Position numbers and translations under genes: made by a program. From Chrysoperla carnea (taxonomy: Eukaryota > Arthropoda > Insecta > Neuroptera > Chrysopidae): a stretch of DNA of 64,000 bases. Numbering within the stretch: position 1 is the stretch's first letter; each line of letters opens with the position of its first letter. This document shows, piece by piece, positions 1-64,000 of this stretch. Below the pieces are notes generated by a model. It had not been told where the DNA came from. It did no database searches and saw nothing but the letters and a program-made list of their open reading frames with translations. The DNA lies in assembly GCF_905475395.1 (NCBI RefSeq), contig NC_058339.1, positions 54,383,172 through 54,447,171 on the forward strand, in the 5' to 3' direction.

Positions 1-1202
1 CAATTTGTTATTCGCTATCACATTAACTTGAAACTTCTTCTTTTTACTAAAAGTGAAACCAGGTTTCATACAAAAACTGGTAGACCGTGTAATTGAGGTT
101 CAAAAATGTATATACGTTAAGATAATCTTTTTTGTACGTGCTTATATATCGACTTCCACTGAGTAATAATATGATAGTTTTTAGATCAGCCAGAAAATTT
201 CGCTAATTGCTTACTCAAGGCTTCTTTTTAAATTTGTTTAACGCGTTAGACGTCAACATTAACTAATCAGAAACCAACTTTTGGCGTTGTACCACAAACA
301 GTTGGGGTGTGGCCTTTATTCTGAATGCACCAAATATAGTGTAATTTTATTCTAGTTTAAAAGGCACCAATTGTCAGAGCCCAAATTATCGACTCACAAT
401 ATCGTGACAAAGCTGAAAAAATTTTTTTTTGCGGAACCCTAAAAAGAGTTTAATACGAAATTCGAAATCGAGAAAGGAATAAATTACGATTAAAGTCATA
501 TCTCATATTTAAAATTGTTATAGGTACCCGGTTAGTTTCTCTGCGAATGGATTTTCGAAACGTTTCTCATATGCGAGCAGTTTTAGCGATATTTTTTGAT
601 TGCAGAGAAATTAAAAAATGACGTTCAAAAAATTGAATTTAATGTTTTGACGTTTTTAAATTGACAAATATTTAATTTTCGATAATAAATATTTTTTAAA
701 TAATTATTTCGTTTTTATATAAAAAAAAAGTAATCATTTAAAAAATGTTTTTATCAAATTATAAATTTAAACGAATTAATATTATAAAAATTTTGAAAAG
801 AGAAAAAAAATAGAAGCCCGGCCCATAATTATGCATATATATGTTAAACCTACCATAAATATTTATGAATTTATTTTAAAAAATTAATTAATGACATCAT
901 TTTAATGCATTAATAATATTAATTATTTATATTGGAGGTTTTTTTCTGCTTATTTACTAATTACTGATTAACATTCTGAAAGGTACTGATAAAATAAAAT
1001 ACGCCACTGAAATGAGTGGTCAAGAAAGTGAAAATAAACTTCATGTGTTATTACAATAATTCTAATATTTTTCACATATGATATTTATACACAAAACATA
1101 TTATTTCCAACTTTCTGTGTGTTTTATCGTAATTTACTTAACAATCGTACAAATGTGTTAACAAGATTCAAGCATGTTTTAACAAAAAATTTGCGAACTA
1201 TT
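1..1202. other. AT-rich non-coding stretch, nothing recognised
   Basis: No open frame with recognisable protein similarity, no tandem array and no clear inverted repeat was seen. The stretch is dominated by A/T runs. Any promoter or 5' leader for the candidate exon beginning at 1203 would lie here, but no core promoter element stands out. Confidence 0.5.
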
Positions 1203-1349
1203 ATGGAAGATTCGGTAGATGAAGATAACAATGAATTGAAAGGTGGTTGTTGTTTTCGTTGCTGGTATTGTTTATGCTGTTGCTGTAGGAATTGGATAAG
1301 AAAAAAATATGGCAAGAAAAAAAAAATTAGTATTGTGACAGAGCAAATT
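1203..1349 (+). CDS. Candidate first coding exon with cysteine cluster, gene unknown
   Basis: The ATG at 1203 opens 49 codons and runs exactly, in phase 0, into a consensus donor (gtaagt, 1350-1355). The peptide starts with an acidic stretch (residues 2-11), then a cluster of seven cysteines with aromatic residues (CCFRCWYCLCCCC, residues 16-28), then a basic run (RKKYGKKKK, 33-41). This looks like a juxtamembrane or palmitoylated cytoplasmic segment, which is an inference from composition only. No downstream exon that must belong to it was found. It cannot join the galectin because no acceptor precedes the galectin start codon. I do not recognise the family, and a chance open frame is possible. 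Confidence 0.3.
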
Positions 1350-3740
1350 GTAAGTTTAAAAATCAAAATTTTGTTTTTTTTACTAATTTAAAAAAAAAAA
1401 AAATGAAAAGTAAAATTAAAACTTCGTTAACTCTTTTTGAAAATTGATTTTATTAAAAAGTCGCTAACCTATTTTAACTATGGGATGGATACATAATCGA
1501 TTTCCACCTGAACTTCCCATGGTAAGGACTTCCTGTAAAAATTACCTTTGATATTTTTGTTTTGACGTCTTGATAACCTCAATTGATAATAATAATTTAT
1601 GAGTCAGATAATTAGCTAATAATTTAATAACAATAAAAAAGATTGAAAAAAGTAAGTTTGTACTAATTATAATTACACGATTGAATTATTAATAGCGATT
1701 TTGACATTAAACAATCTGGTTCGAATATTTAACGTCACATTAATCGAAATTATTGTTTATTAAATTGTATTGATGATTTAATAGTGAAGTTTGAACCCCG
1801 GAACTATAGTGGTTAGATAAAATTAATTTTATAATTGATAATTAATTGGCACATGAATGACGAAGTTAACATTAACAACATAGATAAAATATAGTAATAG
1901 TAGACACCTGACACAATGAGTATTATAGCGATTCAGTAAATAAAATGACATTTCTGGTCATGCGTACCAAAGGATTACAGTGCAGGAAAATGACGTTATC
2001 AATATTTTTAGACTTTTTGGCTTCTTCTGTGCGTCATAAATTTCTGCGAAGAAAGGAGGGATACAAACTTGTTTTCAACAAGTTTTCAACGTTGAAGTTC
2101 CTTCGATATTAATAATTCCCATAGGAAAAGGCTAACTAATCTAGTAAATAGTCCTATTCTCAGTTTGAGGCAGGAGAGATTAAGCGTTGCTAATGTTTTA
2201 TGCTGCTTTATTTTATTAACTCAACGTAAACGTTTTGGCACATTTCCACCCTCTTTTTGTCTCATGATAGATGTGCCTCTTTTGGCAACGGGGAAAAATT
2301 ATTGATTTATAAACTAGGTTTCAATAATTGATTTTTTTTTCTTCAAAAAACCCACAATGGAATGTTATAATACTTGAAAGGAGGGGTATGGGTAGTTGTG
2401 AAAATGTTACGATGCGTTTTGCAAAGATACAGGAGTCTCTAAAATTTGATCCAAATTTGTTACTTGGTTGAAGGTTTCTTCATAACTTAGAAAGGCAAAT
2501 TAGAAGAGGACTTGTAAATATAAAAATTATTGCATTTAATCACGGCAGCTGAGTTGTTGCGTCACGCGACATTTTTGTATAGTAGATATACATGCAATAT
2601 TAAACAATGCATACTAATTGCCGTTATAAGGTCATCCCCCAAATGAAAATATTGAAAACGAGGAATTAAAATATATGACTGGTGGATATCCGTATAAATT
2701 TTTTAAAACTAGACATGTGCTTGAAACTTGAAAAATAAGTTCTCGAGAAAGAAAAATTCACTTCAAGCAAAATAACTGATAGAAGAAACTTTAAATTAGA
2801 AAGTTATTAGTTCGCGGGATAGTGCCCTTTTTGTTAAATGATTAATACATTATAAATTCGTGAGTTCGGTTAACCTTTTGGCGAGTCTACCAAACTTTAT
2901 TTCTACGATTTTTTTTCGAAAGTGCTGCGTTTTCAAATTAGCATGATAACGTCTTATTCAAGCTATCGGTCTGAAAAAAAACAGCAGGAATTTGCTGGAC
3001 ACTATGACCAATTGATAACAGAATTTAAAATCGTCATTTAAGCATAGCAAGGAATAATTACAAATTACAAGAAAATAGCAATATTCCATACTCGATATCA
3101 CTTTATAACGACTTTTACGGTTCATATTTACAGAAAACGATATACTAATTACAAAACTAATTATATCAACTAGTTTTGCTATTATCAACATGCAAATCAG
3201 AAACTAATAACTTTGATAACAAAAGTAGTAATAATATAATAAAAATATTATACACCTACTATTGTTAACACTAATTACAACATACTTCGAATCCTTGAAT
3301 ATGTTAATTACTATTAATTACAATATACATCTTAAATTACATCATATTAAAATTATTTTTGAATTATATTATATACATGCGATTATCGATTCTATTAGAG
3401 ATGTCTAGCTGGGTATTTTGGGGTCATCTTTGCGTCATGCGCGACGTAATACAAACATAAATTTTATATCAAAAATAATTTGTAGCAAGCAATCTGAGTA
3501 TCAAATAAAAATTCTGTACTTTATGACTGCATTATTATAAATAAATCAGTGAAAAAATGATCACATAGTGACTCAAATTTGAGGTGTACCTTCAGCACCA
3601 TTAAAGAGAGAACACAACATATAGTGTGTACTTTATTTTATCAACACCTACATATTACATGTAGACCATGTGACAAAAGAGACAATAACACAATATTGTA
3701 ATCATTTTTTCCTTTTACATATTATAAAAACATAATAAAA
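1350..3740. other. Non-coding stretch before the galectin
   Basis: No supported gene. If the 1203-1349 exon is real, this is the start of its intron. The galectin promoter and leader should lie near the right end, but no TATA or initiator signal is distinctive enough to call. Confidence 0.4.
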
Positions 3741-6700
3741 ATGTCGAATAACGATAGCTATAATTCTTTTGTTGATTTAACTAAAATTGAAACATACGCT
3801 GAATTACAGGAGATTGTACATAGTAAACCATTGGATCAACCATTAAAAACGTCCGATGTCATTGTTATACATGGAACTGTCCATAATGATTGTGAAAGGT
3901 TTGTACAAAAATTGTTATTATATTATTTGCTTTGGTAGCTAATAACTATGCATTTTTTTTCGAATAAAGGTCAATGTACCGGTAAAAATATCGAATAGAA
4001 TAACATTGTTGACCGTTTGGAACGCCTCTATCGGAAATAAAATTAACTAAAATACGTGATTAGTAAAACTTATTTTATACCATGCATATATGTAATATTC
4101 AAGGTATACTAAGTTTAGTCCTAAGTTTATAACGCTTAAAAATATTAAGGCTATGAACAAAATTTAGGTATAGGTGTTTTTAAAATCACCTAATTAGTCC
4201 ATTTTCGGTTGTCTGTCCGTCTGTCTGCCACGATAACTCAAAAACGACAAGATATCAAGCTGAAATTTTTACAGCGTACTCCGGACGTAAAAAGTGAGGT
4301 CAAGTTCGTAAATGAGCAACATAGGTCAATTGGGTCTCGACTTATGGGTCCTTAGGACCCATCTTGTAAACCGTTAGAGATAGAACAAAAGTTTAAATGT
4401 AAAAAATCTTTCTTTTCAAAAAATAAACAACTTTTGTTTGAAACATTTTTTCGTAAACATCACTGTTTACCCGTGAGGGCGCAAATTAGGCGTAAATTGT
4501 ATGGTATGTATAATATGGGGATATCAGTTACGTATGTGTGACATGTATAGGTATATGTGTAATATGATTGAGTAATCAACACTGTCTATGCATGGTATTT
4601 CAACAATTAACCCAGTCAATAGTTTGTTTTCACTTGTTTTTTTTTTTTTTTTAATTTTCTTCTAATAATAAGTTTTTATGTAACCGCTAACATCTATTTA
4701 CCAATATCTTGGCAAAAATGAAAAGATTATTGCTCTATGACAACTTTAATAACTTTTTGATAATGATGTATGACAACTTTAAGATAAAAAATGACAACTC
4801 TAAATCGACAATAAACGGTAGAGCAAGAACATATTAGGACCGGTTGTATTTTGTTTTCAATCAATTGAAAGTGGTTAAAAATTAAAACATTTTCAAATAT
4901 TTTCAATCACTTAGACAGTCTGATGTGCAGTACAAAAGTACGTAACGACGCGACCGACCCGTACGTAACGACGCGACCGACCCATGACTGGACCCCGCCC
5001 AGATAGGCGACGTAAATTTAGCCATGGGCGCTTACTACTCGGCATGGGAGGTTTCACGTCCTTATGTATATATGTTTTTGCGGCAGAGCTTTCGTAAAAG
5101 TATTACGTTGATAAGAACACTGTCGATCATGTTTAGTTATAAATAAGAAGCTTTCAAAAGTCAATTTATAATACAATCATCGACTTGTATTAAAATATAG
5201 ACTGATCACAAAATATAAAAAATGTTGCCCTACCTAGCATAGATATCGACATTTCATGAAAAAGCAAAAAAAAATCCCGAGTAGACGAAATGGTACATCG
5301 TTTTACATATGAGAGATTAATTATAATGCACATCTGGATATGTATGCTCTTTTTAGTATATATATAAGCTGGTACCGACATGTAAAATAGACCAAAATAA
5401 GATAAACTTTTCAAAAAATCGATGCGATAATGGTTTTTGTTTGATTAAAACTGTTCTTTACATTGGTGTGGAAATATCTGTGCCCTTGATAGAAAAATAG
5501 CAGTTTTGTATGACAAATGGTTGTTTTACAGTTTTACGTACTAGAGTCAGCTCAGTCCACAACAAAGAAAATACACCAACAAATAGAACGAGGAGAGAAA
5601 ACCGGATCATCATTGACATAATTTCAATTGAATTTTAACAAAATTCAAAACGTGGCCACACCTTATAACGTTATTTGTAAACCCTTAAGAAAGCATGAAT
5701 AGTAGTGATACAAAGACGCTACCATAGTGGAAAGTATATCGGCATTAATAAAAAAATTAAGAAACGCATGCTAGACATCTACATAATGGCGTTCACAACA
5801 TCTTAATCAACGGTTTCTAACAACCTAATCTATAATCTATTGTTTCTGATTAAATCAATTCCTAGCTTGTTCCCAAATTTTTATTAAATAACCGTATAAT
5901 TAAAAAAGATGCATTCTATATTGTGCAATTTTTCGTTACAGGTTTACAATCAACTTACTAAGCGCCCAATCATCGGATCCTACCCATAATGTTATACTGC
6001 ACATAAATCCACGATTTGAACAAAGGTATATAGTACGAAATAGCCGTATAGGTGGAAAATGGGGGGCAGAAGATACAACTGGAAAATTTCCTTTTATTTT
6101 AAAACGTGGTTCAGAATTTAAATTACATATATTTGTAACTGATTCTGAATTTTTAATATCTATTGATGGCGAACACTATTGTGCATATCCGTTCCGGATT
6201 CCGGCTAAAAAAGTGACACACATTGAAGTAACTGGAGCTATTCAAATTCATGATTTACGAATTGATTCCCTAAATATTTATCCAACGTCGCCTGGTGATA
6301 CTTCAACTGTACCAATATTACCAATAAATCACTCACTTGAAGAAACTATTAAACTTGTAAATATGCGATACATTTTATTTTGTTTCTGGTAAAGATTATA
6401 TTTTGGTCAATTTTTCAGCCTTTTTGCTGGCGACTGAGTGGACCATTCGTAACTGGACAACAAATTGCTATTGAAGGTGTTGTCAAACTTTTACCGGTTG
6501 CATTTTTTGTTAATTTACAAAATGGTGAACATGTATGGCCTCATCCAGAAATTCCATTGCATGTTAACACTAGATTTGGTTAGTATCTATTATTATATTG
6601 TAACGCTATTCTATTTCAACTTTAAATCAAAAACACCTTTGCAGTTTTAAGTCCTCAGCAAATTTTAATTTAACTGTCCAAAGGCAATATTGTCTGTATG

Positions 6701-7950
6701 AAACATTGAAATACACATTGTTTATATTTACATTATATATGCGTTTATAAGCACTTGAAAGCAATATGGCGAATTATGATATCCTGGCTGATAATTTCTC
6801 AGAAAGTTCTTGTTTATCGAATAAAGCTCATTCTTATCCCCCTCTTCTCCAATTGAGAATGTCTTCACATAAATTTGGACTAACAATTTCAATATCCACT
6901 TCAAAATAGACTCAACGGTCGAATGTACAGACTAATTCAGTTGAAAATTATTTCTGGGTCATAATCTGCATACCGTACATCAATTTGTTTCTGACATATT
7001 CACAGGATCGATTTTTATACCATAGCAATATTTTATCAAATTTTGCTTGTCTTTTTCCCAACAAAATGTAAATTTTGACGAAGACTCTTTGCGCTCAAGT
7101 TTTTGAACCATACTTATCAATCTTTCACGATGAATCCACTGAAATTTGGGTCGACGAAGTTAAACTTTGGCAAAAACGCATTACCGGACAGAACACCCAA
7201 AATTCACTAAAACCACTCGATATTTACAATGAAGAAACGTTTCCAAATACCTACCAAATGTTTCGCGTTTTGGCAGTTTTATTTGTGACAACGGCGTCGA
7301 ATGAACGCTCCTTTTCAACTTTTCGTCATCTCAAAATATACCTTAGATTGACAATGTCTGAGGGTCGGCTAAACGGTTTAACTTGGATCAATATACATAT
7401 ACGCGATGTAGAGGTCGATGGGCACAGAGTTTTGGAATAGTACTTTTTGTACCTCACAGAATTATTGAAAAATAGTGACTGAATATCACATTTTGAAATT
7501 TCTTTCCATCATTTTTTGTTTTTATTGACTTTATATTATGGCTTAACTAACGATAACAACAACTAATTGCAAACGAGGCCATTAATAACAATATTTACTT
7601 TTTTAATATTACATAATATTTTTACAGTACAAAAAGGAGAAATGTATCTTGTTCGAAATTCGTGGAAAAATGGACAATGGGGTTCAGAAGAACGTGCCGT
7701 TACAAATAAATTTCAACCTGGACGACCGTTTATTCTTTCTATAAATTGTGAAGATGATTTATATTCAATTTGGGTAAATAAATCATTAATCGCTACATAC
7801 AACCATCAAATGAATCGTGATCTAGCAACACATTTGTACATCGAAGGTGATATAAATGTTAAAAGAATTATTCATTCAGATAAAATTTTAGATAAATATA
7901 CTCATGGTAGTATAAATGATAGTGAAACTATTCATGATAATAATAATTGA
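3741..7950 (+). CDS. Tandem-repeat galectin (two carbohydrate-recognition domains)
   Basis: Coding exons are 3741-3898, 5942-6356, 6419-6578 and 7628-7950, giving 351 residues. All junctions are GT-AG and the phases are consistent. Two galectin domains follow a 38-residue leader. Domain 1 spans about residues 39-166 and has HINPRF (73-78), VRN (84-86) and WGAED (93-97). Domain 2 spans about 192-333 and has HVNTRF (239-244), VRN (253-255) and WGSEER (262-267). In the family these His, Asn, Arg, Trp and Glu residues line the beta-galactoside pocket. Domain 2 keeps the full set. Domain 1 has Thr98 where the last pocket Arg is usual, so its sugar preference may differ. There is no signal peptide, as usual for galectins, which leave the cell by a non-classical route. 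The start codon has an A-rich context (aaaaatg). Intron 1 is 2.0 kb and carries a dispersed repeat. Intron 3 carries a hAT transposase remnant. Confidence 0.9.
4150..5130 (+). repeat. Dispersed repeat in galectin intron 1, second copy near 47.2 kb
   Basis: The core (about 4200-4450) contains a gtctgtccgtctgtctg run followed by the block caacataggtcaattgggtc. The same block occurs reversed at about 47185-47395. The stretch to about 5130 has a composition unlike the flanks, including a locally GC-rich part (4935-5060), and is probably one mobile element about 1 kb long. The outer limits are estimates because only the core is duplicated within the window. No coding capacity is seen, and the class is unresolved. 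Confidence 0.55.
4938..4983 (+). repeat. Two exact 23-bp tandem copies, GC-rich and CpG-rich
   Basis: Positions 4938-4960 and 4961-4983 are identical. The unit begins gtacgtaacgacgcgacc and holds several CpG dinucleotides in an otherwise AT-rich intron. It lies inside the dispersed repeat of this intron. Confidence 0.85.
7075..7440 (+). pseudogene. hAT transposase C-terminal (dimerisation) fragment
   Basis: A 121-codon open frame without a convincing ATG. It contains the motif FPNTYQMFRVLAVL, then TTASNERSFSTFR, then MSEGRLNGLTWINIH, which is the order seen in the hAT-family dimerisation region of transposases and related zinc-finger MYM-type or 52-kDa-repressor-like proteins. The N-terminal zinc finger and catalytic parts are absent here. 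It sits in galectin intron 3 (6579-7627), on the same strand as the gene. Terminal repeats and target duplication were not identified, so the element limits are unknown. It is a remnant, though this part is still open. Confidence 0.75.
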
Positions 7951-10624
7951 CAACTATTAGTATGGAATATTTTTAAAAAATATAAAATTTTAACGAGATT
8001 CATTTGCCCATTATTCATTGATTACGTTTCAAAACAAATCATATTTTCTTTATTTGAGCTAATTAAGAACTTATAATTGATATACTAGCTAGCCGATTAA
8101 AGGAAACTTTTAATTAAATCATTTTTTTTTCTGTAACTGGACATTGTCTTTTTCTTACTTACAAGCTCTGAATAGAGGTTTCATTTCCATTTTTTCATTT
8201 TATATAGTTGCTAAACTCGTACAAATTGGCATCCGATGAATTTTACAAATTTGATATTCAACGTGGGCATTCTTAAAAAATATGAATTTTCAAAAATAGT
8301 GTTTAGTTTTTCGAAAATATGAGATAAAAATCATGTATGAAATGAAACATGTTTTAAAAAATAATTTTTATTTTTAAAAAGCATTTTTAATATAAAATAG
8401 GCCGTGAAACACAAATGAATGTAATTTTAATCGAAATTTAGACATCGTGAATGAGTTCTTCCTGAATTGTATTGTGTCAAATTATTTAGTACCGTAGATA
8501 GAACAAAGAAAAATTTCTTCAATATATGGCGATTGTAAAATAAGATATAATCTGAAGTTGGAATATTAATTCTGCAGTCAAATTAAACATTAAACTCTGT
8601 ATCAAATCAGATATTTTTGTTTTGTTTTTTATATGTTGTTTTTAATGTAAAGACAATGTGAAATATTTAATTTCGTCATTTTCAGTACCATTCAAGTTTC
8701 TGAAGACCTAGTATTTCCTTGAAAACCCGCTACCTTCCTCTCAGTTGGCTCTTGGTTGCTAGAGGCCACTTCGTTTCCTGAGACCTCAAGAGAACTAACT
8801 AATCTGACACAGTTTTGATGATGTATTTATTTTAATCAAACTTTGTCCTTTTTGATGGACCTGATTTGTCCAAGACGTCATCTTTTGAGATATCAGGAGG
8901 CTTATCAAGAATATCCAGACGGACACCGACAATAATTCGTTTACTTCATTTTTGTCTGGCATATCATCTGTAGATGAGTAATCGTGTAATTTAAAAAACT
9001 GGCCAAATTGTTGCAAATTTAACCTACTTTAACTATGAATCCATAATCATTGATGAACAATCAGTCCCTCCAAAGTCAAAATTGTCGTCTGCCGATAATC
9101 GAAAACTTGTATTTAACATTGACTCTATATTAAAAACAGCATATCAAAAAACAAAACAAAAATGTCCTATTTGATTCAGCGTTCACGTTCTTTTCATGTT
9201 TAATTCATGACTGACTTATATGCATGCTACAGACATTTGAATCGATAATGTTAGCCATGATTTTATGTCAATAAGTATTCTGTGTGGCATCTTAGAGTCT
9301 TATTTAGTGATGGTACGATATTATTGACCATTGATCGCTTATTAAGAACAAATTCATAGACATTTTCCATTGAATATGATTTCATAAGAGAAACTAGAGC
9401 AGAGCATGGAATTGATAAAATAACTATCAAAAATTTCAAAAAGATGACTTGTAAATTGATCGTTATTTTGATATAAGACAAATGCATTTAAGAATATTCT
9501 CCGATAATAAATGAAATTCTTTTGAAAATGTTGGATAATTGAAATTTTTAAGGAATAACACCATATGTAAGCAAGGCCTAAAAAATTCAGATCTTAATTA
9601 AGGACTTTTTTAACTTTTCTGTACTTCTGGGTAGAAAAATACTAGTAATTTTATAACAGAGAAAAACTAGTAGAAATATGCTATTTTTAATATATAAAAA
9701 CAAAAAGATAGTTTTTATGCCTCGAAAATTAAACTTACGAATTATGAATGTCAGCTTATTAAATATTTCTAGTTGCCAAAAACAGAAAAATGGAGCTATA
9801 GTATAAGTTTTACAGTTTGGACAATTTTTTGTATTTATTAATATTAATGTACTTATTTTAAATGACAAAAAGGGATTAAAATGAACTTTTCATTTGTTTC
9901 GCCAACGATACCACTAAATAGTTTTAGCAATATAAAGTATTTAGCTGTCAACCTAAGAATCTAAGATAGAAGAGAGGTGAGAGGTCGCCGAGTATTTGTG
10001 TCCTGTAAATTACAACCCAGAGGCCCGTAGATCGAAGTTACGCTTTGCTAACATAATTTTTTTAAACAAAATTATGGAGGTGAAGAGCGTTTATGAATGA
10101 ATTACTAGAGGCGTTGGAACTCGCATACTCTTTATTACATTGCTAGTAATGGGAGCCTTCTTCTTATACTCTTTGGTGTCAACGTAGAAAAATTTTTAAT
10201 AATTTTTCTAATTTTATTATTTACGAATTATTTTAAAAGTTGTAAATGTGTCTTATAACTTATCTCGAATGATTTTGTTTTTCTCATTAATTTTTAAACA
10301 CGTTTTGGCTATCCTTTTTACTCCGGTAAATCCTGGATCTTATTAAATTATTGGATATCAATCGAAACAATTTCACAATTTAAAAAATAATCGCCAGCTT
10401 CATAAAATATTACGGAGCCAAGAGGCTAGTCACTGCGATTTTAAGTATAAAAAAATTTTTAAAGGCTGATAATTTATCTCTAATAAAATTTTTTTTATTA
10501 AAAAAAAAGTGTAAATAATTGTATGTTAAGACATAAAAAATATATATATATAGCCATTTTGTTATTTTTAGCTTGTATATCTTGTTATTCAAATAAAATC
10601 ATGAAAATCAAATCACTTTTTGTT
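7951..10624. other. Intergenic stretch between the galectin and the 10.6-kb gene
   Basis: Holds the galectin 3' untranslated region at its left end, with no canonical AATAAA within the first 150 bases. Short minus-strand open frames near 8795-9016, 9263-9487 and 9587-9868 have no recognisable motifs and look like chance in AT-rich DNA. Around 8690-9000 the composition is less AT-rich, which may mark an old insertion, but nothing identifies it. Confidence 0.4.
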
Positions 10625-11425
10625 TTATTTTGGTGGCAATAAGGGTGTATTCGTATACCATTTTCTTTTCACATCATTTGGGGGTGTTGTAACTGCAATA
10701 ACTTCTACTTTGTCCATGGGATTACATTTTAAAGTTACTGCTGTATTGTGATCAATCCTTCTGGAATTATAGACATTATTATCAGGTGCCGAAAAATTGT
10801 ATTTTTCATCAGTTTTTATTTTATTATCTAATCGAAAAGGTTCTTCAGGCACAAACATATCATCTTCATTATTGAATGCACTTCTTTTATTTTCATCTTT
10901 TATATTTACACGATGTTCTTGAGTATTCGAGGAGCCAATTAAAATTTCTCTCAATTTTTCCGAACTTAAAAAATCGTCATTCTTTTCTTCGTTAACGGTA
11001 TTTATAGAATCTGTTTCTTGTTTAATATCTTTAAATTCATCTTCATTCTTAGTACAACTTACATTCTTTGGAGGACCATCTGAAGAAGGTTTTGGTGTGT
11101 TAATAATTATTGAAATATGCACATTTGACGTACTATCCATGTCTGTGGAATATACAGTTTTACTTGATGTTTCGACAGAAGGTTTCTCAGCTTTTATTTC
11201 AGGATTAATAGTTTCTACCAATGAAGCAGGTGGCGATGACGGTATAAATTTTTTCTGTAGTGATAAATCAATTTTATTTTTATTGTCTGATTTCTTTAAT
11301 TCATCGATCTTTGGCTCGTCGAATACATGTCGAATTTTTGTTACATAAACAGCATAAGCTATTTCCAATGCAAACATGCCACCAAATAGCCCTAAAGTGG
11401 CCGCTCCTAAGCCTCCGCGGGGCAT
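10625..11425 (-). CDS. Unrecognised protein with N-terminal membrane segment and long disordered tail
   Basis: A single uninterrupted exon of 267 codons, giving 266 residues from the ATG at 11425. An in-frame ATG 10 codons upstream (11455) is possible. I prefer the inner one because its start MPRGGLGAATLGLFGG leads directly into the hydrophobic segment (about residues 5-27, ending in IAYAVYVTKIRHVF). The remainder is polar, rich in Ser, Asn, Lys, Asp and Glu, with proline-rich spots, and is probably disordered. The C-terminus is basic then proline-rich (KRKWYTNTPLLPPK). The glycine-rich, GxxxG-like membrane segment could suit a small mitochondrial or ER membrane protein, but that is inference. 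The length of the open frame in such AT-rich DNA and the ordered composition argue for a real gene. It lies on the same strand as glycogen phosphorylase, 0.85 kb beyond its stop. Confidence 0.7.
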   Translation of the reverse strand: MPRGGLGAATLGLFGGMFALEIAYAVYVTKIRHVFDEPKIDELKKSDNKNKIDLSLQKKFIPSSPPASLVETINPEIKAEKPSVETSSKTVYSTDMDSTSNVHISIIINTPKPSSDGPPKNVSCTKNEDEFKDIKQETDSINTVNEEKNDDFLSSEKLREILIGSSNTQEHRVNIKDENKRSAFNNEDDMFVPEEPFRLDNKIKTDEKYNFSAPDNNVYNSRRIDHNTAVTLKCNPMDKVEVIAVTTPPNDVKRKWYTNTPLLPPK

Positions 11426-11559
11426 TTTTTTTATAATTTCGTTCAATAAAAACACAAAAAAGGAAATTATTTAAGGAGCATTTGATGCACTTATTTTATA
11501 CCATCCTGTAAACCTGATGGTATTCCACAATCACTGCGAATTTTATTAATTTTTTTCAA

Positions 11560-12150
11560 AAATTAATTAAAACATTATAAATTATTTTAAGAAGACATTA
11601 GACAAAACAATTGATGTTTTTTTTTAATATTTACCTTTTTTGAAATTTTACTGTAGTTACAAAAAATGTTTATAATTTGTTTGTTTTTAGATTCTTTTAT
11701 GTAAAATGTTGATGGGTTGGTTTCAGAAAATTTTTGAACTCACTCCCAGCCATTCGTCATTTTAATTAGTATCGAAAAATCAAGGTTTCTCGAATGTCTC
11801 AACCAGCTGTTACACGCCGTACTCATAACAAGTTTGAATTTGACAAAGACAGATGTGAAAAATTAGCTTTGGGCACGAAAGTTGAGGTACATTTTGACTA
11901 AAAGCGAAATCTAGAAATTGTAGAGCTAAAATCCACTCTATTAGCTATTGGTGTAGTATCAAATGATACTACATTTTTTGGTTTATTTACAAATGTTAAT
12001 TCAAAAATTGCAAATTATTTTAATAAGACATTTAATCAGTCTGAAAACAATTGACATGTTTTTTAATAAATATTTACATTTTTTTTCGTTGTAATTTCAT
12101 TGAATTTATAACAATTTTTACAATTTATTTGTTTTTCTTTTCTTTGTAAT
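11560..12150. repeat. Imperfect direct duplication (about 150 bp, about 440 bp apart)
   Basis: The block at about 11575-11710 (aaattattttaagaagacat, then a T-run, aatatttac, another T-run and a ttgtttgttttt tail) recurs in the same order with substitutions at about 12010-12140. The pattern suggests a local tandem duplication beyond the 3' end of glycogen phosphorylase. AT-richness inflates the similarity, but the order of several blocks is kept. Confidence 0.5.
11794..12054 (+). pseudogene. Small open frame with one internal stop, unrecognised
   Basis: The ATG at 11794 opens 35 codons (start MSQPAVTRRTHNKFEF) to a TAA at 11899. The same frame then stays open for 50 more codons to a TGA at 12052-12054. 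The amino-acid mix of the first part is not typical of random AT-rich translation. No family is recognised. It may be a broken fragment of a mobile element or old gene, or chance. Confidence 0.2.
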
Positions 12151-12245
12151 TTTTAAAATTTGTAGCTACATAAAATAATATAGAATGTCATGATAAAATA
12201 ATATAATGAACTGAAAATCTAAAATTTGTTTTTTTAATATGTTTT

Positions 12246-12258
12246 TTTATTTTTTATT
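12246..12258 (-). terminator. Possible poly(A) signals for glycogen phosphorylase
   Basis: Two AATAAA hexamers on the minus strand (complements at 12246-12251 and 12253-12258) lie 11-23 bases after the stop codon. That is very close for a functional signal, and such hexamers are common in AT-rich DNA, so the true cleavage site may be further left. Confidence 0.2.
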
Positions 12259-12268
12259 GCAAGTAAAA

Positions 12269-15200
12269 TTATTCACGTGGTTCATGAGGTGCTGGAAGTT
12301 TTTCGTAATTTGGAGCTACACCCCAAATATCACGTCCATATTCTTCGATTGTTCGATCACTTGAGAATTTGCCAGATGATGCTATGTTATGGATTGCCAT
12401 TTCGAGCCATTTACTTTGATCCTTAAAAATAAAACAAAACAAACATTCTTAGACTATGATCAACATTTTAGACTTTTAAGGTTCCAGAGTACTAGGCAGC
12501 TTAGTTGCGAAATAATCTTAGTACCTAGATCGTTTCAGAACGTAAAATACAGGTGCTACGACAATCGAAGGGATTATCGGGGAGATTATTACAAGATTAT
12601 CGGAGGCAGCTACGTATATTCATATTATCTCGCTATATAGCTGCCTGTAATCACACCCGGACTAAAGGCTGCCATCCTTCGAGATTCTCGGACCTCTGTT
12701 GCGCGATCTACAATAAACCATCATTTATCGGATCACCCACATATTATATAGACAAGTAGTGTACTGACCACACAACATAAAAATGTGTTACAAATTTTGA
12801 TTTTCGAATATATTACTTTTCGAAATTCCATATACTGGGAAGAATTATGATAAGGAAAGTTTTAGAAGATTCGAAAAGAAGATATACGGCGGAGAAAGTA
12901 AATAACAAATGGAGAATCCGATAAAACACGGAGATAAATATCATTTTGCAAAATTGAATGGTTTGGCCACATACAACACATGGACGACTTCCCAAGGCCT
13001 AAGAAAGTACTAAATACACGGATGGACGGATGGACAATGTCACAGATGATGCTATGGAAGTCAATTGTTGAGGAGGCCCTGGGCTCACTCAGGGTTGTAG
13101 GGCCATTTGGTCAGACATCTATACGAGACGATCAAACTAATCTCTAAAAAGTAATATCTTAGGAGAACAAGGTAATGAAATAGTGAAAGAATAATTAACT
13201 AAATTTGTGTTGATCTTTGCTATTTTTTCTCTTTAAACTATGAGTCACGGAAGACCTAGTATCTTTTGAAAATGTAGATATGGAAGTATTAGGGACACAC
13301 CCTTTAGGACGGTAGTAAAAATATTGAGCTATGTTTAGAAAATGAATATTCGAGTTAAGTTAAAATTATAGCATATACTCACTTGATAAACAGCACTGAC
13401 GCGATCTTGACTCTTAATATAAGAATCAAAATCAGCCAATAATAAATAATGGTCGTGATTTAATAAAATATCAGCAATATCTTTAAATTCATTTGGATTA
13501 TTTGGACTAAAGAATCCATTACCAATTTGATCAACACATTGTTTAATCTCTGGATTTGCTTCATAATATGTTCGTGAATTATATCCTTTTTTCCGTAACG
13601 CTTCGACTTCTTTTACCGTCATACCAAATATAAATATATTTTCATTGCCCATTTCTTCAGCCATTTCAACATTAGCCCCATCTAAGGTACCAATTGTTAA
13701 TGCGCCATTTAACATGAATTTCATGTTACCGGTACCGGATGCTTCAGTACCAGCTGTAGAGATTTGTTCACTTAAATCGGCGGCGGGTATAATTTTTTCG
13801 GCCAATGTAACACGATAATTTTCTAAATAGATTACTTTTAATTTGTCACCAACAATTGGATCATTGTTTACAACGTTTCCAACGGCACATATAAGTTTGA
13901 TAATTTTTTTGGCAGTGTAATAACCTGGAGCAGCTTTACCACCAATCATTATGGTTCGTGGCGTTATTTTGGCATTTGGATTTTTCTTAATTCGATTGTA
14001 CATTGTAATTATATGCAAACAATTTAATAATTGCCGCTTATATTCATGAATACGTTTTACTTGAATGTCAAATATTGACGCTGGATTAACTTTAATATTG
14101 TAATCTCTTTCAAGTAATTGTGCTAATTTTAATTTATTCTCTTGTTTTACTTTCATTATGGCACGTTGGAAATTTGGATCTTTTGCGAATTTTTTTAACC
14201 CTTGTAATTTATCTAGATGTACTGGCCATTCTTCGCCAATTTTATCACAAATTAAATCACTCAATCCTGGATTACAGAGCAATAACCAACGACGTGGTGT
14301 AATACCATTTGTTTTGTTTTGGAATTTTTCTGGTGTCATTTCATAAAAGTCATGGAATCTGTAAAAACCATAATAAAATCAATTTTGATGTTTTTTTGTT
14401 TTTTTTTTTACTAAATAAATTATTCTTAAAAAGACAGTTTCATGTCAACAGACTTTTTGTTCATATTTACACAAGTCATGGAGGTATTATAGAAAGGAGA
14501 CCTGTTACATTCAACAACTTCCACATAAAACGGTATCTATTACTTGAAAAATGTTAAGTACCAATATGACAAATGTATAGTACCAATACCTGATACCGTT
14601 TTAGTCTACGTTACAGTATCTCCTTTTTCTAATACCTTCATGATATTAGTAGGTATACGGGAAACCGGGTTTCAGCAGGCGTTAAATAAATATATGATTA
14701 TTAATAAACCATAGTTACTTACAACAATACTGTTCAAATGTACCTACGAATGAATTGTCTAATAAAAAGTAGCCCACTCTTTTATTGGTCTAGTCACTCC
14801 ATGGCTGACCAAAATAAAGTTGTAACTCTTTTACTGATTTATTTTTATAAAAAGGATTATTAAATTAAAACTATTTTCAAATAAAATATTTTGAAAAGGA
14901 AACTTACAGATCATCTTTCAAAATTTCTGAATGAATCCATGCAACTCCATTAACAGCATGGGATCCAACAATAGATAAATGAGCCATATTAACACGTTTA
15001 ACGCCGTCCTCTTCAATCAAAGACATACGCCGCATTCGATCTAAATCACCAGGATATTTCTTTTCAACTTCTTGTAAATGAAGGAAATTAATGTGGTATA
15101 TAATTTCCATATGTCTAGGTAAAATACATTCCAACAAAGATACAGGCCACCGTTCCAAAGCTTCTGGAAGAACTGTATGGTTTGTGTAAGCACAAGTGCG

Positions 15201-18200
15201 TACAGTAATATCCCATGCTTTCTCCCACGATAATCCTTCAATATCAATAAGAATTCGCATTAATTCTGGTATGGCAAGTGATGGATGTGTGTCATTCAAT
15301 TGTATGGCAACTTTATCAGGGAATAAATCTAAATTAGTACGAACTGGTTCCCGGGTACCAAATTTCGATGATTTAAAACGACGAATAATATCTTGTAATG
15401 TAGCAGCGCACATGAAGTATTCTTGTTTCAAACGTAATTCTTTACCCTCGAAGAAATTATCATTGGGGTAAAGAACTCGTGAAATGTTCTCGGCCAAATT
15501 ACGATCCAAGACAGCTTGAATATAATCACCATCGTTAACTGTTAAACAAGAAAAAGTGATCAATTAAAAATTCCATGCTAAAATATTTTAATACTTACAG
15601 AATTTAAGATTGAACCCAATTGGAGATTTTGCGGACCATAAACGAAGGGTATTAACAACATTGTTGTTATAACCAGGAATTGGATTATCGTATGGCATAG
15701 CAAAAACAATTTGAGTGTTAACCCATTTCTTTCCAGTGGGTGTAGTTTCAACATGCCCATAGAAATTAACGGGTAACATATATTCAGGACGAGCTTTTTC
15801 CCATGGGTTACCATAACGTAACCAATCGTCGGGTTCTTCAATTTGTTCCCCATTTCTAATTTTTTGTGCAAAAATACCGTATTCATAACGAATACCGTAT
15901 CCATAGGCGGCAAGACCTAATGTTGCCATTGAATCTAAGAAACATGCAGCTAAACGTCCTAAACCACCATTTCCAAGACCAGCATCTTCTTCAAGTTCTT
16001 CTAATTCTTCAATATCCAAACCCATTTGATACAAAGCTTCATCGCAAGCACCTTGGATTCCAATATTGATCATAGTGTTTTGTAATGATCGTCCCATGTA
16101 ATATTCGAGTGATAGGTAGTAGACTCTCTGTAATTAAAAAAAATACATTAATTTCTACAGTTTCTGGTGCAAAGCAAGGAGTGTATCAACCTTAAAGAGT
16201 TTTCTCGGATTTCATTCTCCAACCTCAATAATAAATTTTCAAAATTCCCTGATGATTTCCGACTCGCTAGTATCCTGATTTTTTTTCTAAACACAGAGAT
16301 AGAACTCCCTATTTTTTTATAAATCCAACTCAATCATATCCCCTGATAAATTTTCCAACTTTTCTGATTTGTTGCTACTCTGTTCTCTAATAAAACTTCA
16401 AATATCTCATTTTTCTTGATAAGAATTTTGGGAGAACTTTGGGAAGTTTTCATTAAGAACATATTCCAGGTAGGAGAATGTACTTCCGTACGAGAACTTT
16501 CGTTAGATAGAAGGGAGCTGTATTTTATACTGTCGAATCGAAGCTAGAGTAAGTATAACTGCCTCTACTGGATTTCTACAGTATTTGTAAAGTAGAAGTC
16601 ATTGCGAACGAGGTATTTATACGAATAAAATTGATCAATATAAGGATTTAGTTACATTACATTTTCTAACTTATTTATCCTCTCAGATGGTACAAAACTT
16701 ATACTCTAAAAAAATTACTTCTTAGCTAATGAAAATCTAAAATAGATAGATACTAGATAATGCGATCATTTTAAGAAAATGTCTCTCATGGCAGAGTGTA
16801 CTTCTGGAGAATAGCAGATAAGCTGAGAAACTAAAATAGCCAACTGATTTTGTTTTTCCAGTGGATTTTGCTACGTATTTCAACTAAACACACCTAACAA
16901 AGATTCCTGTCTATTGCGATAAAAATGAAATTCTAGAAAAAAATGGATATAAACATAATCTATTTTCAATATTGTTTTATTTACAGCAACAGTTCGCAAT
17001 ATTTATTAATTTAAATACCTTTTAAAATGGTTAATAATACATTCTATGTACATACAATACCATATGTTTAAGTAACGTATGTTTATATTATATGAGTACA
17101 CATAATATCTAAATTGTTTGGACTTTGCCAGAATAACTACGTCGTATGAAAACAAAAATATCTATTTTTAAATTTTTTAAACATATCGTTCTAGTGACAA
17201 CGCTATGCTATTCTTCGAAATTGTATTATGTAGATATATCTTTTTTTATTTATTTTATAAACAGGATATGATTTTTAACAAAAATGTTATTACTACTGAA
17301 GTAATTCATTGTAGTAAGTTAAAAAAATGTGAAAAATTTGTACCCAAAATTAAAGTTCGAAAATAAAACGAAACTGGATTGTTAATAAATAAACAATCAA
17401 AATAACGACATAGTAGGGATTAACAAATTTTGTCATTTTAACCGATTGTTGTTATAAACGATATGTACATTTTTATATTAAAGTGAAAGTATGTGCATAT
17501 GTACAAATGTCGGTCGTTATTGTTGGCGAATTCCAATGAAAATTGATCGATATATGAGTTAATAAGGTCCAAAATAAAGTTCATAAGACTCAAAATTTAT
17601 ATGGTTCTAAATAGTATTATGATGCTGTTTTGTTTAACTAAAAAAGTATTGTACATGTAAAATAAGTGTGTTTTTACATTCGTTGGTCGTTATAGCCGAT
17701 ATATTTGCTTACAATTCCAATGAATATTAATCGCTATGTCCGATATGTCTTTATAATCGATACATTCATGAATGGGTTTATATGGGAATTCAGTCGGGAC
17801 TTTTCATTTTCGTCGTCATACCTGGTTCGTTGTTATAACCGTTTTGACTGAATAGGACAAATCAGTTATCTGGAAGCTTCGTCTTACTGAGATATACCCC
17901 CACATTTCAGGACTCACATTGGGGCTTACCTTTTATTACAGGGCTCACATTAAATGTCCATAATAAGCTCCAATGTGATACCTGGAATAAAAGGGCTGAC
18001 AAAAGTAAGAGATTTTATGTCTAAAATGCGAGTGGCGTCCGGATCAGAGTCTCGACCTATTTTCAGGCTAGGGTCTGGTCTATAATTCCCAATCATTTGA
18101 TATTTAATAAGGTTGAACTAATATAATATTACAAACAAATCACCTACAGATATTACTTAGGTAAAATGCAGACCACAAAAATTTCAAGGGCATATTAATT

Positions 18201-21200
18201 ATCAACTAATATAAAATTAATAGCCTACCTCAATGTTAAGTGAATTACTAATTAATTATATTATCTATACATAAAAGAAAGTCGGTATCTGCGCTTGTTT
18301 TTATATCCTCTTACTCCTTCTAAACTGCGCAACGGATTTTAAAACGCTTTTCACTATCGTGTAGATAGCTTTTTCCGGAATGTTTTTATGTATAGTACAT
18401 TCTAATTAAATTTCGTAAATAATTAAATTTTTGTAAATTGAGCAAATACTTGACTTTAAACCGGGTGTATACTTGCTGGTGCGAAAATTTTGCACGGGTC
18501 ATCGCACCTGTGCAAAAAGAGGCTACTATGCCCCACACCAAAAATATCTTGGCGTACTGCCGTAAGGGCGGCAAACATGTTACTAATTTTATTAAAGCTT
18601 ATCTATTTGAATATTTTTTTAAAAAAAGGTTTCTTAGTGCATATAATAATTCTTGATAAACGATATGATCTTGGAAACGATATATTTTTTATTACATGAA
18701 TAGTCTATTTAAGCAACGATCCAGAATTGAAACTCGATCAATATTTGAATTCCTTCGGATAACATTATCAACAAAAAAGCAAAATGATTTCTTTCTATAA
18801 GGTATAATAGTGAGTGATATTTTCTGTATTATTGTTGAGTAAACTTTTTAGTGCAAAGATATTTTTGAGGTGCAGATATATAGGTGCTTTGTTTATAGAT
18901 TTTATCGATGACAAATGTCAATTAGTAGTTTATTGTCTATTTTGGCAAGTTTGTAAACAGTGAAAATATTTTAATGACGTTGTACCTATATTTTTAGTTT
19001 GAAATATTCACTACACTGCGTATATTTGATTATATCAGCTGATTTAGCTTTCCTCCTTTTTGAATACATTAAGTCTAATTTTCTAAGACATCGCATAGTC
19101 AATTAACTTTGGACTATTGTCCAATCAGGGTCGGATTTAGAATTCGAATGCCCTGGAGCTAACATTTGGTGAAGACCCCTTAAACTTTTTAGGTATAATT
19201 AAACTCAAGCTGGACAACATGAATGATACATTTCAAACTTTTGCCACGAAGTATGTCACTTTCTAAACTAAGAATTATCATATTCGACAACCGTTTTTAA
19301 TTAATTCGAGAAAGATCTCCCGCCACTATAATTCGTTACAGTTATCGATAAATACATGCGTATTACAATTTCTGGATTGCAGAAAGTAGACTGGACATTA
19401 TTTTGAAAAATTATGCATCCTTCCTTCTTCCCTACTGTTTCACAAAATTGGCAATATGTATTAATTTATTGGCTAAATCGAATTCCAAATTTTTAAGATA
19501 TAGAATTTACAATAATTATCAGTTTTCAGTTTTAACCAATAAGATTCTATTGTAAATATTTTCTGATTTTTTTTCAAATTGGTCTTGAAGTTTTGATCCG
19601 TCCTAAATACGGCGCAGCGTCCAATTATTACGGGTAACATTAAACAGATTATACAAGTATTTTTCTCCACCCACGCAGGATAGATATGATATAGTTTACG
19701 TACGAAGAGTTCATCTTTTCAATGATGTCCGGATCGTTCCTACAAAGCTTGAAAATCCAACATGAAGGCCACGTTAAATTTTCACACCAGTTCGTAACGT
19801 CGTTACACGTTTTTTTCTAGTAGAAAGTTGAATAAAAAATGAAAATGTGCAGAATTACATCAACTATAGCTTTTGTATGAAATTTTTTAATTAATAAAAC
19901 ATTAAACCATTTTACACAACATTGTCTTTACTTTATTGGTTTAATAGTGCTTGCAACTCCTTAGCTATTGGGTTTTGGAAAAAAGTCCAAAAGGCATTTT
20001 TGACTTAAAATTGTTCAGAGAATACATTCATAAATTATGACCATCGAGTCATGGGACGCCCTGTATAACAATACCACGCAAATAACTTTTGATAAGTTTT
20101 CAGGAGAGACAAAAAAGTGTATATTTCTTTTGAAATCAGAAAATTATACTTATTTTAATGAGTACAATCGTAAATAAAGCTAATTAAAAATACCCATTAA
20201 TGGATATATTCCACATTTCCGAAGAATTTCAAAAGAAATATACACTTTCTTGTCTCTTCTGAAAACTTATCAAATGTTATTTGCACGGTATTTATATAGA
20301 GATGAGTAAATTCATAAACCTTGATTATACCACATGAGTTCTTATCAAATTTTACTCGCTTTAAAGTATCTAAATCCAGATAAAACAAATAATATAAAAT
20401 ACACCAAAATTATATCGTAATTAAAAAAATTATGTAACATTTTGTGGCAAGATAAATAGTCTAATAAAAAATAAATACAATTTTAAATGTTTCAAAATGA
20501 TTTGAACTTTTGAAGATGAACTTGTAAAAAAATTAATTTTATAAAATAAGATGGATTAATTTTACTAGACCGGCCGGCAAATCGACCTTCACTAATCATA
20601 CATTATACTTAAAATAAATCACGTGTATCAGATGTTAAATTTTTCAAGTTGATTAAAGTTCATATTTTTATACTTATAATATGCATTCTAACTAGACAGT
20701 ATTAGTTTAAAAATGGATGAAATAATTGAGTAATTTTGAGAATAAAAAAGTATTTGGAGTGCATGGGCGCCGCCATGATTACATTCAGGGGAGAGGATGC
20801 ATCTGCATCTTCATTGGGTGGGTCAAAACAATCGACTATTTTCTTTAACTTTCGATACCCAAAAATTGGTTGCTATGCATCTTTAAAAAATTATCTGCAA
20901 ATACTTAACATTAATAGGAAGGTCCTCCTCATCAAAGTTTTCATTTTTACCTGAACCCCTTATGAAAAAATTCATATCTTGTCATTTATTGAACATACAG
21001 CAAATTTTAACACATATTTTTGTAGGAAGTAGAACAGTCTACAAAAGAGATATCTGACAGTTTTTCCACTAATATAATCATTTAAAATATATTGAAAAAC
21101 AAAATTTGAAGAACTGAAAAAAATTTTCTTTTTAATTTTGTAACTCACTAATTAATAAAACTAATAAAAAATAGGTACCTAATACATATTTTTGAAGAAA

Positions 21201-24200
21201 CTTAACTGACAAAATTGACCTCTTTTATTTATTAGATTACTGTAAGCGTTTAAAAAATATTCGTAATCAAAATTCAAAGCATATCGATTTGCTCCGTTTT
21301 TTGATAATTATTTTAGAAAATACGATTTCAAATCATTTATTTTTGGAAAAATTTCTAAAAAATTCGAGTTTTCGAAAGCTTTTCAAACTATTTCTAATTA
21401 GACACAAATAAGACAAAGTGTATGGTAATAAGCAAACAAAAACCAAATGCGAATTAAGAATTCATAACACCACGGTGGAATAAGTGAATCAATATGTATA
21501 CCTTGGAGCTTTGATAGTAGAAAACGGTAGATGTGCACATAAAATCAGGAGGCGTCTGACCCTCACAAAGAAAGCTTTTAATAAATTCAGGTCGTTACTG
21601 GCAAAAACATTTCTAAAAGAACAAAGATTTGGGTACTAAAGTTATGTTTGGCTTGTTTTATTGTATGATGCGAATCGTGAACTGTGGCAAAAAGAACAGA
21701 TAACTTCTAGAAGCAGCGGAGATGTGGTTTTATTGATGAATTGAGCGTATTTACTGTACGTTTAATTATTGGTGAGACATGGAACTTTTCGTATGGGACT
21801 GAAGTGAAAAAGAGTAGAGGAGGATAATGAATTTTAATCTTTTTCTGTGTATTTTCCTTCAAGACAGGCAGTGAATGTGCACTCCCTTGAATCCCCTCAC
21901 GGTGCTCATAATTTGGAGAGTAGGTATTTTTAATCGTTCATTGACTTGTACGGTTGATTTGTATTAAGCTTTATGGGAAATTAATGTGTTATGAAAAACA
22001 TTCTTCAGCTCTGTTGTTTTGTGTGCAAATAGTGCAAAAAAAAGACGCATGATTTAAATTCAATACAAAATAACATGAAATTAGTAGCTCTGAACTGAAC
22101 ATACTTTAACTGGGTTTTACGTCATCATGACATGCACGTGCAAAAAGGAAAACTTAAAGATAATTGCATTTTATTTCAGTGTTTGAAGAGGTTTCAAAGT
22201 ACTTAATTCAATAAGAAGCATCTCATAAAGCATATTTTTAACATATGCAATTGCATGTTTATAACACTGCTTATACTTCCAATTAAATTGAAAGACATTT
22301 TAAATTGAGGCCAATCTATTTTTTTTTTCAAATGTATATTACATTGATTTGTTTATGCATATTTATAGCTTGGGGCTACACTGTCACGATACGTCACAAA
22401 AAAAATAAATAAATGTATGTTCTACTTCAAATTCAAATCCAAGACTTTGCATAAATTAAATTAATAATAATTATTATTTATTCTTATTTAAGTAAAATAC
22501 AAAGTTATAAATAATATAAGCGTGTACACCACTGATAAAATAAAAGTATCTAAGGGTCTCCGCACATTGTGCGAACATCAATGCCAACATGTTGGGGTAT
22601 ATGCTCGAAAGCATTTTTTTAAACAATAAGCCAGTCTGACGAGCTGGCAGAATTGTTGGCGGATCGATCAGTCAATGTGTGGTCAACTATGACATGTCAA
22701 AGAAGGAAGGGTATCTAGGAAAAAAGAAGGTAAAATAATTCAGTAATTGAGGAGCAAGATGTATCACTGATGCCTCTAACTCCATATGGAAAATATATTT
22801 CAGGCAAAAGACTTTAAAAGTCTTATAAATGCAAAAGAAAAGTTTTTCCAAGTTCAGAGAAGGGGTATCCCAAGTTCAGTATGGGGGCACTACTTGAAGA
22901 TATTCGACATTTAAGTGCTTCCAAGCTATAGACTGATGAACGATATCAGTATACCACTGGGGATGTTATACTTTGCTCAAATATCTAAGTTGAACTTCAA
23001 TTCAGAGAATCCAAGTCAAAGATGATAAGATCAAAAGCGATGATGAATTGTCGAAAAAAGCACAGAGTTGCCAGTTAGAAAACTGAATGGAGAAATACGA
23101 TTGCAAGCAAGTTGAGAGGGATAGGAGTCACCATTGATAAAATCATTGAAAGACGATCGAGGAAGTCATACAGAAAAAGTATAGGAAATATTTCAGAATC
23201 TTATGAATTCGTTATAGCTCAAAACATAAAGTCAAGGATGGATGGCCGTAACACCAAAAGATGAATTTAAGAGTAATCACAGGAAACTGTGTAATCTGAA
23301 ACTCAAAACATGAATTTTTGCAAAGGCAAGTACTGTCTTTTTTTGAAACTCAACACGTGCATATTTGGAGTATTGTTTCTAAGCGAACTAAAAAAACGTC
23401 AAAAATAGCAATAAAAAATAATTCTTTACCCTTTTCTAACATAAATGTGCCAAACATTTTAATAATTAGGAAGTCTCCTACATTTAGTAATTGTTAAATT
23501 TTTTATGAACTGGAGTGTACATTAAAATTTTAAAGTCCCTGACCTAAAGTGTGATTTGATTTCATGTAATGCCTGATATATTTACAATCGTTTTATTCAC
23601 AGACGCATTGAGACAATATTTTTATATAAAATTTATAGAAAATAGTAAGCTAACCTTAAAGACCTTAAAAGTATTATATTTATTATCTATTTAAAAATTA
23701 TGTAATAAATATATTTTTATTAAATCATGCGTTTTTATCATGTTTGGCTATAATAAATTATACAACTTTAGAATAATTATTATTATTTATTAATGATCTT
23801 TATGGTTCATGGAGTAGAAATTTTATTCATAGAATTTTCTTTTTCCTCCAAATAAAACATTTTATTTTTACAACACAAAATTTCTATAATAAGAAGCAAA
23901 ACTACAAAACTTTCATTTGATTCCCATATTGATAAGAATGAGGTTAGGTTAGATTAGAGTGGCTGTTTTGGGGTGGAATTAAAGAGGTTATTATAACCTG
24001 TTGGGTGGGATACATTTAGACCATAAGGTCCGTTATGATACATAAAGAGGGTTGGACAGTCCCCTGCCACTAATTCATGCAGGAGAGCTTTGACGTCAAC
24101 GGACTTTAGGTCAGAGATATCGTCAAAGAAAGATTGCCTCAAAATATTGATATTGATGTGATTAAAAAATAAATAAATAAGTAAAAATCATTTGCGGCAA

Positions 24201-27200
24201 AAATGGAGAATAACGGTAGTCGGGTGCCTAGGGTTCTGACTCCCGAAACTGTGTAGTCTTTTCCTGACTCCCATATAAACATAAATTCTCCAGAGTTCAG
24301 TAAATAAAGTTTGGCTTCTGAAGTTTTTCGAACCCTTGCGTTTAAAAATGGGACACTATTACAGAAATCTTTTTCGGTCTATTTTTTCCTAAATCCATAG
24401 ATTTATATACCCGTAATAAAAGTAATGCAAAACCTGAAATAAAAATGTAACTGAAGTTTCAACTAGTTATTAACTGAAAATTATAAAAAAAAAAAATGTA
24501 GGCCGCCGTCCACCGATTTTATCAAAAAAAGATTCTTTATAATGTACTGAATAAAAAAGTATTAGGCCATTTTCCAATTCAAAGGGCTAAACACCCCCCC
24601 AGGGCACTTTGAAAATTTTTTACATATACATAACTGAATAATGGTCGCCGCCGTCCACCGATTTTTTCAAAAAATGATTCTTTATAATGTACTGAATAAA
24701 AAAGTATTAGGTCATTTTTGAATTCAAAGGGCTAAACACCCTCTCAGGGCACTTTGAAAATTTTTTACATATACATAACTGACCCTTATTCACTGCCGCC
24801 GTCCACCGATTTTTTCAAAAAATGATTCTTTATAATGTACTGAATAAAAAAGTATTAGGTCATTTTTGAACTCAAAGGGCTAAACACCCTCTCAAGGCAC
24901 TTTGAAAATTTTTTACATATACATAACTGACCCTTATTCACTGCCGCCGTCCACCGATTTTTTCAAAAAATGATTCTTTATAATGTACTGAATAAAAAAG
25001 TATTAGGTCATTTTTGAATTCAAAGGGCTAAACACCCTCTCAGGGCACTTTGAAAATTTTTTACATATACATAACTGACCCTTATTCACTGCCGCCGTCC
25101 ACCGATTTTTTCAAAAAATGATTCTTTATAATGTACTGAATAAAAAAGTATTAGGTCATTTTTGAACTCAAAGGGCTAAACACCCTCTCAAGGCACTTTG
25201 AAAATTTTTTACATATACATAACTGACCCTTATTCACTGCCGCCGTCCACCGATTTTTTCAAAAAATGATTCTTTATAATGTACTGAATAAAAAAGTATT
25301 AGGTCATTTTTGAATTCAAAGGGCTAAACACCCTCTCAGGGAACTTTGAAAATTTTTTGCATATACATAACTGACCCTTATTCACTGCCGCCGTCCACCG
25401 ATTTTTTCAAAAAATGATTCTTTATAATGTACTGAATAAAAAAGTATTAGGTCATTTTTGAATTCAAAGGGCTAAACACCCTCTCAGGGCACTTTGAAAA
25501 TTTTTTACATATACATAACTGACCCTTATTCACTGCCGCCGTCCACCGATTTTTTCAAAAAATGATTCTTTATAATGTACTGAATAAAAAAGTATTAGGT
25601 CATTTTTGAATTCAAAGGGCTAAACACCCTCTCAGGGAACTTTGAAAATTTTTTACATATACATAACTGACCCTTATTCACTGCCGCCGTCCACCGATTT
25701 TTTCAAAAAATGATTCTTTATAATGTACTGAATAAAAAAGTATTAGCCCATTTTCCAATTCAAAGGGCTAAACACCCCCCCAGGGCACTTTGAAAATTTT
25801 TTACATATACATAACTGAATAATGGTCGCCGCCGTCCACCGATTTTTTCAAAAAATGATTCTTTATAATGTACTGAATAAAAAAGTATTAGGTCATTTTT
25901 GAATTCAAAGGGCTAAACACCCTCTCAGGGCACTTTGAAAATTTTTTACATATACATAACTGACCCTTATTCACTGCCGCCGTCCACCGATTTTTTCAAA
26001 AAATGACTCTTTATAATGTACTGAATAAAAAAGTATTAGGTCATTTTTGAATTCGAAGGGCTAAACACCCTCTCAGGGCACTTTGAAAATTTCTTACATA
26101 TACATAACTGACCCTTATTCACTGCCGCCGTCCACCGATTTTTTCAAAAAATGATTCTTTATAATGTACTGAATAAAAAAGTATTAGGTCATTTTCCAAT
26201 TCAAAGGGCTAAACACCCCCCCAGGACACTTTGAAAATTTTTTACATATACATAACTGAATAATGGTCTCCGCCGTCCACCGATTTTATCAAAAAGTGAT
26301 TCTTTTTAATGTACTGAATAAAAAAGTATTTGGTCATTTTCCAATTCAAGGGGAGAAACCCCCCCCCTCCCCAGGGTACTTTGAAAATTTTTTACATATA
26401 CATTGTTGAACCTTATTTTTATCCGCTGTCCATAAATAATGCCAAAAAAGGATTCCTTATAACGTCCTGAAGAATTAACTAGCGAGGCATTTTTCGATTT
26501 AGAGGGCCCGTTACCCCCGTGGTTCGCTTTGAAATTTTATTTTTTTTAACTTAAAAATTTTTAATTAAAATTTCGAATATGATGTAATACTATTTTAATA
26601 TTACTAATAATTAGTAATAACTACTAATAAATAGTTATAACGCTTAAAATATTTTAGTATTTCGATTTTAGTGACCAAGAGATATATGTTTTTTCATTTT
26701 TAATAAACATTCTGTATAGTGGGTTCGTACATGCTGCCTGTATATAATACACATATTATTTTATTTAAGATACTGTTTCAATTTTAAAGTTTAGTCGCTG
26801 GATGCGTTACCGTTTGTAAATTATTTTCATACTTGTTTCGCATGATGTAAATTTCATTTGATTAACGTGAATATTAAATTAATAATAATTTTTCCAGTAA
26901 ATTATTAAGAACAGTAAGTAAAACTCATACTACGAACAAATACAAAATTTTGATTTCTCTTTTTTGAATTCGTAATACTAAATTTCTTACCTTGTAATAA
27001 AATTTTCCTGATTTTCATTCATTCATTCCTTGTAATAAAATTTTCACTGATTTTCACTCATTTCACTTTAATCACTTTCAACATTTAAGAAACAATGCTT
27101 TTCACAGATTTTACAAATTCACTTAAAAAAACACTCTGAATTAATTCAAAAACTACATATTCTATTTATTAAAACTGAATTAATTCAAAAACTACATATT

Positions 27201-30200
27201 CCACTAATTAAAACTCTGAATTAATTCAAAAACTTAAAAAATTTTCACCCAAAACACACTGAATTAATAACATACTAACTTAACTCATCATAATAATTTT
27301 AACAACTGCAGAATATATCGAAAATCCATTTAAAAATGAATTAAAAAAAGAAACGTTTATCAAAGAGAGTAAAAGATATTCAAAAAAACAATAATTCTAT
27401 CCTTTTGTCCATCCACAGTACAGTCTCTAAAAGATATTATGAAGAACATGTAAAAACTTGATTAAAATTTACAATAACATATCTTAATATCGTTGAGTGT
27501 TGATTCAATTAATAATATGGACAAAAGGATAGAATTATTGTTTTTTTGAATATCTTTTACTCTCTTTGATAAACGTTTCTTTTTTTAATTCATTTTTATA
27601 TGGATTTTCGATATATTCTGCAGTTGTTAAAATTATTATGATGAGTTAAGTTAGTATGTTATTAATTCAGTGTGTTTTGGGTGAAAATTTTTTAAGTTTT
27701 TGAATTAATTCAGAGTTTTAATTAGTGGAATATGTAGTTTTTGAATTAATTCAGTTTTAATAAGTAGAAAATGTAGTTTTTGAATTAATTCAGAGTGTTT
27801 TTTTTAAGTGAATTTGTAAAATCTGTGAAAAGCATTATTTCTCTTAAATGTTGAAAGTGATTAAAGTGAAATGAGTGAAAATCAGTGAAAATTTTATTAC
27901 AAGGAATGAATGAATGAAAATCAGGAAAATTTTATTACAAGGTAAGAAATTTAGTATTACGAATTCAAAAAAGAGAAATCAAAATTTTGCATTTGTTCGT
28001 AGTATGAGTTTTACTTACTGTTCTTAATAATTTACTGGAAAAATTATTATTAATTTAATATTCACGTTAATCAAATGAAAGTTACATCATGCGAAACAAG
28101 TATGAAAATAATTTACAAACGGTAACGCATCCAGCGACTAAACTTTAAAATTGAAACAGTATCTTAAATAAAATAATATGTGTATTATATACAGGCAGCA
28201 TGTACGAACCCACTATACAGAATGTTTATTAAAAATGAAAAAACATATATCTCTTGGTCACTAAAATCGAAATACTAAAATATTTTAAGCGTTATAACTA
28301 TTTATTAGTAGTTATTACTAATTATTAGTAATATTAAAATAGTATTACATCATATTCGAAATTTTAATTAAAAATTTTTAAGTTAAAAAAAATAAAATTT
28401 CAAAGCGAACCACGGGGGTAACGGGCCCTCTAAATCGAAAAATGCCTCGCTAGTTAATTCTTCAGGACGTTATAAGGAATCCTTTTTTGGCATTATTTAT
28501 GGACAGCGGATAAAAATAAGGTTCAACAATGTATATGTAAAAAATTTTCAAAGTACCCTGGGGAGGGGGGGGGTTTCTCCCCTTGAATTGGAAAATGACC
28601 AAATACTTTTTTATTCAGTACATTAAAAAGAATCACTTTTTGATAAAATCGGTGGACGGCGGAGACCATTATTCAGTTATGTATATGTAAAAAATTTTCA
28701 AAGTGTCCTGGGGGGGTGTTTAGCCCTTTGAATTGGAAAATGACCTAATACTTTTTTATTCAGTACATTATAAAGAATCATTTTTTGAAAAAATCGGTGG
28801 ACGGCGGCAGTGAATAAGGGTCAGTTATGTATATGTAAAAAATTTTCAAAGTGCCTTGAGAGGGTGTTTAGCCCTTTGAATTCAAAAATGACCTGATACT
28901 TTTTTATTCAGTACATTATAAAGAATCATTTTTTGAAAAAATCGGTGGACGGCGGCAGTGAATAAGGGTCAGTTATGTATATGTAAAAAATTTTCAAAGT
29001 TCCCTGAGAGGGTGTTTAGCCCTTTGAATTCAAAAATGACCTAATACTTTTTTATTCAGTACATTATAAAGAATCATTTTTTGAAAAAATCGGTGGACGG
29101 CGGCAGTGAATAAGGGTCAGTTATGTATATGTAAAAAATTTTCAAAGTGCCCTGAGAGGGTGTTTAGCCCTTTGAATTCAAAAATGACCTAATACTTTTT
29201 TATTCAGTACATTATAAAGAATCATTTTTTGAAAAAATCGGTGGACGGCGGCAGTGAATAAGGGTCAGTTATGTATATGTAAAAAAATTTCAAAGTGCCC
29301 TGAGAGGGTGTTTAGCCCTTTGAATTCAAAAATGACCTGATACTTTTTTATTCAGTACATTATAAAGAATCATTTTTTGAAAAAATCGGTGGACGGCGGC
29401 AGTGAATAAGGGTCAGTTATGTATATGTAAAAAATTTTCAAAGTGCCTTGAGAGGGTGTTTAGCCCTTTGAGTTCAAAAATGACCTAATACTTTTTTATT
29501 CAGTACATTATAAAGAATCATTTTTTGAAAAAATCGGTGGACGGCGGCAGTGAATAAGGGTCAGTTATGTATATGTAAAAAATTTTCAAAGTGCCCTGAG
29601 AGGGTGTTTAGCCCTTTGAATTGAAAAATGACCTGATACTTTTTTATTCAGTACATTATAAAGAATCATTTTTTGAAAAAATCGGTGGACGGCGGCAGTG
29701 AATAAGGGTCAGTTATGTATATGTAAAAAATTTTCAAAGTGCCTTGAGAGGGTGTTTAGCCCTTTGAGTTCAAAAATGACCTAATACTTTTTTATTCAGT
29801 ACATTATAAAGAATCATTTTTTGAAAAAATCGGTGGACGGCGGCAGTGAATAAGGGTCAGTTATGTATATGTAAAAAATTTTCAAAGTGCCCTGAGAGGG
29901 TGTTTAGCCCTTTGAATTCAAAAATGACCTAATACTTTTTTATTCAGTACATTATAAAGAATCATTTTTTGAAAAAATCGGTGGACGGCGGCGACCATTA
30001 TTCAGTTATGTATATGTAAAAAATTTTCAAAGTGCCCTGGGGGGGTGTTTAGCCCTTTGAATTCAAAAATGGCCTAATACATTTTTATTCAGTACATTAT
30101 AAAGAATCATTTTTTGATAAAATCGGTGGACGGCGGCCTACATTTTTTTTTTATAATTTTCAGTTAATAACTAGTTGAAACTTCAGTTACATAAATAAAA

Positions 30201-33200
30201 CTCATGCACGGAAAGGAATAAAAATAAGTATAATATATTTCCTAACAGTTTTTGTATTTATTGAATTAAATTTTGTTATAACCGCCAAATACATTGCTGC
30301 GATTTATTTTTCAAGTTATCTAACGTAAATAAATGCTCTTTAACATTTAGTTTGTTTAGATTTTAGACTTTAATATATCGTAAATATTATGATTTTATAA
30401 AATAATTTTCGAAAATAGTAAAATAAACTTAATGACCTTTCTATATTTATCTATTTGAAATCATGTTTTCTGTATGAATCATGTGACATTATGAAGTTTT
30501 AAAAGTTTCTATTTTATTTACTGGGGTTCCGCACTCGTAATGTCAATTTGTTTTTAATTTATCACGAACGATTGCCATTTTACGATTCATAATGGTTCTT
30601 GTTACAATACTTCACCAAAAGTATTTTAAATATATTTTTATGTTATGACTAAACATGGCGAATGCAAAAATGATACTTAAGAATTAGTCCGAATATGTTA
30701 TAAATCATAGTTAGCTGCAAATACGTCAATTATTTAACACTTGGACAAAATATGGCGACCAATGCGAAGACCAAAGATGGTTATTTACATAGAATATTAT
30801 TCATAGAGAACGCGAGGGATCTGCTAGCCTGTAAGTGGATGCGATATGATGAATGAGAGAGAAGGCTGTCAGTTCCCCCATATCCTTGTCATAATCATAT
30901 ATACTTATTATATGTAATATAGAAAGTATATGTATTAAACAAGGACACAAGGGAACTTACTGGCAGTCTTCTCTCTCGCTTCCCATATCACATCCACTTA
31001 TAGGCTAGCGTTCTCTATCTTCATATCTCTATGGTTATTTACTAGAAGCGATCGCGGATAGCTTCTTACTGTTAATCACTGCCTTTATAAGGAGGTTGCA
31101 GAGATTTACCTCAAAATTAGCCTATTATTTTTGTGTGAATGGCTTATTTTTACTTTAACTTATTAATTTATACAATGTTAAAATATTTTTATCATTACAA
31201 TGTAAATTATATTTATGAAATTCTACAAATTTAATGTAGAAAATGCCAAAATTTCATAATTTATTTTAACGCTTTGAACAACACCAAAAGAAAAAATTTA
31301 TTAATAACCATTTACTAAATTTTTGTTTAAAAAAGTTTGGCCATTTACCAGAAAATCATTCAAGAAGTACAATTATTATGAAATTTTCCGTTGAACAGGT
31401 TGTTAATTTGATAAAGTCAAATGAACATTCAACTTAGGCATCAAAATTTTAGATTATGTCTAACTGAATTTTAGTGGATGCGTCTAGCTGAACTGAGTTC
31501 ATGTAAAATGTTTTGCTAATAATGATAGTGAAAGTTAATGATTGCCTTCTAATTAGTTTCTGATAATATATGGTAAAATACCTTTGATAAAATATCTATA
31601 AAACTTGGTCACACGAGCGTTAAACAAAGTGTCAATCTTTAAACTGATTTCAACAACGCCACGTAGTTAGAAATAAACTTTGGCTGTATAATACTATGGC
31701 GTGGAATTCTTCGGCTATTGGTAGGAAGAAACTGGATCATTTGCTCAGAGTTCTCACTCAAAGAGTCACTGAGGCCATTAGAATAAGTATGATCTCAATT
31801 ACATGGTTTCGAAGGAGATAAATCGGATTGGCCTAATGAATTCAGGGTTTGAAAGAGTGTCGTATTAGGATAAATAAACAAAGAGGTTTTTTCTTCATAT
31901 CTTAAAGATTGTAAATGAAACATACCTACTGTTTTTTTTTTCCTCTTTTTTGATTCAGATCTGCACAAATAGGTCAGTGACCGGAAATTAATATGCAGTG
32001 TGGATTTATGCATCTAAAATTACTGAAATTTTCGCTTTGTTGAAATGGCTTTAAGTTTGTGACTTTAAAAAAAGATACAATAGAGTTTTTTTTATTCAAT
32101 ACTTCGAATCCTTGATGGTATAAAATTGCAATCAAGATTATCCATGAATGATTCCTGGAAATAAGTCACCTACCATTGAATTTTCTCAATCTAAATCATT
32201 TTGAAGGTATACTGGGTCATTTTAAAGAACTTTCACTCCCAAGTTGAAAATGGAATGGCTTTAGGTGATGGCTACAGACATATGGTCTCGATAGTAGACA
32301 CTAGTCGTGACACCTAGAAGTCTATTTACATTTCTATAAATTGATTTTGTTAAATTGAAACCTATGATCTAGGATGGAGTGGTTTATGTACACTTTTGGC
32401 GGATTTTCATGTAAAATTTTATTTTGTTTTTATTCACTTGTCTCAATAATACGCGAATGGAATGATATAATAAGTTCTAGTTTATCAAGTCGTCATATTA
32501 ATATATATTGTTCTTATATAAGAGCCTATTATTTGTTATTAAGAGATTATTGCAATCAGAAACCGTGTCAACAACTTTTGCTTTTGTAGTACAACACAGC
32601 TCATGATTTATTACATGTTACATTTCTTATAACTAGAAACCTGTTATTCTCGACAACTTTTGTACAACAATACTTTTTTTGCACTTGTTTGTTTAATTAA
32701 AGATCTAAGTAAAAAATATAATTTATTTAAATTTATTTCTAAATAGAATCAGGAACTAAAGGTTAAAATCATCAATAATTTTGTACATTTGTTATTTGGG
32801 TGGTACAGTCGTGTTCATAGTTTAAAAAAGGAATTAAATCATTGATCAAATTTTTAAGCGCCAAAAATTCTAAAGAAATATAATTATATATTTGAATTTG
32901 TTTTTATTTAAGATTAGATAAAAATTATAAACATTTATTTTAATTGTTTATAGAGTTTTTTTTTATTCATTAGTCACAAACCAGACACTTTAAATTATTT
33001 TTTATGAGTATCATTCCAAGTAGGAATTATTATCACGTTTTTGTTTCGTGTTCATATTCAGTAGTCTGAAGAATAAAAATGAAAAATGATCACATCTCAA
33101 AAAATATTCAAAAAATGTTGTTTTGCTTCAAAAAAGCAGAAAGATATATACATTCAAAAAAGCATAAAGAAAATAAACTTTTATCGAAATTTTTGCACAT

Positions 33201-34323
33201 TTAGTTATGACTAAAAAGAATTTAGATTTTCGATAACTCTACAATTTTTATATATTAGGTATATTTTTATGAAAATTGAGAACGATTTTCCTTTTTAAAG
33301 TCGGTTAAAAATAGCCAAGTACCAACCGATTATTTAGTTTACGATTTATTTTGTAAGCAATGCAGCATATTTTTGATTTCTTAATACTATTTTTAAGCCC
33401 TAAAGCATCTCTTTATGTATAGTTTAGGAAAATAATGTAAACAATGTACTGCAATTTTTTTTATAACAATGATTATACATTTTGATTAGTAGTGCTAACT
33501 CAGTGGTTTTATCACTAAAACTGGTGATTTTACTCTTCCTTTATAGTGAGCAAAAAAAATTAATATTTTAATATTTTTTATGCTAATTATTGAAAGCTTA
33601 TAACGTTCTCTCGAAAACTATTCTGGAAAAACGCCCTCACATTTGGCAAAACGCAGCCACTGTTTGTGATAAATTTGAAATTTTAAAAAATTCTTCAAGA
33701 TTAACAATCACTTCCTCCCCTTTCCATTTGGCTTAAGTTTCGATTTTTGAAATTTTGATGAATATCAAAAAGGTAAACTGACGTTTATTTATTTCATAGT
33801 TATTGAAACAGTTTCTTACAAAACGGCTTTATTCTCCTGACTATAAGTTTTTTAAATGAATTTATTATAAAATATAAATTACATAATTGTGTAAACAATT
33901 TTTGATAGACAATAAGTTAGAACGTTAGTTAAAAGTTCAGTTTAATAGACAATAAGTAAGACTTCTGTGTTGGCAAAGTTTATATCAATTACAATTATTT
34001 TTGGCTCAAATTCAAATAGAAAGATTACCATTTAAAAAAATGTTTATAAAGATTTGTAAAAAATATTAAAGAATAATTACCTTTGGATCTTTCTCGTAAT
34101 AATACTGTTGTGTACGGATCCATCTCGATACCAGATGATCTTTTACAGTATGTGCCAATGCAAAATAATAATCTCTGGGGGTGGCTACATTACGATCTTT
34201 GACCAGCGTATAATGTAAATGTCTATTAAATGTTTTTTTCACTTCAGTTACATTTTCAACTCCTGCAATACCACGAACACTAATCTGTTTACGTTTCTCT
34301 ATATCGGATTGTGGAGTTGCCAT
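12269..34323 (-). CDS. GlyP: Glycogen phosphorylase, complete (843 residues)
   Basis: Cytosolic alpha-1,4-glucan phosphorylase. It releases glucose-1-phosphate from glycogen and needs pyridoxal phosphate. Coding exons in gene order are 34323-34081, 16127-15599, 15538-14908, 14358-13383 and 12421-12269, with lengths 243, 529, 631, 976 and 153, totalling 844 codons. All junctions are GT-AG. The length matches the animal enzyme (about 842). The regulatory serine lies in RKQISVRG as Ser15 (Ser14 without the first Met). Also visible are [21 protein letters not shown] across the first junction, the [17 protein letters not shown] glycine loop, RRFKSSKFG (AMP/phosphate side), [36 protein letters not shown], and [16 protein letters not shown] with the pyridoxal-binding Lys681. 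No key residue is missing. Intron 1 is 17953 bp and hosts most of the mobile DNA in the window. The other introns are 60, 549 and 961 bp. Phosphorylase kinase and AMP control are expected from the conserved sites. Confidence 0.97.
12790..13145 (+). mobile_element. Non-LTR retrotransposon (LINE) 3' ORF remnant
   Basis: Plus-strand reading gives [11 protein letters not shown] followed by basic residues, and later [15 protein letters not shown]. This is the pattern at the C-terminus of many insect LINE polymerases (WFGH-x-RM near the end of the RT protein, then W-x-x-IV-x-EA). Frameshifts or stops lie upstream. It sits in the last glycogen phosphorylase intron (12422-13382), opposite to the gene. 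It is a dead fragment; the start limit is approximate. Confidence 0.6.
14477..14644. mobile_element. Imperfect palindrome, MITE-like, in glycogen phosphorylase intron 3
   Basis: The left arm begins tcatggaggtattatagaaa and runs to about 14537 (aaaacggtatc). The right arm is its imperfect reverse complement, from about 14591 (gataccgtttt) to 14644 (aataccttcatga). The arms are about 55-60 bp with several mismatches and small indels around a loop of about 55 bp. No coding capacity is seen and no duplication was resolved at the ends. A small non-autonomous DNA element is likely. Confidence 0.55.
20066..20300. mobile_element. Inverted-repeat element, arms about 70 bp
   Basis: The left arm (about 20072-20139) holds ataacttttgataagttttc and gtgtatatttcttttgaaat. 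The right arm (about 20226-20292) holds their reverse complements (atttcaaaagaaatatacac and gaaaacttatcaaatgttat). The loop is about 87 bp with no coding content. The left flank has gggacgccctgtata, a motif often seen at the edges of insect DNA elements (established pattern, not checked here). Probably a MITE; the exact ends are unresolved. Confidence 0.6.
21486..21740 (+). mobile_element. LINE reverse-transcriptase remnant (thumb region)
   Basis: Reading gives [17 protein letters not shown] then [20 protein letters not shown]. After one frameshift it continues toward [13 protein letters not shown] and finally [10 protein letters not shown]. This order (YLG-x-x-I-x-x-(D/N)GRC, then R-x-x-x-x-K-x-AF, then EMW) is a hallmark of the segment after the RT catalytic core in many insect LINEs. 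It carries at least one frameshift and several stops. It may belong to the same family as the 12.8-13.1 kb remnant, whose motifs normally follow these ones. Confidence 0.6.
23942..24150 (-). mobile_element. 5'-truncated LINE 3' end, family shared with the 58.6-kb copy
   Basis: The minus strand encodes [19 protein letters not shown], matching FFDDLSDLESVYVKALL in the copy at 58641-58948. Both resemble the tail of insect LINE polymerases after the RNase H domain. Both then run into a related 3' segment with the block (ac)ggaccttatggtctaaa and end in aacctaacct. This copy keeps the frame open through that segment, probably by chance. It lies 0.3 kb left of the foldback element. Confidence 0.65.
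24437..24444 (+). repeat. Target-site duplication, left copy (aaataaaa)
   Basis: Eight bases directly left of the left terminus, identical to 30193-30200 directly right of the right terminus. The next base outward differs (g versus c), fixing the length at 8. The low complexity of the sequence tempers confidence slightly. Confidence 0.8.
24502..26420 (+). repeat. Left-arm tandem array, 13 units plus one decayed unit
   Basis: Units start with the anchor gccgccgtc (the last as tccgccgtc) at 24502, 24647, 24795, 24943, 25091, 25239, 25387, 25535, 25683, 25828, 25976, 26124 and 26269. Spacings are 145 or 148 bp. The 145 type carries the linker ataatggtc, and the 148 type carries cccttattcact. 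Each unit has the block aaagggctaaacaccc. The 145-type spacings are 1st, 9th and 12th. Middle units are almost identical, while end units differ, as expected from unequal exchange homogenising the interior. A strongly diverged 14th copy follows at about 26421. Confidence 0.95.
26421..27412 (+). repeat. Inner inverted arm, left (about 1 kb)
   Basis: The reverse complement matches 27517-28510 with only a few differences, for example in the short repeated block tgaattaattcaaaaact, which itself recurs several times at about 27140-27240. It ends at ccttttgtccat (27412). No coding content. Confidence 0.9.
27413..27516. other. Unique 104-bp centre (hairpin loop) of the foldback element
   Basis: The only part of the element without a partner in the other arm. 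It has stops in all frames and no recognisable motif. It would be the loop if the element formed a hairpin in RNA or single-stranded DNA. Confidence 0.85.
28505..30137 (-). repeat. Right-arm tandem array, 11 units plus one decayed unit
   Basis: The reverse anchor gacggcggc occurs at 28800, 28948, 29096, 29244, 29392, 29540, 29688, 29836, 29984 and 30129, with a variant (gacggcgga) at 28655. From the outer end inward the spacings are 145, eight of 148, then 145. The decayed copy lies at about 28505. The two-unit difference accounts for the 292-bp length difference between the arms. Confidence 0.95.
30803..31018. mobile_element. Palindromic MITE-like element (216 bp)
   Basis: The ends are atagagaacgc and its reverse complement gcgttctctat. 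The arms are about 80-85 bp and hold gctagcct(g/a)taagtggatg and agagagaag blocks in inverted order, with a small indel near the outer end (extra bases gagggatct on the left). The loop is about 50 bp. No open frame and no clear target duplication. It lies 0.6 kb right of the foldback element. Confidence 0.7.
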
Positions 34324-34376
34324 AATTTGATATTTTCAACAGTAAATAAAAATTAAATGTTTGAATCAACTTGTTC

Positions 34377-34381
34377 ACTGA
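34377..34381 (-). promoter_or_regulatory. Possible initiator (TCAGT) of glycogen phosphorylase
   Basis: On the minus strand an arthropod-type initiator TCAGT lies about 55 bases before the start codon (34323), and a small CpG-containing patch (34497-34510) lies further upstream. Position and motif fit a start site, but the motif is short and an upstream leader exon cannot be excluded. Confidence 0.25.
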
Positions 34382-37300
34382 GATGTTCACCGTTCGAGCA
34401 CTGGGCAACGAACTGTCATCGTTATCTAAAATTTTTAAATACTAAAAGCATATTTACTTGTTATTAAACGTCTTAAGGGTCACCTTCTCAAAACAAGGTC
34501 GCGCACGCGTAACTTACTAAATCACTTTCTTTAATTAATAACTATGTATGTTTTATTATTGAAAATAAGAAAATCATTACAAATAAAAATGCAATTCTAC
34601 ATTACTGTAACGAGAAATATATATTGGTTTTGATTACTTTGTTAAAATAATACTCATTAGTTGGGTTAATTCACAAAATTAATTTTTAAAATACAGGGCT
34701 CTCTATTATCATAATAAATAAAAGATAGGCAAAGATATTTACGTGAAAGTAAAAATTATGTCTTGGTACATAAGTGTCAAATAAAAATTGCTTTGAGGAT
34801 TCACTATTAAATTTTTGCATCCTTATTAAAAATTATGCTAAAATTTCCTCTTAATGAAAAATATATTGCTTTTAAATCTTCTACAAATGCTTTCCATAAA
34901 ATCCTCAGGCCAAATTTTTGCATCGTCTTTAGTTATGGTCTCCCTTGATCAAGTATGATTTGCATACGGGCCTAATGGAAAGCCACTCCCGAGCAATATA
35001 ATTTATTTGTATTTTAGAAATTGGATGAAACGATAAAGAATTTGATTTACTAAAACTTTTGAATAAAGAATTTTATATTTAAATTTAAACACGTTGTAAT
35101 TTTTGTTAAAGTAGCTATTTTTAATATAATTCAAACACAAAATACACAATAACGATTCAATGATGGATTTATGTTATTAGGCACAATAGATATTGGCCTA
35201 GGGCACCAACGCAAAGAGAGTATCGGTATTTCATAATATCATCAATTTTGACGATATTATCAGCGATTTCGCTATTAAAAAGTCAAGTAAACAGTATTTT
35301 AATCATAAAGTATATCTTAAAAATTAATATAAAATAAAAAACAAGGATACCATTGCTATTAAAAACCTTGAGCACCAAAAAGTTTAATCAATAAAAAAAA
35401 TGTCTTTTATCAAAAACAGTTGCATTCAAAGGCCTTACCTCATTCTCGTAAATTTTTTAGCTTTCAATTTTTAATTTAAAACATTTCAAAATCAGGGCAA
35501 CCAATTATGAATTTATTTCTAATGAATGGAAAATGAACAGGCTTAAGCCATTTAGTTTAAATTTAAACTTACCTTTGTTTCGAGCCTCATATTACGGGAT
35601 TTAGATAGTCAACAGCTAAAAAAAAATATTTTCAAAGTCTTAGAGAATTATTTATTTTCCCACAAACCCCACAGATCCACAAATATCGTTATTCGAGTTT
35701 CATAATAATAATCGGGAGGAGTATTTTATTTGAAACTATTTTGCATATTTTGAATACTCAAAAATGATAGTTTTTTTATTTCTAAAAATGATAGTATGAG
35801 GGATAGAAACGATTTGTTCGAACTTACAACGAAATAATTAACCAGAGACGAAATATAACTACGACCCGAAGGCCTTCGAGTAAAAACAAATTAATTCGAA
35901 ATTTTCGCTTTTATCATTCAAACTGTTTTTTTTTTTTTAATTTATAAATGAATTTTCTATAGAAAAAAATGCTACTGACAATCAAAAAATTAGTCCCAGA
36001 AATTGGAAAAAAGGAAATTAAATTATGTTAAAAGAAAAATCATATGAATTAAGCGAATTAAAATAAGTATTTAATAAACACCACCAGCAGCAAATTTTTT
36101 AAATACAGAGAGTAGATTTACAATAATTTTTTTTTTTTTATAAATAAACATAAAAATAAAAACTTTTCTTGAAATTGTATAAAAAAATAAGACAATTATA
36201 TCATCAGCGTTTTTTAAAATTGTATTTATTTTTCATAAGTTTTCTTTATTAACTCCATCGCAAATGTAATTAATATTAAATTTTAATAATTATGTATAAT
36301 TTTTTCTTTTCTTTCTTTAATATATAAATTCTTATATTTTATAATTAATTTTTGTAAAACTACATTCAAAGGGATTATAAATAATTTTTCTTATAAACTT
36401 TTCTACTGTTTATTACAACAATAATTAATATTTTTCATATGAATTGATTACAGATGTCTATACTATATCTAAATTGCTAGTCAAAATTGAAAAAGGGCAT
36501 CGTAATTGATGATTTTGGCTCCTCAACAAAATATTCAATTGTTTTTTCTTCTCCTAAAAACAGAAAAGAATCTCAATTGTGTTTGATATTCATTTTGTAC
36601 ACATTCTGTCAAAAAGTATCGAGAGTTCATTATTTAAAAAATCGCAATAATTTTCATTAAGTTAGAATACATGCTCTTAATTACCGTCCCTAAAATTTCG
36701 TTTATCAAATCGCTAAAATTTGTGGTTTATCTTATTAAGACGGGAGGTCAATAGAGAATATTATTTGACCGCATTGAAGCATTTACATGAAAAAAATTTA
36801 TTAAAAATCCCCAAAATTGTGGGAAAACAATTCGTTTATTTTGCACGATAATGTATATAAATACCATCGCACAGAGCAGCTATAATTGTGTCTGAATTTA
36901 AGTCAAATTACAGAAAATGTTCTCGAAAATTGTCTTATTTAACGTCTCTTACTAAATTTTGACAGAGCAGTGTGTGTGGTAGTTTTTGCTAGAGAATATT
37001 ACTTTTACCGATTGTACAGAACGGCAATTCTTGGCTTATTTTGAACCTACAATAAAATCTATATTCAATATCTGAATATACATCTAAACAATAAATTGGA
37101 CTTTCTGCTTGACACATTCATTAAATTCCATGATTACACCACGAACATGAATTTAGTTACTTAGGTTTAGTATAAACATCTGTGTTAAAATTGGTTAATA
37201 AAAATGAAAATTGCAAAAACCTAAAATTGTTTACAATTTGAAACATATTGTACAATTTATTAATTGAAGCATTAGAGTATGAAAATAAGTTTTGAAAAGC

Positions 37301-40300
37301 TAATTATAAAATAAGATTGCATTCAAATGACTTTTACACATCAATGAAAATTGTAATAAATTATTCAGTCGATCACAAAATGTTAAAAATTTGTTATGAT
37401 AAGATTAGTAACCATAATAACTGAGTAGAATCCACTTCAAACCTTTTTCCAAACAAATAGAAGCAAAAATTAAATCAAATAGAAAATTTTTCGAAGTAAA
37501 TTCTACCTCAAAAATGTACTTTTACGGTGGTCTAATGTGTTAATAAGGTATAAGTAAAACTACTTTCACCAAAGTAAATAAACTAAATTTACCCACCTTA
37601 TCAATAATTTCGAATATTAATTCGAAACCAAAATTTCCTCCATTTGTTTGAACCCATATAGAAAAACAACGTAAGCTCATATTTTTCATAAAATTATATA
37701 AACTATTTAAAAAAACACAACTCAAGCAGAAACTTTTTCAGAGCTCCTCATAAAAGTTAGCCATACACGAATACCTCTGTTAGAAAGAGCGGAAAAACAC
37801 AAAGGCAATTAAAATGTTCATATCCTTTGGTATGATTTGATTTTATAAATAATTTTCACTTTCTGGCAGTATGACCCGACAAAACGTTTTTGTTTGAAGG
37901 TGCGTAGAACTGATCAAACGTTCTTAAATTATTTTGAGAAACCCTTCAGAACGGTTGCGTAGATTCTCTCACGTTTATTTTAAATAATTCTTTTTTTATG
38001 ATAATTTTAAGTGAATAAAAAATATCAACCGTGAAAGTTTTTCTCATCACTTCAGTAAAGTTAGTTAAAGAAAAACAAGCAATTCGGATGCCTTCGTTAT
38101 ACTTCGGCTATCTCCGTAGATACACTATGTTTTCAATAACATATGTCTGATTAATAAAACGTGATATTTATTAATTATTATTAGAACATTGTTCTTCTTT
38201 ATATGAATTAATGTATTTTCACTTGCACAATAGCGTGAGATTTTTTCTCAACACAAGAGTAATGATTGTGGTACGAAAGACGGTCAATCTGAAGAAAGTA
38301 TTTGATCACGTTTTATACGAAAAGACGTTTTGTTGCTGTGTGTCGGGCCTGTTCTTGTACGGTGAACAAAATCTGTTCGTAATTTTATGATACATAAATT
38401 TCATATGATAATAATGTATCTAATTTTTCCCAAATACTAAAACTTATTACTTCTTTCATTTTATGAAGCACCTATCTTCACAAATATCTTAAGCACTAGA
38501 TTTTCGATTTAGATACATTAGATATGGATATTTCGAAATACATAAATTATCTAAAGTAATATTTAAGTATTAGTGCGACAAGATTTTAAGCCGATTTAAA
38601 TATTTAATCATTAAATATTACCTACGTTTCACTTATCAATCGCAACACTCTCACAACAGTCATTAACTCTTTCTTCCACAATTTTCAGAAGTAACGCTTG
38701 GAATATAGTGAGTTTTCAACGACCGATTGCGATATTAAGCGCAACGTACTCTAGGATAAACTCTGAAAAAGAACACATACTTACAATAGCTAACATTACT
38801 TCTTCGGATATTTTTAAGAAACAACAAAAACTAATTACACAGTTTATTAAGATAGCGAAATTTAAAGGGTTACATCACTTTTGAATTTTTGCCCTGTATC
38901 TAGAAGAATAAGCTGCTGTAATTCACTTTGAAATTAATTTTTTATCTGGTAGCTTATAACCAGGTTAAATGAAACGGTTCGTTATTTTAAAGTAAATATT
39001 TAGTCTTAACATTCAATGTAGCCCACAGGTTCTGAAAATGTTGACTTTACTGATCTAGGTTTGTAGAAAATAAGGAAAAAATCGAAGAGATTATGATTAT
39101 ATAATCCCCAGATACTTAGTACTCCGCTAAAGGGTTAAAAGTGCCATTTTGAGTTTTGAACAATTATTACGGTTCGAGAAACTATCTAAAGTACACATCT
39201 ATTGTTTGAAAATATCAGATAAATTTTAATAAAAGGTATCTTTACAAATTTTTTCTAAAAAACAAAAGAAACTTTTAGCCCTTCAGCTACTTCAAAAGTT
39301 AATTAAATGCATCTTCGTATTTTCCTCATTCTCATATCCCATTCTGTTATTAATAGATGGGATAAATTTTCCCCATGCGGAAAACTTACAGATTAAGGAC
39401 TAATCACATCCGTAGGCAAGATGAAAAATACACTTGTCACAAGGTAGCAAGAAAAGGGTCTCTGTGAACACCTTGAATTATTACTTCATATTGTCGAAAA
39501 ATTAAAATAATTATTTTATTTTCTTTATTAAGTGATGTAAGCTCTTTAAAATTTATAAAACGTTTAGAAAAAAAAGTGCAGTTTTTATATCACATCGACA
39601 AATATTATTTTTTTTATTTAATTAGGATTCAACAAATCCTTACATAGAAAAATTATTATTAAATTTTTTTTTTTTATTCTTCTATAAAATAGACCTTAAT
39701 CTACACACATTTTGGAATTTCCAAATAATTACGATCTTTTTTTGGTTTAGTTTTTGCAAAGGGAGGGTAAAAAAAAGAAAAAAAGTATGTATATAAAAAA
39801 TTTTAGCAAGTTCGATTCATATAATTATTTATTTTGACCAATAACTAAAAACAATTATACGTATATGTATATTTTATATAAATTAAAAGAAATAATTATA
39901 TACCATTATATTAAGAAAATCGCTTTGTTTTTTTAAATCAAATCGGAAAAATAATTAACAAAATTTGACTAAATTACTAAAAGTATATTAAATAATGCGA
40001 TCATGTGTGTTTTGACTTAAATGTTTTTTTTTATTAAAAAGCACACAAAAACGAAAGAAAATTAAAGGGGGGATCATATTTTTTTATTTTTAAAAAGCAT
40101 TTTTACAAAAATGTTTGGCTAATTTATTATATTTTTTTAAAATTGTTTGAATTAAAAAGAAAAAAAACAATATTTACACATTTGAATTTCTAAATTTAAC
40201 GAATCTTATATATATAATTATAGAGGGGATGAGAAGAGCTACCATTCTCACAGGTCACTGTGAGAATATTTTTAAAAGGGGAAAATATTTTGCATGATCG

Positions 40301-40621
40301 ACATTAATTTTCATTTTTTTTTATACAATGTGTTTTGTTTGTAATTTTTTGATGTGAGAAGAAGAGGTTATTTTAAAAATTCTTAAAAATAAGAATTTCG
40401 CTTTAAAATGATGATGCGTGAAAAATGATGACAAATATTCGTTGACTCGAATGTATTTGATTTTTTCCATGGTCTTTGCATTGTTTGTTTGCATTCTTCC
40501 ATTTGTATTTTTTTAGTACTTTTTAGTCTTATTATATTTTTGTTTTAAAACTATATAATAATTTGTATGATGATTTCATTTCCCCCTATCACCATCACTC
40601 GCTTTTTCTAATATAGTATGT
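34382..40621. other. Intergenic stretch between glycogen phosphorylase and the reticulon gene
   Basis: Very AT-rich with many A or T runs and no supported gene. The left end should hold glycogen phosphorylase upstream sequence. The right end (toward 40621) should hold the reticulon 3' untranslated region. The minus-strand open frame at 37540-37725 has no recognisable motif. A short perfect palindrome (cgaaggccttcg, near 35867) was the only structured spot noticed. Confidence 0.45.
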
Positions 40622-43600
40622 CTATTGCTCCTTTTTCTCTTCCGATTTCTTGCCAATTGGCACGGCTGCTTTTACTCTGTAGAAGTGCCAAAAATAAAAA
40701 AAATTAATTTATATATATATATATATATTTATAAAATTAAATATCAAGTACTCTGAACTGAATTTTAATGATTTGAAAATTTACATGTTATTTATTTTTA
40801 TTTAATTTTCATTGTTTTTTATTAAATAAGTTGGGAATAATAGTTTAATTATTTACTTTTATTTTATTACACTCCGTAGAGGTATCAGTTTTATGAATGC
40901 AACAATTTTTCTTTTAATTTTTGTCCTTGAACTTATTATCGTTTAAATTAATTTATTTAATAGTGGTTTGCACTCTTATCGAAAATAATTTCATTCTTTT
41001 CGAAATAACATGCGATAGGATTAATTCTTCTTACGTTCATATTTTTGTATGATATGAACTCAGGGCCGAAGATAATAAATTATACATAACAGTTTTTATT
41101 TTTCCGGAATTATTACTTTTTTGAGCATCTGAAAACTACTTATTAATCGGGTTTCTGCCGTATATTGAACTAACACTGACTGGTAAAATTTCTAAAGACT
41201 ACTAAAGACAAATGAAACTTTAAAGATTTGCCCCCTAAGGCCATGGAATAGAAGATGATACTTAGAAAGCGAATTTCGTTTGTATATTAACATGAATTTA
41301 GACTTCATCGTTTTTGAAAACTCATCCATTAATGCATTAAAAAAAAAAAAAAAAAAACAACAAAATATTTTATTCAGATCCAAATTTTATCTGTGGGCAG
41401 TGTTGCCAATTCTATCAACCTTTAGGTAGATTTATCAACTTTGAGTATCTTTGTCAAATCAACAACCTCGCAAGATAAATCTATCAACTTTTTAAATCAT
41501 ATCTACCACCGAGACAGATTTTGTGAAGTACCAACAGTGCCTGTTGGTAGTAATAATGGGTTGCTTTATTTAGACCTATAGAAATCAGATAGACATAGAA
41601 ATTAGTCCAAAAAACTTTAGTCTTTTAAAGAAAACAGGCCAGTTTAAGTTTTACCGTTTATAATTAAAGAAAGTGGTAAAAACGCGAGCAAAAGATTATC
41701 TATTTGAGGTTTAATGCCGGTTTTACAGTAAACGGACAAACAAAAACAAAATTCAAACAATAACTTAACTTTTCGTAAACTTTTTGAAAACTGGCGTGTT
41801 TTGCGACAGTTGAAAACCCATATTTTATTATTATTATTATTATCCAACTGTCGCAAAACACGCCATCTTACAAACAAAAACAAAAAATTGCGTAAAGTTA
41901 TTATTTGAATTTGAATTTTGTTTGTTTTTCCGTTTAGTAGTAGTAGCCTCAGTAGTAAAAATATAAAACTTATCAATTTAAAATGAGATTCAATAATCTT
42001 AAGAGCAAAATTTGAGCTTTAGTTTAACGGTCAAAAATTAAAGTAGCAATTTTGTTATATTTATTGAATTTTTACTACAAAATACTGTAAAATGAGCAGC
42101 GTGGATGTTCGTACAAAATATTAAAACGTAGACTTTTTCTTTTGAAGAAGATAACTTTTGTTAACACAAATGGAAATTTTATACGTACTTGGATGTAATT
42201 TCAGCAAGTTTAGTTCTGACAATATCAAGATTGGCATCAATTTGTGTTTTGTTTGTCTCATATACCTTGGGTAATGTGAAAAGTGCGACAAAACCTAAAA
42301 CAGAGAAAGAAAAAATTATTACAAAACTTATACAAATTTATTAAATATAAAAATTACAACTTACCGATGATGATAAGAGTCATTCCATTGAACCATGCAC
42401 CAAGATATGTGAGACACCATAATAGAACACCAAATTTAATTGAATCAATTAAATCTTCAACAAGGAAAAGTCGTCGTAATTCGTTTACACCGCCATTAAT
42501 ATGTGCCACAACTAATTCTGTAACTTCCTTCACTTTGTCTTGTGGTAATGTTAAATCTAATTCGAGGAATTCTCTGAAAAAATTTAATTTACAATTTAAT
42601 ATGTTTGATGAATGCAAATCTTTTAAAAGAACGTAATCCAAGTAACTAACTTTCAAAGTTAAATAAATCAATGATATTTGAATTTTTATGAAACGTAATT
42701 GCAAGAACTCTTAAGGAATGCACTAAAGTTGCTTCCGGTTAATCGGATAACTTTGGAGCTCCATGTTGGAGCTTTACGGATTGCATTTGGATCAATCCTT
42801 ATATTAAAGCTTCCAAGTTTTAAATATGACACAGTCTTGTTATTTGAGGATTAAGTGTAATCTTACTTTTCGATTATATTAGAATAATTTTGATTAAAGA
42901 TCAAAATGTTATCGGTTTCATTTCGAATACAAACCTTCCTTGAACATTTAAAGTAATCCATTAAATACAACGGTATTTTGTGCTATTAATCTGAAAACGA
43001 AAAATTAAAAAAATTGAAGTAAATATTTACTTGAAAGGATGTCCATCTGATGTTTTTTGTACGGCTTGCATAATATTCTTGTAGATTCGGAAACATATTG
43101 TTCCAACCAGTGCGATCAATGATATATATGCTGTTACACTGATGAGTGAGAAATATGCGAGTGATAACAGTACAACTAGGATACTGCCAAACACTGCACC
43201 AGATTTTTTGGGGTCACGCCAATATATTAACGATTCCACTGTAACAAAAAAGAAAAAATTATTAACAACAAATATTAAAAAGGTTTAGGAAATTTATATT
43301 ATTTGTAAAATTGATCAATAAAGGTCTCTTTTCGAAGCTAGATTATTTTATCAGAAACAGGACTGTAGCTAAAGTCATGACTAAACTTATTTTGTATGAA
43401 AGAAAAAATAGCGTAACTTAATAATTGTGATTCATTGAGTTTACGAGCATCGCTGACAGCATTCAGCGATGACTCTCTTTAAAGTTCCTTTGTTTTGATG
43501 TAACGGAAGTAGGTTTTTCTTATCCATTGTGCGCTTGAAAATAGTTTTCAAGGTTTATGATACGTTGATATTTGTCGCCTCTTTTAGGGAAGTTTGGCAG

Positions 43601-44494
43601 ATTTTTTGCAACTTTACAAGATAGAAAGATTGGGTTTAGCTAATTTTACCGCCATTTGATTTTCAAAGAAATCACCCAACCTACTTTACTCTCAAGCTGA
43701 AATCCGCCAGAATAAAATACCAGGCTCTTGAGTCTAATCAATTTTTCATTCTACTATTGCTTGAAAGACATTTTTTGCATTCGCAAAATTAGGAGAAGGT
43801 AGAACGTAGTCAAAAAGTTTTGGAAGTGTGTGTCTCCATAGAACCTGAGCATAACCATAAATGTCTCTATCTAAGAGAAGGCCAGATTCAGCATGAAAGT
43901 GCATTTTCCACATACATTTCTAACCTTCTGATTACATACCTTTGATATAGCTTTCACAACAAATTCAATCTATAACACGTGTTTTTAAAAGTTACTCCTG
44001 CCCAAATGGCGTGAGCAGATCCCTTCAACCTCGTTAGGATTATTTTAAGCGATCAAAAAAACCAGGAGAGAAATATCTTTAAAAATTGAAGTCTTACCAA
44101 CAAGGGACATAAAAACAAGAAACGTAGCAATTAAATATTCAATCGTAATATTTTCTGCAAAATTATCATTTTCCAAAAGATCACTTTCCGTAAATTCATT
44201 TTCAATAATAATATTCTCAATGAACTCATTAAAGTTATGACTCAAATCAATTGTTTGCTGTGATCGATGTGTAATAACACGATAAGTTAAACATTCTGTT
44301 TGTTGGGCTGCATTTAAACGTAACACACTGCTTGGTTTATTACACGTCACATGAATATTATCTAAACTTACACAATCTGTACCAGTATTATTAGGTTTAT
44401 CGTTTGTAATCACTTGCAATTGATATTTCTTTTTTGTGATTTTATCTTTACTCTTGTTACGTATATTGCATATAGCGAATTCAATTGATGACAT
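40622..44494 (-). CDS. Rtnl1: Reticulon-like protein, isoform with long N-terminal exon
   Basis: Coding exons in gene order are 44494-44098, 43238-43031, 42573-42365, 42294-42189 and 40676-40622, totalling 975 nt and 324 residues. All junctions are GT-AG. The reticulon domain (about residues 133-320) holds [18 protein letters not shown], a first hydrophobic hairpin, [32 protein letters not shown], a second hydrophobic hairpin, and FTLPKVYE, in the family order. These hairpins wedge into the ER membrane and bend it into tubules. The C-terminus KKEQ fits a dilysine ER-retrieval signal. The 132-residue N-terminal exon is unlike known reticulon leaders. It is polar and ends in a hydrophobic run (117-133, [14 protein letters not shown]) next to the domain. 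It joins in the correct phase 1. Use of this exon is inferred from phase and donor (gtaagac) only. Confidence 0.85.
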
Positions 44495-47400
44495 GATTTA
44501 AGAAAAATTATAAATGTATTTAAATTTACTGATAAATTTCTAAAAAAAATTGAGTAATTTCTTTATAAATGTTATTTTTGTTAAAAATAATCTTCAAAAA
44601 GTGGAATTATTAGGTATAAAGCTAACGAATATTTTGTCTGTTGTACTTAGGCAGTCTAAGAGCACTAAGCAAAGACGATATCGAAAGATAGGCGTTCATT
44701 TTAAGTTATGGTCCCGGTAAATTTTTCATCACTCCGCATGCAAAAAATTGATGATTATCTACTTATTTTATTAATAAGAAGGTAATTGACATTACAAATA
44801 AGTCCAAATTTTACGATAGCTTTAAAAATTGAATATTTGAGGAAAAAGACTTAATTTATCTAATAAAAAAAAGGATCAATTTTTGAAAATTTCTAAGTCT
44901 TCTCATATTTTTGTGAAATGATATTTTTTTTACTTTCGTTTAGATTTCTTTTTTTAGTACTTATTGTCTCGTTAAAATACAATAAGTTGGGAATAAAAAT
45001 CAGACATAGAACTGAAAATTTAACAAAAATAATTAATATTCGTAAAAAATTACCTAATTTAGAAATTCTAATGAATAAATATTTTTGTATTATTGTTACA
45101 TATTTTTTTTATTGAAGTTATTTCTATTAATTACCAGTAATTTATTTTTTTTTAATTTGAGAAAAACGTACATGCTATTTTGATATTTCAAAGGAAAAAA
45201 TATTATTTAATCTAAGCATGCTACGATTTTTCTGTCAATAATTTTCCAGTTGCCTTTTTCACTGTCGTGTCGAGAAAAATTAGCTCTCTCTCAGTTTTAT
45301 ACGTTACCGAGGCTGTTATTAATTACCTAAATTTCGCCTTTCAAAGGAATATTATTTGATTTTGACATTCATTATTGACCCTTTATTTTCGACAATCAAT
45401 CATTAATGCGATACAATAAACCGAGTAGAAAATACAGAAAAGTTTCAGAAATGAAAATTTTCAGAATGATAAAACCGAATATAAAAAGAAGCACTAGACA
45501 TATATAATAACCTAACATTGAAAATTTAGTGAAAATTCATGTTATGATCGTGGTTGTTAAGAAAATGTCTAATTTTATATTCTCTACATAAAATCATCAT
45601 AAAAATTATTGATTTAATTTAAAAAAACATGCAAATATGCAATAAAAATGTACATTACATATAAAAAATAATAAAATAATTGCGTTTAGAAATAAATATA
45701 TTGCGAATAAAATGTAATTCGTTGGAAATTTTACAAGGAAATTTAAATATTTCGTTTATATAAATGAGATTGTAAAATCTATTCGATTAGTTTGATGTGT
45801 CATAATAATTTGAAATCGAAAAAATTATAACACAAACAAATATCATTCTATTTTATGGTAATAAAAGTTGATATGTCAATTTTTTCGAAATCTCGAAAAG
45901 ACTGTAGAAATATCACCACTCGTATATAGGAATTTTAGTCGATATTTCAGAAAATATCCGCTCAATCGTAAAAAGGGCAGGATTTTTTGTATATTTGAAT
46001 TATATTATTCTAGAAAACGTTTTTAAAAAAAAAAAACAAAAAACGGGTTAGTTGTTAGTAGTTAAACTATTGGGAGAGTCGTTTTACTGATAACGTAAGT
46101 CTGTAAGTATAAAGTTTTAGTTTTGGAGTGATTCAAAAGATTTTACGAAAAATATTCATCTAAATGTCATAGGAACTAGATTTTTTTTGGAGCCCTAAAT
46201 AAATCTACATGTAAATTTGGTCCATTTTGGATTTGAATGGCAAAAGGACCCAATTTTTGTATTTTCTATGTCAAAATTACTCCATTAAGGTTCTTGAACC
46301 CGAAGATCTCCTCGAGAAAGTTTAAAGGGGGAAAATATAGGTTGGGAGGTTTACGTTTGTTAGGCCGATGGCTGAAGCCATGCTGAAAGCCGTTTTGCAG
46401 CTTCAAGGAGAAAGGAGTAGTTTAAATTTTATGTTAAAGTTTCTGAGTTTTTATTGAAGAGACGAGAAGAGACCTTATAAATTTATTTCTAAGAAATATA
46501 GATTTAACAATAAATTTTATTTAAAAAAAACTTTATGTGTGTGTGTCTGTCTGTCTGTCATTGGCATCGTAGCGCTTAAACGGATGAACCGATTAAAATT
46601 TTTTTGTTTCGTTTGAAAGGTAACTGAATGGGGAGTGTTCTTAGATAATCATTTCAAGTGCGAGTTTAGGATTCCGTACGCGAAAAATTATTCGGAGATT
46701 TTTTTAATTTTCTAAATTTCACTTGTTAAATATAATCCCATAAATGATTTTTCATTATAATCAAAGTATACATCAATATTTAAATAAAACAATATTTTTG
46801 TATTTACTTTTGTTTATTAAAAAAAAAATAAAAACATTTTATTAATTAAACGTAAGTATACATTCATAAAAATGGTAAAAATAATTTGTACCGTTATTAA
46901 ATTCATTTATAAACTTATATTAAAATAATGAATGTTTATTTAGATATATTATTTATATGTAAATGTAATAAATACATAATATAACAACATACAATAACTA
47001 CCGTATACAAGAATAATATGTAGATATTTTTTATATAAGTACGAACATTGACCGCAAATTAACTTCACTCAACCAACGTAGAAGTTGTTTATTATTATAG
47101 TTAGAGAAGATTGCGATTTATAGTTGTAATTAAATTTTTACAAAAATAATGAATAATTTGCAACTATGGAGGTTCAAACAAAAGTAGTTTATTATTTTAT
47201 AAGGAACATTTTTTACATTTGAACTTTTTTCTATCTCTGGCGGTTTACAAGATGGGTCCTACGGACCCAAGACCCAATTGGCCTATGTTGCTCATTTACG
47301 AACTCCACCTCACTTTTTGCGTCCTGAACACGCTATAAAAATTCCAGCTTGATATCTCTTTTTGTTTTTGAGTTATCATGTTGACAGACACAGATAACTT

Positions 47401-50400
47401 TAGTTTTTTTTCCTTACACAGTGTCGAATTAAGCCAGCGCGGGGCGTATGGTAAATTCTATATTTCTTTTCTTTTTTGCTTGCTCGGGACTCCCAAATGC
47501 GCAGGGCCTTTAGCATTTGCTACTCTTGCTACATCGCTAAACCACCACTATTCTCACCATATTTCTCAAACCAAAAAATTTTTTGAGATAAATATTCACT
47601 GTTAAAATTTTATAATGTTTTTAACGACATTTTTTAATTTAAAACCTTTGAGGAATAATACGATAAAAAGGATTTGAGGTCCCCTTAAAATTGCTGTCAT
47701 AAAACTCAAGTTTGTTCCACTTAATTATTATAAGTGTTCAATAAAGAAGACCTGACTATTAAGTTTCTAATACCAAACATCATATTTTTAAATTATAGTT
47801 ACTGTAATTATTATTATAAATTGAAGTGTTATTATTAATAGTTAAAACTACATGTGTCTGATAGGTAATAAATTTACTTTTAATAGTTCTCTATTTTACC
47901 ATCTACTACACCAGTTTTACACAATAAATTTATATGGTTATTTTCCACTTTCCACCAAAGTTTGATCAATAAAATGTAGTTTGTTTTAATGTGACGTCGA
48001 TGTTAGTGTATCTATTTGGTGCAATATTTTCTATGTAATGTATCTACGAGCTTTTATAAGTTGTGCTTTTTCATGAAACACGTGATCCTTTTTTAACTTA
48101 AAATATTGTGTTTTAAATTTATGTTTTATCTGTCTGGTTCCCAAACAGATTTTCACGAAACTTGTTGCATTTAATTTATGGTATTACAATTTATTATTGT
48201 GAAAATTTATTTTTTACGATCATGATACATATTAAGATTAAAATGTAAACCAATAAAACAACTTAATTGAAGATAATTTTATTGTTAAAATATTTATTCA
48301 TTCCTAAGCAATTGTAAAAGTCAATTTTACAAACCCCAACATAAGCTTTTTTACTTTTTAGAGTGGGATATTTAAATCTAAATCAATTATATTCCTGATA
48401 AGGTTTAAAATAGTAGAGTTAAAAGTCGTCACTATTGTTTCCGAAAAATTCGACATAAAGTATCAAACTTAACATGTGTCTTGCAGGAATATCAAAAATA
48501 ATAGTTCCTAGGCTTTTAAAAAAAGTCGTTCTGAAGCCGAATCTTTTTGAACGAGACACAAACATGAAAGCTGAAATTATGTTAGGTCTATAGGCGCACA
48601 TTTTACGCAGACATTAAAATTGATCCAGGTTTTCGGGCTTAATGAAAAGCTCACTCTATTCCATATCTGGTAATAGATAGATAAACACTTCAAATTCGAA
48701 AGTTGTTATTGATTACAAAGGTAATATTTTTTGCTTGAAACATTTTTTCGCAAACCTCAGAGTGTAGGCAAAAATGAATTGAATCTAGGCACTATTTGAA
48801 TAAATATATAATTTTTTTAAGCATAAAAAAAATATTTCAACAAATTTTGTGTGTAATATTAGCGTAACGGATACCCTCGTTTAAGTCACTCGTTGTTGTA
48901 TACGTCATATTATTCTGTACAGTATAAAAGTTTTTGATTTGTATGCAAATTTTTAATATATTTTGTGCACGTTGATACGAACGATGCTAATGACCTGAAA
49001 AAAGTCATCAAACAAGACATCCCATTCAGCTATTTAATCAATAAGTACTATCTTTTGTATATAAATTGCCAGGCTTGTTATAATATTTTTGCGTGTGCAT
49101 ATCAAACGAAGTACACGCGAATCATTGTAGTATGGAATTCTTTGAGAATCAGAAAAAGTTATATAAATTATTTCTCTAGATAGTGCGAAATTTATGTTGT
49201 GGAAAATTTTTTATTTATGTTAAAACATTATTCTCGATTACTTAACATTGTCTTAGACCTTCTCAACTTTGAAGCTATTATTTTAAGTTCTGTCTCGATA
49301 TACCGCAGTATATGAATCTTTAGGACTGTAAGCCAATCGTAAATTACGATTTTTGGAACCGTTACAGAGGGTTACACTCTCCAAAATTAATTTTCGATAT
49401 CATGTAGACTGTCGATCGAATAAAAACTAAGCTTGGATTATTTTATTTTGTCTTTCTTATCTCCGTCAATATTCTAGAGCGTTCGCAGTTGAAAAGTTTG
49501 ACAAATAGGCTTGTGATATCTTGTTAGGCTCTTTGATTGTTCTTCTTCAGTAGCGATGTCCTGAATAAACGGCAGTGCGGTAGTGCAATAGAATCAATTG
49601 AGTCATATCTATCTAACCTAACCAAAAACATGATATTTTTAGCCAACGAACCAAAAAAAAAAGTATTATTATAAGTTTGGTCGCTATGCGTGTAAGCCTA
49701 AGTGGCCGAGCGGTCTAAGGCGCTAGTTTTAGAACGTTAGACTATTTAGACTTAGGTTGCGGGTTCGAATTCAGGCAGCGGCAGTGTGAACAATATCATA
49801 ATTAATGGGAGTGCAGAATTGATCACATTGTCGTCGCTTGGATAAGAACGAAGCAACCGACTCCACCCACATGAAAAATATAATTGTAAATATATTTGTA
49901 ATGGAATAAATAAAGATTAACAAATAATGATGTGGGTGGCCTCTGTGATTAGACATGCGTCATAAAAACGGAGGTTAAAACCCCATTATTATTTGTGTGT
50001 GTGTCTTTCTGCCTGTGGCTTCGTAACGCCTTAACGGATGAACCTTGACTTTGATTTTTTAAATTTAGTTTGAAAGGTAATTTAATGGAAAGCGTTCTAA
50101 GCTATATTTCAGATGCGAGTCTAGTGTTCCGTACTCAAAAAATTTGTCGGGGTTTTTTAAATTTTGTAAATTTTACTAGTTATCATAAAAGTAAGGCAAT
50201 AGCCCAGACATCAAGGGCCACCACGAAATGCTGAAACTCTTCTATTACGTAGACATTTACTAAGGAAGGCACTTTTGTTCAAGGTTGTACTTAAACAGTT
50301 TGAATGAACGAAAAGTACTTGAAAATTTGCAAATGAATTCTTGAATAGATAATTTAGAGGAAACTTCCTAAATACGGAAGTTGGCACAAAGGAAACTTCT

Positions 50401-53400
50401 TTACGTATCGGTAACCAATTGCATTGGAGAGCGTTTATTCTAAATACTAAAAAAATAAGTAAAAAAAAGTAAGGTCTAGGAATGCAAATGATAATTATTG
50501 CTGTTTTTGTTCTAGTTGGGTTTTGGAGCTTAAGAATCAACAAAAAAATTGCAATATCTAAACAAGTTATTTTTGAAAAAAAAACATAACTTAATCGTTT
50601 GAACATTTTTGTAAAATAATTGCATAATAAAATTCATTGTATAATAATTGGCAAATGAATAAAGAAATGGCCTTGACATTTATATAAATCTCAACGACAA
50701 TTGTCTACAATAGATTTTCACAAAACGTATAACAAATCTGAGAAAAATTAAATTTCGAGTCAGACAACTTATTTGTAAAAATGACCTTATATAAAAAAAT
50801 TACATAAAAAGTAAATTTTTTTTTTTATATTAAGTAATATTTTATAAATAAATTGTTAAGATAGCAGAATATAATAACGTTTTTGTTACTTTATTTGTCA
50901 CACTCACATGTTCTTGATAATCAACTGGAATTAGAAGGTGATTTCATTGATGTATGACTTTCAAGTAAACTACATACAAACATAAGTTTACCTACTTTCT
51001 ACAAAACTGGCAGAATTAAATAAATAAACATTATAATAATTTAATAAATAATTATGAATTATTACAATTAAATCTGTTGTCGTATATTAATTAACTTTTT
51101 TTTAAATAATTAAAAATTATGAACTTTTTTTTAAAGACTTTCTTAAACAATGTTTGTTACATTTTTATGGTAATCAGAATTAATGGTTTGGATAAAAAAA
51201 AGTTAAACTACAGTTTTTTAGATGTTTTTTTATGTAAAAATTATGTACATTAATTTTTGAATTATTAATCATCTAAAAATATTATACTTATGTAAAATGT
51301 TGTTCAATTTTTTATTCATATTATTTATAATTTTTTTAACCGACTTCAATAAAAAAGGAGGAGGTTATCAATTCGACTGTATTTTTGTATGTTTGTTACC
51401 TCAGAACTTTCGACTGAGTGAATCGATTTTGATTATTCATCTATTTGAAACCTGGTGTTTCCCGTGTGGTCCCATTTCAGTTTGGTCTAGTTTTGACAAC
51501 AATGTACCGATTTCGATGATTCTTTTTTTAGTGAAAAATTAATTAGTGTACTTCAGATTCACTAAAAATCACAAAATAAATAAAACTTCAAAAAAACAAA
51601 AACAAAACCGACTTCAAAAGAAAAACTTTGCCAAAACAAATTAATATGCACTAAAAAGTAAAAAAATAACGATAATATAATGTAGTTAAAAATTATTGTT
51701 ATTTTTGGAGTCGGTATAAGCCAAGCTAAAGTAGCAAACTGTTCTGTCAGAGTTGTTTCCTTGGCTGACACCGACTATAACTATAACTTCCGAAAATAAC
51801 TATAAATTTTAACATTATACATATTATCGTTATTTTTTTACTTTTTAGTGCATATTAATTTGTTTTAGAAAAGTTTTTCTTTTGAAGTAGGTTTTGTTTT
51901 TGTTAAACGTTTTTTTATAATAAAAAAAGTATAAAAGACATTCACTTTATTGAAATCAATCATATTTTTAAACGAATTCTTGAATAATAATATGTTTTGA
52001 CAGTGAAATTTTGAAAAGTGAATTAATTTAGCATGTTAACTTATGCAATAAATATACTATTTTGAAATAAAATTCAATTAAGGAGTAAAATAAAACCGAA
52101 CATAATTTGATTATCTAATTACATATTTCATGAAATGGATTATCGCGGTGTTTTTTGAGAAAAAGGGCATGAAATAAGTCAATTATCAATTGCTACGTTT
52201 TGGACGATAAAGTCGTACGGCAAAAAATGAAACAAAAGCACCTTATATTTAAAACTCAATTTTTCCTCAAAACATGGGGTGTTAGTAGTCTTGAAATCGC
52301 TCAGTTTGTTTACCGGGCACAGAATCAGCAGTCAACAAGATAATTTTACATATTTATCTAATTTCCGAGCGTTAAGTTGTTGGTAAAACGAAGTTAAGAA
52401 TTTACGCAGTTACTTAGCGTTTTGGACAACAATTTAATGCTTTAATAAAGTAACAACTAACAATTTATCTTAAGAACACACCTATGGAATCAGCGACCCG
52501 GCAAGAAATTTAAGAAAATATTATATAAGTTTGCTGAATTTAGAATAGCCTTAATCGTCTTTTAGCTAATACTTGTTGTGGGGGCAGTTGAGAAAATCTT
52601 GTTAAGTTGTAAACCCAAACTGATTAAATCTAACAATAAGAGGAATAATAGGATCAAATTAACAGATATTGAAAGATAAAAACGAGGTCACTAGAAATTT
52701 GCAAAATTATTTTGTAAACCGAAATTCGATATCCAATATTAAATTTACAATATAAATTTAATCATGCGTAGCAGCCACATAGAACCGCAAAGTCTTAGGG
52801 GGTATGCATACACAAAGAAATGTATGGCTTTTTTGATTTCAAAGGCACAATTTTCGCTACCAAATAAAGCCCTTAACAGTTTTATTGGTAAAAAGTTTCA
52901 AACTTCATGAATTGCTCAAATTAACTTGAAATTACAGAGAAAACATGTGCTCTTTTTGTGCTTTCTGATTTGTGAAACCTTATTGAAAAAGAAAAATTTA
53001 ATGTATCAAAATCTAGCAGACAAATTATATATTTACTTTTAATTATATTTGAACACAAAATATCTATAATAAAATTTGAACGGTGTTCTTATTTTAGAAC
53101 ACAAAAATGCACTAATTTTATAAATAGTATCCAGGTCAATTGAAACGAATTTTTAAAAAAACATATTATTTTGACTAAATTTTTATAGACCAGGAATAAA
53201 TATTTATATTACCAGAGTTAGAATAATAATAATGAAATAAAAATTTATTTAAAACAAAAATTTCGGAATGAATTTTTCGGGTTAAATATTTAGATGGAAA
53301 TATCTGTTTTATAAATTAAAATTAAGAAAAACTCGAGGCAGTCGGTATATCGAAAAATATTTTTAAGCAAAAATATTTTTTTAGAATGAAGAAGGAAGAA

Positions 53401-55340
53401 TAGAAAATACATTGATGGTTCTGGAATGAAGATAATTATTTACACGTGTCAACGAAGGATTCCTTCTTTGAATCGAAGAATAATTGTGGAATTTCCCTAA
53501 ATTTTTATGTGTATGTATAATTCGTAGCCATAACACATCGAAATTTCATAACACATGCTTTATCAATTTCCATGATTTATCCTTCATTTTCAAGTTTGTG
53601 CTGATTAAGGACGAAAAATATACTCACGGTCTAAAAATGTACCCTATAGGAAAAAGAAGGCTAGAGAAATAATATTAAGATTTTTAACTTTGTTTAGTAT
53701 GTAATTTGTATATCATATCTGTAATAAAATTGCCTAAACTGATATTTTGTATCACTTATATACTATTTCTCTAGCCTGTTTTTAGCCACGTGTGAAGCTA
53801 TTTAAAATTATAGATATTACATGAAGGTTGAGTTTTTGCTTTAAAAAGAATTACATCTCAGTTAATTTTGTGAGAATGGGCTTTAAAGTAGCAAATTTTA
53901 AATGTTAGGAACTGGGCAGTTAGCGTTTAATTCCCAGCAGAAGCAGTTCTAATATTAGAATAAATTACCGCAACATGACATAATAAGAACGTAACAGGAC
54001 GAATGTTTGTAGAAATTTTGTACAATTTACTTTCATAAATTCTAGGCGAAGGTAGATACAGTTTCCATCAAAAACCGGGTGTAACCGTACAAAACCTCTC
54101 AACTTTTAGATTTCATAACTTCCTTTTTCTTCAACAATTGCAAGAATAAGTAATCGAAGCGCAAACCGTTATTGAAAATGGGTATGTATCAACTTTTTTC
54201 GATAAGCATTAGAGTACAATCTCACTAATCCGGCACTATTAAAATTCAGAGAATGTCGGATTATTGGAGTGCTCGAGTTACTGAATTGTATTGAAAAATT
54301 GATAATAAATATCATCATTGCCATGAAATAATATTTTGTTAATTTTTTTTAAAATAAAATTCCATTGCCGGAAGGTGCCAGATTATTTGACGGATATATC
54401 GGTCCATTGGAGTGCCGGATTAGTGATATTGTACTTTCTTTGGAAAAATATAAAAATATGGATAAATATATTAACTCAAATATTATATTTTACTACAAAT
54501 GAAAAACCTGTAATTATTTTTAATGATTACTTCCGAGCTACAGTCGCTGAGAACTCTTAGTCACTTGGTGTAAGGAATTATCTTCGAAAATAAAACGCGT
54601 AAAATTTATTAAAAATTAATCATATTAAATCTTTAGATTCATGAACAAAATCGTTCACTTTCACTAACATTGTTTTTTATTTTAAATGAAGCATATTCAA
54701 CATCCACAAAGTAGCAGAAATATGATCACTCTCCCATACATTCATTTTTATTTATTTAAATTTTATCTTAATAAGCAGCACCTAAACTGGTTTTTTTTTC
54801 TGACGAAATAACATTATAGGCATAGATATAGACACCCCAAACCAAAAAATTAATACGTTTACACTTTCATAAAAAAAAAATATTTTTAATTGCTGTATCG
54901 TAAAAATTTAAACACGATTCCGATATTTTTTTTGCCAACAAGACAAACGCATCGTTTTTGCATAACGCATATTAAAAAGTATATACCGGAACTTTTTAAC
55001 AGCAATAAAATTTCAAAACAGAAAACATATGTGAAACAATAAAAAATATTTCAAATCTAAATAAAAATTTAGTTTATTTTATATAATTTATCATTAAATT
55101 ACTGATAAGAAATTTAATACGACCCTAAGTTAAAATTGGTCAACTAGATGGCGCTATCCAAAATAAATTACTCCATATGCCATATGGAGCTGTCTTATAA
55201 AATAAAATATTAAAAAAATAATTTTCATGAATTAAACTCGCGTTTATTAACGCCATAAAATTCAAAATCTTACCAGGTCCTCGTTCAGGTAAAGGTTCTG
55301 ACTGTGAATAAGAACGAGACAAGTTTTGTTTGCGTACCAT
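40622..55340 (-). CDS. Rtnl1: Reticulon-like protein, short isoform with distal first exon
   Basis: An alternative first coding exon at 55340-55274 encodes 22 residues ([18 protein letters not shown]...) and ends at a good donor (gtaagatt) in phase 1, the phase needed by the exon at 43238-43031. The product would be 214 residues: a short basic/serine-rich leader followed by the full reticulon domain and the KKEQ end. This matches the size and layout of short reticulon isoforms in other animals. The intron from 55273 to 43239 (12.0 kb) contains the other first exon, so the gene appears to use two promoters. Splicing is inferred from phase and gene order. Confidence 0.75.
41729..41937. mobile_element. 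Hairpin element with perfect 20-bp inner arms
   Basis: The inner arms ggcgtgttttgcgacagttg (41793-41812) and the exact reverse complement at 41845-41864 flank a 32-bp loop containing an att microsatellite. Outer arms (left about 41729-41770, with aaacggacaaac; right about 41895-41937, with gtttgtttttccgttt) are imperfect. It lies in the last reticulon intron (40677-42188). A palindromic MITE is the simplest reading. A transcribed hairpin is an alternative. Confidence 0.65.
46530..46740 (+). repeat. Dispersed repeat, copy 1 (GT-rich head)
   Basis: Starts with gtgtgtgtctgtctgtctgt, then cgtagcgcttaaacggatga, gtttgaaaggtaac, gcgagt and gattccgtacgcg blocks. The same ordered blocks appear at 49990-50185 with substitutions. 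No coding content; about 200 bp; class unknown. Confidence 0.7.
47185..47395 (-). repeat. Dispersed repeat, reversed copy of the 4.2-kb repeat core
   Basis: The reverse complement shares tcaagctg(g)aattttta, cgtaaatgagcaacatagg, caattgggtc and cccat-cttgtaaaccg blocks with 4240-4385, in order. It lies in the reticulon intron. This copy lacks the GC-rich part found near 4.95 kb. Confidence 0.75.
49690..49930 (+). repeat. tRNA-Leu-derived SINE candidate
   Basis: The head has a good pol III A box (tggccgagcggtctaaggc, from about 49702) and B box (ggttcgaattc, from about 49762), with a leucine-type long variable arm between them. The anticodon loop is 8 bases, the T stem has mismatches and the acceptor ends do not pair, so it is not a working tRNA. 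A tail of about 140 bp (containing gaagcaaccgactccaccca) follows and ends in an A-rich stretch (taaataaagatt). This head-body-tail build is that of a SINE. Only one copy is in the window. Confidence 0.6.
49990..50185 (+). repeat. Dispersed repeat, copy 2 (GT-rich head)
   Basis: Partner of 46530-46740 in the same orientation, with gtgtgtgtcttt, cgtaacgccttaacggatga, gtttgaaaggtaattt and gcgagtctagtgttccgtac blocks. It follows the SINE candidate by about 60 bp. Confidence 0.7.
51339..51535 (+). repeat. Insect-wide type repeat with accgacttcaa / ggaggaggtt head
   Basis: Begins aaccgacttcaa, then aaaggaggaggttatcaatt, cgactgtattttt, gttacctcagaact, gtgaatcgattttgat and gatttcgatgattctt. Repeats of this form are familiar from many insect genomes (recalled, not searched). 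Only one copy of the body is in the window, but its first bases reappear at the palindromic element beginning at 51595. Confidence 0.5.
51595..51904. mobile_element. Palindromic MITE-like element (310 bp)
   Basis: The left arm (51595 to about 51710) and right arm (about 51790-51904) are inverted copies with few differences. They share aacaaaaacaaaacc(g/t)actt ends, cttcaaaagaaaaactt, acaaattaatatgcact and aaaaaataacgataata. The loop of about 80 bp contains ccttggctgac. No transposase. The near-perfect arms point to a fairly young element. Target duplication is not clear. Confidence 0.75.
53652..53786. repeat. Short inverted repeat (about 22-bp arms)
   Basis: The block aaggctagagaaata near 53657 is mirrored by tatttctctagcct near 53763, with A-rich flanks also pairing. 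The spacer is about 90 bp of AT-rich sequence. It could be a small MITE or an RNA hairpin. Confidence 0.45.
54217..54431. mobile_element. pogo/Tigger-like MITE (215 bp) with TA duplication
   Basis: The ends caatctcactaatccggcac and the reverse complement of the right end (caatatcactaatccggcac) differ at one base over 20. TA lies immediately outside both ends (54215-54216 and 54432-54433). Length, TA target and the ccggc-containing termini fit non-autonomous pogo/Tigger (Tc1-mariner group) elements. No coding capacity. Confidence 0.8.
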
Positions 55341-55573
55341 CTTAACTTTTAAAAACACAAATAAAAAAAAAAAAAATAGTTTAAGTAAATCTACACAACT
55401 ACACTTAAGTCACTTAATTAAAGTAAATGTTTTTTTTTTCCACAATATTTAATTTTTTTTTATACTAAAAGGTCTTAGCAAGTGATGAATGATGGAATTA
55501 CTGAAATGTATCTCATGGAATTAAATTTGTTGTTATGTGTGTAAAGTATAATAAACACTCACACTACTACTTA

Positions 55574-55579
55574 GACTGA
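55574..55579 (-). promoter_or_regulatory. Possible initiator (TCAGTC) of the short reticulon isoform
   Basis: A minus-strand TCAGTC lies about 235 bases before the ATG at 55340, next to the only CpG-rich patch nearby (55585-55625). Both fit a promoter for the distal first exon. The evidence is motif-level only. Confidence 0.25.
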
Positions 55580-56056
55580 CAACTGGACGGCCGTGCGGGC
55601 ATTGATACCGTCGCCGTGGCACATACGTAACCACCAACATTTTACTACCTTACTCTTTTTGTTCCAACATATTGGAGATAGAGGTTTTATGTGTATATGT
55701 GATAATAAAATGCCATTGCGTTCATGCATCTTGTTATATTATTTTAAGTTGCTTATACTAAGTAACAACAATTTTTTAAAAACATATTTTAGTTTATTCA
55801 TAGTGAAAAATCACGGTAGCTTCAATTATTATCTTTAATTAACAGGAGTATGAAAATGTGAATAATCACACGACATCTATATACAGATACAATTATATCT
55901 GTAGCTTGAATTGATGTACAGGTGTCCAGTAGTGAGAGATCAACATACACCTGTCTAAGAAGGCTATTTCTTGGGAACAATAAAAATGGACGGAGTGTGC
56001 TGGGGTGCCTTGGAGAATTTTTCAAATGAGCCTTTGCTGTGGAGTCATAGGAAATA

Positions 56057-56591
56057 CAGTGTAACCTCGATATAACAAATCGGAAGGGAACAAGCAAATA
56101 TTCGTTTTATGAAGAAATTTGTTATAATTAGGTTAGGTTGGTCTAAAATTTGTTATAAAGAGATAATTAAAGATGTTTCGCTTTTCTGCGACTGACAAGG
56201 AATACCTTTTACGTTTCTGAGCCATTTCAACTTGAGTCTTTAATAATAGTGACGAGCAGCAGTACTTACAATGCTTTCCATGAAACAATGATTGTTTTAC
56301 GAAAAAAACGTGTCGGAACCTGTCGTGACATGAATCACATACTATGGGATTAAGTGTCATATATTGATGGGAACGTTTTCTAAAGGTTTTGGTTTGACAA
56401 AATTCGTTAATTAGAGACTTTAACACTTTTTTTTGATAGTTTAAATTCGTTATAAAAAGGTTGTTCGTAAAAAATGTTCGCAAACGGTATATTTTACATT
56501 GACTCTTATGGACAATTCAAGGGGATTCCGAAGAATTAGGTTAAATCGAGAAAGTCGTTATATTGAGGTACGCTAATTTAATGTTACACTG
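56057..56591 (-). mobile_element. Internally deleted pogo/Tigger-like element (535 bp)
   Basis: The termini cagtgtaac are inverted, with TA directly outside each (56055-56056 and 56592-56593). Left, the terminus continues cctcgatataac. Right, the matching cctcaatataacg follows after a 14-base insertion. cctcgatataac-type ends are characteristic of pogo/Tigger elements. The minus strand retains the start of the transposase (listed separately). Most of the transposase is missing, so the element is non-autonomous. Confidence 0.8.
56133..56225 (-). pseudogene. pogo-type transposase N-terminal fragment
   Basis: From the ATG at 56225 the minus strand reads MAQKRKRYSLSVAEKRNIF. This matches the basic start and S-L-x-x-(E/A)EK pattern of the CENP-B-like N-terminal helix-turn-helix in pogo/Tigger transposases. 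The frame ends about 30 codons later without the DDE catalytic domain. It sits between the terminal repeats of the truncated element. Confidence 0.65.
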
Positions 56592-56996
56592 TATATTGAG
56601 CAGTTAAACAGCATGTCCAAATTATAAATAAGACACCTACTTTAAGCAGGCCACATTTTGGGAACAGTAAAAATGGCCATGGAGGATGTCAGAATACTTT
56701 ATGGGCGCCTGGGAAAAATTTTCTGCTACTTATTTTAAACAATGCGTTCCGATTAAAACAACCACGTGTCAATTCAATGATTCTGTATACATATTGCTGA
56801 AATAAGCGATAATTACTCTAGATTTAAAATTTGTAATTTAAGGTGAAAGGTTAAAAAATTATAATTAAAAAAATAAATAAATAAGATTCAAGTTTTAAAA
56901 AAAATCTATTACTTTTATGAAGTACAGTCACAGATAATCCTTAGCTACACAGTAATTATTTATTTTTGATTATAAGTAATACTGATTGAGAAATAG

Positions 56997-57603
56997 CCAG
57001 TGGCGTAAAAGATGAAGTTGTAGCGGTCACAATGTATTTACTCTTTTGTTCAAAGGAATATTTTCCGTCAATGAAATGACGCTAAAAAGTCCAGAAAGAA
57101 CTATATTTCGTTTATTGTATCATCGCTAGATTTAGCGCTATGCCAAGGAAATCCGGCGCTATAGCGGCGGATTTTAGGTACAGCAAAATTTTAAAATTAT
57201 TTAATGTGGGCGAACAAGTTTTTGTTGGGGCTGCTAATCATTAACAAAAGGGAGCAACGTGGAGAACGCAGACAGAAAAGCAACTGGGGAAGCCTATATA
57301 AATATTATCATAGATAATACATGAGCAATCTAAGATATTTCGAAATAATTTTCGATTTTTGCCCCAATTTCCTAGATAAATTATTTGTATTATATAAATA
57401 CGTATTTCGACTACCAAGTAGTCATCATCAGGATGAATTATCTGATCACTGCACACAGAATACAATTTTTGACAGGAAATTAATTAATGTAAATTGATGC
57501 TTTTTGCTACTCTCGAAGTAAACGAATGTCTCGGTTCGAATTCTTCGATTTGATCGACGGTCATGCGGATGGCTATTCGATACTGAAAATTCTACGCCAC
57601 TGG
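56997..57603. mobile_element. hAT-like non-autonomous element candidate
   Basis: The ends ccagtggcgta(a) and the reverse complement of tacgccactgg form a short inverted repeat. cagtggcgta is a common terminus of insect hAT elements. The interior (607 bp in all) has no long open frame. The 8-bp flanks do not match convincingly, so either the duplication has decayed or this is a chance pairing. Confidence 0.4.
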
Positions 57604-58640
57604 TAAATATAACTTTGTTTATTAATACATAATAATCCTATGAGCGATAATTGATAATACCAACTGTTTGAACCCTACATTATCAATTAAATGGGGAAAA
57701 AAATAATACAATTTTCTGAAATAATGTATCAATATTTCCAGAGTGCTAAGAACGTAGAGTATTGTTTTGTGAATTTATTGATAGCTTCATTAACAAAAGA
57801 AATTAAATAAAAAAAAATTTCAAAGTTCAATATATCTCTTTAAAAATGAACAAATAAAAGCTGGTGATAAAATATTGTATTACGATAAATTATCAATTAT
57901 TTCAATAAAAACAAATTTTGAATTGTGTTTGATCGAGTTATTTTTGTAGAAAAATTTATTTTTGTTTAATTTAATCATATTTTTATTACTTTGCAAATAA
58001 AAATGGAAACGCAATGTTATTATTATAATTATATTTAGATTTTTATTATTTTCACAAATATTTTTATTGCTATATGCACTAATTTCTAGATTTTTAGTGT
58101 GTAATATGCAATTACCAATAATTTTACGTTATAATTCAATTTGAAATAATTTTTGAAAGAGATTTTAAATTTTAATGAAAATATTAATTTAGAAACGAAA
58201 TAAAGTAGCACGAGAAACACAGACTATAAGGAAAAAAATGTTGCGAAATGCAAATAATTTGCTCAAATTCACCATGCTTGGCTTAAATATTCACTGTTCG
58301 ATCAAGCATAACTGAGATGAATGGTTCAATTTTAGTTCGAAACTTTTTACAAATATAGATTAGATAATTTTTAATCTCTCACACCAGCACTGCTTTATGA
58401 TGTTGATTAACTGGCATGGCAGAAATGACTTTATTAAATTGCATATTTGAGTGACTATAAGGTTATATTGCGCCAAACTTTACACATTGCTTAGAGAAGG
58501 CCTAGGGCAATACAATGAATCTCAGGACAAGAGAGTATCACTTCTGACCGACCTCTTCAATCTAACAAATTAAAATGTCTCGGTTAAATGTCGAGAGCGC
58601 CCTGGAATCATTCATTCTAAAACATATATTCTAATAATTG

Positions 58641-58948
58641 CTGTGTCACAGTGGTGAGGAGAAGGAGACAATGTCTCATCTTCTCTGTCACTCCCAGCTC
58701 TTGTCATGAGGAGACTGCCCAGCTCTTGTCATGAGGAGATGGACTTACTTGAGCCAGCCGTTCTTTGACGACCTCTCCGACCTGGAGTCCGTCTACGTCA
58801 AAGCTCTCCTGCTGTTCTTAAACAGCTCCAAATGGTTCATGGAATAGTAATCGGGGATGGACTAAGCCTTCTTCGGTATCACAACGGACCCTATGGTCTA
58901 AGTGTGTCTCACCCCAGAACAGTCACTCTAACCTAACCTGCCTAACCT
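58641..58948 (+). mobile_element. 5'-truncated LINE 3' end with polymerase tail
   Basis: The frame from 58644 reads CHSGEEKETMSHLLCHS, a Cys/His motif typical of the tail after RNase H in insect LINE polymerases. A 25-bp unit (58693-58717) is then duplicated, shifting the frame. It continues ALVMRRW, FFDDLSDLESVYVKALL and KWFME before a stop. The 3' segment holds acggaccctatggtctaag and ends taacctaacctgcctaacct. The copy at 23942-24150 shares both the protein motif and the 3' segment. Truncated at the 5' side, as usual for LINE copies. Confidence 0.7.
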
Positions 58949-59189
58949 AAAAATAATTCGGCCACTCATAATTTCGAAAAATTGGTCAAAATAATATTGA
59001 TTTTTTTTAAATGGTGTCATCATCAAATTTAGACTTAGGAAGACATTACACTCCTCTTCTATTATTATCGCGAGGACTGAACTCATATTCAGTTGGATTA
59101 TGAATTATTTCAATTAGATTATCTATGCGATAGTGAAAGAATGTTTAAAAATTACATTTTATATAATCTATATTAATACAATTATTACA

Positions 59190-60085
59190 AATATAATCTA
59201 TATTAATACAATTTCAAAGAATATTAAAAATAATTTTGATTGTATTTAAGTGATGTCATCCTCACATTTATAGCTAGCAAAATTATTCCCCTTTTCTAGT
59301 ATATCGAGAATTGATTTTGTAAATGTAACGATAGTAATTGTGTTTCTATCGGAATGTATGCACATTTGCAAAGATGTCTCCAACACAAAGCTAAAAAATT
59401 ATTTGGCTTATTATATGGTCTAGGAATCGCTGACAAATGTTAGGTAAGTATATTGATAAAATACATTAAAAAACAACGGTTTAAAAAAATGCTTCCAATG
59501 ATCCTCAAAAAACTATTTGACCTATGGTCTTAAATCTTTGTGCAACTTGTTTAAAATAGTTAAAACCTGCCCCCAAACATCCAAAATTATTCAAAAAAAT
59601 AAATCAATTTAATAATGATAAAAATCCGTTTAGTTATACTCTTTAATACTTACATAATATTATGAAATATTTTTTTGTCGTAAATAATAAAGTTTCTCAA
59701 AAAAAGCGTAGCGCAGGAGCTGCGTTAGCTAAGCGAATTCTCTCAGAGATAGAAAAATTAACACATTTGTCTTAAAGAAATTTTTCCAAAATTCCGTCAT
59801 TAGTACAAATTCAATAACTCCATTTCCTTTAAAAAAGACTAGTTTTTGTCAAAAAACGGAAAGTGGGAACCAACGTGGAGCTTGAATTCACGACCGTGAA
59901 ATTAATTAAGAGTCTCATTGATATTCAGATGTATTGCTTCGATTATCTTTGAGAAAGTGGACGAATTGGTAATTTTAAAAATGACACTAATTGAATTATT
60001 GTGATAATCTAATCTACAAACAATTTCGAAGAATATTAAAAATAATTTTGATTGTATTAAAGTGATGTCATCTTATATTAAATGT
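59190..60085 (+). repeat. Pair of direct repeats about 0.8 kb apart
   Basis: The block aagaatattaaaaataattt followed by tgattgtatt(t)aagtgatgtcatc occurs at about 59216 and again at about 60031. A shorter tandem duplication of ataatctatattaatacaat lies just before the first copy (about 59163-59211). The intervening DNA has no supported gene. The pair could be the ends of an old element or a local duplication. Confidence 0.5.
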
Positions 60086-60914
60086 ATATAAATGATAACC
60101 TTCAAAATCCAATTACGGTACAACATAATTAATATCAGTGTGTCTATTTAAAAAATACATATCAAACACAAATACACGCTATGATGACAAGTATCCCCAT
60201 TGCAAATAAATTTTTAGTGTAATATATTACTAGATGAAATCATTTTCAAACACGTACTAATTTATATGTGAATTGAATAGAGACAGTCAGATAAATTTAT
60301 TCGTTGATTCGTATAATATATCTATTATCTGTGGCGCGCACCAATTGAGCAGGCAAAGTAATTTTGTTATTTTTAAACATTCAATAATATTATATGTATT
60401 TTAATTGTAAGTTTTGTTTGTTCGCCGTTACTGCTTTGAATAAAATTAATTCCGTTCAGTCATTAAGTTCCTCGAATCTTTTAACAATTTATCTAGAAAA
60501 TCGTATAATTAACTTAAATGAAGGTGCTCAAAAACGTCTTAACACTAGCTTCCTTGGAGTTGGATGTTAGTATTAATATGAAGGTTAATAGGCTTTCGTT
60601 CGCTAAGAATAAATCGGTTGGATAAAAGTTTCTAATGATTAATCATGATATGTAGATAACAAACCACAAAATTATTTTTAATAAAAAATAAGGATTATTA
60701 TGATTTTTAGAAAATAATTCTAGTAAAACTATGCATTCGGTCACGTGACAGCAAATCCAATCAGATGTATTTTGAAATTATTACGTCATGTCATTTGAAA
60801 CACTATGTAAACAATATTACAGGTTACTTGATCACAATTGCTTGTACATGCTTATAACAATGCACAAAAATGATTATTTGGTACGTCGTGATGTCATTCA
60901 AGACGCCATGACAC

Positions 60915-61350
60915 TCACAACAAATGCTTAAAATTGTCTAAAATACACATTTATATCGTTTTTAACTCAAATATTTGATCACCAAATCCATACGATAATC
61001 GTCAATTTTGTTGATGACAAAATTTTAGCTTAATAATGTGAATTTTTTTATAACGCGAGGTGTGGTGAAAAAAGTCATGAGATAAAAATTGTTTAAAATT
61101 GTGCAAAACATACGTATCATAAATACGTTAAAAATGAAATATTTGATAGAAAAACCACACAATAATCGTTAATTTTCACATAATATCAAATTTTCTCCAA
61201 AATTAAGTTTTGTTTTAATAACTTGTATCTCAAAAACGGTGAATATTTTTGGAAAAAACATCACGAGACAAAAAAATGCTTAGAATAGCCCAAAGTATAA
61301 AGTGTAATGATTGTCTTCTCAAATTTTATGGTTTCAGCAGAATTAGCTTG
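60915..61350 (+). repeat. Decayed tandem repeat, about three units of 165-190 bp
   Basis: Unit starts are marked by (t)gcttaaaattgtctaaaat (about 60925), ttgtttaaaattgtgcaaaa (about 61089) and tgcttagaatagcccaaagt (about 61277). Each of the first two is followed in order by aatatttgat, then (a)cacaataatcgt(t)aatttt-like blocks and a ttttgacgaaa-like stretch. Identity is low, so this is an old array or satellite remnant. Confidence 0.5.
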
Positions 61351-64000
61351 GGCGAGCTCCTGAATGCGCGCATGCTTGGAAAAAAAATCCATGTTTTTAT
61401 CAATATGACTTTGTTCTACACACTCGATATGAACATTTTTATACGAGTCCCATAAAAAATCATATTGTTCTTTACAATTGCAACCTTTTGACCTTTATTC
61501 GTCTTCATTTTTTAGATTATTTCGTTTGTAGGGTTGGAAGAAAATATACAATTTCTTATTTCAAATTTAAAACGACAAAAAGTGTGGGGAAGGCATTCGC
61601 AAGCAACAAATTCAAGAAATACTTATAGTATGACAGCTTCCACGCATTTTTTTGCACATGTAATAGCAAAGTTTTCACACGTAAAATATTGAAGATTGAT
61701 CGAAACGACTTCCACTCACGAAGAAGTTGCAAAATATTGTAGACCATCTAAATGTTTAAGGTTACAATTCACGCAAAAACTTTGTGTGGGAAAACTTCAG
61801 ATGTTCTAATTGATCGTTCGTGAATGTTTATATCTATTTGAATTTTTGAAATATTTATGAATTGTTTATTTACAAAACTGAAATTTGTCTAAAAATATTT
61901 CTTTTCATGTCTAATAAAAAGCACGAAAAACTTAAATTACCACAGATTTTCATCGATTCATGAAAAATTTTCTTGTTTTTAAAACATTGAACTTGATAAA
62001 AATAAAATTATTATAATTTTTCAAAGTAAAAATAACGCACTTAATTTGTAATTACTGTTAAATTTTAAAAAAATTGTATTCAGTGCCAAAATATTATTAT
62101 ATTAAAAAACTTTTCTTTTTTTTTAATTTTTAATTCTTAAAGTTGGTAATACTGTATTAAAATTCTAAATCGTTCATTGATCGCAAAAAGATCATTCAGT
62201 AAGATATTTATGATAATTATTCGACATTTTATTTGTTATAAGAAGAAGGAAAAATGGATTAATATTTTATGAAATTGCATACCTGGCACCTGGGTCTATT
62301 TTAACAAAATTACGACCAAAAGGAAAGAGGAATTCAAGAGAATTTACAAAGCCATTTTATAGGATGTTCTTCGAGTGAATTCGGACTGTTTTATAAGTCT
62401 GCTGTGTATAAAAAAAATACGATAGAAAATATATTATGTACGATTTTCAATTATCCCTGTTGTAAATACGTTTAGCAATTACTTTTTATAACTTCCTTTC
62501 TTAAAGAAAAATAAATTAAAATATAAAAGTATAATGTAATCACTACTTTTTTTATACAAAGTGTATATCGAAAATTGTGAACACACAAAATTAGACTTTC
62601 CAAAAAAACAGAATTGGAAATCGTTTTTTGTAATTTCTTACAACAGTAGAATATTATTATAATACATATGAGGACGGTAGAATCATAGTGATACAAGTAA
62701 CAATTTTATTTTGGAGAAAATAAAGAAAATATGTCTTATGTTATAATAAACATTATCCGCTGTTAGAATAATGAAAAAATAATATTTTAGTTATTTTTAT
62801 TTAAAAAATAATCTGTCTTCTTACATATTAAGAAATCAATTTTTCATGAACTAAGAGGTTGCGATTTCTATAGAAAAATGATACGAAATGGCATTTAAGA
62901 ATTATGAATGATTACGTCTTTCTCATTCCCACATGTCAAAATCAGTATGATACTTGGATCAGTATGGTTCTACCATCTTCACGTGTCCTCTTACAGCATT
63001 CTGAACATGCAAATTTGAGAGTTATAAAAATTATCGAAGACGTTTCATATAGGTTATAGGCAGTGGTATGTTGCGGATGACTCACCAGAGGCTCACGCTA
63101 TTCCATTGTTACTATTCTATAATTTTCGAGTCTGTCCTTAGCAAACACAATTTTCCAACAGAAAGTATCCTAAAACCATTATCATTTTTGTAAAGTTATA
63201 TTTTAGTGCGTTTCACTGATAAACACCGTAGAATTAATATTGTTTTTTAATTATTAATATTTCTTTTAATTGAAAAAAAAATTTTATTAGAGAACTTCTT
63301 TCTAAAAATCTCAAAACATTCCACTGGTTCAAGAGATTAACCGCTTACTACTTCCATCTAAGGTTTCGAGTTTAGACAGTAAAGAATGTACAGATCGAAA
63401 GGGCTGATTAAAATTACGTTTGTAAAAATTCAAATAAAAAATCTGGAGTAGTGTAATTTTATACGATCGAACATCTTTGGCGAAATGGACAAACAAGTTT
63501 GGATCCTAGAAAACTAATAGTTTTGTGAAAAAATACAATAATATTTCTGAGATAACAAGTGAAATAGAAGAGGTTCAAGGCAGTAGGTATGCCAGACTTT
63601 AAAAATTTTATATTCCCCCTTTTAGAAACGCCGGATAAAGTTACGCGTATTCGCCATGTCAAAGCCTTTCTCGAATAAGGTACATGTAAATGGCATTTTG
63701 AACCGATCTACATTTCTTCACCTTTATATAAAAATTTTTAAGACCACGAATAATGAAATTGACCTACACTTTTTTCAAAATACTTTGTACACTTTTTCGT
63801 GATTATAATATTATTTCAACATAATTTAAAATTGTTGGAAAAAAATAACAGAACGAAATGAATTTTAAATGATATTAAAATTTGTGCATCTGGCAGATAT
63901 TAAAGACTATGCTTACTGTTCGTATAATTATAATATTGATTTTAAATTATAAAATAGTAATTAAGTTTAAGTGTTTCAAACATTACTCGGTAAATACTAA

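Follow-up and report, generated by a model that had tools for sequence, protein, structure and literature searches.

The palindromic element described here, in a 64,000-nucleotide window of the Chrysoperla carnea genome (by window we mean the whole stretch that was analysed), is very probably a non-autonomous foldback-type DNA transposon. Our best reading is that its family, putatively a new one, derives from a Rehavkus-like parent and was moved in trans. The foldback kind of element is itself already known; the interesting part is the link to a parent. Some foldback elements, Galileo and DAIBAM, have been implicated in chromosome inversions, and another, Tetris, has been linked to the birth of satellite DNA (PMC4079207). 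The coding partners of foldback elements are often missing, and for Tetris none was found (PMC4079207). In this genome, a single assembly contains both gene-free palindromes and coding copies, and the two share their ends, units, and 8-bp duplication, so the transition from a transposon with genes to a foldback element can be traced copy by copy.

A palindrome within an intron

The element is 5,748 bp long (24445-30192), in an assembly of 559 Mb. Its inverted arms are long and contain tandem repeats, which puts it in the structural class of foldback elements. The features of the window are as follows.

15588..16133, minus strand: the next exon of glycogen phosphorylase to be detected, an open frame; similarity resumes at 15843-16130
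24437..24444, no strand: left target-site duplication AAATAAAA
24445..24501, plus strand: left terminus, starting ATGTAACTGAAGTTTCAACTAGTTATTAACTG; its first 44 bp are on average 99% conserved across 44 ends
24502..26417, plus strand: tandem array of the left arm, with 13 units (145/148 bp)
26418..27412, plus strand: left inner arm, 995 bp, of which the initial ~124 bp are a degenerate unit
27413..27516, no strand: central loop, 104 bp
27517..28514, minus strand: right inner arm, sharing 99.4% identity with its left counterpart
28515..30137, minus strand: right tandem array, 11 units
30138..30192, minus strand: right terminus, inverted
30193..30200, no strand: right target-site duplication AAATAAAA
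34051..34323 (ends approximate), minus strand: first coding exon of glycogen phosphorylase, from similarity

The arms are 2,968 bp (left) and 2,676 bp (right), and their alignment contains one length difference of 293 bp, or two units. Long arm pairs are 97-99% complementary. The units have a 148-bp consensus and a spacing of 145 or 148 bp, and the inner arms are about 1 kb each. The original prediction had described exact ends with an 8-bp flanking duplication, inverted arms of 2.7-3.0 kb, internal arrays of 145/148-bp units, and no transposase, and all of this was borne out: there are no frames of at least 120 aa within 24445-30192. The window has no match in Rfam at the gathering threshold. 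The middle 1,121 nt are predicted to fold into a single long hairpin (-745.5 kcal/mol, a value without a shuffle control). The FB/NOF elements of Drosophila melanogaster also have long arms with internal tandem repeats, but with 9-bp duplications and much shorter units.

The element was also said to lie in a metabolic gene. That gene encodes glycogen phosphorylase, and more precisely the element is in intron 1, with exon similarity on both sides on the minus strand. The intron is large, and the element is probably spliced out with it.

A dispersed family with 8-bp duplications

We searched the whole assembly for a 32-bp pattern from the terminus, allowing up to 3 mismatches, and used the reversed pattern as a control. 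There were 65 copies of the terminus and 0 matches for the control, so the matches are not due to chance. The terminus of the palindrome family is ATGTAACTGAAG, which begins with ATG, and 44 of the 65 copies pair up to form 22 two-ended copies. The termini are nearly invariant: across 44 ends, the first 44 bp agree at 99% on average, whereas full-length matches elsewhere in the genome to a 1,001-bp terminal query are 77-99% identical. The 8-bp duplication is perfect in 20 of the two-ended copies and has one mismatch in the other 2. If left and right flanks are combined wrongly, then 0 of 462 combinations are perfect and just 6 of 462 have at most one mismatch. Furthermore, one copy (L024) is inserted in a dispersed repeat, and other copies of the repeat represent the empty site. 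When the flanks of L024 were joined, 46 of the 66 matches listed crossed the junction (150/151) without the element, where crossing means a match that extends from query position 114 or below to 289 or above.

Assemblies typically risk errors at long, near-perfect palindromes that contain tandem arrays, so a local inverted duplication or an assembly artefact might be suspected instead of a mobile element. Nevertheless, the 22 two-ended copies are dispersed and have differing 8-bp duplications, empty sites exist for L024, and the copies differ both in unit number and in sequence. For the family, an artefact is already refuted, and we see almost no chance that it explains the element in the window. 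The original prediction had proposed to look for further copies with 8-bp flanking duplications, and these exist; the outcomes that would have counted against it (no other copy of the termini, or a local inversion duplication or misassembly) are contradicted by the same data.

Long copies that carry the remains of genes

Two of the 22 two-ended copies are long (25.5 and 27.6 kb) and contain nested insertions. Our analysis covered their interiors in part, all but about 17 kb and 13 kb. The 25.5-kb copy (C5:65606686-65632213) is flanked on either side by TAAATTTT; in the 27.6-kb copy (C6:9088670-9116269), the duplication reads AAAAGTTT/AAAAGTAT. The long copies have termini, units, and the type of 8-bp duplication in common with the window element, but only weak similarity to its inner arm. 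Both contain broken frames for a DDE-like transposase, followed by frames that resemble an Ulp1 protease and a PHD finger, and their transposase-like frames are 92-95% identical at the protein level. Unit arrays are present at the ends of both copies, with an additional 156-bp array at L034 6022-6453, and in the 25.5-kb copy, units and a terminus come directly after the coding frames.

Given these sequences, the long copies are likely the source of transposase for the gene-free elements. However, all three of the coding stretches that we saw are interrupted by frame changes or insertions, which implies former rather than working parents, and no working transposase was found in the partly seen long copies. 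So the autonomous relative with the same termini that had been anticipated was found in part: there are two relatives with transposase-like frames, but their coding stretches are broken.

Drosophila NOF, which is associated with FB, offers a model for another source of transposase: a separate element of about 10 kb (X, at L035-L038) might move the palindromes. X carries half of a palindrome copy beside its first frame. The four regions sampled from X copies agree at about 99.9% over ~6 kb, each of them contains this fragment, and one frame of X aligns with the family transposase in a profile comparison. On the other hand, X has other ends (ACGTCTAAAAAC..., with inverted repeats of ~0.67 kb), its duplication in the one copy where we read it is 9 bp long (GTGCAATTG), and the fragment within it does not have one of the termini, so it looks nested or captured. 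Because the ends and the duplication length differ, we rejected X as the parent, and we consider it very improbable that its transposase moves the palindromes.

The superfamily

In a profile comparison of the transposase with three other DDE-like families of the genome (L046, L047, and X), E was 2.5e-11, and the aligned regions (D, D, E) were IILYFDATG, AIVTDWSWALMNSV, and SNAYVEAHNK. When single sequences are compared, L046 is the only one of the three that the 492-aa frame matches (E 1.7e-10, 22%), so the outcome of the profile comparison depends largely on L046. There are no Pfam domains at the curated cut-off in the coding frames. Below the cut-off, there are matches to Peptidase_C48 (E 0.0023), Peptidase_C5 (E 0.011), and PHD (PF00628, E 0.028); EF-hand_13 (E 0.0076) is also below the cut-off and outranks PHD, so matches of this strength can be due to chance. 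The PHD-like pattern (C-x2-C...C-x2-C-x4-H-x2-C...C-x2-C) was read by eye across broken frames. NCBIfam gave nothing useful for the 4 frames examined. The Pfam MULE model does not detect these transposase-like proteins, and none of its 14 matches genome-wide are at the family's loci.

Since 8-bp duplications are usual in the hAT and P superfamilies, and Galileo is a P-type foldback element, could this family be of either kind? A frame inside the 25.5-kb copy (L033 6955-8223) looks hAT-like by eye, but it has no Pfam match at E 0.001 and is in none of the other loci examined. It also has its own candidate ends (CAGG...) and an 8-bp duplication (GTAAATTT, L033 5562-8660), so it looks nested, and we do not take it for the family's transposase. 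The transposase-like frames themselves align with another DDE family and have no hAT or P match: the 492-aa frame has no Pfam match even at E 10, and the L029 frames have no hAT or P domain, although Pfam misses the family's own group as well. A hAT or P foldback is, in our judgement, very improbable.

Overall, the sequences indicate the Mutator group rather than prove it. The target duplications of this group are described as 8-11 bp (PMC6446971), a range that includes the family's 8 bp. What counts against a Mutator-type reading is that most arthropod MULEs are described as having G/C within their first three terminal bases (PMC13359780), while the family's termini begin with ATG. The closest description is that of Rehavkus, from arthropods and annelids, with a PHD finger and a minisatellite before the 3' inverted repeat (PMC6446971, PMC10218199). 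Rehavkus-1_TC is 9.5 kb, and its inverted termini contain units of 164 bp, mostly arranged in series of five and eight (PMC6446971, PMC10218199). Both systems have tandem units in or next to the inverted termini (PMC10218199; compared by description), and the PHD finger there may have a counterpart in the PHD-like pattern here (E 0.028, below the cut-off). The differences are a duplication of 9 bp there (PMC6446971) and of 8 bp in all 22 two-ended copies here, an Ulp1-like protease frame here, and that most of the two-ended copies here are gene-free palindromes.

Other foldback elements share particular features with the family, as far as the available descriptions go. Tetris from Drosophila virilis has a three-domain arm (a flanking domain, ~220-bp tandem units, and an inner domain), a middle without coding capacity, and duplications of 8-10 bp; it differs in unit length and in having three structurally complete copies only and no coding partner (PMC4079207; compared by description). 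Tm1 from root-knot nematodes is a Mutator-group element with foldback-like arms, gene-free copies, and one transposase-coding member, but its units are ~14 bp, its duplications are 9 bp, and its transposase is of the Phantom type (PMC3169594). Galileo has long, internally repetitive inverted repeats that resemble Foldback, but its transposase is of the P-element type (PMC3573991, PMC4168063, PMC3688188). Among the matches listed in the literature on foldbacks in calyptrate flies, nothing was relevant.

How the palindromes may have arisen and how they vary

We suggest that the transposase of the long copies, of the DDE type and encoded beside the Ulp1-like protease and PHD-like finger, would bind the ~50-bp termini in trans, and that the palindromes would be mobilised by a cut-and-paste mechanism that staggers its cuts by 8 bp. 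They may have arisen from such a parent by losing the genes and growing the inverted arms. Unequal exchange or slippage would then alter the number of units, and copying from one arm to the other might keep the two arms of a copy alike. More tentatively, and with somewhat more doubt than belief, we propose that the Mutator group reached the foldback form by a separate route, in which a Rehavkus-like parent (DDE transposase, Ulp1-like protease, and PHD-like finger) was outlived by its gene-free palindromes. Intronic copies could form kilobase hairpins if they are transcribed with their host genes, and such hairpins might be a source of small RNAs by which the parent is silenced.

Unit counts are unequal between the arms of a copy (for example 7 vs. 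1, or 12 vs. 22). Within a copy, identity between the inner arms is 98.4-100% (11 copies), while between copies the median identity is 95.4% (289 pairs). Arms of L012/L014 and of L024/L025, however, resemble another copy more than they resemble their own mate. We also note two insertions within copies. A 4.5-kb insert in L015, considered as a candidate transposase, is a non-LTR-type retrotransposon instead (RVT_1 at E 6.9e-35, plus an endonuclease domain). The loop of L020 carries an insert that is bordered by an 8-bp repeat of the loop's sequence, and our examination of this insert gave no reading beyond the border repeat. Finally, although no working transposase was found, some inner arms of different copies are 99.8-99.9% alike, and to judge by this similarity, those copies may have moved recently.

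Structure and setting of the foldback element

The palindrome at window 24445-30192 is 5,748 bp long and has AAATAAAA on both sides. Each arm begins on the outside with a terminus of about 57 bp, continues with an array of 145/148-bp units (13 in the left arm, 11 in the right), and closes with an inner arm of roughly 1 kb; the center is a 104-bp loop. The arms differ by a single length difference of 293 bp (two units) and by a few bases. The central 1,121 nt fold as one hairpin (-745.5 kcal/mol, an absolute energy, without a shuffle control). Our open-frame scan of the element gave no frames of 120 aa or more. The inverted arms, internal arrays, exact ends, and 8-bp duplication of the original prediction are thus all present.

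A glycogen phosphorylase gene lies on the minus strand of the window, and the Pfam Phosphorylase model matches a frame at 13.3-14.4 kb (E 1.8e-155).

Glycogen phosphorylase similarity around the element (window positions)
34051-34323, minus strand: first coding exon, by similarity
15843-16130, minus strand: next similarity, within open frame 15588-16133

Because the similarity passes from the first of these to the second, the foldback element is intronic, and by our present reading of the exons the intron would be the first.

A dispersed and mobile family

We searched the host assembly (559 Mb, 337 contigs) for the 32-bp end pattern and found 65 matches with at most 3 mismatches, as against 0 for the reversed pattern. 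Of these termini, 44 pair as 22 two-ended copies, 4 lie inside another transposon (X, below), and 17 are without a listed partner nearby, which includes any cases whose partner has more than 3 mismatches and so falls outside the count. The original prediction looked for further copies with 8-bp duplications, and these exist: the duplication is perfect in 20 of the 22 two-ended copies and has one mismatch each in L028 and in a 27.6-kb copy. When flanks were mispaired as a control, 0 of 462 were perfect and 6 of 462 had one mismatch or fewer. The target duplications are A+T-rich. One 15.7-kb copy (C3:6805809-6821540), whose ends we read, has GATATATT at both ends.

We sought empty sites for one copy of the family, L024. 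When its flanks are joined around one copy of the duplication, they match a dispersed repeat, and 46 of the 66 matches listed cross the junction (150/151), extending from query position 114 or below to 289 or above. (This search scored 40 of 341 candidates, and 2 of the 66 listed matches are L024's own two flanks.) The matches that cross the junction are empty sites. The element belongs to a mobile family, and its assignment to the foldback class is correct.

The first 44 bp agree with the consensus at 99% on average (44 ends of 22 copies), while full-length matches elsewhere to a 1,001-bp terminal query are 77-99% identical. This pattern is what would be expected of a predicted transposase-binding end that is under selection. 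Inner arms are 98.4-100% alike within a copy (11 copies with both arms measurable), and their median likeness between copies is 95.4% (289 pairs, range 92.6-99.9%). In L012/L014 and L024/L025, arms resemble those of the other copy more closely than they do their own mate. Given both the likeness within copies and these exceptions, it is likely that whole elements were copied recently and also that arms homogenize one another. Unit counts can be unequal between arms (7 versus 1 in L013, 12 versus 22 in L009), and one subgroup of copies has a 308-bp spacing, about double the unit.

A non-LTR-type retrotransposon insert lies within a foldback inner arm (L015 1926-6430; 1,094-aa open frame, RVT_1 E 6.9e-35), and a foldback loop contains an insert of about 0.5 kb (L020 3118-3731) whose edges have an 8-bp repeat of loop sequence.

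Long coding relatives

Two long copies contain coding stretches. We read them in part, leaving out about 13 kb of the interior of the 27.6-kb copy and about 17 kb of that of the 25.5-kb copy.

Long copies and their transposase-like frames
C6:9088670-9116269: 27.6-kb copy, ends in L034 and L029, duplication AAAAGTTT/AAAAGTAT
C5:65606686-65632213: 25.5-kb copy, ends in L033 and L043, TAAATTTT on both sides
L029 1971-2564 and 1097-1990: transposase-like frames in the 27.6-kb copy
L042 384-1859: transposase-like frame, 492 aa, in the 25.5-kb copy

The L042 frame is 92-95% identical to the L029 frames. The transposase-like frame is followed by a protease-like frame and then by a cysteine/histidine-rich stretch, which in the 25.5-kb copy leads directly into the far array and terminus. 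Pfam matches in the coding copies are below threshold (Peptidase_C48, E 0.0023; Peptidase_C5, E 0.011; PHD, E 0.028), and such matches can mislead, as EF-hand_13 matches a 138-aa frame upstream at E 0.0076. The own frames of both long copies shift, so the coding stretches that we read are broken. L048, a third such stretch, lies about 7 kb to the left of the 25.5-kb copy; it is 98.8% like L042, is broken as well, and passes into gag-like sequence. By eye, there are retroelement-like frames within the long copies too (L034 and L041). These broken coding copies point to the source of the foldback family.

The 25.5-kb copy also holds a candidate nested hAT-like element (L033 5562-8660) with CAGG ends and its own duplication, GTAAATTT; its frames have no Pfam matches at E 0.001.

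Placement of the transposase and known systems

When the genome was searched with the L029 frame, remote relatives (about 30% identity) turned up whose frames are uninterrupted. Among 50 matches listed, the frame length is 1,082-1,083 aa for 17, 1,107-1,109 aa for 12, and 1,200-1,203 aa for 4. We built a profile from L046 (the 1,082-1,083-aa class), L047 (the 1,200-1,203-aa class), and one X frame. It matches the family's transposase-like protein at E 2.5e-11, and the alignment spans the D (DATG), D (TDxSxALMN), and E (YVE) regions. In single-sequence searches, L046 alone matches (E 1.7e-10, 22%); L047 gave no match and X none above chance. The Pfam MULE model matches at 14 genomic sites, and the foldback-family loci are not among them, so our provisional assignment of the coding copies to the Mutator group is based on motifs, on the size of the duplication, and on architecture rather than on a curated domain.

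L046 (399-3599, minus strand; 1,067 aa, truncated where the fetched sequence stops) and L047 (35-3646, plus strand; 1,203 aa) each have an uninterrupted DDE-like frame with a C-terminal TCPFD/TCPVDS...GHY pattern that is cysteine-protease-like by eye.

Most arthropod MULEs have termini with a G/C-rich start (PMC13359780), whereas those of the foldback family start with ATG. Rehavkus transposons, of the Mutator group, are described with a 9-bp duplication, 26-400-bp inverted repeats, a PHD finger, and a minisatellite before the 3' repeat (PMC6446971). The coding copies resemble this plan, their PHD match being below threshold, but their family's duplication is 8 bp, so we do not file them as Rehavkus. 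The closest foldback in plan is Tetris, for which no partner was known (PMC4079207). Tm1, whose transposase is of the Phantom type, is a foldback of the Mutator group (PMC3169594). Elements of this kind are already known. What is added is a family with empty sites and with broken coding copies that point to a source.

Element X and other observations

X, whose ends are unlike those of the foldback family, was sampled at four places (L035-L038), which agree at about 99.9% across the roughly 6 kb compared. We read the right end in one copy (L035 4027-10000, continued in L040), which is a DDE-like transposon of 10,035 bp. Its inverted repeats measure about 0.67 kb (99.3% over the BLAST match), and by symmetry of its ends it has a 9-bp duplication, GTGCAATTG. 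All four contain a piece of the foldback family that comprises the loop, half of an arm, two units, and a single terminus; just beyond this terminus, L035 has the start of an open frame. The piece appears to have been captured and afterward multiplied by X.

Elsewhere in the window, two galectin-domain frames (5904-7950) have a hAT dimerization-domain fragment between them (7072-7440), and an inverted pair of about 235 bp (4208-4442 and 47173-47398, 84% alike) is probably a small dispersed repeat.
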